Assembly (NCBI GenBank): GCA_024508915.1
Contig: JANINR010000146.1
Span: forward strand, 30,018-94,017
Length of the DNA: 64,000 nucleotides
DNA from: Lysobacteraceae bacterium
GTDB taxonomy: Bacteria > Pseudomonadota > Gammaproteobacteria > Xanthomonadales > Xanthomonadaceae
Reading direction: 5' to 3'
The notes beneath the pieces were generated by a model. It was not told where the DNA came from and ran no database searches. It was given only the letters and a program-made list of their open reading frames with translations. This document shows positions 1 through 64,000 of the stretch, piece after piece. Numbering within the stretch: position 1 is the stretch's first letter; every line of letters begins with the position of its first letter. Both the position numbers and the translations under genes were made by a program.

Positions 1-1753
1 TGTGCTCGCGGATCTTATAGCCGATCTTTTCGTTGCGCAAATCGGAATCGACCCGGAAGCCTTGATTTGTAAGGGTTTTCTGAACCTCGGCCACCCAGTC
101 CGCCTGGGCGTCGGTGATGTTCATCGCCACCGCCTGGACCGGCGCCAGCCAGGCCGGGAACTGGCCGGCGTGGTGCTCGATCAGGATGCCGATGAAGCGC
201 TCCATGGAGCCGACGATCGCGCGGTGCAGCATGACCGGGTGGCGCTTCTGGCTGTGCTCGTCCACGTACTCGGCGCCGAGGCGGCCGGGCATCATGAAAT
301 CCACCTGCATCGTGCCCAGCTGCCAGGTGCGGCCGATGGCGTCCTTGAGGTGGTATTCGATCTTGGGGCCGTAGAAGGCGCCCTCGCCCGGCAGCTCCTC
401 CCACTCCACCCCGGCGGCGCGCAGCGCCGAGCGCAGCGCCTCCTCGGCCTTGTCCCAGGTCGCGTCGTCGCCCAGGCGCGACTCCGGGCGCAGGGCGAGC
501 TTGACGTGCACGTCGGTGAAGCCGAAGTCCGCGTACACCTTCATCGCCTGCGCATGGAACGCCGTCACCTCGGGCTCGATCTGGTCCTCGGTGCAGAACA
601 CGTGGCCGTCGTCCTGGGTGAAGCCGCGCACGCGCAGGATGCCGTGCAGCGCGCCGGACGGTTCGTTGCGGTGGCAGGCGCCGAACTCGCCGTAGCGGAT
701 CGGCAGGTCGCGGTAGCTGTGCAGGCCCTGCTTGAACACCTGCACGTGGCCCGGGCAGTTCATCGGCTTCAGCGCATAGGTGCGCTTCTCCGACTCGGTG
801 AAGAACATGTTGTCCTTGTAGTTGTCCCAGTGCCCGGACTTCTTCCACAGCTCGACGTCGAGGATCTGCGGGCAGCGCACCTCGCCGTAGCCGGTGTCGC
901 GGTAGACGCGGCGCATGTACTGCTCGACGACCTGCCACACGCTCCAGCCCTTCGGGTGCCAGAACACCAGGCCGGGCGCCTCTTCCTGCAGGTGGAACAG
1001 GTCCTGCTGCTTCGCGATGCGGCGGTGGTCGCGCTTCTCCGCCTCCTCCAGCATCGTGAGGTAGGCCTTGAGGTCCTTGTCGTTGGCCCAGGCGGTGCCG
1101 TAGATGCGGCTCAGCATCTGGTTGTTGTGGTCGCCGCGCCAGTAGGCGCCCGCGACCTTCATCAGCTTGAACGCGCGCAGCTTGTCGGTGGACGGCACGT
1201 GCGGGCCGCGGCACAGGTCGGTGAACTCGCCCTGGGCGTACAGCGACAGGTCCTCGTTCGCCGGGATCGACTCGATGATCTGCGCCTTGTACTCCTCGCC
1301 CATGTCGCGGAAGAACTTCGTCGCCTCGTCGCGCGACTTCACGCTGCGCGACACCGCGTGCGCTTCCTTGACGATCTTCTGCATCTCCGCCTCGATGGCG
1401 GGCAGGTCCTCGGGGGTGAACGGGCGCTCGTAGGCGAAGTCGTAGTAGAAGCCGTTGTCGATCACCGGGCCGATCGTGACCTGCGCGCCCGGATGCAGGC
1501 GCTGCACGGCCTGCGCGAGCAGGTGCGCGGTCGAGTGGCGGAGGATGTCGAGCGCCTCGGGCGACTTGTCGGTGACGATCGCCAGCTCGGCGTCGCGATC
1601 GATGCGGTAGCTGGTGTCGACCAGCTTGCCGTCGACCTTGCCGGCGAGCGCGGCCTTGGCCAGGCCAGCGCCGATGGAGGCGGCGACGTCGGCGACGGTG
1701 ACGGGATGGTCGAACTCGCGGCGCGAGCCGTCGGGGAGGGTGATGGCGATCAT
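1..1753 (-). CDS. thrS: Threonyl-tRNA synthetase (3' end outside window)
   Basis: Charges tRNA-Thr with threonine in the cytoplasm. The minus-strand frame opens with [10 protein letters not shown] at 1753 and stays open to the window edge (584 codons). An N-terminal TGS domain comes first (about residues 1-60), then the editing domain with [11 protein letters not shown] near residue 75. The class II catalytic core follows, with [31 protein letters not shown] and the motif-3 arginine in [20 protein letters not shown]. The anticodon-binding domain begins after that and is cut at KIREH, roughly 50 residues short of the usual C-terminus. The frame is missing from the ORF track because it has no stop in the window. 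It lies downstream of tRNA-Val and a hairpin terminator that ends only about 20 bases before its ATG, which suggests attenuation (see the leader entries). In related genomes infC-rpmI-rplT usually follow, outside this window. Identification is firm. Confidence 0.97.
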
Positions 1754-1771
1754 GCGAAGGGCCCGGAAACG

Positions 1772-1794
1772 AAAAAGAGCGCCCAGGGCGCTCT
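1772..1794 (-). terminator. Intrinsic terminator just ahead of thrS (attenuator arm)
   Basis: On the minus strand AGAGCGCC, loop CTG, GGCGCTCT forms a perfect 8-bp stem followed directly by a run of T. It lies between tRNA-Val and thrS, ending 19 bases before the thrS ATG. A plain tRNA terminator so close to the next start codon would block thrS, so conditional read-through is likely unless thrS has its own promoter in between, for which there is little room. Confidence 0.8.
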
Positions 1795-1814
1795 CTCTGC
1801 GGGTGCGGCCTGGG
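1782..1814 (-). promoter_or_regulatory. thrS: Putative antiterminator pairing in the thrS leader
   Basis: The minus-strand segment CCCAGGCCGC (1814-1805) can pair with GCGCCCTGGG (1791-1782), nine of ten bases with one C:C mismatch. The second arm takes up most of the terminator stem and loop, so the two structures exclude each other. The first arm begins 7 bases after the stop codon of the short Thr-rich ORF. A ribosome at that stop would cover it, while one stalled on the Thr codons would leave it free. Read from sequence only; no folding energy was computed. Confidence 0.55.
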
Positions 1815-1820
1815 GACGGT

Positions 1821-1847
1821 TCAGCGGTGGGCGGTGGTAGTGTCCAT
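1821..1847 (-). CDS. Putative thrS leader peptide MDTTTAHR
   Basis: An 8-codon minus-strand ORF reads Met-Asp-Thr-Thr-Thr-Ala-His-Arg-stop, with consecutive ACT ACC ACC codons. It sits between tRNA-Val and the terminator in front of thrS, the place expected of an attenuation leader. Its own Shine-Dalgarno is weak (GAG about 10 bases upstream). An in-frame GTG 11 codons upstream could give a 19-residue version (starting VARGNAGR) with GACGAGG just before it. The weak ribosome site is the main doubt. E. coli thrS is controlled by a translational operator instead, so this would be a different mechanism. Confidence 0.5.
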
Positions 1848-1933
1848 GTCGCACGCTCGGCCGGCGTTTCCGCGGGCCACCCTCGTCTGTCCCGGGTGCC
1901 TGGCCTTGCCACGCGCTCCTGGCGGAGACGGCG

Positions 1934-2008
1934 TGGTGGGCGGTACAGGGTTCGAACCTGTGACCCCTACCATGTCAAGGTAGTGCTCTACCGCTGAGCT
2001 AACCGCCC
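1934..2008 (-). tRNA. tRNA-Val(GAC)
   Basis: Minus strand from GGGCGGTTAGCTCAGC to an encoded CCA. The acceptor stem GGGCGGT pairs with ACCGCCC, the T arm contains GGTTCGAACC, and the anticodon stem ACTACC/GGTAG encloses a loop with GAC, read as valine. It is 75 bases including CCA. It lies upstream of thrS on the same strand and may share its transcript. Confidence 0.97.
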
Positions 2009-2051
2009 GGACACCCTTCCGGGAGCCGGGCATTCTAGCCGACGGCGATTC

Positions 2052-5000
2052 TCAGGGACAAGGCCGTCCGCCCTGGCGGCCCGCCTTGCCGTTCACCGGC
2101 GCGACCAGGCAGGGGTCGGTCGGCCTTTCCGGTCCGTTGCCGCCGTCGTCCGGAGGCGGCGGCGGCGGCGGCGGCGGCGGCGGAGGCGGCGGAGGCGGCG
2201 GAGGCGGCGGAGGCGGTGCCTCGTCGTCGTTGCGGAGGGTGATGCGGAAGCTTGCGTCGCCCGGCGCCACGCCCTGCAGCGGCGTCGCAATCACGTCGAG
2301 GTACTCGTCGGGCTCCACGACATCGTCGCCGTAGATCGGCACTAGGATCGTCTGCGTGCTTTCGCCGGAGGCGAACACCAGCGTGCCTTCGGCGACGCCG
2401 AAGTCCTCGCCGACCGATGCGGTGCCTGCGACGGCGCGGTACGACACCACCGCGCCACCCGCGGGGGCGGGCGAGGACAGCTTCGCGACGACGGACACGG
2501 ATGGGTTGAGGCCGGTGCCGCCCTCGGCCACCACGCTCTCGCCTTCGAGCGACAGTGTCGGCAACGATACGTCGGCGGGGACATCGTCGTCGGGGATGTC
2601 CAGCCGGAAACGCGGCGTCGTCAGCACTGCGCCGCGCGCATCCTCCAGCACGACCTCGAAATACTCGTCGTCCTCGACCCGCGCGTCGTTGTAGGTCTCG
2701 AGGACGATGAACTTCATGCTTTCGCCGGGGGCGAACGCGAGCACGCCCGATACCGGCGCGTAATCCTCCCCCGGCAGCGCCGTGCCCGCCTCGGTCCGGT
2801 ACGACACCGACGCGCCCCCGGCACCCGCGGGCGCCGAGAGGCTCACGATCGCCGACGGAAAATTGGGACCTTCGGCGGAAAGATCGTTGAGTCCCCAGAC
2901 GAGCATCGACGGCAACGTGGACAGCGTGACGTCATGCACCACGCCCGCCGACACCTTGGCGTCCGCGAGCAGGAAGGGCTGGTAGGGCGCGCCGGGCGAT
3001 GGCACCTCCAGGCTGATGTCCGCCCCGGGAACGACCTGGAAACTGAAGGCTGCGCCTGGCCCGTCCAGCCACAGGTCGCGCACCGGGCGCCCGTACGTGT
3101 CGATCGATTCCGACACGCGGAGCTGCAGCGGGAACACGGGGTTGGGGCCGCCCGCGGGCACGCGCAGTCGCCCCGACACGGTGACCCCGGGCACCAGCGG
3201 GTAATCGACGTTCGCGGCCGCGTCCACCTGCCCGAGGTCCAGCTGGGCGGCCGCGAACGGCGCCGGCGGGAACGCGTTGAGCGAGACGTCGTTGCCCGGA
3301 TGGAAGGGAATCGCGTAGCGGAAATCGGGCGGCTGGAGCTGGAGCGTGCGTTCGCCGCGAACGGCTTCGCCAGCGCCGCGCACACGCAGTTCCACGGGCG
3401 TCGCCGGCGGCGGAGACCCCTCCGGGAAGCGCAGCCTGCCCGTGAGGAGCGGCTGCGGATCGTCGTCGACGATCGTCACGATGGCATCGCGGTCCGCCAT
3501 CACCGCGCCCCTGGCGCGGACCAGCTTCAGCTGGATGGTCTCGTCGCCCTCCTCGTCGTCGTCGCCGATCGCCACGACCGAGAATAGTCCGTCGTTCTCG
3601 CCTTCCTCGATGTGCACATAGGGCGAGCCCGTGAAGTAATCCGCCCCGCTGGTCGCGTCGCCGCCGCTGTAGGCCGTCGCCGTTCCGCCGAAGATGCGCA
3701 CTTCCACGTCGACGCCGCCCGGCGGAGCGGCGGTGGACAAGCGCACCGGAACGATCAGGCCCGGGTTCGTGCCACTGCCCTCCTCCACCACGCTGGCGTC
3801 GAGGATCGAGACCGTGCCCGGCGCGCCGCCGCGGAACGCGGCGACGACCGGTGCCATCTGCGCAAGGCTGCGGACATTGTCGGCGCGTCCGGCCACCCCG
3901 CATTCCGTCCCGCAGGCAGTCACGGACGGATTCGAGAAATAACCGATCCACGGCAGGCCGTACTGGTACGCCATGATCGTCGCGAAGCCCGGCGGATCCT
4001 CGTGGCGGTATCCGAACGAATACGGGAACGCGCCATAGACCGTGATGCGATCGGGCGCCCAGGTCGCGGTCTGGCGATCGTGCTGCGACCCCAGGTTGTG
4101 CCCGGTCTCGTGCGCGAACGCGTACGGGCCGCACGGATCGACGTTGCTGACGGAATAGCCGTACCGCGGATCCATGTAAGAACGCTGCTGCTCGGCGGCT
4201 CCCAGATAGGCGATCCCGCAGGTCGGGTCGCCTTCCGTGTAGGGACGGGCGACGGACACCAGGTCGGCGCCGGAGGCGTCGCGGAGGGCGCGGATGTCGA
4301 CGCCCGGCAAGCGGTTGCCGACGATGTCGTACAGCAGCTGCTCGTTGTATTCGCCCACGGGCACGGCGATTTCGCGCATGCCCACGAGCGCGAAGCGGAC
4401 CACCGAGCCGCTGTCGCGGTGGGCCTGGTTGGCGATGGCCACCATGCTGGTCACTTCGGTCTCGGCCGCGGACGCCGTGCCGCGCAGCGCCACGAGCGCG
4501 GCGTCGTACAGGCCGAGGACGTCGATCCGCACCGTGGTCGTCGCGTCGTTCGCGGTCGCGGTCTTGCGAGGGACGACGGCGGTCGCCGGACCGCGCGCCG
4601 CGATCGCGGGCACGGACGAAGCGGCGCTGGTTCCCGCGCGCGACCCGGCGGGAACGACGAAATCCGGCATCGGTGCCTTGCCCTTGGGCACCATCGCGCC
4701 TGCGCGCGCGATTCGGACGACGCCATGCACGGTGGTGATCGCGAACGAGCGCCCGTCTGGCCGTGGCAGGACACCGAACACCGCGTCCGGTCCGAAGGTG
4801 AGTACCGCCGATTGCGGCCCGAGTACGGTCTTGACCCGCCCCACGACCGTCCAGCGATCGCCGCCTTCGTCGTATCCCTGCTCCATGCGAACCGCGTAGC
4901 GTGTTCCGTCCGCGAGTCCGATCGCCAGTTCGCCTTCGGCCAGCGCGCGGCGGGCCATGTCGCGGGTCAGGAGGATCCGGACGGGCGCATCGGAACCGCC

Positions 5001-5198
5001 GCGTTGCGCCGGGATCCGGATGGCCGTCACCAGGCCCGTGCGCGAAGCAGGCGCGGAGGAATCGACTGCCCGGGTGCCGGCGTCCGCGGCGCCATCGGAA
5101 GCGGCGCAACCGCCCAGGAGCAGGATGGTGCCCAGCATCGTGGCCGGCAGGATTGCGCGGTGCCAGCGCGCGGCGCGCGAATCGCCCGATCGAGCCAT
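2052..5198 (-). CDS. Secreted reprolysin-like zinc metalloprotease with Calx-beta repeats
   Basis: Predicted extracytoplasmic metalloendopeptidase. The ATG at 5198 is preferred over the GTG at 5243 because it puts a normal signal sequence at the N-terminus (MARSGDSRAAR..., hydrophobic stretch, lipobox LLGGC), so this is probably a lipoprotein of 1048 residues. The catalytic site HETGHNLGSQHD (HExxHxxGxxHD) is near residue 360, followed by a Met-turn in ATIMAYQYG. The family resembles M12B/M72-type metzincins. C-terminal to it are at least three Calx-beta-like modules, recognisable by VEEGSGTNPG, FAPGESMKFIVLETYNDARVEDDEYFEV and FASGESTQTILVPIYGDDVVEPDEYLDV; such modules bind calcium. The protein ends in 22 consecutive prolines and a short cysteine-containing tail. 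It is transcribed toward thrS and has no obvious operon partner; uvrB lies upstream on the same strand. Substrate unknown. Confidence 0.85.
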   Translation of the reverse strand: MARSGDSRAARWHRAILPATMLGTILLLGGCAASDGAADAGTRAVDSSAPASRTGLVTAIRIPAQRGGSDAPVRILLTRDMARRALAEGELAIGLADGTRYAVRMEQGYDEGGDRWTVVGRVKTVLGPQSAVLTFGPDAVFGVLPRPDGRSFAITTVHGVVRIARAGAMVPKGKAPMPDFVVPAGSRAGTSAASSVPAIAARGPATAVVPRKTATANDATTTVRIDVLGLYDAALVALRGTASAAETEVTSMVAIANQAHRDSGSVVRFALVGMREIAVPVGEYNEQLLYDIVGNRLPGVDIRALRDASGADLVSVARPYTEGDPTCGIAYLGAAEQQRSYMDPRYGYSVSNVDPCGPYAFAHETGHNLGSQHDRQTATWAPDRITVYGAFPYSFGYRHEDPPGFATIMAYQYGLPWIGYFSNPSVTACGTECGVAGRADNVRSLAQMAPVVAAFRGGAPGTVSILDASVVEEGSGTNPGLIVPVRLSTAAPPGGVDVEVRIFGGTATAYSGGDATSGADYFTGSPYVHIEEGENDGLFSVVAIGDDDEEGDETIQLKLVRARGAVMADRDAIVTIVDDDPQPLLTGRLRFPEGSPPPATPVELRVRGAGEAVRGERTLQLQPPDFRYAIPFHPGNDVSLNAFPPAPFAAAQLDLGQVDAAANVDYPLVPGVTVSGRLRVPAGGPNPVFPLQLRVSESIDTYGRPVRDLWLDGPGAAFSFQVVPGADISLEVPSPGAPYQPFLLADAKVSAGVVHDVTLSTLPSMLVWGLNDLSAEGPNFPSAIVSLSAPAGAGGASVSYRTEAGTALPGEDYAPVSGVLAFAPGESMKFIVLETYNDARVEDDEYFEVVLEDARGAVLTTPRFRLDIPDDDVPADVSLPTLSLEGESVVAEGGTGLNPSVSVVAKLSSPAPAGGAVVSYRAVAGTASVGEDFGVAEGTLVFASGESTQTILVPIYGDDVVEPDEYLDVIATPLQGVAPGDASFRITLRNDDEAPPPPPPPPPPPPPPPPPPPPPPDDGGNGPERPTDPCLVAPVNGKAGRQGGRPCP
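2151..2216 (-). repeat. In-frame CCG/CCT run coding 22 prolines
   Basis: 66 bases of CCG and CCT codons (seen on the plus strand as GGC/GGA repeats) encode an uninterrupted polyproline tract near the C-terminus of the metalloprotease. Trinucleotide slippage here would change tract length without a frameshift. Such a run should stall ribosomes unless EF-P is present. Confidence 0.95.
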
Positions 5199-5269
5199 CG
5201 TCCCTGCCCCCGCTCCTTTTCCCCGGGATGGAGGATACCCCACGGGGTCGCGGCCTCCAGCTGCGGCGC

Positions 5270-7318
5270 TCAGGTCCCCAGGCGGGCCTCCTTGAGGCGC
5301 CGGAGCTCGTCGCGGGCCTTCGCCGCCTCCTCGAACTCCAGGTCGCGGGCGTGCTGGTGCATCTTCTGCTCCAGCGCCTTCATCCGGGCCGCGGCCTGCG
5401 ACGGGCTCAGCACGGCGTAGTCCTCGGCGGCCTCGGCCACGCGGCGGCCCTTGCCCTTGCCGACCTTGACCATGCCCGGCTCGGCGCGCGCGCCTTCCAT
5501 CACGTCCATCACCGCGCGCTGCACGCTCTGCGGGGTGATGCCGTGCTCGGCGTTGTAGTCGACCTGCTTCTGCCGGCGCCGGTCGGTTTCCTCGATCGCC
5601 CGCTGCATCGAATTGGTGATGCGGTCGGCGTAGAGGATCGCGCGGCCGCGCAGGTTGCGCGCCGCGCGGCCGATGGTCTGGATCAGCGAGCCGGTGGAGC
5701 GCAGGAAGCCTTCCTTGTCGGCGTCGAGGATCGCGACCAGCGACACCTCCGGCATGTCCAGGCCCTCGCGCAGCAGGTTGATGCCGACGAGCACGTCGAA
5801 CTTGCCCAGGCGCAGGTCGCGGATGATCTCCACGCGCTCGACCGTGTCCACGTCGGAGTGCAGGTAGCGCACCTTCACGTCATGCTCGGCGAGGTACTCG
5901 GTGAGGTTCTCGGCCATGCGCTTGGTGAGCGTGGTCACCAGCACGCGGTCGCCCATCGCCACGCGCGCGTTGATCTCGCCGAGCACGTCGTCGACCTGCG
6001 TCGCCACCGGGCGGATCTCGACCTGCGGATCGACCAGGCCGGTCGGGCGCACGAGCAGCTCGGTCACCTCGCCTTCCGACATGCGCAGCTCGTACGGGCC
6101 GGGCGTCGCGGAGACGAAGATCGCGCGCGGCGCGCGGCCTTCCCATTCCTCGAACTTCAGCGGACGGTTGTCGAGCGCGGACGGCAGGCGGAACCCGAAT
6201 TCGACCAACGTCTCCTTGCGCGAGCGGTCGCCCTTGTACATCGCGCCGATCTGCGGGACGGTGACGTGCGATTCGTCGACGACGAGCAGCGCGTCGGCCG
6301 GCAGGTAGTCGAACAGGCACGGCGGCGGCTCGCCGGGCATGTAGCCCGTCAGGTGCCGCGAATAGTTCTCGATGCCGTTGCAGTAGCCGACCTCGGCCAT
6401 CATCTCGAGGTCGAACTGCGTGCGCTGCGCGAGGCGCTGCGCCTCCACCAGCTTGTTCTGCGAGTACAGCCATTCCAGCCGTTCGCGCAGTTCGGCCTTG
6501 ATCGTCTCCACCGCGTCGAGGATCGTGCGGCGGCTGGTGACGTAGTGCGAGCCGGGGTAGATCGTGTAGCGCGGCAGCCTGCGCAGGGTTTCGCCGGTGA
6601 GCGGGTCGAACAGGGTGAGGTTCTCGATCTCGCCGTCGAACAGCTCGATGCGCAGCGCCTCGGCGTCGGATTCGGCCGGATGCACGTCGATGACCTCGCC
6701 GCGCACGCGGTAGGTACCGCGCGCCAGTTCGGTCTCGTTGCGATCGTATTGCATCTCGGTGAGGCGGCGGATCAGCTCGCGCTGGTCGATGCGCTCGCCG
6801 CGGACCATGTGCAGCACCATCTTGTGGTACTCGCCCGGGTCGCCGAGGCCGTAGATCGCCGACACCGTGCAGACGATGATCGCGTCGCGCCGCTCCAGCA
6901 GCGCCTTGGTCGCCGACAGGCGCATCTGCTCGATGTGCTCGTTCACCGAACTGTCCTTCTCGATGAAGGTGTCGGAGGACGGGACGTAGGCTTCCGGCTG
7001 GTAGTAGTCGTAGTAGCTGACGAAGTACTCGACCGCGTTGTGCGGGAAGAACGCCTTGAACTCGCCGTACAGCTGCGCCGCCAGGGTCTTGTTCGGCGCC
7101 ATCACCAGGGTCGGCTTCTGCACCTGCTGGATGACGTTGGCGATGGTGTAGGTCTTGCCCGAGCCGGTGACGCCGAGCAGGGTCTGGCGCGCCAGGCCGG
7201 CCTCGAAGCCGGCGACGAGCTTGTCGATCGCCTGCGGCTGGTCGCCGGCGGGCGCATACGGGGCGACCAGCTGGAAGCGGTCGGCCTGGACTGGGTTGTC
7301 GGCGGTGGTGTCGGTCAT
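5270..7318 (-). CDS. uvrB: UvrABC excinuclease subunit B
   Basis: DNA-damage recognition helicase-like subunit of nucleotide excision repair; it takes damaged DNA from UvrA and positions UvrC. The 682-residue length is normal. Visible are Walker A GVTGSGKT (near residue 50), the beta-hairpin region [12 protein letters not shown], the DEAD-like box VVDESH, the superfamily 2 motif [15 protein letters not shown] (motif VI), and a C-terminal UVR coiled coil around [27 protein letters not shown] that contacts UvrC. The ATG at 7318 starts [10 protein letters not shown]. It is divergent from the pseudopilin gene at 7450. The metalloprotease follows 71 bases downstream on the same strand. No LexA box is evident in the short upstream region. 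Confidence 0.98.
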
Positions 7319-7449
7319 CGGACCGTCCAGTCTACTGCCGCGCGCAGGCGGGTGATTCCCCGACAGCGCGCTACGGCATGGCCCGATTCAGCCGGGTCTT
7401 CGGTCGCGGGAAGCTGGCCCTCCCGACAAGCTCGCCCAGGGCTCCGACC

Positions 7450-8007
7450 GTGCACGCCGTCCCCCGCCCCGTCCCACCCTTCGGCTTCACCCTCATCGAG
7501 GCGATGATCGCGCTGCTGGTCGCCGCGCTGCTGCTGGGCCTGGCAGTGCCCGCCTGGAGCAACGCCAGCGAAGCCGCCCGCGCCGTGGCCGCGCGCGCCG
7601 CGATGCAGGACACGCTCGACGGGGCGATGCGGCACGCGGCGCTGACCGGCACCGAGGTCGTCCTCTGCCCCGGCGATGCCGCATGCCGCGACACCTGGGA
7701 CTGGAGCGCCGGCTGGCTGGCCTGGGCGGACCGCGACGGCGACCGCAGGCTCGATGCGGGCGAGACGGTCCTGCACCGGGAGCCCGCGTTGCCTGGACGG
7801 GTGCACCTGCGGAGCACGCGCGGCCGGCGCCGGCTCGTGCTGCACCCGCATGGCGGGGCCGCGGCGGGGACCAACGTGACGTTCACGCTCTGCGACGGCC
7901 GCGGCGCCTCGCGCACGGTCGCGCTGGTCCTTGCCGGCAGCGGCCGCCTGCGCGATGCGAAGCCCGCCGCCGCCGCCGTCGCCGATTGCCTCGCGCCGCC
8001 GCCGTGA
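7450..8007 (+). CDS. Orphan FimT/GspH-like pseudopilin
   Basis: A type IV pilin-like protein with a prepilin peptidase site: a short basic leader ending PPFG, cleaved before FTLIEAMIALLVAALLLGLAVPAW, with the conserved Glu at mature position 5. The remainder (about 170 residues) fits the GspH/FimT fold, with CPGDAACRDTWDWSAGWLAWADRDGDRRLD typical of that family. The GTG at 7450 gives a 13-residue leader and has AGGG upstream. The ATG at 7378 would give an unusually long leader and has no ribosome site, but cannot be ruled out. It stands alone, away from the pilus operon at 22-29 kb, between divergent uvrB and tRNA-Asn. Confidence 0.8.
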   Translation: MHAVPRPVPPFGFTLIEAMIALLVAALLLGLAVPAWSNASEAARAVAARAAMQDTLDGAMRHAALTGTEVVLCPGDAACRDTWDWSAGWLAWADRDGDRRLDAGETVLHREPALPGRVHLRSTRGRRRLVLHPHGGAAAGTNVTFTLCDGRGASRTVALVLAGSGRLRDAKPAAAAVADCLAPPP

Positions 8008-8067
8008 ATGCGCCGCGCGCCGGCGCGGTTGCGCGCTGCCGGGGCCGACGGCACAATATGCGGCCCC

Positions 8068-8144
8068 GCCCGAATAGCTCAGCCGGTTAGAGCACTTGAC
8101 TGTTAATCAGGGGGTCGTTGGTTCGAGTCCAACTTCGGGCGCCA
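8068..8144 (+). tRNA. tRNA-Asn(GTT)
   Basis: GCCCGAA acceptor stem pairs with TTCGGGC. The D arm is AGCTCAGCCGGTTAGAGC, anticodon loop CTGTTAA gives GTT (asparagine), T arm GGTTCGAGTCC, discriminator G and encoded CCA at 8142-8144. The gene is complete. Its last 45 bases are repeated at 10277-10321, marking it as the integration site of the small insertion downstream. Confidence 0.97.
8100..8144 (+). repeat. Left attachment repeat (att) in tRNA-Asn 3' half
   Basis: Perfect 45-bp direct repeat beginning CTGTTAATCAGGGG and ending GCGCCA, identical to 10277-10321. It covers the anticodon loop to the CCA end of tRNA-Asn. The flanking bases differ on both sides, which is the signature of site-specific integration at a tRNA gene. 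Confidence 0.95.
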
Positions 8145-8152
8145 GATAAATC

Positions 8153-8183
8153 AAAGGCTTGCGTGATGAACGCAGGCCTTTTT
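8153..8183 (+). terminator. Terminator after tRNA-Asn
   Basis: AAAGGCTTGCGT, loop gatga, ACGCAGGCCTTT followed by TTC forms an 11-12 bp stem (one T:G pair) with a T tract, 8 bases after the tRNA CCA. It belongs to the insertion and replaces the native terminator now at 10337. Confidence 0.8.
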
Positions 8184-8234
8184 CTATTATTTTCGCGAAA
8201 AATGTTGCGAAAAATAATCTCAGGCGGCCTGAGA
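8184..8234. repeat. Repeat cluster inside left end of the island
   Basis: Two direct copies of GCGAAAAAT (8195-8203, 8207-8215) lie within an imperfect inverted ATTATTTTCGC/GCGAAAAATAAT. They are followed by a perfect 17-bp palindrome TCTCAGGCGGCCTGAGA (8218-8234). GTTGCGAAAAA at 8204-8214 recurs near the right end at 10224-10234. The positions suit recombinase arm sites; function is inferred only. Confidence 0.5.
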
Positions 8235-8273
8235 CAGCAATTGCCGGCCCGTCACGGTGACTAACAGCATATG

Positions 8274-8302
8274 TTGTATATACATCTCGTGCGTATATAC
8301 AA
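8274..8302 (+). promoter_or_regulatory. Inverted-repeat operator/promoter of the toxin-antitoxin pair
   Basis: TTGTATATAC, 9-base spacer, GTATATACAA is a perfect 10-bp inverted repeat. It also reads as a sigma-70-like promoter: TTGTAT, 16-base gap, TATACA, giving a start near 8308, 28 bases before the toxin ATG. Overlap of operator and promoter is the usual arrangement for autorepression by a ribbon-helix-helix antitoxin. Confidence 0.7.
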
Positions 8303-8335
8303 TTCTCGACCCACTCGGCCGGTCCCCTCCGCTAC

Positions 8336-8632
8336 ATGCCGAAAATAATCATTTCCGACACCATCCGGGCCAAGCTTGCGGCCGAGCACGACGTGGGCGT
8401 GCCCGAGGTTCACCAGTGCTTCGCCAATCGTACGGGTAGCCTATTGTTGGACACCCGGGATCAGCACAAAACTGATCCTCCAACTCGTTGGTTCATTGCA
8501 CCAACTAACCGCGGAAGGCTGCTGAAAGTTTGCTACGTGCCAGGAAGCGACTACTTCCTTCGCACCTGTTTCGAGCCCGACGATACTGAGCTTGCGATCT
8601 ATCGCAAGCATGGGAATCCGACTGACTTTTGA
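8336..8632 (+). CDS. Small toxin-like protein of a type II toxin-antitoxin pair
   Basis: 98 residues beginning MPKIIISDTIRAKLAAEHDVG. The pattern HDVGVPEVHQCFANR...LLDTRDQHKTDPPTRWFIAPTNRGRLLKVCYV matches the family often deposited as ADP-ribosyl-(dinitrogen reductase) hydrolase, a name without biochemical support. These proteins resemble BrnT/RelE-like toxins and occur next to a ribbon-helix-helix partner, as here. It is the first gene of a two-gene unit 9 bases ahead of the partner, behind a promoter overlapped by an inverted-repeat operator. No Shine-Dalgarno is visible before the ATG. Ribonuclease activity is inferred from family resemblance only. Confidence 0.7.
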   Translation: MPKIIISDTIRAKLAAEHDVGVPEVHQCFANRTGSLLLDTRDQHKTDPPTRWFIAPTNRGRLLKVCYVPGSDYFLRTCFEPDDTELAIYRKHGNPTDF

Positions 8633-8641
8633 GAGCCAACA

Positions 8642-9019
8642 ATGATGAACACGAACACTCGCAACTTGGATCCCACCGTTACCGCCCAATGGGAAAACGG
8701 CGAATTGGGGCGGAGTGACGAGTATGTCGCCGTCGCCCCCGAAAGTGAGTCCAACGAACTTGATTCATCTCTTGCGATGAAGTTGGTGTCGATTCGTCTA
8801 CCGATCCCACTGATTGAGACTCTTAAAGCAATCGCATCACACCATGGCATCGCCTATCAGCCGATGATCCGAGATCTGCTCATACGCTTTGCGCGCTCTG
8901 AGATTCATCAAATCGTGAGCGCGCTCGATGGACAGATGAAACAAGCGCAATCTTCGGATGAGCCTAGCCCACCAGTCGAGGCGTTCATAGAGCGCACAAA
9001 AATGGCTGCCTGCGGTTAA
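8642..9019 (+). CDS. Ribbon-helix-helix (CopG/BrnA-like) antitoxin
   Basis: 125 residues. The N-terminal WENGELGRSDEYVAVAPESES is typical of CopG-type antitoxins paired with the upstream toxin family. It is followed by a ribbon-helix-helix DNA-binding region, MKLVSIRLPIPLIETLKAIASHHGIAYQPMIRDLLIRFA, about residues 46-85. It is expected to neutralise the toxin and repress the shared promoter through the inverted repeat at 8274-8302. Translation could start at either of two adjacent ATG codons. A strong terminator lies directly downstream and also serves the converging P63C gene. Confidence 0.75.
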   Translation: MMNTNTRNLDPTVTAQWENGELGRSDEYVAVAPESESNELDSSLAMKLVSIRLPIPLIETLKAIASHHGIAYQPMIRDLLIRFARSEIHQIVSALDGQMKQAQSSDEPSPPVEAFIERTKMAACG

Positions 9020-9030
9020 GGCGGCCAGAG

Positions 9031-9060
9031 AAAAGGCCCCGCATTGCGGGGCCTTTTTTT
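9031..9060. terminator. Bidirectional terminator between convergent island genes
   Basis: AAAAGGCCCCGC, loop ATT, GCGGGGCCTTTTTTT is a perfect 12-bp stem flanked by A and T tracts, so it works in both directions between the antitoxin and P63C genes. Confidence 0.9.
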
Positions 9061-9068
9061 GGCCAAAC

Positions 9069-10094
9069 TCATTTCGAGATTGGCACATAGTCGTCAGGAA
9101 AGGGCAACATCAAGGTCTCGCCCCACTGAGGGAACTCTTTGTCGAGACGCGCCATGAACACTTGCCAGTTGTCTGAGTATTTCATCAGCATCACTACGGC
9201 GGCCAGGTGCTCCTTCAACTTTGGGTGGCCAACCTGTTCAGTCAGCCGCTGAAAAAGCTTGTGCTTGAGCCGCCCTTTGTCGTTACGCGGAGTCAGCCGA
9301 TTGAGCTCATTCCACACACCCGGCGCGAGTCGCTTATAAACGATATTGTTGGTCCAATGTCCGATTACTCCTGGTCGGCCACTACCCGCGTCGTAGCTCC
9401 AATTATTTAACCGATAGATTTGTTCGTAGAACTGCGATGGAAACGTGCTAATCCATGGACGCAATTCTTTCGCCACAAATTTTTCGAGAATCTTTGCCAG
9501 GGCATCGCGCTGACGTATGTCCTGATACCCAGTGGCTTCATCGACCAACGCGATAATGCCAACCGTGGCGAATCCATGCTGAAGAACGGCAGCCCTCTGA
9601 GCTAGTCGTGCCAAGCGTCGATCAAGCACGCCTTGCTGTTGCGCATCGATTAGCACTGCGCAGAGATCTGGAAGTATCGTTGCTTCGTACCCGTCCGCCG
9701 GGTTACCGCCATGGGGCGGAATAAAGCGAATCGGAGAATTTGCGCGCGCCGCTAACCCTTTGACATCTATCCCCTTCTCCGCCAATCGCTCCATCAATTC
9801 GACGATTTTGCGCGCGCCGCTTTTCCCTCCGCCCTCGGAAAGACCAATGCCGCTCTGAAGTCCGCGTTGCGCGAGGACACGAGTGCCGTCAGCAAGCACG
9901 TAGCAGGGAATCTCGATATTGCCGATCGCCAGGGGGCGGTCAGCAGCTCCGTAGGCAGCAAGAAGGGGAACCGACTTCCCCTCATTAGCCCACTTCGTCA
10001 GCGCACCCAGACGAGCGATGTCTGATCGCTGTTTGGCCGTCAGGCTACTCGCCCGAGCCTCTCCCCCCTTGGATTGCTTGTTTTTGACAGCCAT
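9069..10094 (-). CDS. P63C-domain protein (function unknown)
   Basis: 341 residues from the ATG at 10094 (MAVKNKQSKGG), chosen over the ATG at 10106 because GGGGA lies 6 bases upstream. The central and C-terminal region, LVDEATGYQDIRQRDALAKILEKFVAKELRPWISTFPSQFYEQIYRL and NNIVYKRLAPGVWNELNRL, matches the P63C domain, a phage- and island-associated domain of unknown function. An N-terminal region (about residues 35-110) has IPCYVLADGTRVLAQRGLQSGIGLSEGGG. It is convergent with the toxin-antitoxin pair and is the largest gene of the island. It has its own promoter with repeated GCTTGC half-sites. A role in phage defence or island maintenance is possible but not shown by the sequence. Confidence 0.8.
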   Translation of the reverse strand: MAVKNKQSKGGEARASSLTAKQRSDIARLGALTKWANEGKSVPLLAAYGAADRPLAIGNIEIPCYVLADGTRVLAQRGLQSGIGLSEGGGKSGARKIVELMERLAEKGIDVKGLAARANSPIRFIPPHGGNPADGYEATILPDLCAVLIDAQQQGVLDRRLARLAQRAAVLQHGFATVGIIALVDEATGYQDIRQRDALAKILEKFVAKELRPWISTFPSQFYEQIYRLNNWSYDAGSGRPGVIGHWTNNIVYKRLAPGVWNELNRLTPRNDKGRLKHKLFQRLTEQVGHPKLKEHLAAVVMLMKYSDNWQVFMARLDKEFPQWGETLMLPFPDDYVPISK

Positions 10095-10104
10095 TGGAAT
10101 CCCC

Positions 10105-10156
10105 ATGCTTGCTATGCAAGCAGATCATATGCTTGCATAACATATAAAGCAAGCAT
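10105..10156 (-). promoter_or_regulatory. P63C gene promoter with four GCTTGC/GCAAGC half-sites
   Basis: Minus strand TTGCTT, 17-base spacer, TATGAT is a good sigma-70-like promoter. Four half-sites in alternating orientation, GCTTGC (10107, 10131) and GCAAGC (10116, 10149), cover the promoter and the start region. This suggests a repressor or autoregulator binding as two dimers. Confidence 0.6.
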
Positions 10157-10276
10157 GCCCCGGGATTCGACTAGTGAAAAATCCTGCGAGACTCTAGGCC
10201 CCACGCGGGTTCTAGCCGCCCCAGTTGCGAAAAAGACTCGACCTAAGCCGTTGATCCTGCGGCGCGAGAGACCGCC

Positions 10277-10321
10277 CTGTTAATCAGGGGGTCGTTGGTT
10301 CGAGTCCAACTTCGGGCGCCA
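10277..10321 (+). repeat. Right attachment repeat (att)
   Basis: Exact 45-bp copy of 8100-8144 (tRNA-Asn 3' half). It lacks the 5' half of the tRNA, so it is a remnant and not a functional tRNA. The stretch between the P63C promoter and this repeat (10157-10276) holds no gene. Confidence 0.95.
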
Positions 10322-10336
10322 AGCATTTCCCAGCAC

Positions 10337-10366
10337 AAGGCCGCGCATGTCGCGGCCTTTGCTTTT
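10337..10366 (+). terminator. Probable original tRNA-Asn terminator
   Basis: AAGGCCGCG, loop CATGT, CGCGGCCTT followed by TGCTTTT. It lies 15 bases past the right repeat, where the tRNA-Asn terminator would be in a genome without the insertion. Confidence 0.75.
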
Positions 10367-10493
10367 GCGGCCCCCGGGCGTGACCTTCGACACCCCCTGA
10401 CCCGCCGCCCCAAGGGCTAGAGTCGCCGGACGCCTCCGGCCGGAGGCCGCCGTGCCGGCTCCCGGTGCGGAACCCGATCCCCGGAGCCCTTTC

Positions 10494-12596
10494 GTGAGCA
10501 CCAGACCGCACGTCCTTGCGTTGACCGTCGCCATCGCCGCCGCCCTCGTCGGCTGCAAGCAGCAGGAAGCTGCCGCGCCCGCCGCCGATGCCGCGAAGAA
10601 GGCGCCGGCTCCCGTCGCCGCCGAGCTCCCGCCGACCGCCGCGTTCTCCATCGCCGATCTCGACACGAGCAAGAACGTGTGCGACGACCTGTCGGCGTTC
10701 GTGAACGACAAGTGGCTCGCCGCGCACCCGGTGCCGTCCGACCGCACGACGTGGGGCAGCTTCGAGATGCTCGACGAGCGTTCGGAAGCGGCCAGCAGGA
10801 ACATCGCCGAAGCCGCCGCGGCGGACAAGAACGCCTCGGGCGTCGCCAAGCTCGTCGGCGACTTCTACGCGACCGGCCTCGACGAAGCGGCGATCAACGC
10901 CGCCGGGCTGAAGCCGATCCAGCCGATGCTGGACCGCATCGACGCGATCAAGGCGCCCGCGGACGTGGCGCAGTACCTGCGCGACGAATTCGCGGCGGGC
11001 CGCGGCGAAGTGTTCAACTTCTTCGGCGAGGCCGACTTCAAGGACTCGTCCACGGTGATCGGCTACGCCTACCAGGGCGGCCTGGCGCTGCCCGAGAAGG
11101 CCTACTACCTCGAGGACGGCAAGGACGGGGAATACCGGAAGATCCGCGACGCCTACGTCGCCCACGTCAGCAAGCAGCTGCAGAACGCCGGCGTCGCCAA
11201 GGACACCGCGGACAAGCAGGCCGCCGACGTGCTCGCGTTCGAGACGCGCCTGGCGAAGGCGTCGATCTCGCGCATCGAGATGCGCGACCCGAAGAACCAG
11301 TACCACTTCGTGACCGTCGCCGACGCGGACAAGTCCGCGAAGAACTTCCCCTGGGCGGAGTTCCTGAAGTCGCAGGGCCTCTCGGCCGAGGGCTTCTCGC
11401 TGTCGCAGCCGAAGTTCTTCGCCGAAGTCGACAGGATGATCGGCGACGTGCCGGTCGACCAGTGGCAGGCCTACCTGCGCATCAACGCCATCGACGGCAT
11501 GGCGCCGTACCTGGCCGACACCTTCGCCAACGAGCGCTTCGACTTCTTCAACAAGACGCTGCGCGGCCAGAAGGAGCAGAAGCCGCGCTGGAAGCGCGTG
11601 CTCGACGCCACCGAGGGCAACGTCGGCGAGGCGCTGGGCCAGATGTACGTCAAGCAGTACTTCCCGGCCGAATCCAAGGCCGCGATGGAGAAGCTCGTCG
11701 ACAACCTGCGCGCCTCGCTCAAGGCCCGCCTCGAGCAGCTCGACTGGATGAGCGCCGAGACCAAGGCCAAGGCCGTCGAGAAGTGGAACAGCTTCATGCC
11801 CAAGATCGGCTACCCCGAGAAGTGGCGCAGCTGGGACGGCCTGGCGACCTCGCGCGAAGGCTACGCGCAGAACGCGCTCGCGGCCGCGAAGTTCAACCGC
11901 GACTGGCAGTACGGCAAGATCGGGAAGCCCGTGGACCGCACCGAGTGGGGCATGACCCCGCAGACGGTCAACGCCTACTACAACCCGTCGATGAACGAGA
12001 TCGTGTTCCCGGCCGCGATCCTGCAGCCGCCGTTCTTCGACCCGAAGGCGGACCCGGCGCTCAACTACGGCGGCATCGGCGCGGTCATCGGCCACGAGAT
12101 GCTGCACGGCTACGACGACCAGGGCAGCCAGTTCGACGCCAAGGGCAACTTCGCCAACTGGTGGCAGGACGCGGACCGCAAGGGCTTCGAGGCGCGCACG
12201 AAGAAGCTGGTGCAGCAGTTCGACGACTACACCTCGATCGACGGGCTGCACGTCAAGGGACAGCTGACGCTGGGCGAGAACATCGCCGACCTCGGCGGCC
12301 TGACGGTGGCCTACGACGCCCTGCAGAAGGCGCTGGCCGACGCCGGCAAGTCGCCGGGCGAGAAGATCGACGGCTATACCCAGGACCAGCGCTTCTTCCT
12401 CAACTGGGCCACGGTGTGGCGCCGCAACTTCAACCCGGAAGAGCTGAAGGTGCGGCTGAACACCGACCCGCACGCGCCGGCGAACTTCCGCGCGATCGGC
12501 GCGCCCTCGAACATGCCGGCGTTCGCGACGGCGTTCCAGTGCAAGCCGGGCGACGCGATGGTGCGGGCGGACGACAAGCGCGTCGTCATCTGGTAA
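10494..12596 (+). CDS. M13 family zinc metallopeptidase, lipoprotein (paralogue 1)
   Basis: Neprilysin/PepO-type endopeptidase of 700 residues. The GTG at 10494 is chosen because GGAG stands 8 bases upstream and it opens a lipoprotein signal (VSTRPHVLALTVAIAAALVGCKQQ). The track start at 10452 would bury this signal. Catalytic elements are present: NAYYNPSMNEIVFPAAILQPPFF (substrate-binding NAYY), HEMLHGYDDQG (HExxH), ENIADLGG (third zinc ligand Glu and Asp), and the C-terminal DPHAPANFRAIGAPSN...CKPGDAMVRADDKRVVIW. It is the first of three tandem M13 genes and is very similar to the next, including an identical C-terminal DAMVRADDKRVVIW. A strong hairpin terminator separates the two. It is probably anchored in the periplasm or outer membrane and degrades oligopeptides. 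Confidence 0.93.
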   Translation: MSTRPHVLALTVAIAAALVGCKQQEAAAPAADAAKKAPAPVAAELPPTAAFSIADLDTSKNVCDDLSAFVNDKWLAAHPVPSDRTTWGSFEMLDERSEAASRNIAEAAAADKNASGVAKLVGDFYATGLDEAAINAAGLKPIQPMLDRIDAIKAPADVAQYLRDEFAAGRGEVFNFFGEADFKDSSTVIGYAYQGGLALPEKAYYLEDGKDGEYRKIRDAYVAHVSKQLQNAGVAKDTADKQAADVLAFETRLAKASISRIEMRDPKNQYHFVTVADADKSAKNFPWAEFLKSQGLSAEGFSLSQPKFFAEVDRMIGDVPVDQWQAYLRINAIDGMAPYLADTFANERFDFFNKTLRGQKEQKPRWKRVLDATEGNVGEALGQMYVKQYFPAESKAAMEKLVDNLRASLKARLEQLDWMSAETKAKAVEKWNSFMPKIGYPEKWRSWDGLATSREGYAQNALAAAKFNRDWQYGKIGKPVDRTEWGMTPQTVNAYYNPSMNEIVFPAAILQPPFFDPKADPALNYGGIGAVIGHEMLHGYDDQGSQFDAKGNFANWWQDADRKGFEARTKKLVQQFDDYTSIDGLHVKGQLTLGENIADLGGLTVAYDALQKALADAGKSPGEKIDGYTQDQRFFLNWATVWRRNFNPEELKVRLNTDPHAPANFRAIGAPSNMPAFATAFQCKPGDAMVRADDKRVVIW

Positions 12597-12606
12597 GCAG
12601 GCTCCG

Positions 12607-12644
12607 GGCGCGCGCGGCGCATCGCCGCGCGCGCCTTCTTTTTC
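12607..12644 (+). terminator. Terminator between M13 genes 1 and 2
   Basis: Perfect 13-bp stem GGCGCGCGCGGCG / CGCCGCGCGCGCC with loop CAT, followed by TTCTTTTTC, 11 bases after the stop codon. Confidence 0.9.
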
Positions 12645-12669
12645 CGACATCCGTCCAGGGGAACACTCG

Positions 12670-14781
12670 ATGAACCGCAATCCGCTCAAGCCGGCGGCGC
12701 TCGCCGCCGCGCTCGCCACCACCCTCGCCCTCGGCGCCTGCAAGCAGGAGGCCGCTCGCGCCGCCGACGCAGGCGCCGGCAAGGCCGCTCCCGCCAAGGC
12801 CGCCTATGCGCTCGACGAGGCGAAGCTGCCGCCGGTCATCCGCTTCCAGGCGTCGGACCTCGACGCCAACGGCAACGCCTGCAAGGACTTCGGCGCCTAC
12901 GTCAACGGCAAGTGGCTCGCGGCCAACGAGATCCCGGGCGATCGCTCCTCGTGGGGCGCGTTCGACATGCTGGCCGAGCGCTCGCTCGCCGTCCGCCACC
13001 AGCTGGCGGAGCAAGCCGCGGCGCGCCAGGGCGCGAGCGGCATCGACAAGATCGTCGGCGACTTCTACGCCACCGGCATGGACCAGGCGAAGATCGACGC
13101 GCAGGGCATCGCGCCGCTGCAGCCCCGCCTCGACGCGATCGCGGCGATCGCCGACCAGGCCGCCCTCGCCGACTACCTGCGCGCCTCCGCCGCGAAGGGC
13201 GAGAACGTCCTGTTCGACTTCGGCCCCGAGGCCGACTTCAAGAACTCGTCGATGAACATCGCCTACGCCACGCAGGGCGGCCTCGGCCTTCCCGACCGCG
13301 GCTACTACTTCGACGCGGACAAGAAGGACAAGCTCGAGGCCTATCGCAGGCACGTCGCGAAGGTCCTGGAGCTGTCGGGCACCGCCGCCGCGGACGCCGC
13401 GAAGCAGGCCGACGCCGTCGTCGCCTTCGAGACGCGCCTCGCCAGGGCGTCGAAGTCGAGCGAGGAGCTCTCGCGCGACGTGTCGCTCTACTACAACCCG
13501 GTGTCGCCCGCCGACGCCGACAGGCTGACGCCGAACTTCCCGTGGACGAAGTTCTTCGAGTCGCAGGGCATCGCGACGCCGGCGACGTTCTCGCTGGCGA
13601 TGCCCGCGTTCCACCAGGAAGTGAGCGCGATGCTCGCGGCCGTGCCGCTCGACGACTGGAAGTCGTACCTGCGCTTCCATACCGTCGACGATGCGTCGCC
13701 TTTCCTCGCCGACGCCTTCGCGCAGGAGAACTACGAGTTCTACGGCAAGGCGATGCGCGGCCAGAAGGAGCAGAAGGCGCGCTGGAAGCGCGTGCTCGGC
13801 GCGATCGAGGAGAACGCCGGCGAGGCCTTCGGCCAGATGTACGTCGACGTGGCCTTCCCCGCCGACTCCAAGGCGCGGATGGAGCAGCTGGTGCAGAACC
13901 TGCGCACCGCGCTCAAGGCGCGCATCGAGAAGCTCGACTGGATGAGCGACGAGACCAAGGCGAAGGCGATCGCCAAGTGGGAGAGCTTCACCCCGAAGAT
14001 CGGCTACCCCGACAAGTGGCGCGACTGGTCCGGCCTGTCGACGTCGCGCGACAGCTACATCGGCAACGTCCTCGCCGCGAACGAGTTCAACTACAAGTGG
14101 CAGCTCGGCAAGATCGGCAAGCCGGTCGACAAGACCGAGTGGACGATGAGCCCGCAGACGGTCAACGCCTACTACAACCCGCTGCAGAACGAGATCGTGT
14201 TCCCCGCGGCGATCCTGCAGCCGCCGTTCTTCGACCCGAAGGCCGACGACGCCCTCAACTACGGCGGCATCGGCGCGGTGATCGGCCACGAGATGACGCA
14301 CGGCTACGACGACCAGGGCAGCCGCTTCGGCCCGACCGGCAACTTCGAGAACTGGTGGACCGACGCCGACGCCAAGGGCTTCATGGCCCGCACCGACAAG
14401 CTCGTGCAGCAGTTCAGCGGCTACGAGGCGCTGCCGGGCTTGAAGGTGAACGGCAAGCTGACCCTGGGCGAGAACATCGCCGACCTCGGCGGCCTGGCCA
14501 CGGCCTACGATGCGATGAAGATGGCGGCCGGCGACACCCCGGACCCGATGATCGACGGGCTGAGCCGCGACCAGCGCTTCTTCATCAACTGGGAAACGGT
14601 GTGGCGCGACAAGATGGCGCCCGACTACCTCAAGGTGATCGTGAACACCAATCCGCACGCCCCCGGCGAGTTCCGCGCGATCGGCGCGCCCTCGAACCTG
14701 CCGGCCTTCGCGGCGGCGTTCCAGTGCAAGGCGGGCGACGCCATGGTGCGGGCGGACGACAAGCGCGTCGTCATCTGGTAG
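12670..14781 (+). CDS. M13 family zinc metallopeptidase, lipoprotein (paralogue 2)
   Basis: 703 residues, starting MNRNPLKPAALAAALATTLALGACKQE, a lipoprotein signal with lipobox LGAC. All M13 active-site elements are present: NAYYNPLQNEIVFPAAILQPPFF, HEMTHGYDDQGSRF, ENIADLGG and NPHAPGEFRAIGAPSN...CKAGDAMVRADDKRVVIW. The high similarity to the preceding gene points to tandem duplication. It has its own terminator before and after, so the copies are probably separate transcription units. GGGGAAC about 8 bases before the ATG serves as ribosome site. Confidence 0.95.
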   Translation: MNRNPLKPAALAAALATTLALGACKQEAARAADAGAGKAAPAKAAYALDEAKLPPVIRFQASDLDANGNACKDFGAYVNGKWLAANEIPGDRSSWGAFDMLAERSLAVRHQLAEQAAARQGASGIDKIVGDFYATGMDQAKIDAQGIAPLQPRLDAIAAIADQAALADYLRASAAKGENVLFDFGPEADFKNSSMNIAYATQGGLGLPDRGYYFDADKKDKLEAYRRHVAKVLELSGTAAADAAKQADAVVAFETRLARASKSSEELSRDVSLYYNPVSPADADRLTPNFPWTKFFESQGIATPATFSLAMPAFHQEVSAMLAAVPLDDWKSYLRFHTVDDASPFLADAFAQENYEFYGKAMRGQKEQKARWKRVLGAIEENAGEAFGQMYVDVAFPADSKARMEQLVQNLRTALKARIEKLDWMSDETKAKAIAKWESFTPKIGYPDKWRDWSGLSTSRDSYIGNVLAANEFNYKWQLGKIGKPVDKTEWTMSPQTVNAYYNPLQNEIVFPAAILQPPFFDPKADDALNYGGIGAVIGHEMTHGYDDQGSRFGPTGNFENWWTDADAKGFMARTDKLVQQFSGYEALPGLKVNGKLTLGENIADLGGLATAYDAMKMAAGDTPDPMIDGLSRDQRFFINWETVWRDKMAPDYLKVIVNTNPHAPGEFRAIGAPSNLPAFAAAFQCKAGDAMVRADDKRVVIW

Positions 14782-14810
14782 CGCCGCGCGACCGTCCCGC
14801 GCTGCATGGA

Positions 14811-14841
14811 AGGCCCGGCTCCCGCCGGGCCTTTCCTTTTT
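14811..14841 (+). terminator. Terminator after M13 gene 2
   Basis: AGGCCCGGC, loop TCCC, GCCGGGCCT followed by TTCCTTTTT; a 9-bp perfect stem. Confidence 0.9.
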
Positions 14842-14919
14842 CGCGAAACGCGGCGCCGTTCACGGTATCCGCGCAACCCGTTGCTACACTCGCCGGGCCC
14901 TTCCAACGGACCTTCCGGA

Positions 14920-16935
14920 ATGCCGAAACTGCGTGCGCTCGCGCTCTCCATCGGATTCGCCGCCGCGGCGGCGCTGCTCGCATCCCCGCAAGCCGGCGCC
15001 GCGAAGAAGAAGGCCGCGCCGAAGAAGCCCGCGATCGCACCCGCCTGCCAGGACTTCTACGGCCAGGCCAACGCGGATTGGCTCAAGGCCAACCTGTTGA
15101 TATCCGGCAGCGGCATGCAGTCGGCGTTCGCCCAGCTCGCGGAACGCGCGCACCAGCAGCAGGTCGACCTGCTCGACGAGGACATGCGCAGCGCGCAGGG
15201 CGGCGTCGCCAAGCTGCTGGGCGATTTCTGGGCGAGCGGCCTGGACGAAGCGGCGGTGGAACGCGACGGCGCCACCCCGATCGCGCCCCTGCTCTCGCGC
15301 ATCGATTCGATCCGCCGCACGAAGGACGTGCCCGCCGCGATCGCGGCCCTGCACCAGGTCGGGATCCCGGTGCTGTTCAACTTCGGCCCGGACGTGGACC
15401 TCGACGACCTCGACCGCCACCTCGGCTATTTCAGCCAGGGCGGGCTCGGCCTGCCTGACCCGGCGTACTACACGCGCACCGACGCGGACGCGAAGGCGCT
15501 GTTCGACCGCTACCGCGACTACGTGGGCAAGCTGCTCACGCTCGCCGGCAGCAAGCCGCAGCAGCTGCAGGCCGACGTGCAGGCCGTCATCGACCTCGAG
15601 ACCCGCATCGCCCAGGCCTCGCGCCCGCTGACGCTGCTGCGCGATCCGCGCGACAACTACGCGCCGCTGGCGGTGGCGGGCCTCGACCGGCAATTCCGCA
15701 ACCTGCAGCTGCAGGCGTTCCTGCAGGCGCAGGGCGTGGCCGACGACAGCGTTTCGCTGGCCGACCCGCGCCTGTTCGCGCAGCTCGACGCGCTGGTCGC
15801 CGGCCTGAAGCCGGCGCAGTGGAAAGCCTACCTGCGCTACCAGGTCGCCGCGGCGATGGCGCCCTACCTGTCGAAGGCCTGGCGCGACGTGGACTTCGCC
15901 TTCCGCGGCGCGGTCCTGCGCGGCGACACCGCGCCGCCGCCGCGCCGCGAGCAGGTGCTGGCGGCGATGAACCTCGCGGCCGGCCCGATGCTCGGCCACG
16001 AGTACGCCGGACGCTACCTGCCCGCCGACAGTCGCGCGCGAGCGCAGGAGATCGCGGTGCAGGTGCGGGACGCGCTCGGCCGCGGCATCGAGCGCGCCGC
16101 GTGGATGTCGCCGGCGACGCGCGAGCAGGCGAAGGCCAAGCTGGCGCAGCTCAAGATCGAGATCGGCGTGCCCGCGCGCGACCTCGATTACACCGTGCAG
16201 CCGATGGGACGCGGCAGCTTCGGCGGCAACATGCTGATCGCCTCGACCTGGCGCCATCGCGAGGAGATGAAGCGCATCGGCCGCGGCAACGCCGACCGGC
16301 GCTGGCCGGTGCTGCCGCAGCAGCCGGCGCTGGCCTACGACCCGGCGCAGAACCGCCTGATCGTGACCGCCGCGATGCTGCAGGCGCCGGTGCTGGACAT
16401 GGCGCGCGACAACGCCGCCAACTACGGCGCATTCGGCGCCCTCGTCGGGCACGAGCTCACGCACGGCTTCGACGCGGCGGGCCGCAACATCGATGCGACC
16501 GGCAAGGTGCGCGACTGGTGGACGCCGGCCGACGCCGCCGCGTGGGACGCCGTGCTCTCCGCCCTGTCCGTGCAGTACGGCGCCTATCCGTGGCCCGGGG
16601 TTCCCGGCACCTTCGTGGCCGGCGGGCAGACGCGCGCGGAGAACGCGGCCGACCTCGGCGGCGTCGAGCTCGCGCTCGATGCGCTGCTCGCCGCGCAGCC
16701 GGGCGTCGCCGCGCCGGCGAAGCAGGCGTTCTACCAGGGATGGGCGCGCCTGTGGCCGCAGCAGATGTCGGTGGACGTCGCGCAACGCCTCGCCGCCACG
16801 GACGTGCATGCGCCCGGGCAGTGGCGGGCGAACGGTCCGCTCGCGAACGACCCCGGCTTCGGTTCGGCGTTTTCCTGCAAGCCCGGCACGCCGATGCAGC
16901 GCGCCGCGCCCCAGCAGGTCAAGGTCTGGCGGTAG
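14920..16935 (+). CDS. M13 family metallopeptidase, divergent third paralogue
   Basis: 671 residues from the ATG at 14920 (MPKLRALALSIGFAAAAALLASPQAGA), an ordinary Sec signal with no lipobox Cys. The track start at 14806 lies in the preceding terminator. The zinc site is intact (GHELTHGFDAAG, ENAADLGG), as are the C-terminal DVHAPGQWRANGPL and CKPG. The substrate-binding motif NAYYNP of the two neighbours is replaced by PALAYDPAQNRLIV, so NAYY is lost. The gene is clearly older or faster-evolving than the other two. Its TAG stop is supplied by the GTAG end of a downstream REP repeat. Peptidase activity is likely, but specificity probably differs. Confidence 0.9.
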   Translation: MPKLRALALSIGFAAAAALLASPQAGAAKKKAAPKKPAIAPACQDFYGQANADWLKANLLISGSGMQSAFAQLAERAHQQQVDLLDEDMRSAQGGVAKLLGDFWASGLDEAAVERDGATPIAPLLSRIDSIRRTKDVPAAIAALHQVGIPVLFNFGPDVDLDDLDRHLGYFSQGGLGLPDPAYYTRTDADAKALFDRYRDYVGKLLTLAGSKPQQLQADVQAVIDLETRIAQASRPLTLLRDPRDNYAPLAVAGLDRQFRNLQLQAFLQAQGVADDSVSLADPRLFAQLDALVAGLKPAQWKAYLRYQVAAAMAPYLSKAWRDVDFAFRGAVLRGDTAPPPRREQVLAAMNLAAGPMLGHEYAGRYLPADSRARAQEIAVQVRDALGRGIERAAWMSPATREQAKAKLAQLKIEIGVPARDLDYTVQPMGRGSFGGNMLIASTWRHREEMKRIGRGNADRRWPVLPQQPALAYDPAQNRLIVTAAMLQAPVLDMARDNAANYGAFGALVGHELTHGFDAAGRNIDATGKVRDWWTPADAAAWDAVLSALSVQYGAYPWPGVPGTFVAGGQTRAENAADLGGVELALDALLAAQPGVAAPAKQAFYQGWARLWPQQMSVDVAQRLAATDVHAPGQWRANGPLANDPGFGSAFSCKPGTPMQRAAPQQVKVWR

Positions 16936-16988
16936 AGCCGACCATGGGTCGGCTGATTCCGGGTGGGCCGACCATGGGTCGGCTCTAC
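16932..16988. repeat. Inverted pair of GTAG-type REP palindromes
   Basis: GTAGAGCCGACCATGGGTCGGCT and, after a short spacer, the inverse GGCCGACCATGGGTCGGCTCTAC. Each half is a near-palindrome with the GTAG tetranucleotide at its outer end, as in the Stenotrophomonas SMAG/REP family associated with RAYT transposases. It fills the gap between the convergent M13 and rhomboid genes and can form hairpins that act as a transcript end. Confidence 0.85.
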
Positions 16989-16990
16989 GA

Positions 16991-17650
16991 TCAGCGGACG
17001 ATGCGCGGGCGCTGCGGGCCGCCGCGTCCGAACGGCGGCTGCCCGCGCCAGTAGCGGATCAGCAGCCAGCCGAACAGCATGCCGCCCAGGTGCGCGAAGT
17101 GCGCGACGCCGGGCTGCAGGCCGGTGAAGCCGAGCAGCAGCTCGATCGCGCCATAGACGATCACCAGCGTGCGCGCCCGCATCGGGATCGGCGGGATGAG
17201 CAGCATCACGCGCTGGTTCGGGAACAGCATGCCGTAGGCGAGCAGCAGGCCGAACACGCCGCCCGACGCGCCCACCGTCGGGTACGCACCGCCGCCCTGC
17301 GCCACGGCCCAGGAGCCCACCGCCAGCTGGCACAGGCCCGCGCCGACGACGCAGGCGAAGAAGTAGGCGAGGAAGCGGCGCTGTCCCCAGGTGTACTCGA
17401 GCGGCGCGCCGAACATCAGCAGCGCGAGCATGTTGAAGCCGACGTGCGCGAAGCTGCCGTGCAGGAACGCGTAGGTCACCAGCTGCCACGGCAGGAACAG
17501 CGTGGATGCGCCGAACGGGCTCGCGTCGCCGCCCAGCGGCCACAGCATGAACGCCGCGAACGCAGGGTCGCCGACCAGCTGCTGCAGCAGGAACACGACG
17601 CCGTTGGCGATCAGCAGCGCCTTGGTGACGGGGGGGATATTGGAAAACAT
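16991..17650 (-). CDS. Rhomboid family intramembrane serine protease
   Basis: 219 residues with six hydrophobic segments. The catalytic Ser is in GASGGVFGLLLAYG (GxSG, near residue 125), and the catalytic His is in AHLGGMLFGWLLI near residue 185. The L1-loop WR element is weak. It cleaves membrane-spanning substrates within the bilayer; target unknown. TATCAT lies only 9 bases before the ATG at 17650 on the minus strand, so the mRNA may be nearly leaderless. It is convergent with the third M13 gene across a REP pair. Confidence 0.93.
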   Translation of the reverse strand: MFSNIPPVTKALLIANGVVFLLQQLVGDPAFAAFMLWPLGGDASPFGASTLFLPWQLVTYAFLHGSFAHVGFNMLALLMFGAPLEYTWGQRRFLAYFFACVVGAGLCQLAVGSWAVAQGGGAYPTVGASGGVFGLLLAYGMLFPNQRVMLLIPPIPMRARTLVIVYGAIELLLGFTGLQPGVAHFAHLGGMLFGWLLIRYWRGQPPFGRGGPQRPRIVR

Positions 17651-17677
17651 CGTGCGCCAATGATACCGGCCGGGCGG

Positions 17678-18022
17678 TCAGCGCGGCGCCCAGACCTCGG
17701 CGTCCATGTCGAAGCCGGCGGCGGCTGCCAGCCGCACGCGCCCCTTGTCCACCTTCACGCCTTCGGCCGTCAGCCGGCGGGCCTGCTCGCGGTGGCCCTT
17801 CGAGCCGGCGGGGAACGCGATGCGGCCATCCGCCCGCAACACGCGGTGCCACGGCAGGGCGGGATCGGTGTTGCCGGCGAGGACCTTCGCCGCCAGCCGC
17901 GCCCGGCCCGGCAGCCCGGCGCGGCGCGCGACCTCGCCGTAGGCGGCCACCTGGCCGCGCGGGATCGCCCGCACGGCCGCGAGGATGCGTTGTTCCGGCG
18001 AATCGCCCGCCGTCAGGTCCAC
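17678..18022 (-). CDS. Alkyltransferase-like protein (ATL), Cys replaced by Trp
   Basis: 114 residues of the MGMT DNA-binding fold. The active-site PCHRV of O6-methylguanine methyltransferases reads PWHRV (in DPALPWHRVLRADG), the mark of ATL proteins such as E. coli YbaZ. These bind O6-alkylguanine without repairing it and pass it to nucleotide excision repair. Other family features are IPRGQVAAYGEVARRAG and the recognition helix region GRARLAAKVLAGN. The longer track frame (17678-18886) runs antisense-like through the PiT gene and is not real. A GTG at 18022 overlaps the PiT stop by 10 bases, so the two are probably translationally coupled. uvrB is present elsewhere in this window. Confidence 0.85.
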   Translation of the reverse strand: MDLTAGDSPEQRILAAVRAIPRGQVAAYGEVARRAGLPGRARLAAKVLAGNTDPALPWHRVLRADGRIAFPAGSKGHREQARRLTAEGVKVDKGRVRLAAAAGFDMDAEVWAPR

Positions 18023-19131
18023 CCCATCCACTCGCACAGCTTCAGCATCGCGTAGGCGATGCCGCCGGCGGCCGGGATGGTGAGGATCCAGGCCCAGACG
18101 ATGCGCTCGATCACCGTCAGCTTCAGCGCGCGCGGGTTCTTGGCGTAGCCCACGCCCATGATCGCGGTGGAGATGCTGTGCGTGGTCGAGACCGGCATGC
18201 CGAAATGCGCCGCCAGGGTCAGGATCGTCGCCGACGCGCTTTCGGCGGCGAAGCCGTGGATCGGATGCAGCTTCACCATCTTGTGGCCCATCGTCTTGAT
18301 GATGCGCCAGCCGCCCGCGGCGGTGCCGGCGGCCATCACCAGGGCGCAGGTCGCGATGATCCAGCTGTCGATGTCGGTCTCGCCGCCATCCGGATGCATG
18401 AAGGCCAGCCACGGCGGCAGCTGGTCGAGCGCGCCGGAGGCCTGCGCGGCGAAGATCGCCAGGGCGATGATGCCCATCGTCTTCTGCGCATCGTTGGTGC
18501 CGTGGGCGAAGCCCATGTAGGCCGCGGACACCAGCTGCGCCTTGCCGAAGAACGCGTTCACCCAGCGCGGCCGCGCCAGCCGCGCCAGCGGGCCGCCGGC
18601 GCGCGCCATCGCGGCGATGATCGCCCACAGCAGCACCATGATCAGCACGCCGAGCAGGAACCCGGCGATCGGCGAGCTGATCATCGGCACGAAGACCTTC
18701 CACAGCAGGCCCTTGTTCTTCGTCCAGTCGCCGACGTTCTGCGACCAGATCAGCGCATTCCAGTTGTTGTGCGCCGCGGCCAGCGCGGCGCCGCACAGGC
18801 CGCCGATCAGCGCATGCGAGGACGACGACGGCAGGCCGAGCCACCAGGTGATCAGGTTCCAGGTGATGCCGCCGCCCAGCGCGCACAGCAGCACCTGCGA
18901 GGTGACGGCGACCACGTTCGCGTCGACCAGCCCGGAGGAAATGGTCTTGGCGACCGCGGTGCCCATGAAGGCGCCGATCAGGTTCATCGTCGCCGCCAGG
19001 ATCACCGCCTGCCCCGGCGACAGCACCTTGGTCGCGACCACGGTCGCGATCGAATTGGCGGTGTCGTGGAACCCGTTGATGAATTCGAACAGCAGGGCGG
19101 CGACCACCACCACCAGCACTATGGTCAGCAT
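18013..19131 (-). CDS. PiT family low-affinity inorganic phosphate transporter
   Basis: 372 residues, integral inner-membrane protein. The two PiT signatures are visible: FINGFHDTANSIATVVATKVLSP near the N-terminus and GFAHGTNDAQKTMGIIALAI in the middle, with SSSSHALIGGLCGAALA and HFGMPVSTTHSISTAIMGVG as the repeated PSSxxS/T-type motifs. It carries metal-phosphate with a cation. The DUF47 gene lies 16 bases upstream on the same strand, a usual partner. ATL is coupled downstream. Confidence 0.95.
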   Translation of the reverse strand: MLTIVLVVVVAALLFEFINGFHDTANSIATVVATKVLSPGQAVILAATMNLIGAFMGTAVAKTISSGLVDANVVAVTSQVLLCALGGGITWNLITWWLGLPSSSSHALIGGLCGAALAAAHNNWNALIWSQNVGDWTKNKGLLWKVFVPMISSPIAGFLLGVLIMVLLWAIIAAMARAGGPLARLARPRWVNAFFGKAQLVSAAYMGFAHGTNDAQKTMGIIALAIFAAQASGALDQLPPWLAFMHPDGGETDIDSWIIATCALVMAAGTAAGGWRIIKTMGHKMVKLHPIHGFAAESASATILTLAAHFGMPVSTTHSISTAIMGVGYAKNPRALKLTVIERIVWAWILTIPAAGGIAYAMLKLCEWMGWT

Positions 19132-19147
19132 CGCGGCAGTCCCGGGC

Positions 19148-19774
19148 TCAGCTGTTCTTCAGCGCGATTTCGTAGGCCACGACGCCCGCCTCGCGGCAGC
19201 GGTCGATGGCCTTCTCGAGGATCTCGAAGAATTCCTTCAGCAGGAACATCTCGCCGGCGTCGAGGCGGCCGGAATAGATGTCGCGGTGCAGTTCGAGGAT
19301 CAGGCGGTCGGCCTCGGTCTCGAGCACGCGCAGCTTGTCGTTGAGCTGCTTCATCGGCTCCAGGCGCAGGTGCCGCAGCTCCTTCACCATCTCCACCACG
19401 ACCGCGGCCGCCTTCTCCAGCATGGCGGCGCGCGGCGCGAAGTCGATGCCTTCCAGGCGGTGCCGGGCGAGCGCGTAGCGGTCGGCGAAGCGCTCGACCT
19501 GCTTGGGGATCTTGTACAGGGCCGAGCCCAGGGCCTCGATGTCCTCGCGCTCGATCGGGGTGATGAAGCTGTCCACCAGGGCCTGGCTGATCTTGGCCGA
19601 GGCGTCGCGCTCGCGCTGGCGGGCCAGCTTGAAGGCATCCAGCGAGGGCTCGCGACCCGGCGCCTTCAGCATCTCGTACAGGGCCACGGTGCTCGCGTGG
19701 GCGGCGTCGGCCGCCTCGTCCAGCAGCGCGTAGAACTGCTTGCCTGCCCCGAAGATGGTCTGGAGGGAGAACAT
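19148..19774 (-). CDS. DUF47 family PhoU-like regulator of PiT
   Basis: 208 residues, almost all helical, like PhoU and TIGR00153. Begins MFSLQTIFGAGKQFYALLDEAADAA, with EREDIEALGSALYKIPKQVERFADRYAL and LNDKLRVLETEADRLILELHRDIYSGRLDAGEMFLLKEFFEILEKAIDRC, the conserved ExxxD repeats that bind metal. Such genes adjoin pit transporters and control their activity. First gene of the probable DUF47-PiT-ATL unit; divergent from the HlyC/CorC gene. Confidence 0.92.
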   Translation of the reverse strand: MFSLQTIFGAGKQFYALLDEAADAAHASTVALYEMLKAPGREPSLDAFKLARQRERDASAKISQALVDSFITPIEREDIEALGSALYKIPKQVERFADRYALARHRLEGIDFAPRAAMLEKAAAVVVEMVKELRHLRLEPMKQLNDKLRVLETEADRLILELHRDIYSGRLDAGEMFLLKEFFEILEKAIDRCREAGVVAYEIALKNS

Positions 19775-19912
19775 CGGCCTTGGCCCCGGTTGCGAAAGGA
19801 TGACGAGGATATGGCCGGATTATGACGGTTCCGTGTCACAGCCGGGTCGCCGGGCCCCGCGGGGCCGGCTGCTATGATCCGGGCCGCCCGTCCCCCTCCC
19901 CCGGAACCGCGC

Positions 19913-21226
19913 TTGCTGCAGCTCCTGGTCGTCCTGGTCCTGATCCTGTGCAACGGCTTCTTCGCCATGTCGGAGATGGCCGTCCTCACCTCGCGCAAGA
20001 GCCGGTTGCGGCAGATGGCCGAGCGCAGCCGGCGCGCCCGCAAGGCCCTCTGGCTGGCCGAGCATCCGGAGGGGTTCCTGTCCGCGGTCCAGCTGTGGAT
20101 CACCCTGCTGGGCCTGGTCGTGGGCTACTTCGGCGGCGAGTCGATGGGCGGCCGCCTGGCCGAGCCCTTGCGGGACATCGCATGGCTCGCGCCCTACGCC
20201 GAGCACATCGGGTTCGTGGCCGGCTTCGTGGTGATGCTGTTCCTGTTCGGGCTGGTCGGCGAACTGGTGCCCAAGCGCATCGGCACCCTGCGCCCCGAGG
20301 TGATCGCGACGGCGGTCGCCTACCCGATGGACTTCTTCGCCAAGGTCGCGAAGCCGCTGGTGGTGCTGCTGGCCGCCTGCACCCGGCTGACGATGCGCCT
20401 GCTGGGGCTGCACGACACCAGCGGCGGCGCCGTCACCGAGGAGGAGATCCGCATGCTGGTGGCCGAAGGCCACGAGCAGGGCGTGCTCGACGCCGACGAG
20501 CGCAACATGATGCAGCGCGTGATGCGCCTCGGCGACCGCACCGCCGACAGCCTGATGACGCCGCGCGTGCGCATCGCCTGGCTCGACGCGGCCGCCAGCC
20601 TCGAGGAGAACCTGGCGGCGATGCGCGAGACGCCCTACTCGCGTTATCCCGTGTACCGCGGCAGCGACTCCGACGTGCTCGGCGTGCTCGAGGTGAAGAC
20701 GCTGCTGGACGAGCTCGACCAGCGCACGCCCAACCTGTTCGCGAACCTGCGCCCGGCCGTGTACGTCTCGGAATCGACGCACGCGCTCAAGCTGCTCGAG
20801 ATCTTCCGCGAGGAACAGCAGTCGCTGGCGCTCGTGGTGGACGAGTACGGCGACGTCGCCGGCATGGTGACGCTCAACGACCTGATGGGCGCGGTCATCG
20901 GCCGCGTGCAGTCCGGCGAGGGCCACGACGCCGAAGCCCTGGTGGTCGAGCGCGAGGACGGTTCGCTGCTGGTGGACGGCTCGCTGCCGGTGGACGACCT
21001 GCGCGAGCTGATCGGCGGGGGCGGCCTGCCGGAAGAGGACGAGCACGATTACCACACGGCCGCCGGCATGGTGATCGCGCGCTTCAGCCGCATCCCGAAC
21101 GCCGGCGAGCACTTCGACTGGGCAGGCTGGCGCATCGAGGTGGTCGACCTGGACGGGCCGCGCATCGACAAGCTGCTGATGCAGCGCCTACCCGACCTCG
21201 AAGGCGGCGGCGACGCCGATGAGTGA
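19913..21226 (+). CDS. HlyC/CorC (CNNM-like) family transporter
   Basis: Integral membrane protein of 437 residues with an N-terminal DUF21 domain (NGFFAMSEMAVLTSRKSRL..., three to four transmembrane segments). This is followed by two CBS domains (MTPRVRIAWLDAAASLEENL and VSESTHALKLLEIFREEQQSLALVVDEYGDVAGMVTLNDLMGAVIG) and a C-terminal CorC_HlyC domain (FSRIPNAGEHFDWAGWRIEVVDLDG). It resembles CNNM magnesium exporters; hemolysin is an old label. The TTG at 19913 is preferred: GGAA stands 6 bases before it, whereas the track ATG at 19874 lies inside TATGAT, a likely -10 element. exoD overlaps the 3' end by 8 bases. Confidence 0.9.
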   Translation: MLQLLVVLVLILCNGFFAMSEMAVLTSRKSRLRQMAERSRRARKALWLAEHPEGFLSAVQLWITLLGLVVGYFGGESMGGRLAEPLRDIAWLAPYAEHIGFVAGFVVMLFLFGLVGELVPKRIGTLRPEVIATAVAYPMDFFAKVAKPLVVLLAACTRLTMRLLGLHDTSGGAVTEEEIRMLVAEGHEQGVLDADERNMMQRVMRLGDRTADSLMTPRVRIAWLDAAASLEENLAAMRETPYSRYPVYRGSDSDVLGVLEVKTLLDELDQRTPNLFANLRPAVYVSESTHALKLLEIFREEQQSLALVVDEYGDVAGMVTLNDLMGAVIGRVQSGEGHDAEALVVEREDGSLLVDGSLPVDDLRELIGGGGLPEEDEHDYHTAAGMVIARFSRIPNAGEHFDWAGWRIEVVDLDGPRIDKLLMQRLPDLEGGGDADE

Positions 21227-21884
21227 CCGGCCCGGCGAAGGCCGCGGCCCCGCCCCCCGCGGCAGCGACGACGACGGCGACGACGGCCGCAACCTGCGCG
21301 CCCTGCTCGACGCGCTGGTCGCCGGCGAGCCGGGCGACACGCTGCGGCTGCGCGACCTGCTGGCGGGACTCGGACGGCGCTCGTTCGGGATGCTGCTGTT
21401 CGTCGCGACGCTGCCCGCCTTCATCCCGATTCCCATCGGCGGCGCGATCAGCGGGCCGCTGGTGGTGCTGATCGGGCTGCAACTGCTCGCCGGCCGGCGC
21501 GAGCCCTGGCTGCCGCGCTTCGCCGCCGAACGCGGCCCGCATCGCCACGCGCTGGCGCGCTTCGACCGCCTCGTCTCGCCATGGCTCGCGCGCCTGGAGC
21601 GCGTCGTGCGCCCGCGCCTGCCGGAACTGCTGCACCATCCTGCCGCCGCCGCGCTGACCGGGCTGCTGCTGGTGATGCTCGGCCTGCTGCTGTCGCTGCC
21701 GATCCCGTTCACCAACTACCTGTTCGGGATCCTGCTGCTCCTGTTCGCGCTGGCCTTGCTCGAGCGCGATGGCGCGCTCATGGCGGTCGCGTGGATCGCC
21801 GGCGGGGCCTGCGTGGGCGTGTTCGGCCTGCTGTCGGGCCACTTCGTCGCGATGGCCGCGCACGGCATCGACCTGCTGATCTAG
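21219..21884 (+). CDS. exoD: ExoD family membrane protein
   Basis: 221 residues. Resembles rhizobial ExoD, implicated in exopolysaccharide synthesis and alkali tolerance, though the biochemical role is unclear. Family features are LRDLLAGLGRRSFGMLLFVATLPAFIPIPIGGAISGPLVVLIGLQLLAGRREPWLP and the C-terminal membrane segments around [40 protein letters not shown]. The start overlaps the preceding gene (ATGAGTGA), indicating coupling. A hairpin at 21911-21934 follows; its T tract is on the minus strand. Confidence 0.85.
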   Translation: MSDRPGEGRGPAPRGSDDDGDDGRNLRALLDALVAGEPGDTLRLRDLLAGLGRRSFGMLLFVATLPAFIPIPIGGAISGPLVVLIGLQLLAGRREPWLPRFAAERGPHRHALARFDRLVSPWLARLERVVRPRLPELLHHPAAAALTGLLLVMLGLLLSLPIPFTNYLFGILLLLFALALLERDGALMAVAWIAGGACVGVFGLLSGHFVAMAAHGIDLLI

Positions 21885-21902
21885 CCCGTTGCCCGGTCGG
21901 CC

Positions 21903-21934
21903 AAAGAAAAACCCGGCCCCATGGGGAGCCGGGT
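21903..21934 (-). terminator. Leftward terminator of the candidate small RNA
   Basis: Minus strand ACCCGG, CCCC, AT, GGGG, CCGGGT with a two-base bulge, followed by TTTTTCTTT. The strong T tract is only on the minus strand, so it ends leftward transcription; it may also slow the exoD transcript. Confidence 0.8.
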
Positions 21935-22203
21935 GTTTCCGAATGCCGGAATGTCGTACCGGCCCTGCCTTGTGTCCGCGTGGCTTCCGTGCCGCGGCAT
22001 CCTGCCCATGCGTCCCTGCCCTGCTTCCCTGCCGCAGGCCGGCCTTCAATCGCGTTGAGGTGGTACCCCGAATGGCCGCCTCTCGACGGCCCGCGTCCAT
22101 GCCTGTGTCCGGGCGTTCTCTCCGGACGCCTTCGGTGCGGCGGGCCGTCCCTGCGAGCCGCCGTTGCCCCCGCAGCGGCCGAGTGGGCGGCGCGTTGCGA
22201 CAT
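21903..22203 (-). ncRNA. Candidate small RNA, about 300 nt, GGA-rich
   Basis: A 425-base stretch between exoD and pilE (21885-22309) has no credible protein gene. On the minus strand it carries a promoter (TTGACA, 18-base spacer, TAATGT) with a predicted start near 22203, and ends at an intrinsic terminator. The intervening RNA is highly structured (for example CGUCCGGAGAGAACGCCCGGAC) and contains about ten GGA triplets, several as AGGGA or CGGA. Repeated GGA motifs are typical of RNAs that titrate RsmA/CsrA, but this count is only moderately above expectation for such GC content. I do not recognise it as a known RNA family; 6S, RNase P and tmRNA signatures are absent. Confidence 0.45.
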
Positions 22204-22208
22204 CGGTC

Positions 22209-22238
22209 ACATTACCGGCGCGGTTTCGCCGCTGTCAA
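22209..22238 (-). promoter_or_regulatory. Promoter of the candidate small RNA
   Basis: Minus strand TTGACA (22238-22233), 18-base spacer, TAATGT (22214-22209). The -35 is perfect, the -10 partial. It faces away from pilE toward the terminator at 21903. Confidence 0.5.
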
Positions 22239-22242
22239 ACGC

Positions 22243-22275
22243 CGGAAACGGTGACAAGCGGTGTAACCGTTTCCG
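22243..22275. repeat. Long inverted repeat between pilE and the small-RNA promoter
   Basis: CGGAAACGGTGAC, 7-base spacer, GTAACCGTTTCCG: 13-base arms with one mismatch, the outer 10 perfect. It ends five bases from the -35 element of the small-RNA promoter, where an activator site would be. It could instead be a hairpin at the end of the pilin transcript, but no T tract follows. Confidence 0.65.
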
Positions 22276-22309
22276 ACATGGCGCCGGCGCGCATCGGCGA
22301 ATCGCGTCG

Positions 22310-22720
22310 CTACCAGCAGGCGGCGACGTCGTTCGCGCCCTTCGTGCCCGTATTGTCGATCGAGAGCGTGCCGCACTTCGAATCGTCCTGGGACGCGTTC
22401 GGCACGGCCTGGATCGTGAACGTGTCCGTGTCCGGCGTTCCGTCGAACGCCACGGCGTAATGGTCGGTGACGTCCGCGTCGCAATCCGGGAGCACGGCGC
22501 CTTCATAGCTGAAGTTCTTGGTGTAGTAGCGCTCCATGAACTGGGCGCCGCTGGCCAGGCAGGCCTTGGCCGCGCCCCGCCGCGCCTTGACGGTCGCGAA
22601 GTCGTAGCTGGCGACCGCGATCGCGACGAGGATCGCCACGACGGTGACCGCCATCATCAACTCGATCAGGGTGAAGCCGGCCGCGTGCCTGCGGCCGGGG
22701 GCAACGGTCTTTCCACGCAT
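22310..22720 (-). CDS. pilE: PilE-like type IV minor pilin
   Basis: 136 residues from the ATG at 22720 (MRGKTVAPGRRHAAG, cleaved before FTLIELMMAVTVVAILVAIAVASYDFATVKARRGAAKACL). GAGGGA lies upstream. The track start at 22747 would overlap pilY1. The C-terminal half has the cysteine pair (CDADVTDHYAV... CGTLSIDNTG...AACW) expected for the disulfide-bonded D region. Last gene of the fimT-pilV-pilW-pilX-pilY1-pilE unit, whose products prime pilus assembly. A long inverted repeat follows the stop. Confidence 0.9.
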   Translation of the reverse strand: MRGKTVAPGRRHAAGFTLIELMMAVTVVAILVAIAVASYDFATVKARRGAAKACLASGAQFMERYYTKNFSYEGAVLPDCDADVTDHYAVAFDGTPDTDTFTIQAVPNASQDDSKCGTLSIDNTGTKGANDVAACW

Positions 22721-22722
22721 CG

Positions 22723-25700
22723 TCAATCCCTCATGATTTCGCGCCACGAAATGCGGCGTGCAGACCCGCCCTGCGGATTCATCACCACGGAACCCAGCGT
22801 ACCCTTCGAACCGCCGACCACGAGCAGCTTGTCGATCAGCGTCGGCAGGGTCGGCATGCCCACGCCCAGGTCGATCGAGCCGACGGGCACCACCGTGCCG
22901 TCGGCGGCGGTGACGACGTCGTCCCCGTCGACCTTGCCGTCGCCGTTGCTGTCGAAATACGCGCTGCCCAGGCTCGTGCCCGTGAACGGGTCGATCGCGT
23001 TGACGTAACCGGTGCCGCCCGCGTCGCAGGTGTTCTCCTGCGGCGGGATCATGCTCGCGAACAGCAGCACGGCGCCGCGGACGCGCGGATTGCTGACGAC
23101 GCGCTCGCCTGCGGTCGGATTGTCGAGGTCGACGTACCAGCCGCGCTTCCCGGACGCGAGCGTGCTCGCGGACTCGAATCCGCGCACGTCGTTGCCGTCC
23201 TGCGTCTTCGCCACGATGATCGAGCGCTCGACCAGGTCGGTGCGGCCGCTGATCGCGCCTGCGTCGTCGATGAGGCCGTACATCGACTGCACGTCGTCGT
23301 TGCTGACGTCCGCGGAGGTCATGAAGCTGCCGGTGCCGGCGAACACCCAGATCTTGGAGGTCGCGGGGTCGCGCGCGATGGCGAGGCCGGCCGTGATCGG
23401 CTGCGCCTTGCCGCCCGCGTCCTTGGCCGTGAAGAAGGGCGAGCCGGAGAACGCGATGTTCCAGGTGCTGCTGTCGGTCGCGTGCAGGTCGAACTTCCAG
23501 ATGTTGCCCTTCAGGTCGCCCGCGTACACGTAGTCGACGTCGCCGTCGCCGTCCGTGTCCGCGCCGCGCGGCGCCGACAGGCCGTTGTCGCTGCCGATGC
23601 CGGTATCGAGCTGGCGGATGACGCTGCCGTCCGCGAGGTTGAGGATGAACAGCACCGCATGGCCGTTGGGGCTGTTGATGCCGTTGCTGACGATGGCGGC
23701 CTGGATCTTGTCGCCGTCGGCATCGAGGGCGTTCAACGTGACCACCAGCGGTTCGCCCAGCACCTGGCCCATGTCGTTGCCGAGCGCGCTGCCGGTCTTG
23801 TCCCAGAGGACGCTGGCTGCGGAGAACGCCGCCGGCGTGGTGACGTCCAGCGAATAGATGCCGCGCCCGCCGCGGCCGAGCGTGCCGAGCAGGTAGTTCT
23901 TGCCCGGCGTCTGGCTAGTGCTGGAGACGACCACCGGGCCGTCGACGAAATACTGGTGGTTCGGGCTGTACTGCGGGTCGCTGAGGTTGCCCAGCTGGCC
24001 GAAGTCCAGGCCGGCCGGCACGTAGGCGAACAGCTCGGCGCCGGTCAGCGCGTTGAAGCCGTGGAGCATGCCGTCGTTGGCGCCGACGTAGATCGTCTCG
24101 CTCTCCTTCACGTACATCGGCGAGGAGTTCGCGATGTCGCCGAGCAGCGAGTCGCGGTCGCGCAGTTTGCCACCGTTCGCGATTTCCAGCGCGCGGGAAC
24201 CGGAGAGGTACGCCGCGTTCTGGTCGCCGGTGGTGGCGCCGCCGCTGATGTCCGGGCGCGACGGCTTGGCCAGCGCGGTGGACTGCGCCGACGTCGGGAA
24301 CGTGGTGCCGTTGGTGCCGGACCAGGTGAAGACCTTGCGCGTCCCGTACGCCGGGATGTGCTGGGACGCCTTCCACGCGGCATCCGGCACGCCGTCGCCG
24401 TCGGCGTCGACCGTCGAGATGCCGGCCGCGCTCACTTCGTACGCGGCGAGTTCGCCGGTCCACTTGCCCGACACGTAGCTCGCCTGGTACACGCGGGTGT
24501 CGGTCTGGAACGAGGTGCTGTTCGCGGTCACGTTGGACGCGGAGCCCAGGCGTTGCGCGACGGTGGCGAGCGCGTCGATCAGGCCCTGCACGAATTCGGC
24601 CGGGTTGGTCGCGGTGACGAAGTTGCCGTGGCCGTTGACGGAGGCGTGCCAGAGGTCGTCGATGCGGTCGAGGTCCTCGGTGTCGGTCGGATCCGGCCAG
24701 TTCTTGCTGCCGTTGGTGATCGACTGCAGGTCCGTCTTCGGGTTGAGGCGGCCCTGCTGGCCGATGGAGACGCCGAAGGTCACCATGTGCTGCCAGAACG
24801 CGGGGTCCGCGGTCGATGTCGGCACGTCGTTGGCGAGCGCGGTGACGAGGTCGCGCTTCCAGAAGTAGTTGGCGACGTCGGCGAGCGTGTTGCCCTTCGA
24901 GAAAAGCGTGTTGCCCGACTTGAAGTTGTCCTTGTACGGCGTGACCGGCTTGTACTGCAGGCTGGACTTGCCGTCCTCGGAGACGATCACGGCGCCATCG
25001 GTCGCGTCGGCGTCGCCGACGGCGCTGTAGCCCTGCGTACTGTTCCAGTAACCGTCGGTGGTGAGGATCGCGAAGTTCTGGCGGCAGCTCAGTTGCGAAT
25101 CGCCCGTGCCCGGCCCCCATGGCCCGTTCGTCCCGGTGTCCTCGAAGTAGCGTCCCGCGCGCTGCAACGCGCCCTGCAGGGGCGTGCCGTTGTAGCCGCG
25201 CGCGCCCTGCAGCTGGGTGAACCAGTTGCTGCGGTTGGTGCCGCGGAACAGGCCGCCGTCCGAGCCGACCGGCACCTTGTACGCCGGGCTCGCGGAGGTC
25301 GAGACCGAACTGGTGAAGTAGCCGGAAGTCGTGCTGTCGCGGTTCCAGATGGAGTCGTAGCCGACGCGGATGCTGGAGCCGAGCTGGCCGAAGGCCTCGC
25401 TGGCGCCGGATTTCGCGACCTTGATGCGGCTGCGATGGTAGGAGAACCAGGTCGCGTAGTTGGTCTGCTCGTCGGCCTCGGACCGGCCGGTCGGCGTGGT
25501 GAAGCTGCAGTTGCGCCAGCCGTTGCCGGACGTGCTCGTGCTGCAGCCGGCGTTGGCGACGCCGGTGCGCGTGTCGGTGCCCGAGATCGAGGCGGTGATC
25601 GAGACGTTGCTGTAGTTGCTGGCGGCGAGCAGCCGGATCTCGTAGGTGCCGGCCGCGGGCGAGTTCTTGGAGCAGCTGCGGTTGTTGCCGTTCTGGGTGT

Positions 25701-26496
25701 TGGAGCATTGCAGCGAGCCGCCGCGGTACACGTAGATGTCGGAATCGCCCGAGCCGCCGGAAGTGGCGACCTGGAGGGTGTCGACGCCGGAGGGGACGTC
25801 CACGGTCCAGCTCAGGTAGTTCGGGCTGTCGTTCGTCCGGCGCGCGAGCCCGGAGGCCGACAGCAGGGTCGCGTCCAGCGACAGCGGGCCCAGGTATTCG
25901 CTTCGCACCACGCGAGGCCCCGACACGCCGTCCCCCGAGACCTCCATGATCTGGTAGCGGTAGAAGTTGCTGGAACTCGTGTAGTTGGTGGCGCCGGCCT
26001 TGGGCACGTAGAACGTCTGCGTGCCACCGCAGACCTGGCGGTTGTTGCTGCCGTTGCGATCCACGTTGCGGCAGCTGGAGCTGTCGGACAGGTCGATGGT
26101 GCCGCTGGCAAGGCTCAGGTCGGCGTAGGCGGAGGTGAACGAGGTGCCGCCCGTCATGCGCGATCCGCTCGCCCCCATCCACGGGAGGTAGTTCTGCGCG
26201 GGGTTGTAGTAGATGGTGTTGTTGACGTACGACTTGTCGCTGACCGTGTCGGCGAGGCCGCTGCTCGACTCGTCGTCGGGCATCTTCTCGAACACCATCG
26301 AGCCCGAATCGTCGAGGATGAACATGACGTTGGCGGGCGGATACGCGGTACCGGTCTGCAGCGGCAGGTTCGGGATCGTCACCGCGTGGACCGGGGCGCC
26401 GGCCAGCGTGGCGAGGAAGGTCGCCATGAACGGCAACAGGCGCTGGAAGCGCGTGGGCGGTCGGTTCGTTCGCTTGTTCATGGCGGCTCGCCTCAT
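22723..26496 (-). CDS. pilY1: PilY1-like pilus tip adhesin
   Basis: About 1257 residues. Signal peptide FMATFLATLAGAPVHA, then a von Willebrand A-like N-terminal part with MIDAS motif ILDDSGSM near residue 60. The C-terminal third is the PilY1 beta-propeller (VGANDGMLHGFNALTGAELFAYVP, YFVDGPVVVSS). Calcium-binding loops of EF-hand type are DADGDGVPDA and DSNGDGKVDGDD. A middle insertion (about residues 200-350) resembles a pre-peptidase C-terminal beta domain (WTVDVPSGVDTLQVATSGGSGDSDIYVYRGG), an unusual addition. The ATG at 26496 overlaps the pilX stop (ATGA); the ATG at 26481 with GAGG upstream is an alternative. PilY1 regulates extension and retraction of type IV pili and surface sensing. 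Confidence 0.93.
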   Translation of the reverse strand: MRRAAMNKRTNRPPTRFQRLLPFMATFLATLAGAPVHAVTIPNLPLQTGTAYPPANVMFILDDSGSMVFEKMPDDESSSGLADTVSDKSYVNNTIYYNPAQNYLPWMGASGSRMTGGTSFTSAYADLSLASGTIDLSDSSSCRNVDRNGSNNRQVCGGTQTFYVPKAGATNYTSSSNFYRYQIMEVSGDGVSGPRVVRSEYLGPLSLDATLLSASGLARRTNDSPNYLSWTVDVPSGVDTLQVATSGGSGDSDIYVYRGGSLQCSNTQNGNNRSCSKNSPAAGTYEIRLLAASNYSNVSITASISGTDTRTGVANAGCSTSTSGNGWRNCSFTTPTGRSEADEQTNYATWFSYHRSRIKVAKSGASEAFGQLGSSIRVGYDSIWNRDSTTSGYFTSSVSTSASPAYKVPVGSDGGLFRGTNRSNWFTQLQGARGYNGTPLQGALQRAGRYFEDTGTNGPWGPGTGDSQLSCRQNFAILTTDGYWNSTQGYSAVGDADATDGAVIVSEDGKSSLQYKPVTPYKDNFKSGNTLFSKGNTLADVANYFWKRDLVTALANDVPTSTADPAFWQHMVTFGVSIGQQGRLNPKTDLQSITNGSKNWPDPTDTEDLDRIDDLWHASVNGHGNFVTATNPAEFVQGLIDALATVAQRLGSASNVTANSTSFQTDTRVYQASYVSGKWTGELAAYEVSAAGISTVDADGDGVPDAAWKASQHIPAYGTRKVFTWSGTNGTTFPTSAQSTALAKPSRPDISGGATTGDQNAAYLSGSRALEIANGGKLRDRDSLLGDIANSSPMYVKESETIYVGANDGMLHGFNALTGAELFAYVPAGLDFGQLGNLSDPQYSPNHQYFVDGPVVVSSTSQTPGKNYLLGTLGRGGRGIYSLDVTTPAAFSAASVLWDKTGSALGNDMGQVLGEPLVVTLNALDADGDKIQAAIVSNGINSPNGHAVLFILNLADGSVIRQLDTGIGSDNGLSAPRGADTDGDGDVDYVYAGDLKGNIWKFDLHATDSSTWNIAFSGSPFFTAKDAGGKAQPITAGLAIARDPATSKIWVFAGTGSFMTSADVSNDDVQSMYGLIDDAGAISGRTDLVERSIIVAKTQDGNDVRGFESASTLASGKRGWYVDLDNPTAGERVVSNPRVRGAVLLFASMIPPQENTCDAGGTGYVNAIDPFTGTSLGSAYFDSNGDGKVDGDDVVTAADGTVVPVGSIDLGVGMPTLPTLIDKLLVVGGSKGTLGSVVMNPQGGSARRISWREIMRD

Positions 26497-27086
26497 GGCA
26501 CCACGTAGGTCGACTGCAGGGTCACGTCGGCCCGGTCGGCCGCGGAACTCCTGGCGGTGATGCGGTAGATCGTCTCGTCGCCCGTGCACGTCGCATCGGG
26601 CGACACGTCGAGGTCGGTGGTGCAACTGCCGGTCGCGGGCAGGCCGGTCTGCAGCAGTTCCACCATGTACCTGGGCTGGCCCCCGACGTTCTCGACCGCG
26701 GTCGCGGCCTCGCGTGAATTCGCCTCCCAGTCGTCGTCGCCCCAGCGCGCGTTGTCCGCGGCGACGGTGGGATCCGGGACGCCGCAATAGCCCTGCCATT
26801 CGTCGCTGCCGCAGGTGCCGGCCGCGGGGAAGCCCGCCTTGTTGCGGGGATTTTCCGCCGCCTCGGCCTCGCCCTCGCGCAGCGCCGCTTCGGCGGCCTG
26901 GAAGGCCAGGCTGCGATCGGTGACGCTGGCGCTCATCCGCTGCTCGAGCACGGTGCCGCGCATCGCCGCGAGGGCGAGCAGCGTGATCACCACGAGGAGC
27001 ACCAGCACGACCGCCAGCGCGACACCCCGCTGCGTGCGCATCGGGGTCGGGCGCGCCCGGCGGGGAAGCGGGAGAAGAAGGCTCAT
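26493..27086 (-). CDS. pilX: PilX-like minor pilin
   Basis: 197 residues. A short basic leader ends TQRG and is followed by VALAVVLVLLVVITLLALAAMRGTVLEQRMSASVTDRSLAFQAAEAALREGE, the typical PilX N-terminus in which the usual pilin Glu5 is missing. Cysteines in GTCGSDEWQGYCG and later suggest disulfides. Its start overlaps the pilW stop by four bases (ATGA) and its stop overlaps pilY1 likewise, so the operon is translationally coupled. Confidence 0.92.
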   Translation of the reverse strand: MSLLLPLPRRARPTPMRTQRGVALAVVLVLLVVITLLALAAMRGTVLEQRMSASVTDRSLAFQAAEAALREGEAEAAENPRNKAGFPAAGTCGSDEWQGYCGVPDPTVAADNARWGDDDWEANSREAATAVENVGGQPRYMVELLQTGLPATGSCTTDLDVSPDATCTGDETIYRITARSSAADRADVTLQSTYVVP

Positions 27087-28096
27087 AGCGCGCGATTCCT
27101 CACAGTGACCACGTGCTCCAGCGTCCTTTCGATCGGATCGCCGTCCACCCGGTCGGTGCCCGACATCCGGAGCTGGATCCGCACGGCCACCACCTTGCTC
27201 CAGTCCGCGACGGATGCCGCGGCCACGTAACTGTCGCCGCCGTCGACCAGGTACGCGAGGTCGAGCCCAGTGGCGTCGGCGACGATCTCGTCCTCGGCCA
27301 GCGACAACGCCCCGGCCGTGTTGACCAGGCGGGTGCGGAACAGCGACTTGCCGCCCCGGGCGTTGTCGCCGATGTACCAGCGCACCGGCTGCACGACCGA
27401 CACGAGCCCGTTCTTCTGCGGCACCTGCGGCGGCAAGGGGATGAAGATATTCGGGTCGGACATGCTGTTGCCCGGCGATCCGGTCTCGGAGATGTTGATG
27501 GTGGTGCCGGACGCGCTGGTGGCCTGGAAGATCGCGCCTTCGGGGCTGCGCTTGTCTTCAGTCGTCGCGTCGTAGTAGCCGAAGTCGCAGACCATCAGCA
27601 GGTCGCCGGCCGCGATGCCGTCGACGTTGTTGACTGCCAGGTCCAGCGGCAGGCTGCCGTCGGCGGGCGTCGCGGTGACCACGGTGGGGATGACCGCGGG
27701 CGGCAGGGCCGCGATCAGCTGCAGGGCATCACCGTCGGCGTTGGAGTAGCCCAGGAAACTGGTGTTGGCCCACTCTTCAGTTGGATTGGCGCCGGCGCCG
27801 TGCGCAGTCCACCACTCGGTGGAGTCGACGATGTTGTTCAGGTCCGTCTCGTTCGAACACGGGATCATGCCGGCCGCGCGGATGTCGCGGGCCATGAATT
27901 CGAACGCGGTGCGGGCGTTCTCCTGCAGGCGCCCGATGCTTTCGGTGGCCAGGTAGGTCTGGCGGTTGCTCAGGAACACGGCCATCGCCGCGCCCGCGAC
28001 GATCAGCCCGAGCACGAGCGAGACCATCAGCTCCACGAGGGTCACGCCGCGCGCGGCGCCGCGGGCCGGGCCGGCCTGTCGGATGCGCGCGCTCAT
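27083..28096 (-). CDS. pilW: PilW-like minor pilin
   Basis: 337 residues from the ATG at 28096, which overlaps the pilV stop (ATGA); the longer track frame is not used. Leader MSARIRQAGPARGAARG is cleaved before VTLVELMVSLVLGLIVAGAAMAVFLSNRQTYLATESIGRLQENARTAFEFMARDIRAAGMIPC, characteristic of PilW. Part of the minor-pilin priming complex with FimT, PilV, PilX, PilY1 and PilE. Confidence 0.92.
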   Translation of the reverse strand: MSARIRQAGPARGAARGVTLVELMVSLVLGLIVAGAAMAVFLSNRQTYLATESIGRLQENARTAFEFMARDIRAAGMIPCSNETDLNNIVDSTEWWTAHGAGANPTEEWANTSFLGYSNADGDALQLIAALPPAVIPTVVTATPADGSLPLDLAVNNVDGIAAGDLLMVCDFGYYDATTEDKRSPEGAIFQATSASGTTINISETGSPGNSMSDPNIFIPLPPQVPQKNGLVSVVQPVRWYIGDNARGGKSLFRTRLVNTAGALSLAEDEIVADATGLDLAYLVDGGDSYVAAASVADWSKVVAVRIQLRMSGTDRVDGDPIERTLEHVVTVRNRAL

Positions 28097-28551
28097 AGCC
28101 GGGTCACCGTTTCCATCTTCTCGGTGGCCTCGCCGCCGGCTCGGGTGTCGTCCCATTGCACGATGATCTTGCAGGTCTCGCCGCCGCAACCGACGATCTG
28201 GCCGCAGGCCGTCGGCCCCATCCCTGCGTGGATCGCGTTGATCCAGTCGCGCTGGTCGCGGGTGACGAGGTTGGTGCCGGTCGGCGCGTTGCAGGTCATC
28301 GCCGCCAGGTCGTAGCCGCCGTTGGCGGCCACCTGGTAGTTCGCGCGCATCCGCTCGAGGATGGCGTAGGTCGCGATCGCCGCGTCGCTGCGTTCCGACG
28401 CGCTCTGGCTGTTGCGCAGCGTCGTCGCCTGCATCGCGGCGATGCCGAGCAGGCCGAACGCCAGGATCGCGACCGCGACCAGGACCTCGATCAGTCCCAC
28501 GCCCGCGGCGGCGCGGGCACGGGGACCATGCGTGTCAGCTGCAAGCCGCAT
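28093..28551 (-). CDS. pilV: PilV-like minor pilin
   Basis: 152 residues. Basic leader ends RAAAG and is cleaved before VGLIEVLVAVAILAFGLLGIAAMQATTLRNSQSASERSDA, the PilV pattern. GGAG stands 7 bases before the ATG at 28551. The start overlaps fimT by 17 bases. The cysteines near the end (CGQIVGCGGETCKIIVQW) are typical. Confidence 0.92.
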   Translation of the reverse strand: MRLAADTHGPRARAAAGVGLIEVLVAVAILAFGLLGIAAMQATTLRNSQSASERSDAAIATYAILERMRANYQVAANGGYDLAAMTCNAPTGTNLVTRDQRDWINAIHAGMGPTACGQIVGCGGETCKIIVQWDDTRAGGEATEKMETVTRL

Positions 28552-29086
28552 CGTGCGTCTCCGGGGTGCGGACCATGGTGCCGCCGGTGGTGATCTCCAG
28601 GCAGCGCACGTTGGTCGTGGGCCGCGTCGTGTCGATGCGCAACCGGACGCGGCCCGCGGTCACGAGCGTGCCCGCGCTGTCGCGCGCCAGGCCGTCGGAT
28701 CGGTAGGAGACGAACGTGTCGCCGCCGATCTCAAGGTTGCCGGGCAGGCTGGCGTTGCGGAGCAGCGTGTCGCCGACCTTGTCGAAGTCGCCGTCGGCAT
28801 TCGCATCCACGAAAGTGATGAAGCCGTCGATGTCCGCGGTGGCGCAGGTCGCATCGATGCCGGCGTTGGCGTTGGCGCTGGCACAGACGGCCACGCGCCG
28901 GTTGCGGCGGATCGCTTCCATCCGCGCGGTCTGCAGGCTCGCCACCAGCTCGTTGGCGGCGCCGGCGAGGCGGTTGCCGTTGACCAGCGACTGGAACCCG
29001 GGCACCGCCGCGGCCACGACGATGGCGGCCACGGCCAGCGTGACCATCAATTCCACCATCGTGAATCCGCGCGCTCGCGCCCGCAT
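28535..29086 (-). CDS. fimT: FimT/GspH-like minor pilin
   Basis: 183 residues from the ATG at 29086, which has GGAGGAA 5 bases upstream; the track start at 29203 is too early. Leader MRARARG, then FTMVELMVTLAVAAIVVAAAVPGFQSLVNGNRLAGAANELVASLQTARMEAIRRNRRVAVC, the FimT/GspH signature. First gene of the minor-pilin operon, 181 bases downstream of ppnN, with a palindrome cluster in the gap. FimT proteins in related bacteria bind DNA during uptake; whether this one does is unknown. Confidence 0.93.
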   Translation of the reverse strand: MRARARGFTMVELMVTLAVAAIVVAAAVPGFQSLVNGNRLAGAANELVASLQTARMEAIRRNRRVAVCASANANAGIDATCATADIDGFITFVDANADGDFDKVGDTLLRNASLPGNLEIGGDTFVSYRSDGLARDSAGTLVTAGRVRLRIDTTRPTTNVRCLEITTGGTMVRTPETHDAACS

Positions 29087-29179
29087 GGCGTTCCTCCCCG
29101 TCCGTGGCCCAATGTCGGCCGGCGACACCCCCTCGGGCAAGCCCGTCGGCGACGAACGGCGCGTCGGACGGGACAGGCG

Positions 29180-29204
29180 CGTCACGGGCGTGACGCCCGT
29201 CACG
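29180..29204. promoter_or_regulatory. Overlapping GTGACG/CGTCAC palindromes ahead of the pilin operon
   Basis: CGTCACGGGCGTGACGCCCGTCACG holds two overlapping perfect palindromes: GTCACG-GG-CGTGAC and CGTGACG-CC-CGTCACG. They lie about 95-120 bases before the fimT ATG, after the ppnN stop. This could be an operator with three half-sites or a hairpin ending the ppnN transcript; there is no T tract. Confidence 0.45.
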
Positions 29205-29267
29205 TCGCCGGCGCGGCGCCAAGGGGGCGCGAACGCGGAGGTCAGCCGGGCATCGACCGGCCCGGCG

Positions 29268-30692
29268 TCAGGCGACGATCTCGTAGCAGGGCTTGTACTC
29301 GCCGGCGATCTTCATGCGCCGCTGCTCGACGAAGGCGCGCAGCAGCGCATCAAGCGCCTGCATCATGTCGCGGTCGCCGTGGATCTGGTACGGGCCCAGT
29401 TCCTCGACGCGGCGCATGCCCTCTTCCTTGACGTTGCCGGCGACGATGCCGGAGAACGCGCGCCGCAGGTCCGCAGCGAGTTCGTGCGGCTTGCGCCCGT
29501 GGTGCAGGTCCAGCGCCGCCATGGCTTCGTGCGTGGGGACGAAGGGTTGCTGGAACGCCAGCGGGATGTCGAGCGACCAGTTGAAGAAGAACGAGTCCTT
29601 CTGCTCGATGCGGTACCTGCGGACCTTGTCGATGCCGTCGGCCATCGCCCGCGCGACCTCCGCCGGGTCGCCGATGACGATGCGGTAGCGCGCGGCGGCC
29701 GCGTCGCCGAGGGTGAGCCGGATGAACGCGTCGATCTGCTCGAAGTACGGCGCCGCCGCGGTCGGCCCGGTGAGCACCAGCGGGAACGGCAGCTTCGCGT
29801 TCTCCTCGCGCAGCAGGATGCCCAGCAGGTACAGGATCTCCTCGGCCGTGCCGACGCCGCCCGCGAAGACGATGATGCCGTGGCCCAGGCGCACGAACGC
29901 CTCGAGGCGCTTCTCGATGTCCGGCATGATCACCAGGTGGTTCACGATCGGGTTCGGCGATTCCGCCGCGATGATGCCCGGCTCGGTGATGCCGATGTAG
30001 CGGCTGTGGCGGCGGCGCTGCTTGGCGTGCGCGATCGTCGCGCCCTTCATCGGGCCCTTCATCGCGCCGGGCCCGCAGCCCGTGCAGATGTCGAGGCCGC
30101 GCAGCCCGAGCTGGTAGCCGACGTCCTTGGTGTACATGTATTCGTCGCGGCTGATCGAGTGGCCGCCCCAGCACACGACGAGGTTGGGGTCCGACGGCTG
30201 CAGCACGCGCGCGTTGCGCAGCAGGCGGAACACCGCGTCGCTGATGCCGGCGGACGTGTCGAGCTCGCTCTCGTATTCGGGCGCGAGCTCGATCGCCGTG
30301 TACACGAGGTCGCGCACGACCGCCGCGAGCAGCTCGGCGACGCCGCGGATGATCTGCCCGTCGACGAAGGCCATCGCCGGCGCGTTGAGCAGGTCCAGGC
30401 GCAGGCCGCGGTCGAGCTGGTGCACCTGGATGTCGAAATCGGGATAGAGCTCGCGCGCCGCGCGCGGATCGTCGGACGTGCTGCCGGTGGTGAGCACGGC
30501 CAGCGCGCAGCGCCGCAGCAGCTCGTGCATGCCGCCCGCGGAGGCGTCGCGAAGGCGCTGCACCTCCTCGCGCGAAAGCACGTCGAGGCCGCCGCGCGGG
30601 AAGATGCTGGCGTCGACGGTGGGCAGCTTGGGGGTCACTGGCGTGGCGGGGGCTGGGATGGCGCCGTGCGGCGCATGGCTGTCGTCGTTCAT
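29268..30692 (-). CDS. ppnN: Pyrimidine/purine nucleotide 5'-monophosphate nucleosidase
   Basis: 474 residues, the length of E. coli PpnN (YgdH). The central LOG fold carries GLDICTGCGPGAMKGPMKGA and the PGGxGTxxE-like motif FAGGVGTAEEILYLLGILL. The N- and C-terminal extensions (VLTTGSTSDDPRAARELYPDFDIQVHQLDRG; FSGIVAGNVKEEGMRRVEELGPYQIHGDRDMM) are specific to PpnN and form the (p)ppGpp-responsive part in E. coli. It splits nucleoside monophosphates to base and ribose 5-phosphate. The minor-pilin operon follows on the same strand. Confidence 0.93.
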   Translation of the reverse strand: MNDDSHAPHGAIPAPATPVTPKLPTVDASIFPRGGLDVLSREEVQRLRDASAGGMHELLRRCALAVLTTGSTSDDPRAARELYPDFDIQVHQLDRGLRLDLLNAPAMAFVDGQIIRGVAELLAAVVRDLVYTAIELAPEYESELDTSAGISDAVFRLLRNARVLQPSDPNLVVCWGGHSISRDEYMYTKDVGYQLGLRGLDICTGCGPGAMKGPMKGATIAHAKQRRRHSRYIGITEPGIIAAESPNPIVNHLVIMPDIEKRLEAFVRLGHGIIVFAGGVGTAEEILYLLGILLREENAKLPFPLVLTGPTAAAPYFEQIDAFIRLTLGDAAAARYRIVIGDPAEVARAMADGIDKVRRYRIEQKDSFFFNWSLDIPLAFQQPFVPTHEAMAALDLHHGRKPHELAADLRRAFSGIVAGNVKEEGMRRVEELGPYQIHGDRDMMQALDALLRAFVEQRRMKIAGEYKPCYEIVA

Positions 30693-30741
30693 AGGCCGCC
30701 GAGTCTACTCCAGCCCCGCCGACGACCCGGCGCCGGGCGCG

Positions 30742-30773
30742 AAAAAAAAGACGGCCGGGTCGCCCCGGCCGTC
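30742..30773 (-). terminator. Terminator of the Oar receptor gene
   Basis: Minus strand GACGGCCGGG, tetraloop GCGA, CCCGGCCGTC followed by eight T. It is a perfect 10-bp stem 24 bases after the receptor stop. Confidence 0.95.
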
Positions 30774-30797
30774 CTTCGCAGCGCCGATCCTCGCGGA

Positions 30798-33700
30798 TCA
30801 GAACTCGTACTTGAAGCCCACCTGCAGCGACCACTGCGAGATGCCCTGGTCGAAGCCGTCGGCGTCGCCGTTGGCCACGGTGATGTTGTCGCCCCAGCGG
30901 CTGCCCTTCGAACGGAAGGAACCGTCGTTGTTGAACGAGGAATCGCGGTAGCTGTAGACGTACTTGTGGGTCACCGGGTCGATGCCGACCAGGGTCGCCG
31001 CGCGGCTGTCGGCGAAGAAGCCGTAGTCCATCACGTCGCCCCACTTCTTGTTGAGCAGGTTGCCGACGTTCTGGATGTCCACCCAGAGCTGCGACTTGTG
31101 GCCCTTGAAGAAGCCCGGGAGCTCCTGGCTCAGGCGCAGGTCGAAGGTGTTGACCCAGCCCGCGCGGAAGGCGTTGGCCGGCGCGTAGGTGCCCGCGTAG
31201 CGCGACAGGAGCGCGTTGCTGTCGATCCACTCGAAGAACGAGGCTTCCATCGCCGCGTCGGCGACGTACTTGCCGCCCACGATCGTGCCGAACAGCACGT
31301 CGCCCTTGCCCGACGGCACGTAGAACAGGTCGTTCGCGGTGCGGGTGTCGCCGTTCGCGTCGTTGGAGTACACGAAGCTGTACGGGCGGCCGCTGCGGCC
31401 CTCGTAGACCAGGCCCACGTGGGTGTTGTAGTCGCCGAAGAGCTTGTGGTTCCAGTCGAGCGAGCCGCTGATCCGGTCCTTGATCTCGTAGCGCGCGGTC
31501 CGGGTGACGTCTTCGCCGCTGTTGAACGAGTACTGGTAGGTGTAGCCGGAGCTCGCCGTCGAGCTGGTCAGCGACCCGACCTCGGTGGCATTGGTGTAGG
31601 TGTAGCCCAGGCTCCAGGACCAGTCGCTGTCCGTGCTCCACGGCTTGGTCAGCGAGACCGTCAGCTGCTGGCTCTCGCCCTTGTCCGTGTTGTTGATCAG
31701 GTACACGTTGTTGTAGGCGGCGTTGCGGCCGAAGCGCTGGGTGCCGCTGCTGAACAGCGTGACGTTCGGGTTGTAGTACAGCTGGCGGCCGTCCGGACCG
31801 GCGAAGCCCGGGCCCAGGTTCAGCGCCTGGTAGTACAGGCCGGTCTTGGTGTCGGTCAGCAGCACTTCCGCCGAGAACACGGTGTCCATCCAGCCGGTCT
31901 CGGTCTCGAACGCCAGGTTGGCCTTCCAGATCGACGGCAGGTCGAAGTCCTTGCCAGTGAGCGACAGGTCATAGACGGTCGAACCGGCGCCGGTCGGCTG
32001 GTTCTGGTTGTTGCCGTCCGGGCTGAACGGCAGCGCCGGGAACAGCACGCCGGCGCAGCTGCCGGTGCCGACATGCGCGTCGGGGTGCTGGTCGCAGGCG
32101 TTGCGCAGCTGCTGCGTGTACGCCACGTAGTTGTGGTAGGCGGCGTTCGCGTAGCTGTTGCTCAGCCACACCTGCGGGGCGTCGCCCTGGAACAGGCCGA
32201 TGCCGCCGCGCAGCTGCATCTGGCGGTCGGTGTCGAAGGTGTAGTTGAAGCCGAAGCGCGGCTGGATCAGGAAGCTGCCGCTGAACACCTTGCTGTTGTC
32301 GTAGCCGGAGGTGCCGGTCGTCGCCCAGACCACGCTCTCCACGCCGTCGACGTGCGGCGGCGCGTGGTCGACGCTCGGCTTGTCGGCGCGCAGGCCCAGG
32401 GTCAGGGTCAGGTTGCTGTTGACGTACCAGGTGTCCTGCAGGAACAGGCCGAGGTTGCGGTTGTGGTACGCGGCGGCGATGGAGTTCGGCGAGGTCTCGG
32501 CGTTCCAGTCGTAGCGGCTCCACTTGCCGGCCGCGAAGTTGTCGAGGCCGAAGAACTGGTAGACGCCGAACGAGTTGCGGCCGAAGTAGTTGTAGATCTC
32601 GTTGTCGCTCCACTGGGCGCCGAACTTCAGGTCGTGGTCGCCCATGGTGAGGGTGCCCGCGCCGTAGAAGTCCCAGGTCTTCGTGCTGAGGATGTTGTTC
32701 TGGGAGTTCGCTTCGGTGCCGAGGTACAGGATGTCGCCGGACGGCGCGTTCTCGTTGCCGCCGAAGTAGATCGCGATGCTGGGCGCGTTGGTCGGGATCT
32801 CGCGGACCGCCGAGTAGTCGCGGAAGGACGCCTTGAACTCGGTGGAGAAGTTCTCGGTCCAGTCGCTGAACAGCTGGCCGACGTAGCTCTCGACCGACTT
32901 GGCGTGCTGGTACCAGTAGGAGCTCAGCGACACGGTGCTCGAGCCGATGCCGTTGATGCGCAGCTTGCTCTGGTCGAGCTTGCTGTAGCGGAAGCTGGCG
33001 CGCTGCGCATCGCTGATGTTCCAGTCGAGCTTCAGCGCGTACTCTTCGAGGTTGGTGTCGCCGTTGCTCTCCAGCGAGCCGGCGTCGATGCCGTAGCCCG
33101 CGGCGATCTGCTGCGCGCGCGCGACGTCGGCCATGGTCACGCCGTTGTCGCCGAGCGGGGTGGTGCTGAGGTCGAAGCCGGGCGCCTTCTGCTCGAACTT
33201 CTCGTAGTTGGCGAAGAAGAACAGGCGATCCTTGAGGATCGGGCCGCCGAAGGTGGCGCCGTAGGTCTGTTCCTTGGTGAAGCCGTTGAACTCGTCGCCG
33301 AACGGGTTCTTGCCGAACCAGTCGCCGTCGCGGAAGGTGCCGTAGACCGAGCCGTGGAACTCGTTGGTGCCCGACTTGGTCACCGCGTTGACGTTGGCGC
33401 CCGCGGCGCCGGCGATGGTGACGTCGTAGTTCGACAGGTTGACGTCGATCGCCTCGATCGCTTCCAGCGAGACCGGCTGGCGGCGGGTCGGCATGTTGTT
33501 GCCTTCCAGGCCGAAGGTGTCGCTCGCGGAGACGCCGTCGATGCTGATCGAGTTGAAGCGCGGGTTCTGGCCGCCGGCCGACATCGAGCCGGAGGCGCGG
33601 TCGATGAAGGCGACGCGCGGATCCAGGCGCATGTAGTCCTGGATGTTGCCGTTCACCGACGGCAGCGCCTCGATGGTGTGCTGGTCGACGCTGGTGCCCG

Positions 33701-34127
33701 AGCCCATCTTGGTCGAGCTGAAGACGCTCGAACCGCCGGAGACGCCGACGACCGAGACGGTGCCCAGCGTGGTGACGTCGGCCTGCAGCGCGGCGTTGAC
33801 GGTGCTGGTCTTGTTGAGGTCGAGGTAGATGCCGGTCTCGGTGTCGGCGCCCGCGCCGGCCTTCATGACCGTGATCGTGTACGGACCGCCCACGCGCAGG
33901 CCGCGCGCGGCGTAGCGGCCGTTCGCATCGGTGGTGACGCGGCTGATCGTGCCGGACTCGACGTGGGTGATGGTCACTTCCGCGCCAGCGACGGGCTGGC
34001 CGTCGGTACCGGTCACGGTGCCGCCGACGCCGGCGGACGTGCTCTGCGCGAACACGGGAGCGGCGGCCAGCGCGGCCACCAGGGCGAGCGACAGCTTCGA
34101 CAGCCGTGCACGATTGCGATGGGTCAT
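30798..34127 (-). CDS. Oar-like TonB-dependent outer-membrane receptor
   Basis: 1109 residues. Signal peptide MTHRNRARLSKLSLALVAALAAAPVFAQ; an N-terminal carboxypeptidase-regulatory-like domain (about residues 30-120, VGGTVTGTDGQPVAGAEVTITHVESG). Then comes the plug domain (LPSVNGNIQDYMRLDPRVAFIDR...FNSISIDGVSASDTFGLEGNNMPTRRQPVSLEAIEAIDVNLSNYDVTIAGAAGANVNAVTKSGTNEFHGS) and a 22-stranded barrel ending in LQVGFKYEF, the C-terminal aromatic needed for outer-membrane assembly. It is related to Myxococcus Oar; in Xanthomonadaceae such receptors are linked to peptide or protein uptake and vesicles. Substrate not deducible. GAGG stands 8 bases before the ATG. It is a single-gene unit with a strong terminator; a GTTAA/TTAAC repeat lies about 135 bases upstream. 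Confidence 0.9.
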   Translation of the reverse strand: MTHRNRARLSKLSLALVAALAAAPVFAQSTSAGVGGTVTGTDGQPVAGAEVTITHVESGTISRVTTDANGRYAARGLRVGGPYTITVMKAGAGADTETGIYLDLNKTSTVNAALQADVTTLGTVSVVGVSGGSSVFSSTKMGSGTSVDQHTIEALPSVNGNIQDYMRLDPRVAFIDRASGSMSAGGQNPRFNSISIDGVSASDTFGLEGNNMPTRRQPVSLEAIEAIDVNLSNYDVTIAGAAGANVNAVTKSGTNEFHGSVYGTFRDGDWFGKNPFGDEFNGFTKEQTYGATFGGPILKDRLFFFANYEKFEQKAPGFDLSTTPLGDNGVTMADVARAQQIAAGYGIDAGSLESNGDTNLEEYALKLDWNISDAQRASFRYSKLDQSKLRINGIGSSTVSLSSYWYQHAKSVESYVGQLFSDWTENFSTEFKASFRDYSAVREIPTNAPSIAIYFGGNENAPSGDILYLGTEANSQNNILSTKTWDFYGAGTLTMGDHDLKFGAQWSDNEIYNYFGRNSFGVYQFFGLDNFAAGKWSRYDWNAETSPNSIAAAYHNRNLGLFLQDTWYVNSNLTLTLGLRADKPSVDHAPPHVDGVESVVWATTGTSGYDNSKVFSGSFLIQPRFGFNYTFDTDRQMQLRGGIGLFQGDAPQVWLSNSYANAAYHNYVAYTQQLRNACDQHPDAHVGTGSCAGVLFPALPFSPDGNNQNQPTGAGSTVYDLSLTGKDFDLPSIWKANLAFETETGWMDTVFSAEVLLTDTKTGLYYQALNLGPGFAGPDGRQLYYNPNVTLFSSGTQRFGRNAAYNNVYLINNTDKGESQQLTVSLTKPWSTDSDWSWSLGYTYTNATEVGSLTSSTASSGYTYQYSFNSGEDVTRTARYEIKDRISGSLDWNHKLFGDYNTHVGLVYEGRSGRPYSFVYSNDANGDTRTANDLFYVPSGKGDVLFGTIVGGKYVADAAMEASFFEWIDSNALLSRYAGTYAPANAFRAGWVNTFDLRLSQELPGFFKGHKSQLWVDIQNVGNLLNKKWGDVMDYGFFADSRAATLVGIDPVTHKYVYSYRDSSFNNDGSFRSKGSRWGDNITVANGDADGFDQGISQWSLQVGFKYEF

Positions 34128-34259
34128 CTCGGTTACCTCAGATGAAATGGTGAAAGAGGAAGGTCAGGTACGGCGGACGGCGAGAGCCGACCGTCCGCTG
34201 GATGCGCGGCGCCGGCTGTGTTTTCGGGTATTCCCCCGGCCCATGCGCAGCCGCATGGG

Positions 34260-34276
34260 GTTAACGTGAGTTTAAC
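34260..34276. promoter_or_regulatory. GTTAA-N7-TTAAC inverted repeat upstream of the Oar receptor
   Basis: GTTAACGTGAGTTTAAC, 5-bp arms in an AT-rich island of otherwise GC-rich DNA, in the 203-base gap between marC and the receptor gene. A promoter or operator is plausible; nothing else recognisable is in this gap. Confidence 0.4.
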
Positions 34277-34330
34277 ACGCTACCCCTCGCCCATGACAGG
34301 CAAAAGACAGCCCCCAGTGGCTGGAAACGG

Positions 34331-34936
34331 TTACCCCGCGACGCCCTGGCCCAGCCCCAGGTAGGTCGCCAGCCCGTCGAGGAACATCTGCACCGAAATG
34401 GCGACGATCACCATGCCCATGAGCCGCTCGATCGCGGTCAGGACACGGCCGCCGAGGATCTTGTAGAGGTAGGTCGCCGAGAACAGGATCGCGGCCGTCG
34501 CGACCCAGGCGATGAGCAGGGCCAGGCTCCACGCTCCCATCCGCCCGGGCTCCTGGCTGCCCATCAGCATGACCGCCGCCATGCCGGACGGGCCCGCCAC
34601 CAGCGGGATCGCCATCGGCACGATGAATGGCTCGCCGCCGGGCAGTTCGCCCATCAGGCCTTCCGGCGGCGGGAAGATCATCCGCAGGCCGATCAGGAAC
34701 AGGACGATGCCCCCGGCGATGGACACCGATTCCTGCCGCAGGTGCATCAGGTCGAGCGCGTAGCGGCCGAAATGCAGGAACACCATCAGCACGCCGAGCG
34801 CGATCAGCATCTCGCGCACCAGCACGACGCGCTGGCGGTGCGCGGGCATGCCGCGCAGCAGGCTGAGGAACACCGGGATGTTCCCGAGCGGGTCGAGGAT
34901 GAGGAACAGCAGCAGCGCGGCGGAGGCGATCGTCAC
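34331..34936 (-). CDS. MarC/NAAT family integral membrane protein
   Basis: 201 residues from a GTG at 34936 that overlaps the stop of the SDR gene (GTGA). Six transmembrane segments; family motifs LFLILDPLGNIPVFLSLL, GGIVLFLIGLRMIF, PMAIPLVAGPSGMAAVMLMG and GMVIVAISVQMFLDGL. MarC proteins were once linked to multiple antibiotic resistance, later withdrawn; some relatives may transport amino acids. Third gene in the grxD-SDR-marC unit, each joined by overlapping stop and start. Confidence 0.88.
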   Translation of the reverse strand: MTIASAALLLFLILDPLGNIPVFLSLLRGMPAHRQRVVLVREMLIALGVLMVFLHFGRYALDLMHLRQESVSIAGGIVLFLIGLRMIFPPPEGLMGELPGGEPFIVPMAIPLVAGPSGMAAVMLMGSQEPGRMGAWSLALLIAWVATAAILFSATYLYKILGGRVLTAIERLMGMVIVAISVQMFLDGLATYLGLGQGVAG

Positions 34937-35724
34937 GGGCGCGGGGCCGCGCGGACGGGCGAGGCCGCGTCGGCGGCGACGAGGATCCGGCCGCGGTAAG
35001 GGCTGCCGGCCGGCGACAGCAGCTCGACGCAGGCACCCGCGTAGGCGGACGGGTCGCGCGCGTCGCGGTCCTGGTCGGCCAGGAAGGCCCGCCCGCGCAG
35101 CGTCGTCCGCATCGGGCCGGGCTGCAGGCCGCTGATGCGCGGTCCGTCCGCGCCGAGTTCGGCCTGCAGCATCCCGATGAGCGTCGCCAGGCCGTGCTGG
35201 GCGATGCCGTAGCCGCCCCAGAAGGCCTGCCCGGTCAGGGCCAGGTCGTCGATCGCGAACACCACGGCGGCGTCCCGCGCCTTCGACAGCAAGGGCAGGC
35301 AGGCCTGCGTCAGCCACCAGCGCGCCGTCAGTCCGACGTGCAGCGCGCGGGCGAAGTCGGCGGGATCGGTGTGCGCCAGCGGCGTCAGGCCTCGGAACTC
35401 GGCGGCGCAGTGCAGCAGGCCGTCGAGGCGCCCGGATTCGGTCTCGAGGCGCGCCCCGAGTTCCGCGTAGTCGTCGGGCGAGGCGCCTTCCAGGTCGAGC
35501 GGATACAGCAGCGGCTCCGGACCCTCGGCGGCGAGCGCGTCGTAGAGCCGGTTGAGCTTCGGCACCTTGCGGCCCAGCAGCACGACGGTGGCGCCGGCCC
35601 GCGCACAGGCCAGCGATGCGGCCGCGCCGAGCCCGCCGTGCGCGCCCGCCACGAGCACCACGCGGCCGGCGAGCGCCGCCGCAGGCTGCGCCGCCGGCGC
35701 GCCGTGGGACGCGGCCGCGCTCAC
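34933..35724 (-). CDS. YciK-like short-chain dehydrogenase/reductase with altered active site
   Basis: 263 residues from a GTG at 35724 overlapping the grxD stop (GTGA). Rossmann fold with the nucleotide motif VAGAHGGLGAAASLACARAGATVVLLGR, LYPLDLEGA and LHCAAEFRGLTPL (NxxG region altered). The catalytic YxxxK reads YGIAQ, with Gln for Lys. The preceding strand VVFAIDDLALTG lacks the usual catalytic Ser. It resembles the YciK group but may have lost oxidoreductase activity. Coupled between grxD and marC. Confidence 0.82.
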   Translation of the reverse strand: MSAAASHGAPAAQPAAALAGRVVLVAGAHGGLGAAASLACARAGATVVLLGRKVPKLNRLYDALAAEGPEPLLYPLDLEGASPDDYAELGARLETESGRLDGLLHCAAEFRGLTPLAHTDPADFARALHVGLTARWWLTQACLPLLSKARDAAVVFAIDDLALTGQAFWGGYGIAQHGLATLIGMLQAELGADGPRISGLQPGPMRTTLRGRAFLADQDRDARDPSAYAGACVELLSPAGSPYRGRILVAADAASPVRAAPRP

Positions 35725-36056
35725 GCCTTGTGCGCCTCCGCCAGCTGCACTTCCTTGAGCATGCGCGCCAGCTCGCCGGATTCCAGCAGCTCCAGGGTGA
35801 TGTCGCAGCCGCCGATCAGCTCGCCGTTGATGAAGAGCTGGGGGAAGGTCGGCCAGTTCGAGTAGCGCGGCAGGTTGGCCCGGATCTCGGGCTCCTCGAG
35901 CACGTTGACGGTGTGCAGCCCGCTCGCGCCGGCCTGCTTCAGCGCCTGCATGGTGCGGCTGGAGAAGCCGCACATCGGGAATTGCGGCGTGCCCTTCATG
36001 AAAAGCACGACGGGGTGGCCTTCGATCTCGGCCTGGATGCGTTCGGACACCTGCAT
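35721..36056 (-). CDS. grxD: Monothiol glutaredoxin, Grx4 family
   Basis: 111 residues from the ATG at 36056 (AGGAG 7 bases upstream); the track start at 36179 runs into sodB. The active site is KGTPQFPMCGFSSRTMQAL with monothiol CGFS, and the glutathione-binding residues WPTFPQLFINGELIGGCDI are present. Carries or transfers [2Fe-2S] clusters bound with glutathione. Divergent from sodB with 115 bases between. Confidence 0.96.
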   Translation of the reverse strand: MQVSERIQAEIEGHPVVLFMKGTPQFPMCGFSSRTMQALKQAGASGLHTVNVLEEPEIRANLPRYSNWPTFPQLFINGELIGGCDITLELLESGELARMLKEVQLAEAHKA

Positions 36057-36171
36057 GGCTGGCTCCTGGAAGCGTGTCGCGCGCCGCTTCCCGCAGGGTT
36101 CGCGGGCCGGCGGCGGGGGTGGGGGTAGAATCCGGTCATTGTAAGCCCCTCCCCCTTCCACGGAGTCCGCC

Positions 36172-36750
36172 ATGGCCATCGAACTGCCTCCCCTGCCCTA
36201 CGACCGCGCCGCCCTCGAGCCGCACATCTCCGGCGAGACCATCGACTTCCACTACGGCAAGCACCACAAGGCCTACGTGGACAACCTCAACAAGATGATC
36301 GCGGGCACCGAGTTCGAGGCGATGCCGCTGGAGGAGATCGTCCGCAAGGCGCAGGGCGCCATGTTCAACAACGCCGCGCAGGTGTGGAACCACACCTTCT
36401 ACTGGAACTGCCTGTCCCCCAACGGCGGCGGCGAGCCGTCGGGCAAGGTCGCCGACGCGATCGCGAAGGCCTTCGGCGGCTTCGACAAGTTCAAGGAACA
36501 GTTCAGCGACCTCGCCGTGAAGACCTTCGGGTCCGGCTGGGCGTGGCTGGTGCAGCGCCCGGACGGTTCGCTGGCGCTGGTGAGCACGCCGAACGCCGCG
36601 ACCCCGCTGACCGGCGACGACACCGCGCTGCTGACCTGCGACGTCTGGGAGCACGCGTACTACATCGACTACCGCAATGCGCGGCCGAAGTACGTCGAGG
36701 CGTTCTGGAACCTGGTGAACTGGGACTTCGTCGCCTCGAACCTACGCTGA
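36172..36750 (+). CDS. sodB: Iron/manganese superoxide dismutase
   Basis: 192 residues, cytoplasmic. Converts superoxide to oxygen and peroxide. Metal ligands lie in [15 protein letters not shown] (His), [12 protein letters not shown] (His), and [13 protein letters not shown] (Asp and His). The GSGWAWLV and [13 protein letters not shown] patterns favour the iron type. The 3' end overlaps the convergent purK by 9 bases. Confidence 0.96.
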
Positions 36751-37884
36751 CAGCCGGGCGACGACGGGCGCGACCTGCGCCTGCCGGCCCAGCCCCTCGC
36801 CGACGCGCCGCAGTGCGTCGGCGAGTTCCACGGCGGCATCCGCCCGCAACGTCGCATGCCCCACCTTGCGGCCCGCGCGCGGCGACTTGCCGTAATCGTG
36901 CCAGTGGCCGCCCGCCTCGCGCAGCACCGGCGCGGGATCCGGCATCTCGCCGATCCAGTTGAGCATGCAGGCGCGGCCCACCAGGCGCGTGTCGCCCAGC
37001 GGCAGGCCGAGGACCGCGCGCAAATGGTTCTGGAACTGCGAGGTCTCGCTGCCCTCGATCGTCCAGTGGCCGGAGTTGTGCACGCGCGGCGCCAGTTCGT
37101 TGGCGAGCAGCACGCCGTCGCGGCAGAACAGCTCGAGCGCGAAGACGCCGACGTAGCCCAGCGCTTCGGCGAGGGCGCGCGCATGCGCGACCGCCGTCGC
37201 CTCGAGCGCTGCATCCACCGCGGCCGGCGCGAGGCTGGCCGACAGCACGCCGTCGACGTGCCAGTTCTCGGTCAGCGGCCAGGTGCGGAAATCGCCGTCG
37301 CGGCCGCGGACCGCGACCACCGACAGCTCGCGCTCGAACGGGACGAACGCCTCGAGGATCAAGCCGACCTTGCCGGCCTGCGCGCCGAGGGCCTCCCACG
37401 CCGGGGCGACGTCGGCGGCGGCGCGAAGGCGGAACTGGCCCTTGCCGTCGTAGCCGAGGCGGCGTGTCTTCAGGATGCACGGCGTGCCGATGCGGGCGAC
37501 CGCCGCGTCGAGTTCCCCGCGCGTGGCGACCGGCGCGAAATCGGGCACGGGGATGCCGAGCTCGCGGAACAGCGTCTTCTCCGCCAGGCGGTCCTGCGCG
37601 GTGGCCAGCGCGCGCGGGCTGGGGAACACGGGCACGCGCGCCGACAGCCAGCGCGCCGATTCGGCGGGCACGTTCTCGAAGTCGAAGGTCGCCACGTCGA
37701 TGCGCGAGGCGAACTCGGCGAGCATGGCCTCGTCGCGGTAATCGCCCACGACCATCGGCGCGAACTGCGCCGCGCAGGCTTCCGCGGACGTGTCCATCAC
37801 CAGGAAGCGCACGCCCAGCGGCGCGCCTGACAACGCGAGCATGCGGGCCAGCTGGCCGCCGCCGAGGATGCCGACCGTGGTCAT
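36742..37884 (-). CDS. purK: N5-carboxyaminoimidazole ribonucleotide synthase
   Basis: 380 residues, ATP-grasp enzyme of purine synthesis: AIR plus bicarbonate plus ATP gives N5-CAIR. Starts [24 protein letters not shown] at 37884, overlapping the purE stop (ATGA). Motifs [77 protein letters not shown] are diagnostic. The longer track frame includes purE in the wrong frame. Its 3' end overlaps convergent sodB. Confidence 0.96.
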
Positions 37885-38408
37885 TTCCGCGGATCGTCGT
37901 TCGACGCGACGTCGTCCGTCTGGCGCTGCCGGAACGCTTCGAGCGCCGCGGCGACCTCCGCGTGGTCCGCCGCCAGCATCGCCGCCGCGAACAGCGCCGC
38001 ATTCGCCGCGCCGGCGTTGCCGATGGCGAAGGTGGCGACCGGGATGCCGGCGGGCATCTGCACGATGGACAGCAGCGAATCCATGCCGTTCAGCGCCTTG
38101 GATTGCACCGGCACGCCGAGCACCGGCACCGCGGTCTTGGCCGCGAGCATGCCGGGCAGGTGCGCCGCGCCGCCGGCGCCGGCGATGATCGCGCGCAGGC
38201 CGCGCGCGGCGGCCGTCGCGGCGTAGTCGAACAGGGCGTCGGGCGTGCGATGGGCGGAGACCACGCGCACCTCGTGCGGCACGCCGAGCTGCTCCAGTCG
38301 CACGGCGGCGTGCTGCATCGTCTCCCAGTCGGAGCGCGAACCCATCACGATGCCCACGAGCGGGGCGGCGCCCTCGCGCGGGCTGGCGGCATTCGGGGGA
38401 CTGGGCAT
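37881..38408 (-). CDS. purE: N5-CAIR mutase, PurE class I
   Basis: 175 residues from the ATG at 38408. Converts N5-CAIR to CAIR. Diagnostic motifs: [72 protein letters not shown]. Followed immediately by purK. Divergent from the Trm112-like gene, with a short promoter-bearing gap (TATTCT on plus). Confidence 0.96.
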
Positions 38409-38474
38409 GCGGGCTCCGGTACCTGCCGTGCAAAACGGTATTCTAGCGGCCAACCCCGACGACGCCACCCCGCC

Positions 38475-38744
38475 ATGGACCGCAAGCTGCTCGACATCCT
38501 CGCCTGCCCCGCCACGCGCCAGCCGCTGGCGCTGCTGGAGCGCGACGGCCTCGACGCCATGAACCGGGCGATCGCCGCCGGCACCGTGCGCCGGCGCGAT
38601 GACGCGGCCCAGGCGGAGCCGTTGCGCGAGGCGCTGGTCACCCGCGACCGCAAGCTCGTCTACCGCATCGACGACGGCATCCCGGTCCTCCTTGCGGACG
38701 AGGGCATCGGCACGTCGCAGGTGCCCGGTTTCCCGGGCGCCTGA
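38475..38744 (+). CDS. Trm112/YcaR-like small protein lacking one zinc cysteine
   Basis: 89 residues: [25 protein letters not shown]...[26 protein letters not shown]. The family usually starts [14 protein letters not shown] and binds zinc; here the second Cys of CPxC is Thr, and no C-terminal pair is seen. Bacterial members have no settled function. The stop is 1 base before the nadC GTG, so it leads the Trm112-nadC-DUF3301 unit. Confidence 0.85.
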
Positions 38745-38745
38745 C

Positions 38746-39645
38746 GTGGCGCCGTCCGCCGCGCCCGCGGGCGGCGCCGCCGCGCCGCCGCCGGCCGACC
38801 AGGTCGATTCCGACGTCGCCCGCGCCCTCGCCGAGGACATCGGCAGCGGCGACGTCACCGCCGCGCTGCTTCCGGACGCCGAAGACGTCGCGTACCTGCT
38901 GTGCAAGGAAGACGCGGTGGTGTGCGGCCGCCCCTGGTTCGACGCCTGCCACCGCGCGCTGGATCCCGGCGTGCGCATCCACTGGCGCGTGGCGGAAGGC
39001 GATCGCGTCGCCGCGGGCACGGTGCTCGCGACCCTCGCCGGCCGCAGCCGCGCGCTCGTGACCGCCGAACGCACCGCGCTGAACTTCCTGCAGACGCTGT
39101 CGGGCACCGCCACCACCACCGCCCGCTACGCCGATGCGCTGCGCGGCACCGCCACGCGCGTGCTCGACACGCGCAAGACGCTGCCGGGATTGCGCATCGC
39201 GCAGAAATACGCCGTGCGTTGCGGCGGCGGCGGGAACCACCGCATGGGCCTGTACGACACGGTGATGCTGAAGGAGAACCACGTGCGCGCGGCCGGCTCC
39301 ATCGCCGCGGCGGTGGCCGCCGCGCGCGCGCTGCACCCGGCGCTGCCGCTGGTCGTGGAGGTCGAGGACCTCGCGCAGCTGCGCGAAGCCCTCACGGCGG
39401 GCTGCGACCGCGTGCTGATCGACGATTTCGACCGCGACTCCCGGCGCGAGGCGGTCCGCATCGCGCGCGCCGCGCCGTTCGACGGCCGCATCCCGCTCGA
39501 AGCGTCCGGCAGCGTCGACCTCGACGCGCTGCGCGCGATCGCCGACGACGGCGTGGACTATGTCTCGATCGGCGCGCTCACCAAGCACGTGCGCGCCATC
39601 GACCTGTCGATGAAGCTCGGGCCGCCGCCATGCCCGGCCTCCTGA
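38746..39645 (+). CDS. nadC: Nicotinate-nucleotide pyrophosphorylase (carboxylating)
   Basis: 299 residues from a GTG at 38746. Makes nicotinate mononucleotide from quinolinate and PRPP in NAD synthesis. Motifs [116 protein letters not shown] are complete. The alanine/proline-rich N-terminal 20 residues are an extension. Overlaps the next gene by 16 bases. Confidence 0.95.
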
Positions 39646-39956
39646 TCCTGCTGATCGTCGTGGTGCTGGGCTGGGCCTTCTGGAGCTCCGCCCGCGCCGC
39701 CGCCGAGCGGGCCGAGGAGGCCGGCCGCGACGCCTGCCACGCCGCCGGGGTGCAGTGGCTCGACCAGACGGTCCACGCCAGCGGGTTGCGGCTGCGCCGC
39801 GGCGAGGACGGTCGGCTCGGCTTCGAGCGCACTTTCCGCTTCGAATATTCCGAGGACGGCCAGGACCGGCACGTTGGCCGCCTCGTCATCCGCGGCGACC
39901 GCCTGGTCGCCTTCAGCGGGCCCGTGCGCCGTCCCCAGGTCCACTCTCTCCACTGA
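39630..39956 (+). CDS. DUF3301 family membrane-anchored protein
   Basis: 108 residues starting [95 protein letters not shown]. One N-terminal membrane segment and a small soluble domain, matching DUF3301, of unknown function. The ATG lies inside the nadC 3' end (16-base overlap). The following 168 bases to sspB contain no gene or clear signal. Confidence 0.82.
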   Translation: MPGLLILLIVVVLGWAFWSSARAAAERAEEAGRDACHAAGVQWLDQTVHASGLRLRRGEDGRLGFERTFRFEYSEDGQDRHVGRLVIRGDRLVAFSGPVRRPQVHSLH

Positions 39957-40124
39957 CCTCGCCCAGCGCCGCCGCCCTCATTCCGTGAGGGCGCCCGGGC
40001 TTCATGACTGCCCACACGAGAGCGTCTCGGCTTCGGGTCTGGGCGGTGGCAGCGTGCCGGGTCCCGGAAGGGCCTGCGCACTCCGCGGCGACCCTCTCAC
40101 GAAGCGAAAAGCAGTCCCCGCGCC

Positions 40125-40583
40125 CTATTTGACGATGCGGAGATGGGGGCCGCGCCGGGGCGGCGTGTCGGCGGGCGGCGGCGTGTCGTCGCCCGGCGGC
40201 TCGTCTTCCGCGGAAGCCTCCGGTGGCGGCGCCTCCGGTCCGGCCGCGCTGCCGTCGTCGGGGAGCGCCATGCCCTGCCCCGTCTCGCGCGCATAGATGG
40301 CCAGGATCGCGTCGACCGGCACGATCACCGCGTGGCTCACGCCGCCGAAGCGCGCGGTGAAGGCGACCGCGTCGTTGTCCATGTCGAGGTGCGCGACGGC
40401 GCGCGCGGCGATGTTGAGCACGACCTTGCCGTCCTTGACGGTGTGTGGCGGGACGCGCACGCCGGGACGCGTGGCATCCACCAGCAGGTGCGGCGTCATG
40501 CCGTTGTCCGCGATCCACTCGTACAGCGCCCGCAGCAGGTACGGGCGGTGGCTGGTCATCCGCGGCGCAGGGGCATCGCTCAT
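40125..40583 (-). CDS. sspB: ClpXP specificity-enhancing factor SspB
   Basis: 152 residues. Delivers ssrA-tagged proteins to ClpXP. The N-terminal substrate-binding domain reads MTSHRPYLLRALYEWIADNGMTPHLLVDAT...KDGKVVLNIAARAVAHLDMDNDAVAFTARFGGVSHAVIVPVDAILAIYARETGQGM. A long acidic, proline-rich linker follows, and the C-terminal GPHLRIVK is the ClpX-docking tail. Directly follows sspA, 21 bases apart. Confidence 0.95.
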   Translation of the reverse strand: MSDAPAPRMTSHRPYLLRALYEWIADNGMTPHLLVDATRPGVRVPPHTVKDGKVVLNIAARAVAHLDMDNDAVAFTARFGGVSHAVIVPVDAILAIYARETGQGMALPDDGSAAGPEAPPPEASAEDEPPGDDTPPPADTPPRRGPHLRIVK

Positions 40584-40604
40584 TCCGGCCGCCTCATCGC
40601 AGCG

Positions 40605-41243
40605 TCATTCCGGCATCGGTCGCAGGTTGCGTTCCTGCGGCGTCAGGCTGCGCGCGAAGCCCGGGTTGCGGAAGATGCGGTTGCCGTAGTCCTCGATCGC
40701 CTTGCCGTCCTTCGGCAGGGCGATGCCGAGCGAGTCCAGGCGCCAGATGATCGGCGCCATCGCGCAGTCGGCCAGGCTCATCTCGGGATTGAGGAAGAAC
40801 TTGCTGGCCTTGAACAGCGGCACCGACGCGGTCAGCAGTTCCTTCAGCCGCTTGCGGCCGGCTTCGGCCTGCTGCTTGTTGCCGAGCTGGATCGCCTGCA
40901 CCTGCGGGACCCAGTCGTGCTCGATGCGCAGCATCGCGAGCCGCAGGCGCGCCCGCGACAGCGGATCGACCGGCATCAGCGGGGGGTGCGGATAGCGCTC
41001 GTCCAGGTACTCGCTGACGACGCTGGCCGCGTACAGCACCAGCTCGCGCTCGACCAGCGTCGGCACCGAGTGGTAGGGATTCAGGTCGAGCAGGTCCTCG
41101 GGGGGATTCTGCGGGTCGACCGGGATGAAGTCGTAGGTGACGCCCTTCGCGGCCAGTACCAGGCGCACGCGATGGCACAACACGTCGTCGACGGAAGAAA
41201 ACAGGGTCAGTGCATTCCGCATGCGCAGGCTCGTCGCCATCAT
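40605..41243 (-). CDS. sspA: Stringent starvation protein A (GST fold)
   Basis: 212 residues from the ATG at 41243 (GGAGAAGG upstream). An RNA polymerase-associated regulator with glutathione S-transferase fold but no GST activity. Thioredoxin-like N-terminal half MRNALTLFSSVDDVLCHRVRLVLAAKGVTYDFIPVDPQNPPEDLLDLNPYHSVPTLVERELVLYAASVVSEYLDERYPHPPLMP; helical C-terminal half. Lies downstream of petABC and upstream of sspB, an order widely conserved in proteobacteria. Confidence 0.95.
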   Translation of the reverse strand: MMATSLRMRNALTLFSSVDDVLCHRVRLVLAAKGVTYDFIPVDPQNPPEDLLDLNPYHSVPTLVERELVLYAASVVSEYLDERYPHPPLMPVDPLSRARLRLAMLRIEHDWVPQVQAIQLGNKQQAEAGRKRLKELLTASVPLFKASKFFLNPEMSLADCAMAPIIWRLDSLGIALPKDGKAIEDYGNRIFRNPGFARSLTPQERNLRPMPE

Positions 41244-41324
41244 CGGCCCTTCTCCGGCGACCGGATCCGCCGGCCGCACTCCGGCGCCGCCCACCCCGTG
41301 CGGGCGGTCGCCTCCCCGGTTCCC

Positions 41325-42089
41325 TCAGTGCACGTCGCGCCAGTATTCCTTCTTCAACAGCCAGGCGAGGAACGTGAAGAACGCCAGGAACAGCACGACC
41401 CAGACGCCCATGGACTGGCGCTTGAGCGCGGCGGGCTCGCCGGCGTACTCGAGGAAAGCGGTGATGTCGCGCACGGTCTGGTCGAACTGCGCGGGCGTCT
41501 GCGAACCCGGCTGCGCCAGCACCAGCTTCTCGACCGGGCGCTCCCCGCCCGCGTCTGCGGCGCCGAACTCGGCATGCTGCAGGCCCTGCATCTCCCACAG
41601 CGGGTTCGGCATGGACGCGTTCGGGAACACGGTGTTGTTCCAGCCCACCGGCCGCGCCTCGTCGAGGTAGAACGACTTCAGGTAAGCGGAGATCCAGTTG
41701 CTGCCGCGCACGCGCGCGATCACGCTCAGGTCCGGCGGCATCTTGCCGAAGAACTGCGTCCCGTCGGCTTCGGTCATCGCGACGCGGACCTGCTCGCCCG
41801 GCTTGGCGCCGATGAAGTTGAGGTTGGCCTGGACGTCGTCCTCCGACAGGCCCAGGTCCTCGGCCATGCGCGAATAGCGCAGGTACTTCAGCGAATGGCA
41901 GCCGGAGCAGTAGTTCATGTACAGCTTGGCGCCGCGCTGCAGCGACGCCTGGTCGCCGAGGTCGGTGCCCGCGTTCGGCAGGGCCGCGCCCTCTTCCGCC
42001 GCGAAGGCAGGGGTCGCGGCGGCGGCGGCGAGCAGGGCGCCGGCGGCCAGGACGATCAACTTCTTCACGATGCGCTGCCCCTTAGTCAT
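41325..42089 (-). CDS. petC: Cytochrome c1 of the bc1 complex
   Basis: 254 residues. Signal peptide LIVLAAGALLAAAAATPAFA; heme c site YCSGCHSLKYLRYSRM; the axial Met is probably in NASMPNPLWEMQG. C-terminal membrane anchor MGVWVVLFLAFFTFLAWLLKKEYWRDVH. Passes electrons from the Rieske protein to a soluble cytochrome c. Start overlaps the petB stop by 8 bases. Confidence 0.96.
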   Translation of the reverse strand: MTKGQRIVKKLIVLAAGALLAAAAATPAFAAEEGAALPNAGTDLGDQASLQRGAKLYMNYCSGCHSLKYLRYSRMAEDLGLSEDDVQANLNFIGAKPGEQVRVAMTEADGTQFFGKMPPDLSVIARVRGSNWISAYLKSFYLDEARPVGWNNTVFPNASMPNPLWEMQGLQHAEFGAADAGGERPVEKLVLAQPGSQTPAQFDQTVRDITAFLEYAGEPAALKRQSMGVWVVLFLAFFTFLAWLLKKEYWRDVH

Positions 42090-43353
42090 GCGTCGTCACC
42101 CGCTCCGGCACCGGCTTGGTCCTGTCCAGCTTGGTCCACAGCGGCATGGTGATGAAGAACGCGTAGTAGAGGAAGGTCAGGATGCGGCCGATGATGGTCT
42201 CGACCGGGTCGGTGCCCGGGCCGGCGCCGATCTTCATCAGCCACAGGAACGAGACCACGAACATGGCGAGCATCGCCCACGACAGCTTGCCGCGGTAGCG
42301 ATAGGACTTCACCGGGCTCTTGTCGAGCCACGGGGTGAGGAACAGCAGCACGATGGCGCCGAACATCACCAGCACGCCCCACAGCTTGATCCCGAAGAAC
42401 GACGGCACGACGCGCAGCATCGCGTAGTACGGGGTGAAGTACCACACCGGCTTGATGTGCTGCGGCGTGACCAGCGGGTTGGCCTCGGTGAAGTTGTCGT
42501 GCTCGAGGAACCAGCCGCCGAAGGTCGGCGCGAAGAAGATGATGAACGCCGCCAGCACCAGGAAGAAGCCGACGCCGAACAGGTCCTTCACCGTGTAGTA
42601 CGGGTGGAACGGGATGCCGTCGGTCGGCGCGGTGGTCGACCAGCGGTTGCCCTTCGGGCCCTTCTTGATCTCGACGCCGTCCGGGTTGTTGGAGCCGACT
42701 TCGTGCAGTGCGCCCAGGTGCAGCACGACCAGCAGCAGCAGGACCAGCGGCAGCGCGATGACGTGCAGCGCGAAGAAGCGGTTCAGCGTGGCGTCGGACG
42801 GGATGAAGTCGCCCATGATCCATTCGGTCAGGCCGTTGCCGATCACCGGGATCGCGCCGAACAGCGAGATGATCACCTTCGCGCCCCAGAACGACATCTG
42901 GCCCCACGGCAGCACGTAGCCCATGAAGGCCTCGGCCATCAGCACGAGGTAGATCACCATGCCCAGCAGCCACACCAGCTCGCGCGGCTTGCGGTAGGAG
43001 CCGTACATCAGGCCGCGGAACATGTGCAGGTAGACGACGACGAAGAACAGGGAGGCGCCGGTGCTGTGCATGTAGCGGATCAGCCAGCCCCACTCCACGT
43101 CGCGCATGATGTATTCGACGGAACCGAAGGCCTCGGCGGCGCTCGGCTTGAAGTGCATCGTCAGGAAGATGCCGGTCACGATCTGGTTGACCAGCACCAG
43201 CAGCGCGAGCGAGCCGAAGAAGTACCAGAAGTTGAAGTTCTTCGGCGCGTAGTACTCGGTCATGTGCTTGCGGTACGCCGGCATCATGCCGGGCGCGCGC
43301 GCGTTGACCCAGTCCATCACGTTGGCGGCGGTACGGGAGATGATGTTGGCCAT
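42082..43353 (-). CDS. petB: Cytochrome b of the bc1 complex
   Basis: 423 residues, eight transmembrane helices. Heme ligand His residues lie in HSTGASLFFVVVYLHMFRGLMYGSYR and FALHVIALPLVLLLLVVLHLGALH. The quinol-site PEWY motif reads PVWY (HIKPVWYFTPYYAML), a variant known from other gammaproteobacteria. Central subunit for the Q cycle, between petA and petC in one operon. Confidence 0.97.
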   Translation of the reverse strand: MANIISRTAANVMDWVNARAPGMMPAYRKHMTEYYAPKNFNFWYFFGSLALLVLVNQIVTGIFLTMHFKPSAAEAFGSVEYIMRDVEWGWLIRYMHSTGASLFFVVVYLHMFRGLMYGSYRKPRELVWLLGMVIYLVLMAEAFMGYVLPWGQMSFWGAKVIISLFGAIPVIGNGLTEWIMGDFIPSDATLNRFFALHVIALPLVLLLLVVLHLGALHEVGSNNPDGVEIKKGPKGNRWSTTAPTDGIPFHPYYTVKDLFGVGFFLVLAAFIIFFAPTFGGWFLEHDNFTEANPLVTPQHIKPVWYFTPYYAMLRVVPSFFGIKLWGVLVMFGAIVLLFLTPWLDKSPVKSYRYRGKLSWAMLAMFVVSFLWLMKIGAGPGTDPVETIIGRILTFLYYAFFITMPLWTKLDRTKPVPERVTTHD

Positions 43354-43356
43354 GGC

Positions 43357-43974
43357 TTACGCGGCTCCCGTGGCGTTGGCGGGATCGACGCCGATGACCA
43401 GCGTGCTGTCGTTCTCGAAGTGGTACGGCGGCACCGGCAGGTTGGCCGGGGCCGGCATGCCGGAATACACGCGGCCCGCGAGGTCGTAGCGCGACTTGTG
43501 GCAGGGACAGAAGTAGCCGCCCTTCCACTCCGGGTCGAACGGCTGCGGCTTGAGTTCGGGCACGAACTCGGGGGCGCAGCCGAGGTGGGTGCAGACCGCG
43601 ACCAGCACGAGGATCTCGGGCTTGATCGAGCGCCATTCGTTCTTCGCGTAGGCGGGCTGCTGGTCGGTGTTGTCCGACTTCGGGTCGAGCAGCAGCGGAT
43701 CCATCTGCGGCAGCGTCGCCAGCATCGCCTGCGAGCGCTTCGCGACGTAGACCGGCTGGCCGCGCCACTTGAGCGTGAGCTGCTGGCCCTCGGCCAGCGC
43801 ACTGATGTCCTGGGTGACCGGGGCGCCCGCCAGCTTGGCGCGCGCGCTCGGATTCCAGGACTTGATGAACGGGACCGCCAGGTACCCGGCTCCCACGGCC
43901 CCGACCACGGACGTGGTCGCGGTCAGGAACCGGCGCCGGCCCAGGTTCTCGGGACGCTCGCCTTCATTGCCCAT
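43357..43974 (-). CDS. petA: Rieske iron-sulfur protein of the bc1 complex
   Basis: 205 residues from the ATG at 43974. N-terminus MGNEGERPENLGRRRFLTATTSVVGAVGAGYLAVPFI is a twin-arginine signal-anchor. [2Fe-2S] ligands in CTHLGCAPEF and YFCPCHKSRYDLAGRVYSGMPAPANLPVPPY. Exported folded and anchored in the inner membrane. First gene of petABC-sspA-sspB; 3 bases separate it from petB. Confidence 0.96.
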   Translation of the reverse strand: MGNEGERPENLGRRRFLTATTSVVGAVGAGYLAVPFIKSWNPSARAKLAGAPVTQDISALAEGQQLTLKWRGQPVYVAKRSQAMLATLPQMDPLLLDPKSDNTDQQPAYAKNEWRSIKPEILVLVAVCTHLGCAPEFVPELKPQPFDPEWKGGYFCPCHKSRYDLAGRVYSGMPAPANLPVPPYHFENDSTLVIGVDPANATGAA

Positions 43975-44147
43975 CAGGCACTCCGCAAAGACTCGATGAC
44001 AGATCGGGCGCCCGCCCGGCCGAAGCCGGCGGCGGGCCGCCGCAAAGACGCTGAAGTGTAACGGAACGTGAATCCGCCGGACAATGTTTACCGCGCCGGC
44101 AGGAAGGGAAACCGGCCGGAAGCACCGGAAAACCAGGCACTTGCGGC

Positions 44148-45053
44148 CTAGCGCGAGGCGACGGTCCGGCGGTAGCGGTCGGCCAGCAGGCCCACGCGCT
44201 CGACGTAGCGCTGGGTCTCGGCGTAGGGGGGCACGCCCTTGTACTTGTCCACGGCGCCCTCGCCGGCGTTGTAGCCGGCCGCGGCCAGCCGCACGTTGCC
44301 GTCGAAGCGCTTGAGCAGCCACGCCAGGTACTGCACGCCGCCGCGGATGTTCTGCGCGGCATCGAAGGCGTCGCCCACGCCGAAGCGCCGGGCGGTCGCG
44401 GGCATGAGCTGCATCAGGCCCTGCGCGCCGACCCGCGAGAGCGCGCGCGGGTTGAACGCGGATTCGGCGTGGATGATCGCGCGGACCACGGCCTCGTCCA
44501 CGCCGTAGCGCCTGGACGCCGCGCTGATCTCGTCGTTGTACGCCGTGGTGTTGAGGCGCACGCGGCCGAAGTCCACGCCCGGGCGGCTGCTGCAGGCGTA
44601 GCAGGTCTCGACGTAGCTGTACTGGATCGTCTTCAGCGCGTCGACGCTGCCGCGCGGCCGCACGCTGGTGTAGTGGCGGACCCCGTCCTGGACGTAGGAG
44701 TAGACCTGGCCGCTGACGCGGCGCGAGCCGTCCCCTGCCGCGGGCTTGCTGCGGACGACGGCGGGCGCGGCGACGTCCGCGGTTCCGGTCGCCGCGGCGA
44801 CGGCGGGCGCCGGCTGCGCGGAAAAGGCGTCCGCCGCCGACGGGCCGGAGGTGCTGGCCGGCGCGCTGGCACGCGCCGCCGCGGAGCGCGACGGGAAGCT
44901 GCCCACGACCTTGCACTCCGCGCCGGGAATGCTGCGGCTGGAATAGCTGCGCGCCCCGTCCGCCCCGGTGCAGCGGTACACGTTGCCGGCCACCGCGGGC
45001 GCGGTGAGCAGCAGGCAGGCGATCGCGAAAAGTCCCCGGGCCCCCTTGGTCAT
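44148..45053 (-). CDS. Secreted lytic transglycosylase with DUF4124 domain
   Basis: 301 residues from the ATG at 45053 (MTKGARGLFAIACLLLTAPAVAG, signal peptide). An N-terminal DUF4124-like segment VYRCTGADGARSYSSRSIPG is followed by an alanine/proline-rich linker. A C-terminal SLT domain (about residues 180-300) has catalytic Glu in AIIHAESAFNPRALSRVGAQGLMQLMPATA and AAGYNAGEGAVDKYKGVPPYAETQRYV. Cleaves peptidoglycan glycan strands with 1,6-anhydro product. Single gene between petA and miaB. Confidence 0.92.
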   Translation of the reverse strand: MTKGARGLFAIACLLLTAPAVAGNVYRCTGADGARSYSSRSIPGAECKVVGSFPSRSAAARASAPASTSGPSAADAFSAQPAPAVAAATGTADVAAPAVVRSKPAAGDGSRRVSGQVYSYVQDGVRHYTSVRPRGSVDALKTIQYSYVETCYACSSRPGVDFGRVRLNTTAYNDEISAASRRYGVDEAVVRAIIHAESAFNPRALSRVGAQGLMQLMPATARRFGVGDAFDAAQNIRGGVQYLAWLLKRFDGNVRLAAAGYNAGEGAVDKYKGVPPYAETQRYVERVGLLADRYRRTVASR

Positions 45054-45232
45054 GCACGCAGTGTCCACCCATCACGCGCCGATGACAAGTGTTTGATTTT
45101 CCTGAACAAGGATCCGATTCATGGAATTCCGTGACGGGCCTCCCAAAGCCGGGCACCGCCTGCCCCGCCGGAGCCTTCGGCTAGACTTCGCGCCCCGGCG
45201 CGGATTCACCGCCGCCTCCCCGGACTGCCCAC

Positions 45233-46645
45233 ATGGCCGATTCGCCCCAGCCGCCGCGCGGCAAGCTCTACATCCAGACCCACGGATGCCAGATGAACGA
45301 GTACGACTCGGCCCGCATGGCCGACGTGCTCGCCGCCTCGGACGGGCTGGAACTGACCGATCGCGCCGAGGAGGCCGACGTCATCCTGGTCAACACCTGC
45401 TCGATCCGCGAGAAGGCCCAGGAGAAGGTCTTCAGCCAGCTCGGCCGCTGGCGCGCGCTCAAGGAGGGCGGGCGGCCAGTGCTGATCGGGGTCGGCGGCT
45501 GCGTGGCCTCCCAGGAAGGCGACGCGATCGTGAAGCGCGCGCCGTTCGTGGACCTCGTGTTCGGCCCGCAGACCCTGCACCGGCTGCCCGAGCTGATCCG
45601 CGACCGGCGCGAGAGCGGCCGGCCGCAGGTGGACATCAGCTTCCCCGAGATCGAGAAGTTCGACCGCCTGCCCGAGCCCCGCGCCGAGGGCCCGACCGCC
45701 TTCGTCTCGATCATGGAAGGCTGCTCGAAGTACTGCTCGTTCTGCGTGGTGCCCTACACCCGCGGCACCGAGATCAGCCGCCCGTTCGAGGACGTGCTGG
45801 TGGAAGTCGCCCAGCTCGCCGCGCAGGGCGTGCGCGAGGTGAACCTGCTCGGGCAGAACGTCAACGCCTATCGCGGGCCGATCTCGCCCGCCGGCGACCC
45901 CGCCGGCACGGCCGAGGACACCGCCGACCTCGCCCTGCTGATCCGCGCGATCGCGGAGATCGAAGGCATCGAGCGCATCCGCTTCACTACCTCCCATCCG
46001 CTCGAGTTCTCCGACTCGCTGGTGGAGGCGTACCGCGACGTGCCGAAGCTGGCGAACTACCTGCACCTGCCCGTGCAGTCGGGCAGCGACCGCATCCTCG
46101 CCGCGATGAAGCGCGGCTACACCGCGCTCGAGTTCAAGCAGAAGATCCGCAAGCTGCGCGCGGTGCGCCCCGGCATCTCGATCTCGTCCGACTTCATCGT
46201 CGGCTTCCCCGGCGAGACCGAAGCCGACTTCGAAAAGACGATGAAGCTGATCGAGGACGTCGGCTTCGACCAGTCGTTCTCGTTCATCTACTCGCGCCGC
46301 CCGGGCACGCCCGCGGCCGACCTCGAGGACGACACCCCCGCCGCGGAGAAGCACGCGCGGCTGGAACGGCTGCAGGCGCGCATCAACGCGCAGGCCGCGG
46401 CGATTTCCGCGGCCATGGTCGGGACCGTCCAGCGCGTCCTGGTGGAGGGCCATTCCCGCAAGGACCAGGCTGAATTGGCGGGAAAGACCGAAAACATGAA
46501 GACGGTCAACTTTCCGGGCCCGGCTTCGATGATCGGCAGCTTCGTCGATGTGGTAATTACTGCTGCACTGTCCAACTCGCTGCGCGGCAGGCCATGTTCA
46601 CCACCGGAAAGCATCCCAACCGCCATCTCCACGCGGCCCTGCTAG
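45233..46645 (+). CDS. miaB: tRNA-2-methylthio-N6-dimethylallyladenosine synthase
   Basis: 470 residues. Radical-SAM methylthiotransferase acting on i6A37 of tRNA. The N-terminal UPF0004 domain has three cluster cysteines ([26 protein letters not shown]). The radical SAM motif is [23 protein letters not shown] domain spans [13 protein letters not shown]...[16 protein letters not shown]. The last 20 residues ([17 protein letters not shown]) are unlike usual MiaB ends and overlap the next ORF by 52 bases, so the stop may have moved. In E. coli miaB is followed by ybeZYX-lnt; here two genes intervene. Confidence 0.96.
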
Positions 46646-46809
46646 ACCTCGTCCTGGCGTGCGGCGCGATGGCCGCGCACGGCGGCGCGATCCGCCTCGA
46701 CAATCCCAACTGGGACCTCCTCCCCGACTGGCTCTGGCCCGGGCTGGCGGTGCTGTTCCTGCTCAGCGCGCTGTTCTCGTTCGGCAAGCACCGCGGCTCG
46801 CGCCGCTAG
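46594..46809 (+). CDS. Hypothetical small membrane protein
   Basis: 71 residues, not recognised. [71 protein letters not shown] suggests one or two membrane helices and a basic end. Its first 52 bases overlap miaB in another frame; the ATG for MAAHGG inside would avoid overlap. It ends 4 bases before the convergent amidohydrolase. Composition looks coding but support is limited. Confidence 0.5.
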
Positions 46810-46813
46810 CGGA

Positions 46814-48526
46814 TCACGGCGCCTCGTACACCGGCTTGCCGTCGACGTAGGTCGCCTTGACCGGGAGGCTGCGCAGCCGGGCCGGATCGACCGCGAGCGG
46901 GTCGCCGTCGAAGACCACGAAATCGGCGCGCTTGCCCGGCGCGAGGCTGCCGACCTCGCCTTCGGCGAAGCCGGCGTAGGCCGCGTCGAGGGTGAAGCCG
47001 CGCAGCGACTCGTAGGGCGTGAGCTTGTCCTCCGGGTGCCACCCGCCCGCCGGCAGGCCCTGCGCGTCGGTGCGGGTCTCGGCGGCGTACAGGCCGAGGC
47101 GCGGATCCACCGATTCCACCGGGAAGTCCGAGCCCAGCGCCAGGCGCGCGCCGCTGTCGCGCAGCTTGCGCCAGGCGTAGGCGCCGTTGACGCGGTCGGG
47201 CCCGAGGCGGTCCGCCGCCCAGGGCATGTCGCTGGTGGCGTGCGTGGGCTGCATCGAAGCGATGACGTGCAGCGCAGCGAGCCGCGGCAGGTCTTCCGGC
47301 GACAGCACCTGCGCGTGCTCGATGCGCCAGCGATGGTCGGTCGAGGTCGCGGCGCCGCCCAGTTCCTTCGCGTAGGTGTCGAGGACGATGCGGTTGCCGC
47401 GGTCGCCGATCGCGTGCGTCGCCGCCTGCACGCCGCAGCGGCGGGCCTTCGACACGGCGGCATCGTATTGCTCCGGCGTCATCACCAGCAGGCCGCGGTT
47501 GCCGTGGTCGTCGCTGTAGTCCTGCAGCAGCGCGGCGCCGCGGCTGCCGAGCGCGCCGTCGATGTACAGCTTCACCGTGCGCATCTTCAGCCGGTGCGAG
47601 GGGTGCTGGTACAGGCCTTCGTCGCACAGCCACTGCAGCGCCGCACCGTCGCCGTCGGCGAAGGCGGTGATGCGCATGGGAATCTCGCCGGCATCCGCCA
47701 GCTTCCGGTACACGCGCATCTCCCCGAGCGACACGCCCGCATCGTGCACGCCGGTCAGCCCGTGGGCGACGGCGTCGCGCATCGCGAGCCTGAGCATCCG
47801 CTCGGTGGCGGCCTCATCCGGCGCCGGCACCGCGTCGCCGATGATGGACATCGCGCCGTCGACGAAGACGCCGGTGGCGCGCCCCTGCGCGTCGCGGACG
47901 ATGCGCCCGCCGTCCGGCTGCCATTCGCGCTGGCGCCAGTCGGTGCGGCCGCCCGCCGCCTTGACCGCGGCCATCGCCGCGCTGTTGGCCCAGCCGGCGT
48001 GGCCGTCGATGCGTTCCAGCCAGACCGGGCGGTCCGGGAACGCGGCGTCGAGGTCGGCGGCGGTCGGGAAATCCTTCTGCGGCCAGTCGTTCTGGTCCCA
48101 TCCGCGGCCGACCAGCCAGGCGCCCGGCGGCAGGTCCTTCGCGAAGCCGCGCAGGCGTTCGAGGATGTCCGCCTTGTCGGTGCTGTCGACCAGGTCGGCG
48201 GTCAGGAAGGTCATGCCCAGTCCGAGCATGTGGCCGTGCGCATCGATCAGGCCCGGGACCACGGTCGCGCCGCCGGCGTCGATGCGCGTCGCGCCCGGAT
48301 AGCGCCGCAGCACCTCGTCGCGGCCGCCGAGGGCAAGGATCCCGCCATCGGCGTCGTAGGCCATGGCTTCCGCGCGCGGCCGTGCCGGGTCCATCGTTTC
48401 GATGCGCTGCGCCAGCAGCACCGTCACGCCCTGCGCGTCCTGCCGCGGCGCCTGCGCGAAGGCCGGCGCGGCGCCCGCAGACAGCGCCATCACCAGCATT
48501 GAGGCCAGAATCGTCGTTCCGCGCAT
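46814..48526 (-). CDS. Secreted amidohydrolase (amidohydrolase 3/YtcJ-like)
   Basis: 570 residues from the ATG at 48526, signal peptide [24 protein letters not shown]. Metal-dependent hydrolase fold: [13 protein letters not shown] (HxH), [85 protein letters not shown], and a C-terminal [24 protein letters not shown]. Close to the YtcJ group, substrate not predictable, periplasmic location inferred from the signal. GGGGAACGGCG precedes the ATG. Divergent from phoH. Confidence 0.9.
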
Positions 48527-48605
48527 CGCCGTTCCCCGTCGGTTTTCGTCGCCGCACTTTGCGAAAATCCCCGGCCCGGCGCAAGCTTCGCGTCCTGGAG
48601 AACCG

Positions 48606-49610
48606 ATGCCGCAGAACGCCATCTCGGAATTCGCGCTGGACCCGCCCGACACGGAGCGGCTCGCCAACCTCGCCGGTCCGTTCGACGCCCACCTGCGCCT
48701 GCTCGAACTGCGCCTGGGCGTGGAAATCGGCAACCGCGGCAACGTGTTCCGCATCGCCGGGCCGGAAGCGGCCGTCGCGACGGCGGAAAAGCTGCTGCGC
48801 GGGCTGTGGCGCGACGCCGCCGGCGAAACGCTCAGCGAGCATGCGATCCACCTTCGCCTTTCCGGCGCCGCGCTGGACCGCGCCGTCGGCGAGGACGTCG
48901 AGCCGCAGGAAGTCGCCGTCCGGGTGAAGCGCGGCACGATCCGCGGCCGCGGCCGCAACCAGGCGAAGTACCTGCACGCGATCGCGAGCCACGACATCAA
49001 TTTCGGCATCGGGCCCGCCGGCACCGGCAAGACCTTCCTCGCCGTGGCGATGGCGGTCGAGGCGCTGAACGAATCGCGCGTGCAGCGCATCATCCTCGTG
49101 CGCCCTGCGGTGGAAGCCGGCGAGAAGCTGGGCTTCCTGCCCGGCGACCTGACCCAGAAGGTCGACCCCTACCTGCGCCCGCTCTACGACGCGCTGTACG
49201 AGATGCTCGGCGTGGAGAAGGTCGTGAAGCTGCTGGAGAAGAACGTCATCGAGATCGCGCCGCTTGCCTACATGCGCGGGCGCACGCTCAACGACGCGTT
49301 CGTCATCCTCGACGAGGCGCAGAACACGTCCATCGAGCAGATGAAGATGTTCCTGACCCGCATCGGCTTCGGTTCCACCGCCGTCGTCACCGGCGACCTC
49401 ACCCAGGTGGACCTGCCGAAGCACCAGAAGTCGGGGCTGAAGGACGCGCTGGAGGTGCTGCGCGGCGTGGACGGCATCGGCTTCACCTTCTTCGAGGCGA
49501 AGGACGTGGTGCGGCATCCGCTGGTGGCGCGCATCGTCAACGCCTACGACGCGCGCGACAACCCGGGCCACGACGCGCGGGCCCGCGACGGCGGGGAAGG
49601 CGCGCCGTGA
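48606..49610 (+). CDS. ybeZ: PhoH-like ATPase (YbeZ)
   Basis: 334 residues from the ATG at 48606 (GGAG 6 bases upstream). N-terminal KH-like region, then the P-loop [18 protein letters not shown] (near residue 142), [34 protein letters not shown], Walker [27 protein letters not shown] and [11 protein letters not shown]. It works with YbeY in rRNA metabolism. Stop overlaps the ybeY GTG (GTGA). First gene of ybeZ-ybeY-corC-DUF4105. Confidence 0.95.
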
Positions 49611-50098
49611 CGCGCGGCCCCGTGCGGCTGGATGTTTCCGTTGGCTACGCGCTGCCGCGCGCGGGCCTGCCGTCGGCCACGAGCTTCCGCAAGTGGGTCG
49701 CGGCGGCGCTCGCCGGGCGCATCCGCGAGGCGGACCTCGCGATCCGCATCGTCGACGCGCGCGAAGGGCGCGCGCTCAACCGCCACTACCGCGGCAAGGA
49801 CTACGCGACCAACGTGCTCAGCTTCCCGGCCGACGCCGCGGAAGGCGTGAAGCTGCCGAAGGGCGTGAAGATGCCGCTGCTCGGTGACCTCGTCATCTGC
49901 GCGCCCGTCGTCGCCCGCGAGGCGAAGGAACAGGGCAAGGCGCTGAACGACCATTACGCGCACCTGACCGTGCACGGCGCGCTGCACCTCCTCGGCTGGG
50001 ACCACGAGGACGAGCGCGAGGCCGAGTGCATGGAGGCGCTCGAGCGCGAGATCCTCGCCGGGCTGGGAATCGAGGACCCGTATCGCGACGGCGAGTGA
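49607..50098 (+). CDS. ybeY: Endoribonuclease YbeY
   Basis: 163 residues from a GTG at 49607 overlapping the ybeZ stop. Single-strand metal-dependent RNase for 16S rRNA 3' maturation and ribosome quality control. Zinc motif [14 protein letters not shown] (HGxLHLxGxDH), plus [18 protein letters not shown] and [16 protein letters not shown]. Confidence 0.96.
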
Positions 50099-50191
50099 GC
50101 GCCGCGCCCGGCCGCGACGCCCGCCGGGTTAAACTGGCCGCTCGGGCCTTCACGCCCGTCCAGCCGGCCAACCAGGATCCCGACCCGCGCC

Positions 50192-51049
50192 ATGCCAGAG
50201 GACGACAGTAGTACCCCCCAGGACCGACCGGAGCGCCGCTCCTGGCTCGATCGAATCGGCGCCATGCTCTCCGGCGAGCCGAGCACCCGCGAGGACCTCG
50301 TCGAGCTGCTGCGCGACGCCCAGGCGGACGGGCTGATCGCCGCCGACACCCTGCGGATGATGGAAGGCGCGATCGCAGTCTCGGACCTCACCGTGGGCGA
50401 CGTCATGATCCCGCGCTCGCAGATGGTCGCGCTTTCGTCCGCGCTGCCGCACGCCGAGCTCCTGCGCCAGGTGGTCGAGTCCGGCCATTCGCGCTTCCCG
50501 GTGCACGGCGAGGACCGCGACGAGATCCTCGGCATCCTGCTGGCCAAGGACCTGCTGCGCGGCGAAGTGTCCGAGCACGGCCACGGCCACGTGCGCGAGC
50601 TGCTCCGCCCGGCGGTGCTGATCCCGGAATCGAAGAAGCTCAACGTGCTGCTGCGCGAGTTCCGCCAGTCGCGCAACCACATGGCGATCGTGATCGACGA
50701 GTACGGCGGCGTCGCCGGCCTGGTGACGATCGAGGACGTGCTCGAGCAGATCGTCGGCGACATCGACGACGAGCACGACGAGGCCGAGGACGTGACCACG
50801 CTGATCGCCGCGCAGGCCGACGGCCAGTACGTAGTGGACGCGCTGACCCCGATCGGCGACTTCAACGAGCGCTTCGGCGCCGATTTCGACGACGACGAAT
50901 ACGACACCATCGGCGGCCTCGTGACGGCGGCCATCGGCCACCTGCCGGAAGCCGGCGAGGAGCTGACCCTCGGCCGCTTCGGATTCCGCGTCGCGCGGGC
51001 CGACGCGCGCCGGCTGCATGCGCTGCACGTGAGCGTGCATGGCGAATAA
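50192..51049 (+). CDS. corC: CorC/YbeX family CBS-domain protein
   Basis: 285 residues, cytoplasmic (no DUF21). Two CBS domains, VMIPRSQMVALSSALPHAELLRQVVESGHSRFPVHGEDRDEILGILLAKDLL and VLIPESKKLNVLLREFRQSRNHMAIVIDEYGGVAGLVTIEDVLEQIVGDIDDEHD, then a CorC_HlyC domain. Linked to magnesium/cobalt efflux and ribosome-related phenotypes with ybeYZ. Overlaps the next gene by 11 bases. corA stands two genes later. Confidence 0.94.
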   Translation: MPEDDSSTPQDRPERRSWLDRIGAMLSGEPSTREDLVELLRDAQADGLIAADTLRMMEGAIAVSDLTVGDVMIPRSQMVALSSALPHAELLRQVVESGHSRFPVHGEDRDEILGILLAKDLLRGEVSEHGHGHVRELLRPAVLIPESKKLNVLLREFRQSRNHMAIVIDEYGGVAGLVTIEDVLEQIVGDIDDEHDEAEDVTTLIAAQADGQYVVDALTPIGDFNERFGADFDDDEYDTIGGLVTAAIGHLPEAGEELTLGRFGFRVARADARRLHALHVSVHGE

Positions 51050-52244
51050 GGCGATGCGCGCCGTGCTCGCGGCGCTGCTCGCGCTCGCCGGCGCGTGGCT
51101 GCCGCAGCGCGCGCTGGCGCAGGACGCCCCTGCGCTCCCCGCCGGCGCGCTTCGCATCGGGGTGATGACGATGCAGCCCGGCGAGATCTTCTGGGAGCGT
51201 TTCGGCCACGACGCGATCGTCGTCGAGGACACCGCCACCGGCGCCGCGCTCTCGTACAACTACGGCTTCTTCGACCCGGGCGAGCCCGGCTTCCTCGGCC
51301 GCTTCGTGCGCGGCGAGATGCAGTACATGCTCGTCGCGCTGCCGCTGGAGCAGGACCTCGCGACCTACCGCGAGGAAGGCCGCGGCGTCACCGTGCAGTG
51401 GCTCGACCTGTCGCCGGCGCAGGCGCGCGCGCTCGCCGACGCGCTCGCCGAAGCCGCGCGCCCCGAGAACGCGCGCTACCGCTACGACTACTTCACCGCG
51501 AACTGCGCCACCAAGGTGCGCGACGCGCTCGACGCCGCGCTCGGCGGCCGCCTGCACCACGACATCGCGGGCCGCTCGCGCGGCAACACCTATCGCAGCG
51601 AGGCGGTGCGCCTCGCCTCCCCGGCGCCGTGGATGTGGCTCGGGTTCGACATCGGCCTGTCGCGCAACGCCGACCGCCAGCTGTCGCGGTGGGAAGAGGC
51701 GTTCGTGCCGATGCGCCTGGCCGACAGCCTCGGCGAGGCGCGGCTCGCCGACGGCCGGCCGCTCGTCGCCTCGAAGCAGGTCCTGCTGCCGCACCGCATC
51801 GCGCCGGAACCGCCCGAGCGCCCGCGGCCGTGGTGGCCTTGGCTGCTGTGGGGCCTCGCGCTGGCGGCGGCCGCGCTCCTGCTCGCGCGTCGTGCACCGC
51901 GTGCGCTCGGCGCCGCGGCAGGGCTGTTCTGGCTGGGGTCGGGCCTGCTCGGCGCGCTGATGCTGTTCCTGTGGCTGGGGACAGAGCACCGCTTCGCCTG
52001 GGCCAACGAGAACCTGTTGCTGTTCGATCCCCTCGCGCTGCTGTTGCTGCCCGGGGCCTGGCGACTGGCCGGCGGACGCGCGCCGGGCGCCTGGTTCCGG
52101 CGCGCGCTCGCCGCGGTGGCCGCGCTCGCGGCCGCCGCGTTGCTGCTGAAGTGGGTGCTGCTGTTCTCGCAGGCCAACGAACCCTGGATCGCGCTGCTCC
52201 TGCCCCTGCACCTGGCCCTCTACGCGGGGCTGCGCCGGCGTTAG
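51039..52244 (+). CDS. DUF4105/Lnb N-terminal domain membrane protein
   Basis: 401 residues. Signal-like MANKAMRAVLAALLALAGAWLPQRALAQ, then a DUF4105 (Lnb N-terminal periplasmic) domain: IGVMTMQPGEIFWERFGHDAIVVEDTATGAALSYNYGFFDPG and YDYFTANCATKVRDALDAAL. The His of FGHDA and Cys of NCATK are probable papain-like catalytic residues. The C-terminal half (from about residue 265) has four or five membrane helices. Enterococcal Lnb moves an acyl chain within lipoproteins to the lyso form; this protein has the same domain family. It holds the place of lnt in the E. coli ybeZYX-lnt order, so a lipoprotein role is inferred from position and domain. Coupled to corC by an 11-base overlap. Confidence 0.82.
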   Translation: MANKAMRAVLAALLALAGAWLPQRALAQDAPALPAGALRIGVMTMQPGEIFWERFGHDAIVVEDTATGAALSYNYGFFDPGEPGFLGRFVRGEMQYMLVALPLEQDLATYREEGRGVTVQWLDLSPAQARALADALAEAARPENARYRYDYFTANCATKVRDALDAALGGRLHHDIAGRSRGNTYRSEAVRLASPAPWMWLGFDIGLSRNADRQLSRWEEAFVPMRLADSLGEARLADGRPLVASKQVLLPHRIAPEPPERPRPWWPWLLWGLALAAAALLLARRAPRALGAAAGLFWLGSGLLGALMLFLWLGTEHRFAWANENLLLFDPLALLLLPGAWRLAGGRAPGAWFRRALAAVAALAAAALLLKWVLLFSQANEPWIALLLPLHLALYAGLRRR

Positions 52245-52254
52245 GATGCGGGGC

Positions 52255-53247
52255 ATGGATCCTTCCCTGCCCGTGTGCGTCGTCAACTGCGTGGCCTACG
52301 GCGCCGACGGCACGCGCCGCGACATCACCCTCGACGAGATCAGCGACGTCCTCGCGCGCGACGACGGCAGCTTCGTCTGGGTCGGCCTGTACGAACCCGC
52401 GGACGAGCTGCTCGACAAGCTGCAGGAGGAATTCGGCCTGCACGACCTGGCGATCGAGGACGCGCAGCACGCGCACCAGCGGCCGAAGATCGAGGCCTAC
52501 GGCGACTCGCTGTTCGTGATCGCGCACACCGCGCAGGCGGCCGCCGGCGGCAAGATCGAGTTCGGCGAGACCCACGCCTTCCTCGGCAAGCGCTACCTCG
52601 TCACCGTGCGCCACGGGGCGTCCGCCTCGTACGCGCCGGTGCGCGCGCAGGTCGAACGCGAACCCGAACTGCTCGCGCTGGGCCCGAGCTACGGCCTGTA
52701 CGCGGTGCTCGATTCCATCGTGGACAACTACCTGCCGATCGTCGACGCCTTCCACGAGGAACTGGTCGAGCTCGAGAAGGACCTGTTCGCCGACGAGTTC
52801 CGCCGCGAGACGATCATGGCGCTCTACGACCTGAAGCGCGAGCTGACGCGCCTGCGGCTGGCGGTCGCCCCGTTGCAGGACATCCTCGCGCAGCTGACGC
52901 GCGTGCACGGCAACCTCGTCGCCGACGAGGTCCGGCCCTACTTCCGCGACGTGCTCGACCACGCCCTGCGCGTCAACGAATCCACCGACACGATGCGCGA
53001 GATGCTGACCGCGGCGATGGGCATGAACCTGTCGCTGGTCACGATCAACCAGGGCGAGATCGTGAAGAAGCTCGCCGGCTGGGCGGCGCTGCTCGCGGCG
53101 CCGACGCTGATCACGAGCTGGTACGGCATGAACTTCGCCAACATGCCGGAGCTGCACACGCGGCACGGCTATTTCGTGCTGATCGGGGTCGTGGCCGTGG
53201 TCTGCGGCGTGCTCTACCGCTACCTGCGCAAGGTGCGCTGGCTCTAG
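52255..53247 (+). CDS. corA: CorA family magnesium/cobalt transporter
   Basis: 330 residues from the ATG at 52255 (MDPSLPVCVV); the ATG at 52246 is 3 codons earlier and also possible. Large cytoplasmic N-terminal domain (LQEEFGLHDLAIEDAQHAHQRPKIEAYGDSLFVIAHT), long helix, and two C-terminal membrane helices with the GMN signature YGMNFANMPE. The end reads VLYRYLRKVRWL, positively charged as usual. Follows the DUF4105 gene by 10 bases; the 3' end overlaps the convergent diguanylate cyclase gene by 4 bases. Confidence 0.94.
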   Translation: MDPSLPVCVVNCVAYGADGTRRDITLDEISDVLARDDGSFVWVGLYEPADELLDKLQEEFGLHDLAIEDAQHAHQRPKIEAYGDSLFVIAHTAQAAAGGKIEFGETHAFLGKRYLVTVRHGASASYAPVRAQVEREPELLALGPSYGLYAVLDSIVDNYLPIVDAFHEELVELEKDLFADEFRRETIMALYDLKRELTRLRLAVAPLQDILAQLTRVHGNLVADEVRPYFRDVLDHALRVNESTDTMREMLTAAMGMNLSLVTINQGEIVKKLAGWAALLAAPTLITSWYGMNFANMPELHTRHGYFVLIGVVAVVCGVLYRYLRKVRWL

Positions 53248-54452
53248 GCGCCGTCGCGCGCGGGCGCGGCCGCGCCCGCTTGCGCGTCGGCGATGACGAT
53301 GCGATCCCGTCCCGCCTGCTTGGCCGCGTACAGCGCCTCGTCGGCGCGGCGCAACGCATCCCCGACGGCTTCACCGGGCGCGGCGAACGCGATGCCGGCG
53401 CTCAGGGTCACCGGCCGGCTCCCCGCGAACATGGCGAAGTCCTCGCGCACCCGCTGCGCGAACCGCTGCACCGCGACCGGCGGCGCATCGACGAGCAGCG
53501 CGATGAACTCCTCGCCGCCCATCCGCGCCGCGTAGCCGTCGGGCCCGACGCGCGCGCCGAGCACCTGCCCCAGCCGTCGCAGCACTTCGTCGCCGTAGGC
53601 GTGCCCCATCTGGTCGTTGACGTCCTTGAAGTGGTCGACGTCGAAGAAGACCAGGCTGCGCGAGGCCCCGCGCGCGCCCGCATCGTTGTAGACCGGTACC
53701 GCGTCGCGGTCCCAGCCGGCACGGTTCGCGAGGCCGGTCAGTGCGTCGGTGGCGGCCTGTTTCCACAGCGCACGACGCACCCGGTAGGCCTCGACGGCGA
53801 AATCGGTGCGGTACCCGGAGAGCATCAGCCCGAACGCGATGGTCGCCACCGTGTAGAGCCAGTAGAAGGCCTGCCCGGACCTGGGCGCGCCGTGGAGCTC
53901 GAGGCGGATCGCGGCAAGCCCGACCACCACGCCCACCAGCGCGCCGATCGAGAGCGGCCGCACCGCGAGCGCCAGCAATGCGATGGGCATGAGGTGGAAC
54001 AGTCCCGTGCGGATCGGGAACTCGACGACCGCGCCCGGGGCGCCGGGCACCGGCAGCGACAGGAAGACGCCGGTGAGCGCGGTGGCCAGCAGCATCGCGA
54101 CCAGGCGTACGCCCCATTGCCGCACGTGCAGGTTGAGCCAGGCGAGCAGTGCGACGGCGACCGCGACACACAGCACGAGCCAGGCGGGATAACCGATGCC
54201 GGGCGCCAGGCCGCCGGCCTGCAGCGCCGCCGCGATGGCGAGCATCACCGCGCCACCAAGCAGCACCGCGGTGAAGGCGGGCCGCGTCGCCGCGACCTGC
54301 GCCACCGTCAGCCGCGCCCGGTCCTCCGCGTCCAGGTGGTGGAGCCACTCCCGGCCCCAGGGCGCGCCGGGAACGCGCAGTCCCCAGCGCGGCGACGCGG
54401 CGCCCTTCCCTCCCGCGGCATGGCTGCGGGGCGCGTCGTCGGGGCCGGCCAT
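53244..54452 (-). CDS. Membrane-bound diguanylate cyclase (GGDEF)
   Basis: 402 residues. Five or six N-terminal membrane helices (about residues 58-210), then a GGDEF domain from DALTGLANRAGWDRD to the end. The signature RMGGEEF is intact, as are FFDVDHFKDVNDQMGHAYGDEVLRRLG, so it should make cyclic di-GMP. A canonical RxxD inhibitory site before GGEEF is not seen (RVGPDGYAARM). The sensory part is not a recognised domain. Followed 3' by convergent corA. The S9 peptidase gene lies just upstream on its other side. Confidence 0.92.
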   Translation of the reverse strand: MAGPDDAPRSHAAGGKGAASPRWGLRVPGAPWGREWLHHLDAEDRARLTVAQVAATRPAFTAVLLGGAVMLAIAAALQAGGLAPGIGYPAWLVLCVAVAVALLAWLNLHVRQWGVRLVAMLLATALTGVFLSLPVPGAPGAVVEFPIRTGLFHLMPIALLALAVRPLSIGALVGVVVGLAAIRLELHGAPRSGQAFYWLYTVATIAFGLMLSGYRTDFAVEAYRVRRALWKQAATDALTGLANRAGWDRDAVPVYNDAGARGASRSLVFFDVDHFKDVNDQMGHAYGDEVLRRLGQVLGARVGPDGYAARMGGEEFIALLVDAPPVAVQRFAQRVREDFAMFAGSRPVTLSAGIAFAAPGEAVGDALRRADEALYAAKQAGRDRIVIADAQAGAAAPARDGA

Positions 54453-54462
54453 CGCCCCGCGG

Positions 54463-56547
54463 CTACTGCGCCCCGCCGCCGATGTGCTCGCGCAGCCAGG
54501 CGTTGACGGTGTCGTGCCAGAGCAGGCTGTTCGCGGGCTTCAGCACCCAGTGGTTCTCGTCGGGGAAGTACAGGAACTTCGACTCGATGCCCTTGCGCTG
54601 CAGCGCGGTGAACGCGGCGATGCCCTGGTCGACGGGGATGCGGAAATCCTTCGCGCTGTGGATCACCAGCATCGGCACGCGCCAGTCCTTGACGTGGTTG
54701 ATCGGGTTGAACTTCTCGTAGCCTTCCGGGTTGTCGTACGGCGTGCCGCCGTTCTCCCACTCGCTGAACCAGAGTTCCTCGGTGGCGTAGCCCATCATGC
54801 GGTTGTCGAACACGCCGTCGTGGTCGACGAGGCACTTCCAGGGCTGGTTCCACACGCCCGCGATCCAGTACACCATGTAGCCGCCGTAGCTGGCGCCGAG
54901 CGCGCAGGCCTTGTCGCCGTCGAGGAACGCGTACTGCCGCTGCGCCGCGGCCCAGCCCTTCTGCAGGTCCTCGAGCGGGCGGTCGCCCCAGTGCTGGCTG
55001 ATCGCGTCGGTGAACTCCTGGCCGTAGCCGGTGCTGCCGTGGAAGTCGATCATGACCACCGCGTAGCCCTGGCCTGCATACGTCTGCGGGTTCCAGCGAT
55101 AGCTCCAGCCGTCGCCGAAGCTGCCCTGCGGGCCGCCGTGGATCAGGAACGCGACCGGGTAGCGCTTGCCTTCCTCGTAGTTCCAGGGCTTCACGACGTA
55201 GCCGTGCACGGTCTCGTCGTTCCAGCCCTTGAACGAGAACTGCTCGTAGTCGCCCCACTTCACGTCGGGCAGCATGTCGCCGGCGCTGGGCGTGATCGCG
55301 CGCTCGGGCGCGCCTGCGAGCCCGCCAGTGAACACCTGCGCGCCGCTCTTCATCGAGTTGCGGGTGAACACCGTGGTCGGGCCGGCGATCGCGAAATCGC
55401 CGATGCTCCCGCCGGCGATGGCCGGCGTCGCCTTGCCGGTCGCGATGTCCACCGCGAACAGCGGATGGCTGCCCATGTCCTGCACGGGGGTGTAGATCGT
55501 CCTGCCGTCCTTCGACAGCACGATGGCGTCGGCGGAACGGTCCCATTGCGGCGCGATCTCGCGGACCTTGCCGCTGGCCAGGTCCATCGCCATCAGGCCG
55601 AAGCGGTCCGCCTCGAAACCCGGGCGCTTCATCGCGCGGTAGTAGAGCGTCCGGCCGTCGGCGCTGAACACCGGGCCGGCGTCCCAGGCCTTGTTCGCGG
55701 CGGTCAGGTTGACGGCCTTGCCCTTGCCGTCCGTGCCGAGCCGGTAGAGGTCGAAGTTGGTCGAGCGCGGTTCCTCGCCGTTCGACAGGCGGGCGCTCAC
55801 GACGAGCGACTTGCCGTCGGGCGACCACGCGAGGTCCGACAGGTCGCCGAACGGCTTCGAGGGCACGTCGGCGACGAGATCCCCGCCGACGAGCGTCGCC
55901 GCGGTGGCGGGCTTCGCGCCGGCCGCCGGGAGGGACGCCACGAAGATGCGGTTGAGCGAACCGTCCGCCCAGGTGTCCCAGTGCCGGATGAACGTGCGGT
56001 CGAACACGACGCCGCTGGATTTCGGCTTGTCGTCGAAACGCTTGCGGTTGCAGGCCATGTCGCCGCCGCAATCGGCGAATGCCGCCGCGGCGAAGGCGAC
56101 GCGCCGTCCGTCCGGCGACAGCGAGAAGCCGTCGACGTCGAGCGCGAAGTCGGTGAGCTGCACCGGCTCGCCGCCGGCGACCGGGATCGCGTACAGCTGC
56201 GACGTGCCGTGCTTGCCGCTGAGGAAATACACCGACGCGCCGTCCTTCGAGAATGCCGGCGAATTGACGTTCCAGCCGTCGGGCGTCAACCGCACCGGCG
56301 GCGCCGCATCGCGCGCGAACAGGTCCTCGATCCAGAGCGAGGTCGTCGCCTTGCCGCTGGCCATGTCCACCGTGCGCTTCGCGAACACGAGCTTGCGCCC
56401 GTCGGGCGACAGCACCGGCGACGAGTAGCGGTCCATCGCCACCATGTCGCTGGCCTGGAAGCCGCGCTCGGCGAGCGCGAGCGACGGCAGCGACAGCAGC
56501 AGCGCCGCGGGAAGGAGGGCGTGGCGGAGTTTCATGGCGGCGTTCAT
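54463..56547 (-). CDS. Secreted S9 family prolyl oligopeptidase-like peptidase
   Basis: 694 residues from the ATG at 56547 (GGAGGAA upstream). Signal peptide MKLRHALLPAALLLSLPSLALA. N-terminal beta-propeller (repeated SPDGRK, SKDGASVYFLSG), C-terminal alpha/beta hydrolase with catalytic Ser in LGASYGGYMVYWIAG, Asp in HSAKDFRIPVDQG and His in FPDENHWVL. Resembles acylaminoacyl/dipeptidyl peptidases. It lies 26 bases downstream of the OPT transporter stop on the same strand; both likely act in peptide use. Confidence 0.93.
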   Translation of the reverse strand: MNAAMKLRHALLPAALLLSLPSLALAERGFQASDMVAMDRYSSPVLSPDGRKLVFAKRTVDMASGKATTSLWIEDLFARDAAPPVRLTPDGWNVNSPAFSKDGASVYFLSGKHGTSQLYAIPVAGGEPVQLTDFALDVDGFSLSPDGRRVAFAAAAFADCGGDMACNRKRFDDKPKSSGVVFDRTFIRHWDTWADGSLNRIFVASLPAAGAKPATAATLVGGDLVADVPSKPFGDLSDLAWSPDGKSLVVSARLSNGEEPRSTNFDLYRLGTDGKGKAVNLTAANKAWDAGPVFSADGRTLYYRAMKRPGFEADRFGLMAMDLASGKVREIAPQWDRSADAIVLSKDGRTIYTPVQDMGSHPLFAVDIATGKATPAIAGGSIGDFAIAGPTTVFTRNSMKSGAQVFTGGLAGAPERAITPSAGDMLPDVKWGDYEQFSFKGWNDETVHGYVVKPWNYEEGKRYPVAFLIHGGPQGSFGDGWSYRWNPQTYAGQGYAVVMIDFHGSTGYGQEFTDAISQHWGDRPLEDLQKGWAAAQRQYAFLDGDKACALGASYGGYMVYWIAGVWNQPWKCLVDHDGVFDNRMMGYATEELWFSEWENGGTPYDNPEGYEKFNPINHVKDWRVPMLVIHSAKDFRIPVDQGIAAFTALQRKGIESKFLYFPDENHWVLKPANSLLWHDTVNAWLREHIGGGAQ

Positions 56548-56593
56548 TCGAGGATTCCTCCGGAATTCGGATTCGGGCTGCAAGGAGCGCCCG

Positions 56594-58567
56594 TCACATC
56601 GGGCCGGGCGCGGCGTCGCCCAGCCCGCGCTTCGTGCCGGCGCGATACAGGAGCCAGCCGACGACCGCCAGCACGATGAGGCCGACGATCTCGCCCTGCT
56701 GGAACTGCGCCGGCAACGCGAGCACTTCGCGATCCTTCGTGACGTAGATCGCGACGCCCACGGCGATGCCCATCAGCGCCTCGCCGGTGATCAGGCCCGC
56801 GGCGAACAGTACGCCCGGACGATGCGCGCGGTCGCGCAGCGATTCGTCCCGGGTCCCGACGATGCCGTGGCGCTTCTCGACGAAATACGCGAGCAGGCCA
56901 CCCAGGAAGATCGGCACCATCAGCTCCAGTGGCAGGTAGATGCCGATCGCCGCGGCCAGCACCGGCACGCGGAAGCGGGCGCCGCGCGCCTTGAGCACTT
57001 CGTCCAGGGCGATGATGGCGGCGCCGACCACGCCGCCGATGGCGATGATGGTCCACGGCAGCTCGCCGCCGAACATCCCCTTGGCGACAGAGGCCATCAG
57101 CGTCGCCTGCGGCGCCGACAGGGGGTTGGGGTGTTCGGGCGTCGGTGCGCCGATGCCGTAGGCCTGCGACAGGATGTTCAGCACCGGGGCCATGATCAGC
57201 GCGCAGGAAAACGCGCCGATGCCCAGCATCAGCTGCTGCTTCCACGGCGTCGCGCCCACAAGGTATCCGGCCTTGAGGTCCTGCAGGTTGTCGCCGCCCA
57301 CCGCCGCCGCGCAGCACACCACCGCGCCGATCATGATCGCCGCGACCGCGCCGATCGGGGAATCGCGCCCCAGCAGCAACATCAGCACGACCGAGGCGAA
57401 CAGGATGGTCGCGATCGTGATCCCGGAGACCGGGTTGTTGGACGACCCGACCAGGCCCGCGAGGTAGGCCGAGACCGAGACGAAGAGGAAGCCGGCGACG
57501 ATCATGATGATCGCCATGGGCACGCTGACCACCCAGTTGCCGACGATGGCCTGGTACAGCAGCAGCAGCGGCACCACGAACGCCACGAGCGCCACCAGCA
57601 TCCACTTCATCGGCAGGTCGCGCTCGGTTTCCCTGACCGGGCCCGAGGTGCCGGCGCGTGCGGCCGCGATGCCGCTCCTGACGCCCGAGAACAGCGACTT
57701 GCGCAGCGAGAACAACGTCCACACGCCGCCGACCAGCATCGCGCCGACGCCGAGGTAGCGGATCTTCGCCGACCAGATCGCGCCCGCGATGTCCTCGGCC
57801 CCCGCGCCCGCGACGCTCTGCGCCAGCGCGGGATCGGTGCCCATGAAGAACGCATGGTAGATCGGGATCGCGATGTGCCAGGACAGGATCGAGCCGGAGA
57901 GCACCACGATGCCGATGTTGAGGCCGACGATGTAGCCGACGCCGAGCAGTGCCGGGGACAGGTTCGTGCCCATGTAGCCGAGGTACTTGCCGAAGAAGCC
58001 CGCGCCCGCGGCGGTGTCGGGGATGAGCTTCATGCCGCTGGCGGCGGCGGCTTTCAGGAACGCGCCGATCGCGGCGGAGAACGCGAGGATGCGCAGGCCC
58101 GGGCCGGGGTTCTCGCCTGCCTTGAGCACTTCGGCGGCGGCCTTGCCTTCCGGGAACGGCAGCGGCTCCTCGACGATCATCGAGCGCCGCAGCGGCACCG
58201 AGAACAGGACGCCGAGCAGGCCGCCGAGGCCGGCGATCGCGAGCACCCACGAATACCGGAAGTCCTGCCAGTAGCCGAGGATGATCAGCGCGGGGATCGT
58301 GAAGATCACGCCGGCCGCGATGGACGATCCGGCGGAGGCGCCGGTCTGCACGATGTTGTTCTCCAGGATCGTGCCGCCCCCCAGCAGGCGCAGCACGCCC
58401 ATCGACACGACGGCCGCCGGGATCGCGGTGGCGACCGTCAACCCGGCGAACAGGCCCAGGTAGGCATTGGCCGCCGAAAGGATGACCGCGAGCACGATCG
58501 AAAGCACGACGGCGCGGAAGGTGAGCTGCGGGACCGCAGCCTGGCGATTCGGGTCTTGCGTGCTCAT
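56594..58567 (-). CDS. OPT family oligopeptide transporter
   Basis: 657 residues from the ATG at 58567 (GGAG 8 bases upstream), about 15 transmembrane helices. Characteristic stretches: LSAANAYLGLFAGLTVATAIPAAVVSMGVLRLLGGGTILENNIVQTGASAGSSIAAGVIFTIPALIILG, VGGDNLQDLKAGYLVGATPWKQQLMLGIG. Imports oligopeptides or metal chelates; substrate not certain. The longer track frame runs through the divergent POT gene and is not real. Shares its upstream region with the POT gene. Confidence 0.93.
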   Translation of the reverse strand: MSTQDPNRQAAVPQLTFRAVVLSIVLAVILSAANAYLGLFAGLTVATAIPAAVVSMGVLRLLGGGTILENNIVQTGASAGSSIAAGVIFTIPALIILGYWQDFRYSWVLAIAGLGGLLGVLFSVPLRRSMIVEEPLPFPEGKAAAEVLKAGENPGPGLRILAFSAAIGAFLKAAAASGMKLIPDTAAGAGFFGKYLGYMGTNLSPALLGVGYIVGLNIGIVVLSGSILSWHIAIPIYHAFFMGTDPALAQSVAGAGAEDIAGAIWSAKIRYLGVGAMLVGGVWTLFSLRKSLFSGVRSGIAAARAGTSGPVRETERDLPMKWMLVALVAFVVPLLLLYQAIVGNWVVSVPMAIIMIVAGFLFVSVSAYLAGLVGSSNNPVSGITIATILFASVVLMLLLGRDSPIGAVAAIMIGAVVCCAAAVGGDNLQDLKAGYLVGATPWKQQLMLGIGAFSCALIMAPVLNILSQAYGIGAPTPEHPNPLSAPQATLMASVAKGMFGGELPWTIIAIGGVVGAAIIALDEVLKARGARFRVPVLAAAIGIYLPLELMVPIFLGGLLAYFVEKRHGIVGTRDESLRDRAHRPGVLFAAGLITGEALMGIAVGVAIYVTKDREVLALPAQFQQGEIVGLIVLAVVGWLLYRAGTKRGLGDAAPGPM

Positions 58568-58635
58568 CCGGGCGGGCTCCCCTGCTGCTTCGGCATGGAC
58601 CGGCCGGCGGCCGGCAACCGCCGGATGATGGCATC

Positions 58636-58672
58636 TATACTCCCCGGCAGCCAACCCGGGGACCCCGACTTG
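58636..58672 (+). promoter_or_regulatory. -10 element and start of the POT transporter gene
   Basis: TATACT at 58636-58641, then GGGGA 7 bases before a TTG at 58670. The -10 lies downstream of the ATG codons in the track frame, so those cannot be the start. No clear -35. Confidence 0.55.
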
Positions 58673-60430
58673 CCTGGAGCGACCGCTTCGCCGCTGCCCC
58701 CGCGGGGCACCGAGCAGGATTTCCTCGGCCATCCCAAGGGCGTCTTCGTCTGCTTCTTCACGGAGATGTGGGAGCGCTTCTCCTTCTACGGGATGAAGGC
58801 GCTGCTGCTGCTGTACCTGCTGAAGCACCACCGCTTCAGCGACGACATGGGCTACGACCTGATCGGCGCGTACGGCGGGCTGGTGTACGCGGTGCCGGTG
58901 ATCGGCGGCATGGTCGCGGACCGCTGGCTCGGCATGCGCAAGGCCGTGGTGCTCGGCGGCGTGCTGCTGTGCCTGGGCCACTTCGGCATGGCCTTCGAGG
59001 GCGCCGACGCGCGCGTGGTGGACGGCGTGGTAGTGCGCGACGCCGGCGCGCTGCAGGTCTTCTACCTGTCGCTGGCGCTGATCATCATGGGCGTCGGCTT
59101 CCTGAAGCCGAACATCTCCACCATCGTCGGCAAGCTCTATGCGGAAGACGATCCGCGCCGCGATTCCGGCTTCACGCTGTTCTACGCGGGCATCAACGTC
59201 GGCGGCCTCTTCGCGGGCCTGATCTGCGCGTTCCTCGGCGAGACCTACGGCTGGAAGTACGGTTTCGGCGCGGCCGGCGTGGGCATGCTCGCCGGCCTCG
59301 CGATGTTCCTGTGGGGGCAGAAATACCTGCACGGCCACGCGGAACCGCGCGCACCTGAACTGCTGCGCGCGCGCGTCGCGCTGCTGACCCGAGAATGGTG
59401 GATCTACCTGCTGTCGTTCGCCGGCGTCGTGGTGGTGTGGCAGCTGATCCAGCGCACCTGGACCGTGGCGGGCGCCATGCACCTGGTCCTGGCCGGCTTC
59501 CTCGGCTGGTTCGCCTGGTTCCTGGTGCGGCACTGCAACCGCGTGCAGCGGCAGCAGATGGTGTCGCTGGTGGTGATGATCGTCGGGGTGCTGGTGTTCT
59601 TCACCCTGTACGAGCAGACCTACGGCTCGTGGCTGACGTTCACCGACCGGCTGATGACCAAGGACATGTTCCCGTCGCTGGTCGGCGACGCGTCGGGCAC
59701 CCTGCCCTGGTCGCTGTACATGATGGCGGCGACGCCGGTGCTGATGGTCGCGGCCCTGCGCGCCAGCGATCGCGGCGCGCGCGGCACCGCGCGCACCCTG
59801 GTCGGCGTGATGTCGCTGGCGATGGCCGTGGCCTGCTTCCGCGACGTGGTGCTGGTGCCGCAGACGGCCGGGTCGCTGACCTTCCTCGGCTCGTTCTTCA
59901 TCGTGCTGCTGTCGCCGCTGTTCGCCTGGCTGTGGCCATGGCTCGACAGGCGCGGGTGGAATCCGTCGAAGCCGATGAAGAGCGCGATCGGGCTCGCATT
60001 CGCCGCGCTGTCGTTCCTGCCGTTGCTGGCCGCGGCGAAGGTGGCCGGGACCGGCGCGATGGCGAGCGTGTGGTGGCTGGTGCTCGCGTACTTCATCCTC
60101 GAGGTCGGCGAGATGTGCCTGTCGCCGATCGGGCTGTCGGCGGTGACGCAGCTGTCCGTGGCGCGCGTGGTCGGGCTGATGATGGGCGGCTTCTGGCTCG
60201 CCACCGCCTATTCGGAGCTGCTGGCGGCGCAGTTCGGCAAGCTGGCCTCGCTCGACGGCATGCTGGCGGACGGCGCTGCAGGCGCTGCAGGCGGTGCCAT
60301 CGACATGGCGACGGCCGCCGGGAAGTACGGCCACCTGTTCGGGCTGATGGCCTGGATCGGGCTCGGGGCAGCCCTGGTGTTCCTGCTGCTGGCGCCGCTG
60401 CTGCGGCGCTGGATGCACGGCGTCAGGTAG
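58670..60430 (+). CDS. POT family proton-coupled peptide transporter
   Basis: 586 residues from a TTG start at 58670 supported by GGGGA. POT signatures: FFTEMWERFSFYGMKALLLLYL (ExxERFxYYG), GFLKPNISTIVGKLY, FYAGINVGGLFAGLICAFLGE and FTLYEQTYGSW. Fourteen membrane segments. Imports di- and tripeptides with protons. Divergent from the OPT transporter; overlaps convergent rfbD by 8 bases. Confidence 0.94.
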   Translation: MPGATASPLPPRGTEQDFLGHPKGVFVCFFTEMWERFSFYGMKALLLLYLLKHHRFSDDMGYDLIGAYGGLVYAVPVIGGMVADRWLGMRKAVVLGGVLLCLGHFGMAFEGADARVVDGVVVRDAGALQVFYLSLALIIMGVGFLKPNISTIVGKLYAEDDPRRDSGFTLFYAGINVGGLFAGLICAFLGETYGWKYGFGAAGVGMLAGLAMFLWGQKYLHGHAEPRAPELLRARVALLTREWWIYLLSFAGVVVVWQLIQRTWTVAGAMHLVLAGFLGWFAWFLVRHCNRVQRQQMVSLVVMIVGVLVFFTLYEQTYGSWLTFTDRLMTKDMFPSLVGDASGTLPWSLYMMAATPVLMVAALRASDRGARGTARTLVGVMSLAMAVACFRDVVLVPQTAGSLTFLGSFFIVLLSPLFAWLWPWLDRRGWNPSKPMKSAIGLAFAALSFLPLLAAAKVAGTGAMASVWWLVLAYFILEVGEMCLSPIGLSAVTQLSVARVVGLMMGGFWLATAYSELLAAQFGKLASLDGMLADGAAGAAGGAIDMATAAGKYGHLFGLMAWIGLGAALVFLLLAPLLRRWMHGVR

Positions 60431-61361
60431 CGCCTGGCGCGGAGGTCGCGCCGGAGGATCGCGCGAGCTCGTCGAGCGTGGCGGCGAGGCCCGCGCGCCA
60501 GTCCGGCAGCGCGATGCCGAAGTCGCGCTGCAGCGCGCTGCAGTCCAGCACCGAATAGGCCGGCCGCGCCGCAGGCGTCGGATAGTCGGCCGTCGGGATG
60601 GCCTCGACCTTCGGCGCACGGGCGAGCAGGCCGCGCGCGACCGCGCCTTCGAAGATCGCTTCGGCGAAGCCGTGCCAGCTCGTCTGCCCGCTGGCCGTCA
60701 GGTGCCAGAGCCCCGAAAGCGCGTCGTTTTCGCGGCGAAGCGCATCCGCCGTCACGTCGGCGAGCAGCGCGGCCGGCGTCGGCGTGCCGACCTGGTCGGC
60801 GACGACGCGCAGCACGTCGCGTTCGGCGCCGGCGCGCAGCATGGTGCGCAGGAAATTGTGGCTGTGCGCGGCGTAGACCCAGGCCGTGCGGAAGACCATG
60901 TGGCGCGCGCCGGACGACCGCACCGCGACCTCGCCCGCCAGCTTGCTCGCGCCGTAGACGCCCAGCGGCGAGGTCGTGTCGTCCTCGCGGTACGGCCGCG
61001 TGCCCTGACCGTCGAACACGTAATCCGTCGAGTAGTGCACGAACCGCGCATCGCGCGCGGCGCAGGCCGCGGCGAGAACGTCGGGCGCCTCCGCGTTGAT
61101 GCGGAACGCGAGCTCGACCTCCTGTTCGGCCCGGTCGACGGCGGTGTGGGCCGCGGCATTGACGACGATGCCGGGCGCGACCCGCTCCAGCAACGCCGGC
61201 AGCGTGCCGGGGCGGGAGAAATCCGCGGTTTCGCACGCTGCGTCGCCGAGCCGGCCCGAGCGGGTGGCCGCGACCAGGTCGCCCCGGCCGCCGAGGCTGC
61301 GGCGCAGTTCCGTGCCCAGCTGCCCGTCGGCGCCCAGCAGCAGGATGCGCGGCGCGTTCAT
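60423..61361 (-). CDS. rfbD: dTDP-4-dehydrorhamnose reductase
   Basis: 312 residues from the ATG at 61361. Last step of dTDP-L-rhamnose synthesis. NADPH motif LLLGADGQLGTELRRSL, VNAAAHTAVDRAEQE, STDYVFDGQGTRPYREDDTTSPLGVYGASKLAGE (YxxxK), RTAWVYAAHSHNFLRTML. Ten bases after the rfbC stop; last gene of rfbBACD. Confidence 0.96.
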   Translation of the reverse strand: MNAPRILLLGADGQLGTELRRSLGGRGDLVAATRSGRLGDAACETADFSRPGTLPALLERVAPGIVVNAAAHTAVDRAEQEVELAFRINAEAPDVLAAACAARDARFVHYSTDYVFDGQGTRPYREDDTTSPLGVYGASKLAGEVAVRSSGARHMVFRTAWVYAAHSHNFLRTMLRAGAERDVLRVVADQVGTPTPAALLADVTADALRRENDALSGLWHLTASGQTSWHGFAEAIFEGAVARGLLARAPKVEAIPTADYPTPAARPAYSVLDCSALQRDFGIALPDWRAGLAATLDELARSSGATSAPGAT

Positions 61362-61371
61362 CGCGGGCCGC

Positions 61372-61929
61372 TCATCCGGCGTGCGGGGGCAGGCGTTCGG
61401 GCGCGATGTCGGCCAGGAACGGCAGCTTCGCGTCCTTGTCCGACAACAGCGGCGCCGCCACCGGCCAGTCGATCGCCAGCGACGCATCGTTCCAGCGCAC
61501 GCCCGCGTCCGCGTCCCGGTCGTAGGTGTCCGTGCAGACGTAGTTGAACAGGGCCGTCTCGCTGAGCGTCACGAAGCCGTGCGCGAATCCTTCCGGAATC
61601 CAGAAGTGGCGCTTGTTTTCCGCGCCGAGGACGACCGCGGTCCATTGACCGAAGGTCGGCGACCCCCTGCGCAGGTCCACGGCGACGTCCCACACCTCGC
61701 CCTCGAGGACGCTGACCAGCTTGCCCTGCGGCTTCGGCCACTGGTAGTGCAGGCCGCGCAGCACGCCGCGCGCCGAACGCGAGACGTTGCCCTGCACGAA
61801 CTGCGGCGGCAGGCCGATCGCGACGAGCTTGTCGCGGTTGAACGACTCGTAGAAGAAGCCGCGCTCGTCGCCGAACACCTGCGGCTCGAGGACGAGGCAA
61901 CCCGGCAGGCCGGTCTCGACGGCCTTCAT
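61372..61929 (-). CDS. rfbC: dTDP-4-dehydrorhamnose 3,5-epimerase
   Basis: 185 residues from the ATG at 61929, overlapping the rfbA stop (ATGA). Cupin epimerase: [32 protein letters not shown] (catalytic His), [56 protein letters not shown]. Confidence 0.97.
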
Positions 61930-62843
61930 GCGATCGGCCGCGCCTGCGGGTGGTCCAGCAGCCCGAGCAGGTACTGCCCGTAGCCGTTCTTCGCCAGCGG
62001 CGTGGCCAGTGCGCGCAATTGCGCGTCGTCGATCCAGCCGTTGCTCCAGGCGATTTCCTCCGGGCAGCACACGCGCAGGCCCTGGCGCTTCTCGATCGTC
62101 TGCACGTACGTCGAGGCCTCGACCAGCGATTCGTGGGTGCCGGTGTCGAGCCACGCGTAGCCGCGGCCCATGCGCTCGAGCTGCAGCTCGCCGCGCTCCA
62201 GGTACATGCGGTTGAGGTCGGTGATCTCCAGCTCGCCGCGCGCGGACGGCTGCAGCTGCGCGGCGAAGTCGCTGGCGCGGCCGTCGTAGAAGTACAGGCC
62301 GGTCACGGCATAGTTCGAACGCGGGTTCGCCGGCTTCTCCTCCAGGCCCACGACGCGGTCGTGGGCGTCGAACTCGGCGACGCCGTAGCGCTCGGGATCG
62401 CGCACGCGGTAGCCGAATACCGTGGCCCCGCTCGCCTGCGCGTTCGCGCGGCGCAGCAGCTCGGTCAGGCCGTGGCCGTAGAAGATGTTGTCGCCGAGCA
62501 CGAGGCAGCTCGGCGCGCCGTCCAGGAACTCGCGGCCGATCAGGAACGCCTGGGCCAGACCGTCCGGGCTCGGCTGCGCCGCGTACTCGATCCGCATGCC
62601 CCATTGCGAGCCATCCCCCAGCAGCGCCTGGAACAGTGCCTGCTCGTGCGGCGTGTTGATCACCAGCACCTCGCGGATGCCGGCCAGCATGAGCACGCTC
62701 AGCGGGTAATACACCATCGGCTTGTCGAACACCGGCAGCAGTTGCTTGCTGATCGCCTGTGTGATCGGGTACAGCCGCGTGCCCGAGCCGCCGGCCAGCA
62801 CGATGCCCTTGCGCGCGGGCGCGCCGTGCGCGGCCGCGCTCAT
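61926..62843 (-). CDS. rfbA: Glucose-1-phosphate thymidylyltransferase
   Basis: 305 residues from the ATG at 62843, overlapping the rfbB stop (ATGA). Nucleotidyltransferase motif [91 protein letters not shown]. First step of the dTDP-rhamnose pathway; has a short N-terminal extension. Confidence 0.97.
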
Positions 62844-63895
62844 GCCGCAGTCCCGATGCGTTCGAGGCGGTAGCTGCCGTCCAGCACGCGCGATACCCAG
62901 TCCTGGTGGCCGAGGTACCAGTCGACGGTGTCGGCGATGCCCTGCTCGAAGCTGTGCGCCGGCGTCCAGCCCAGTTCGTCCTTCAGCTTCGTCGCGTCGA
63001 TGGCGTAGCGCCGGTCGTGGCCCGGGCGGTCGGCGACGTAGGTGATCTGTTCCGCGCGCGGCCTGCCGTCCGGGCGCGGGCGGCGCGCGTCGAGCAGCGC
63101 GCAGATCGTGCGCACCACCTCGATGTTCTGCTTCTCGGCGTCGCCACCGACGTTGTAGGTCTCGCCGACGCGGCCGCGCTCGAGCACCGCGCGGATCGCC
63201 GCGCAATGGTCGCCGACGTAGAGCCAGTCGCGCACGTTGCGGCCGTCGCCGTAGACCGGCAGCGGCTCGCCGGCCAGCGCGCGGGCGATCACCAGCGGGA
63301 CGAGCTTCTCGGGGAACTGGTACGGGCCGTAGTTGTTGCTGCAGTTGGTGGTCAGCACCGGCAGCCCGTAGGTATGGTGGAAGGCGCGCACGAGATGGTC
63401 GGACGCCGCCTTGGACGCCGAGTACGGCGAGTTGGGCGCGTAGGGCGTTTCCTCGGTGAACCGGCCGGTCTCGCCGAGCGAACCGTAGACCTCGTCGGTG
63501 GATACGTGCAGGAAGCGGAACCCGTCGCGCTCCGGGCCCTCCAGAGATTTCCAGTAGTCGCGCGCCGCCTCGAGCAGCGCCAGCGTGCCGACGACGTTGG
63601 TCTGCACGAAGGCCGCCGGCCCGTCGATCGAGCGGTCCACGTGGCTTTCGGCGGCGAAGTTCACCACCGCCTGCGGCCGGTGCTCGGCCAGCAGCCGCGC
63701 GACCAGCGCGCGGTCGCCGATGTCGCCGTGCACGAACGCGTGGCGCGGGTCGCCGTCGAGCGAGGCGAGCGTGTCGCGGTTGCCGGCGTAGGTCAGCGCA
63801 TCGAGGTTGACGACCCGGACGCCCGAGGCGACCGCCTCGAGCACGAAGTTGCCGCCGATGAAGCCGGCGCCACCGGTCACCAACCAGGTCGTCAT
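62840..63895 (-). CDS. rfbB: dTDP-glucose 4,6-dehydratase
   Basis: 351 residues. NAD motif [102 protein letters not shown] with YxxxK. First gene of the rhamnose cluster, whose product feeds O-antigen or other surface glycans. The ssb stop is 8 bases upstream, so they may be cotranscribed. Confidence 0.97.
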
Positions 63896-63903
63896 GCAGC
63901 GGC

Positions 63904-64000
63904 TCAGAACGGGATGTCGTCGTCGGCGAAGTCCTCGCCACCGAAATCGCTGCGGGCCGCGGCGGGCGCCTCGCGGCGCTGCGCCGGCGCGCTGCGCTGC
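63904..64000 (-). CDS. ssb: Single-stranded DNA-binding protein, C-terminal end only
   Basis: The last 31 codons, read from the window edge: [31 protein letters not shown]-stop. The acidic tip DDDIPF is the conserved SSB partner-binding tail. The rest of the gene, including the OB fold, lies outside the window. Not in the ORF track. It runs into rfbB with an 8-base gap. Confidence 0.9.

Follow-up and report, generated by a model that had tools for sequence, protein, structure and literature searches.

A putative threonine-codon attenuator of thrS in Lysobacterales

Genes and signals upstream of thrS

The window analyzed here, a 64,000-nucleotide stretch of contig JANINR010000146.1 from a Lysobacteraceae bacterium, opens with thrS (1..1753), the gene for threonyl-tRNA synthetase (ThrRS). 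Like the leader elements and tRNA gene described below, thrS lies on the minus strand; its ATG is at 1753-1751, it extends past the window start, and its product is a full-frame ThrRS for which strong relatives were found. Upstream is tRNA-Val(GAC) (1934..2008), which stands outside the proposed switch and is probably co-transcribed with the leader in the window, given a promoter-like TTGTCC-18-TAGAAT at 2061-2032, before the tRNA gene. A run of GGCGGC/GGAGGC repeats occupies positions 2150-2220, close to the end of the neighboring gene.

Between tRNA-Val and thrS is a leader ORF, MDTTTAHR* (1821..1847), which reads ATG (1847-1845) GAC ACT ACC ACC GCC CAC CGC TGA (stop at 1823-1821) and thus places three Thr codons, ACT ACC ACC, at codons 3-5 (1841-1833). 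It is followed by an intrinsic terminator with a T tract (1772..1794), composed of AGAGCGCC-CTG-GGCGCTCT at 1794-1776, with 8 pairs and a loop of 3, and T residues at 1776-1772; folding gives it as a 12-pair stem. An antiterminator 5' arm, CCCAGGCCGC (1805..1814), can instead pair at 9 of 10 positions with GCGCCCTGGG (1782..1791), which lies within the terminator hairpin. The post-stop RNA has a predicted energy of -20.2 kcal/mol with the terminator and -17.5 kcal/mol with the antiterminator.

The original prediction of a threonine-codon attenuator at this locus had named this ORF, the 8-bp terminator and the alternative pairing, and each was recovered on the minus strand. The arm is separated from the stop codon by 6 bases, and 18 bases rather than the 19 first stated lie between the last T of the tract and the thrS ATG. 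A promoter between terminator and ATG would have spoken against attenuation, and no promoter-like site was found there in the window. The leader matched no Rfam covariance model, T-box or other.

Conservation of the leader and co-variation of its alternative stems

In order to survey the family, 80 named thrS loci were combined with loci from further relatives, giving 150 distinct upstream regions. A Thr ORF with a T-tract terminator was present in nearly all of them. Deduplication left 135 leaders, namely 124 of the window type, eight of a second type and three in which a hairpin termed P1 (see below) is deleted; codon counts refer to the 127 leaders of the window and P1-deleted types. Codon 3 encodes Thr in 127/127 leaders and codon 4 in 113/127, with nine leaders carrying a single Thr codon. 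The ORF is 5-9 codons long, most often eight (88/127). Codon 3 is ACT in 122/127 leaders, and since ACT makes up only 2.5% of the Thr codons in thrS of the same organisms, its fixation is not a matter of codon bias. The Thr codons are thus conserved along with the terminator among relatives, as the original prediction would have it. About six leaders (L069, L071, L115, L118, L123 and L124) keep the Thr ORF and its start region and have no recognizable T-tract terminator, a pattern that the attenuation model leaves unexplained.

The original prediction also anticipated compensatory changes in the stems, and these were found: the antiterminator arm and the loop of the terminator vary together. 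Each arm region was paired with the 5' half and loop of its own terminator, and then with those of the other leaders. Own pairs had a mean energy of -16.0 kcal/mol versus -13.8 (sd 0.20) for swapped pairs, and none of 5000 permutations was as good, a kind of test that lessens the effect of relatedness among leaders without removing all of it. Among 22 similarity-thinned representatives the values were -15.5 and -13.2 (sd 0.50; 0/5000), and co-variation likewise held using one representative per distinct loop. Matching changes can be seen by eye in arm/loop pairs such as CCCAGG/CCTGGG, CCCGAGG/CCTCG and CCCAAGG/CCTTGGG.

The conserved pattern extends across most of the order Lysobacterales (Xanthomonadales). 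Ten other families contributed 73 distinct regions, of which 46 have a Thr ORF with a terminator; none of the dinucleotide shuffles does. Occurrence differs by family: 22/26 regions in f188, 10/30 in f189, where it is concentrated in one genus, and none of three regions in f186 and f190. The encoded peptides include MNIWTRTTV, MKTTTTN and MNVSFRTTT. Own antiterminator pairs in these families averaged -14.7 kcal/mol against -10.2 (sd 0.40) when swapped, and -15.9 against -13.0 in GC-rich genomes alone, with 0/5000 permutations as good in either case. At the level of sequence, conservation, co-variation and the dinucleotide-shuffle controls exclude a chance origin of the leader.

The position of the arm was then compared with the reach of a ribosome. 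For ORFs of 5, 7 or 8 codons, the longest helix of the arm has its median start 33 bases from the ATG, counted from the A, and the stop-to-arm distance shrinks as the ORF grows (Spearman -0.45). The arm stays near +33 for ORFs of 5-8 codons because shorter ORFs have longer gaps. With a ribosome footprint of the usual size, a ribosome stalled at codons 3-5 would not obstruct the arm, and one that has reached the stop codon of an ORF of 7-8 codons would cover part of it. The geometry is weak for 5-codon ORFs, in which a ribosome at the stop would barely reach the arm. A trp-like segment 1:2 (pause or protector) hairpin, in which the conserved GUGCGAC would pair with sequence after the stop codon, scored no better than shuffles; we treat this hairpin as an optional feature of attenuators, not a defining one.

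Start signals of the leader ORF

A weak Shine-Dalgarno (SD) sequence had been the main doubt about the leader ORF, and it is answered by what we read as a split ribosome-binding site. A distal SD, GAGGGUG (1878..1884; AGGUG(G) in relatives), lies 5' of hairpin P1 (1859..1878; GGCC-C-GCG GAAA CGC-C-GGCC) and shares its last base with it. P1 is followed by a proximal SD, GAG-C-GUG (1852..1858), in which one base would be bulged; it lies four bases before the AUG and is part of the near-invariant GAGYGTGYGAC. An alignment of 69 leaders shows the same order of AGGUGG, P1 and GAGYGUGYGAC-AUG, and a GGTG-like distal motif is present in 122/124 leaders. Pairing of the distal AGGUGG (AAGGUGGCC) with the anti-SD gives -7.4 kcal/mol, and pairing of GAGYGUG with the same CACCUC anti-SD, one base bulged, gives -5.8 kcal/mol, from which we infer that GAGYGUG is a bulged SD.

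Two-sided compensatory changes were found at 7/7 P1 pairs, and 93.8% of P1 cells were paired, versus 81.6% after shuffling and 16-51% in slid controls. P1 has been lost in three genomes of different genera (L003, L012 and L155), which carry GAGGUGCGACAUG or AGGUGCGACAUG instead; the (G)AGGUGCGACAUG of the P1-deleted genomes is an ordinary SD four bases from the AUG. Because loss of P1 leaves an ordinary SD, and because both the distal and the proximal motif pair with the anti-SD, P1 probably splits the ribosome-binding site of the leader ORF.

An alternative frame, GTG CGA CAT, was rejected since GTG TGA breaks it in several genomes. A mini-hairpin over the start codon proposed by RNAalifold (CGUG-CGA-CAUG) has 3/4 pairs invariant. 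A covariance model built from the P1-start region found one convincing copy in its own genome; strong matches elsewhere were confined to the same order, and those read out sit at thrS. Reuse of the module at other genes was considered and rejected: the class-wide matches away from thrS were weak, and a second match that recurs within a single genus falls in a coding gene.

In the order as a whole the start signal varies by family, always serving a Thr ORF, and takes the form of SD-hairpin-AUG, a second hairpin, a plain SD or a leaderless start. The second hairpin type, CGTAGTTCGAAAGAACACGATCACC-ATG ACG CGA ACC, occurs in Dokdonella, Silanimonas and two further families, and the plain-SD type of other families is represented by GAGGTGGCACATG. 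In the leaderless type, 36/36 leaders have a -10 box whose end lies 6, 7 or 8 bases ahead of the start codon, the test having picked, among in-frame starts, one that fits a -10 box; 32/36 have at least 5 of 6 -10 matches at a spacing of 5-7, against a background of 2%. Judging from this promoter spacing, transcription is expected to start on the start codon or right next to it. The codon pair CGA ACT recurs in nearly all leaderless leaders of family f188 with Thr codons (L227, L228, L275-L304). Since CGA is read slowly elsewhere, the pair may sensitize these leaders to stalling.

Proposed mechanism, alternatives and related systems

Conserved Thr codons and start signals, a conserved terminator, a co-varying antiterminator and an arm about 33 bases from the ATG make it very probable that thrS is under the control of a ribosome-mediated transcription attenuator, as originally predicted. 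RNA polymerase would transcribe the leader while a ribosome, loading via the split site, starts on the eight-codon peptide. With ample charged tRNA-Thr, the ribosome would pass the Thr codons, reach the stop and cover the CCCAGGCCGC arm, so that the terminator forms and transcription ends before thrS. With too little charged tRNA-Thr, the ribosome would stall at codons 3-5 and leave the arm free to pair with the 5' half and loop of the terminator, and transcription would continue into thrS. From these sequences we infer that the ORF is translated, that termination and read-through take place in vivo, and that the outcome depends on how far tRNA-Thr is charged.

The leader ORF might instead act by translational coupling or Rho-dependent termination, and the few genomes that keep a leader without a T-tract terminator would fit such a route. 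We consider it very unlikely, because almost all the remaining genomes have a strong intrinsic terminator, with a loop that co-varies with the arm before it, and because coupling is ill-suited to a distance between leader ATG and thrS ATG that varies from 86 to 282 bases across relatives.

We give equally little weight to repression by ThrRS bound to the leader, at P1 or another element, with the ORF secondary. In E. coli, thrS has a translational operator in which ThrRS binds a mimic of the tRNA-Thr anticodon, and the high conservation of P1 would be in keeping with a similar arrangement. However, P1 loops are GNRA-like or variable and not anticodon-like, the ORF is kept in the three genomes that lost P1, and whole families without P1 keep the Thr codons and terminator. 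A hairpin with an NGU anticodon-like loop was found, mostly 14-24 bases before the thrS ATG, in 17/28 other gammaproteobacteria, in agreement with the E. coli operator hairpin (GTGATCT-TTCGTGT-GGGTCAC, 21 bases before the ATG), and in 3.5% of shuffles; at about 15-25 bases before the ATG it was absent from the other families of the order (0/76 upstream regions). Within the family, NGU-loop matches in 16/150 regions were the terminator loop, and one other. The terminator loop CCUCGUG was considered as a tRNA mimic, and this reading was rejected: the loop occurs in one loop group only, lies out of anticodon register and is explained by its complementarity to the antiterminator arm.

That the hairpin merely terminates the upstream tRNA-Val gene beside an accidental ORF is the least probable explanation, for although tRNA-Val is directly upstream in the window and within 500 bases in 60/150 family regions, 86 leader-bearing members have none within that distance, 47 of these have a strong promoter, in most cases some 57 bases ahead of the leader ATG, and the Thr codons and antiterminator are conserved with and without the tRNA gene.

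The putative thrS attenuator resembles those of proteobacterial amino-acid operons and of E. coli pheST (pheM) in joining a short ORF of cognate codons to an intrinsic terminator and a mutually exclusive antiterminator. It differs from them in its thrS target, its ORF of 5-9 codons, its control codons at positions 3-4 and its split ribosome-binding site, and from trp-type attenuators in that segment 1:2 pairing is unsupported. The E. coli operator acts on the same gene, but its split site is that of thrS itself and ThrRS binds its hairpin, whereas here it is the leader ORF that has the split site, and the mimic hairpin is absent from the order. The leaderless form in several families resembles the Sinorhizobium meliloti trpL attenuator, whose leader-peptide transcript starts at the AUG (PMC7298713), and differs from that alphaproteobacterial system in its codons and target, which for trpL are Trp codons and trpE(G).

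The class of mechanism is already known, and a Thr leader on thrS, for which the original prediction knew no precedent, has been proposed in Streptomyces lividans, where thrL is a candidate Thr-containing, leaderless leader peptide upstream of thrS (PMC8079986). That peptide, from another phylum, has 18 residues and two Thr (MKRVRPFLETTPGFVPAR), its termination is unclear, and we saw no sequence relation to the leader described here. A full-text literature search yielded no report of a thrS Thr leader for this order, and an earlier prediction is possible. What this analysis adds is that the leader is conserved in most of the order, with co-variation put to the test, that its ORF has what we read as a split site, that start signals have been exchanged within the order, and that control here contrasts with the tRNA-mimic operator of other gammaproteobacteria. 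In 2010 Lopatovskaya et al. reportedly published a survey comparing attenuation at amino-acid and aminoacyl-tRNA operons, which may list a thrS leader.

Two unrelated RNA devices appear to control the essential thrS in sister lineages: a tRNA mimic bound by protein in many gammaproteobacteria, and in most Lysobacterales a Thr leader read by a ribosome. The start signal has been swapped (hairpin-split, plain, leaderless) while the Thr codons and terminator stay, which provides a natural experiment on the requirements of an attenuator, and a very short ORF with the rare ACT fixed at codon 3 makes the theory of attenuator codon choice testable. One could speculate, though we think it improbable, that the order's ancestral control of thrS is Thr-codon attenuation, which took the place of the tRNA-mimic operator seen in other gammaproteobacteria, with the split-site hairpin adding a second input, e.g. 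bound ThrRS, to set the frequency of leader translation.

A gene closely similar to tRNA-Val also lies directly upstream of thrS in five other gammaproteobacterial loci (L247, L249, L250, L253 and L261), and the tRNA-Val/thrS linkage seems to be older than the leader. Outside the order, one of the 28 other gammaproteobacterial loci, L255 (genome G304), carries MTPRTQEITLPAF followed by an intrinsic terminator, possibly an independent Thr leader of its own on thrS. Finally, the ThrRS proteins of several Lysobacter and Luteimonas (L068, L070-L072, L074-L080) were compared with that of the window (P0001, residues about 60-240, as reference). Identity was 28-32% over residues 121-180, about 60-67% just around them and mostly 80-97% over the remaining C-terminal part, which suggests that the editing-domain region was replaced in these organisms while the leader stayed in place.
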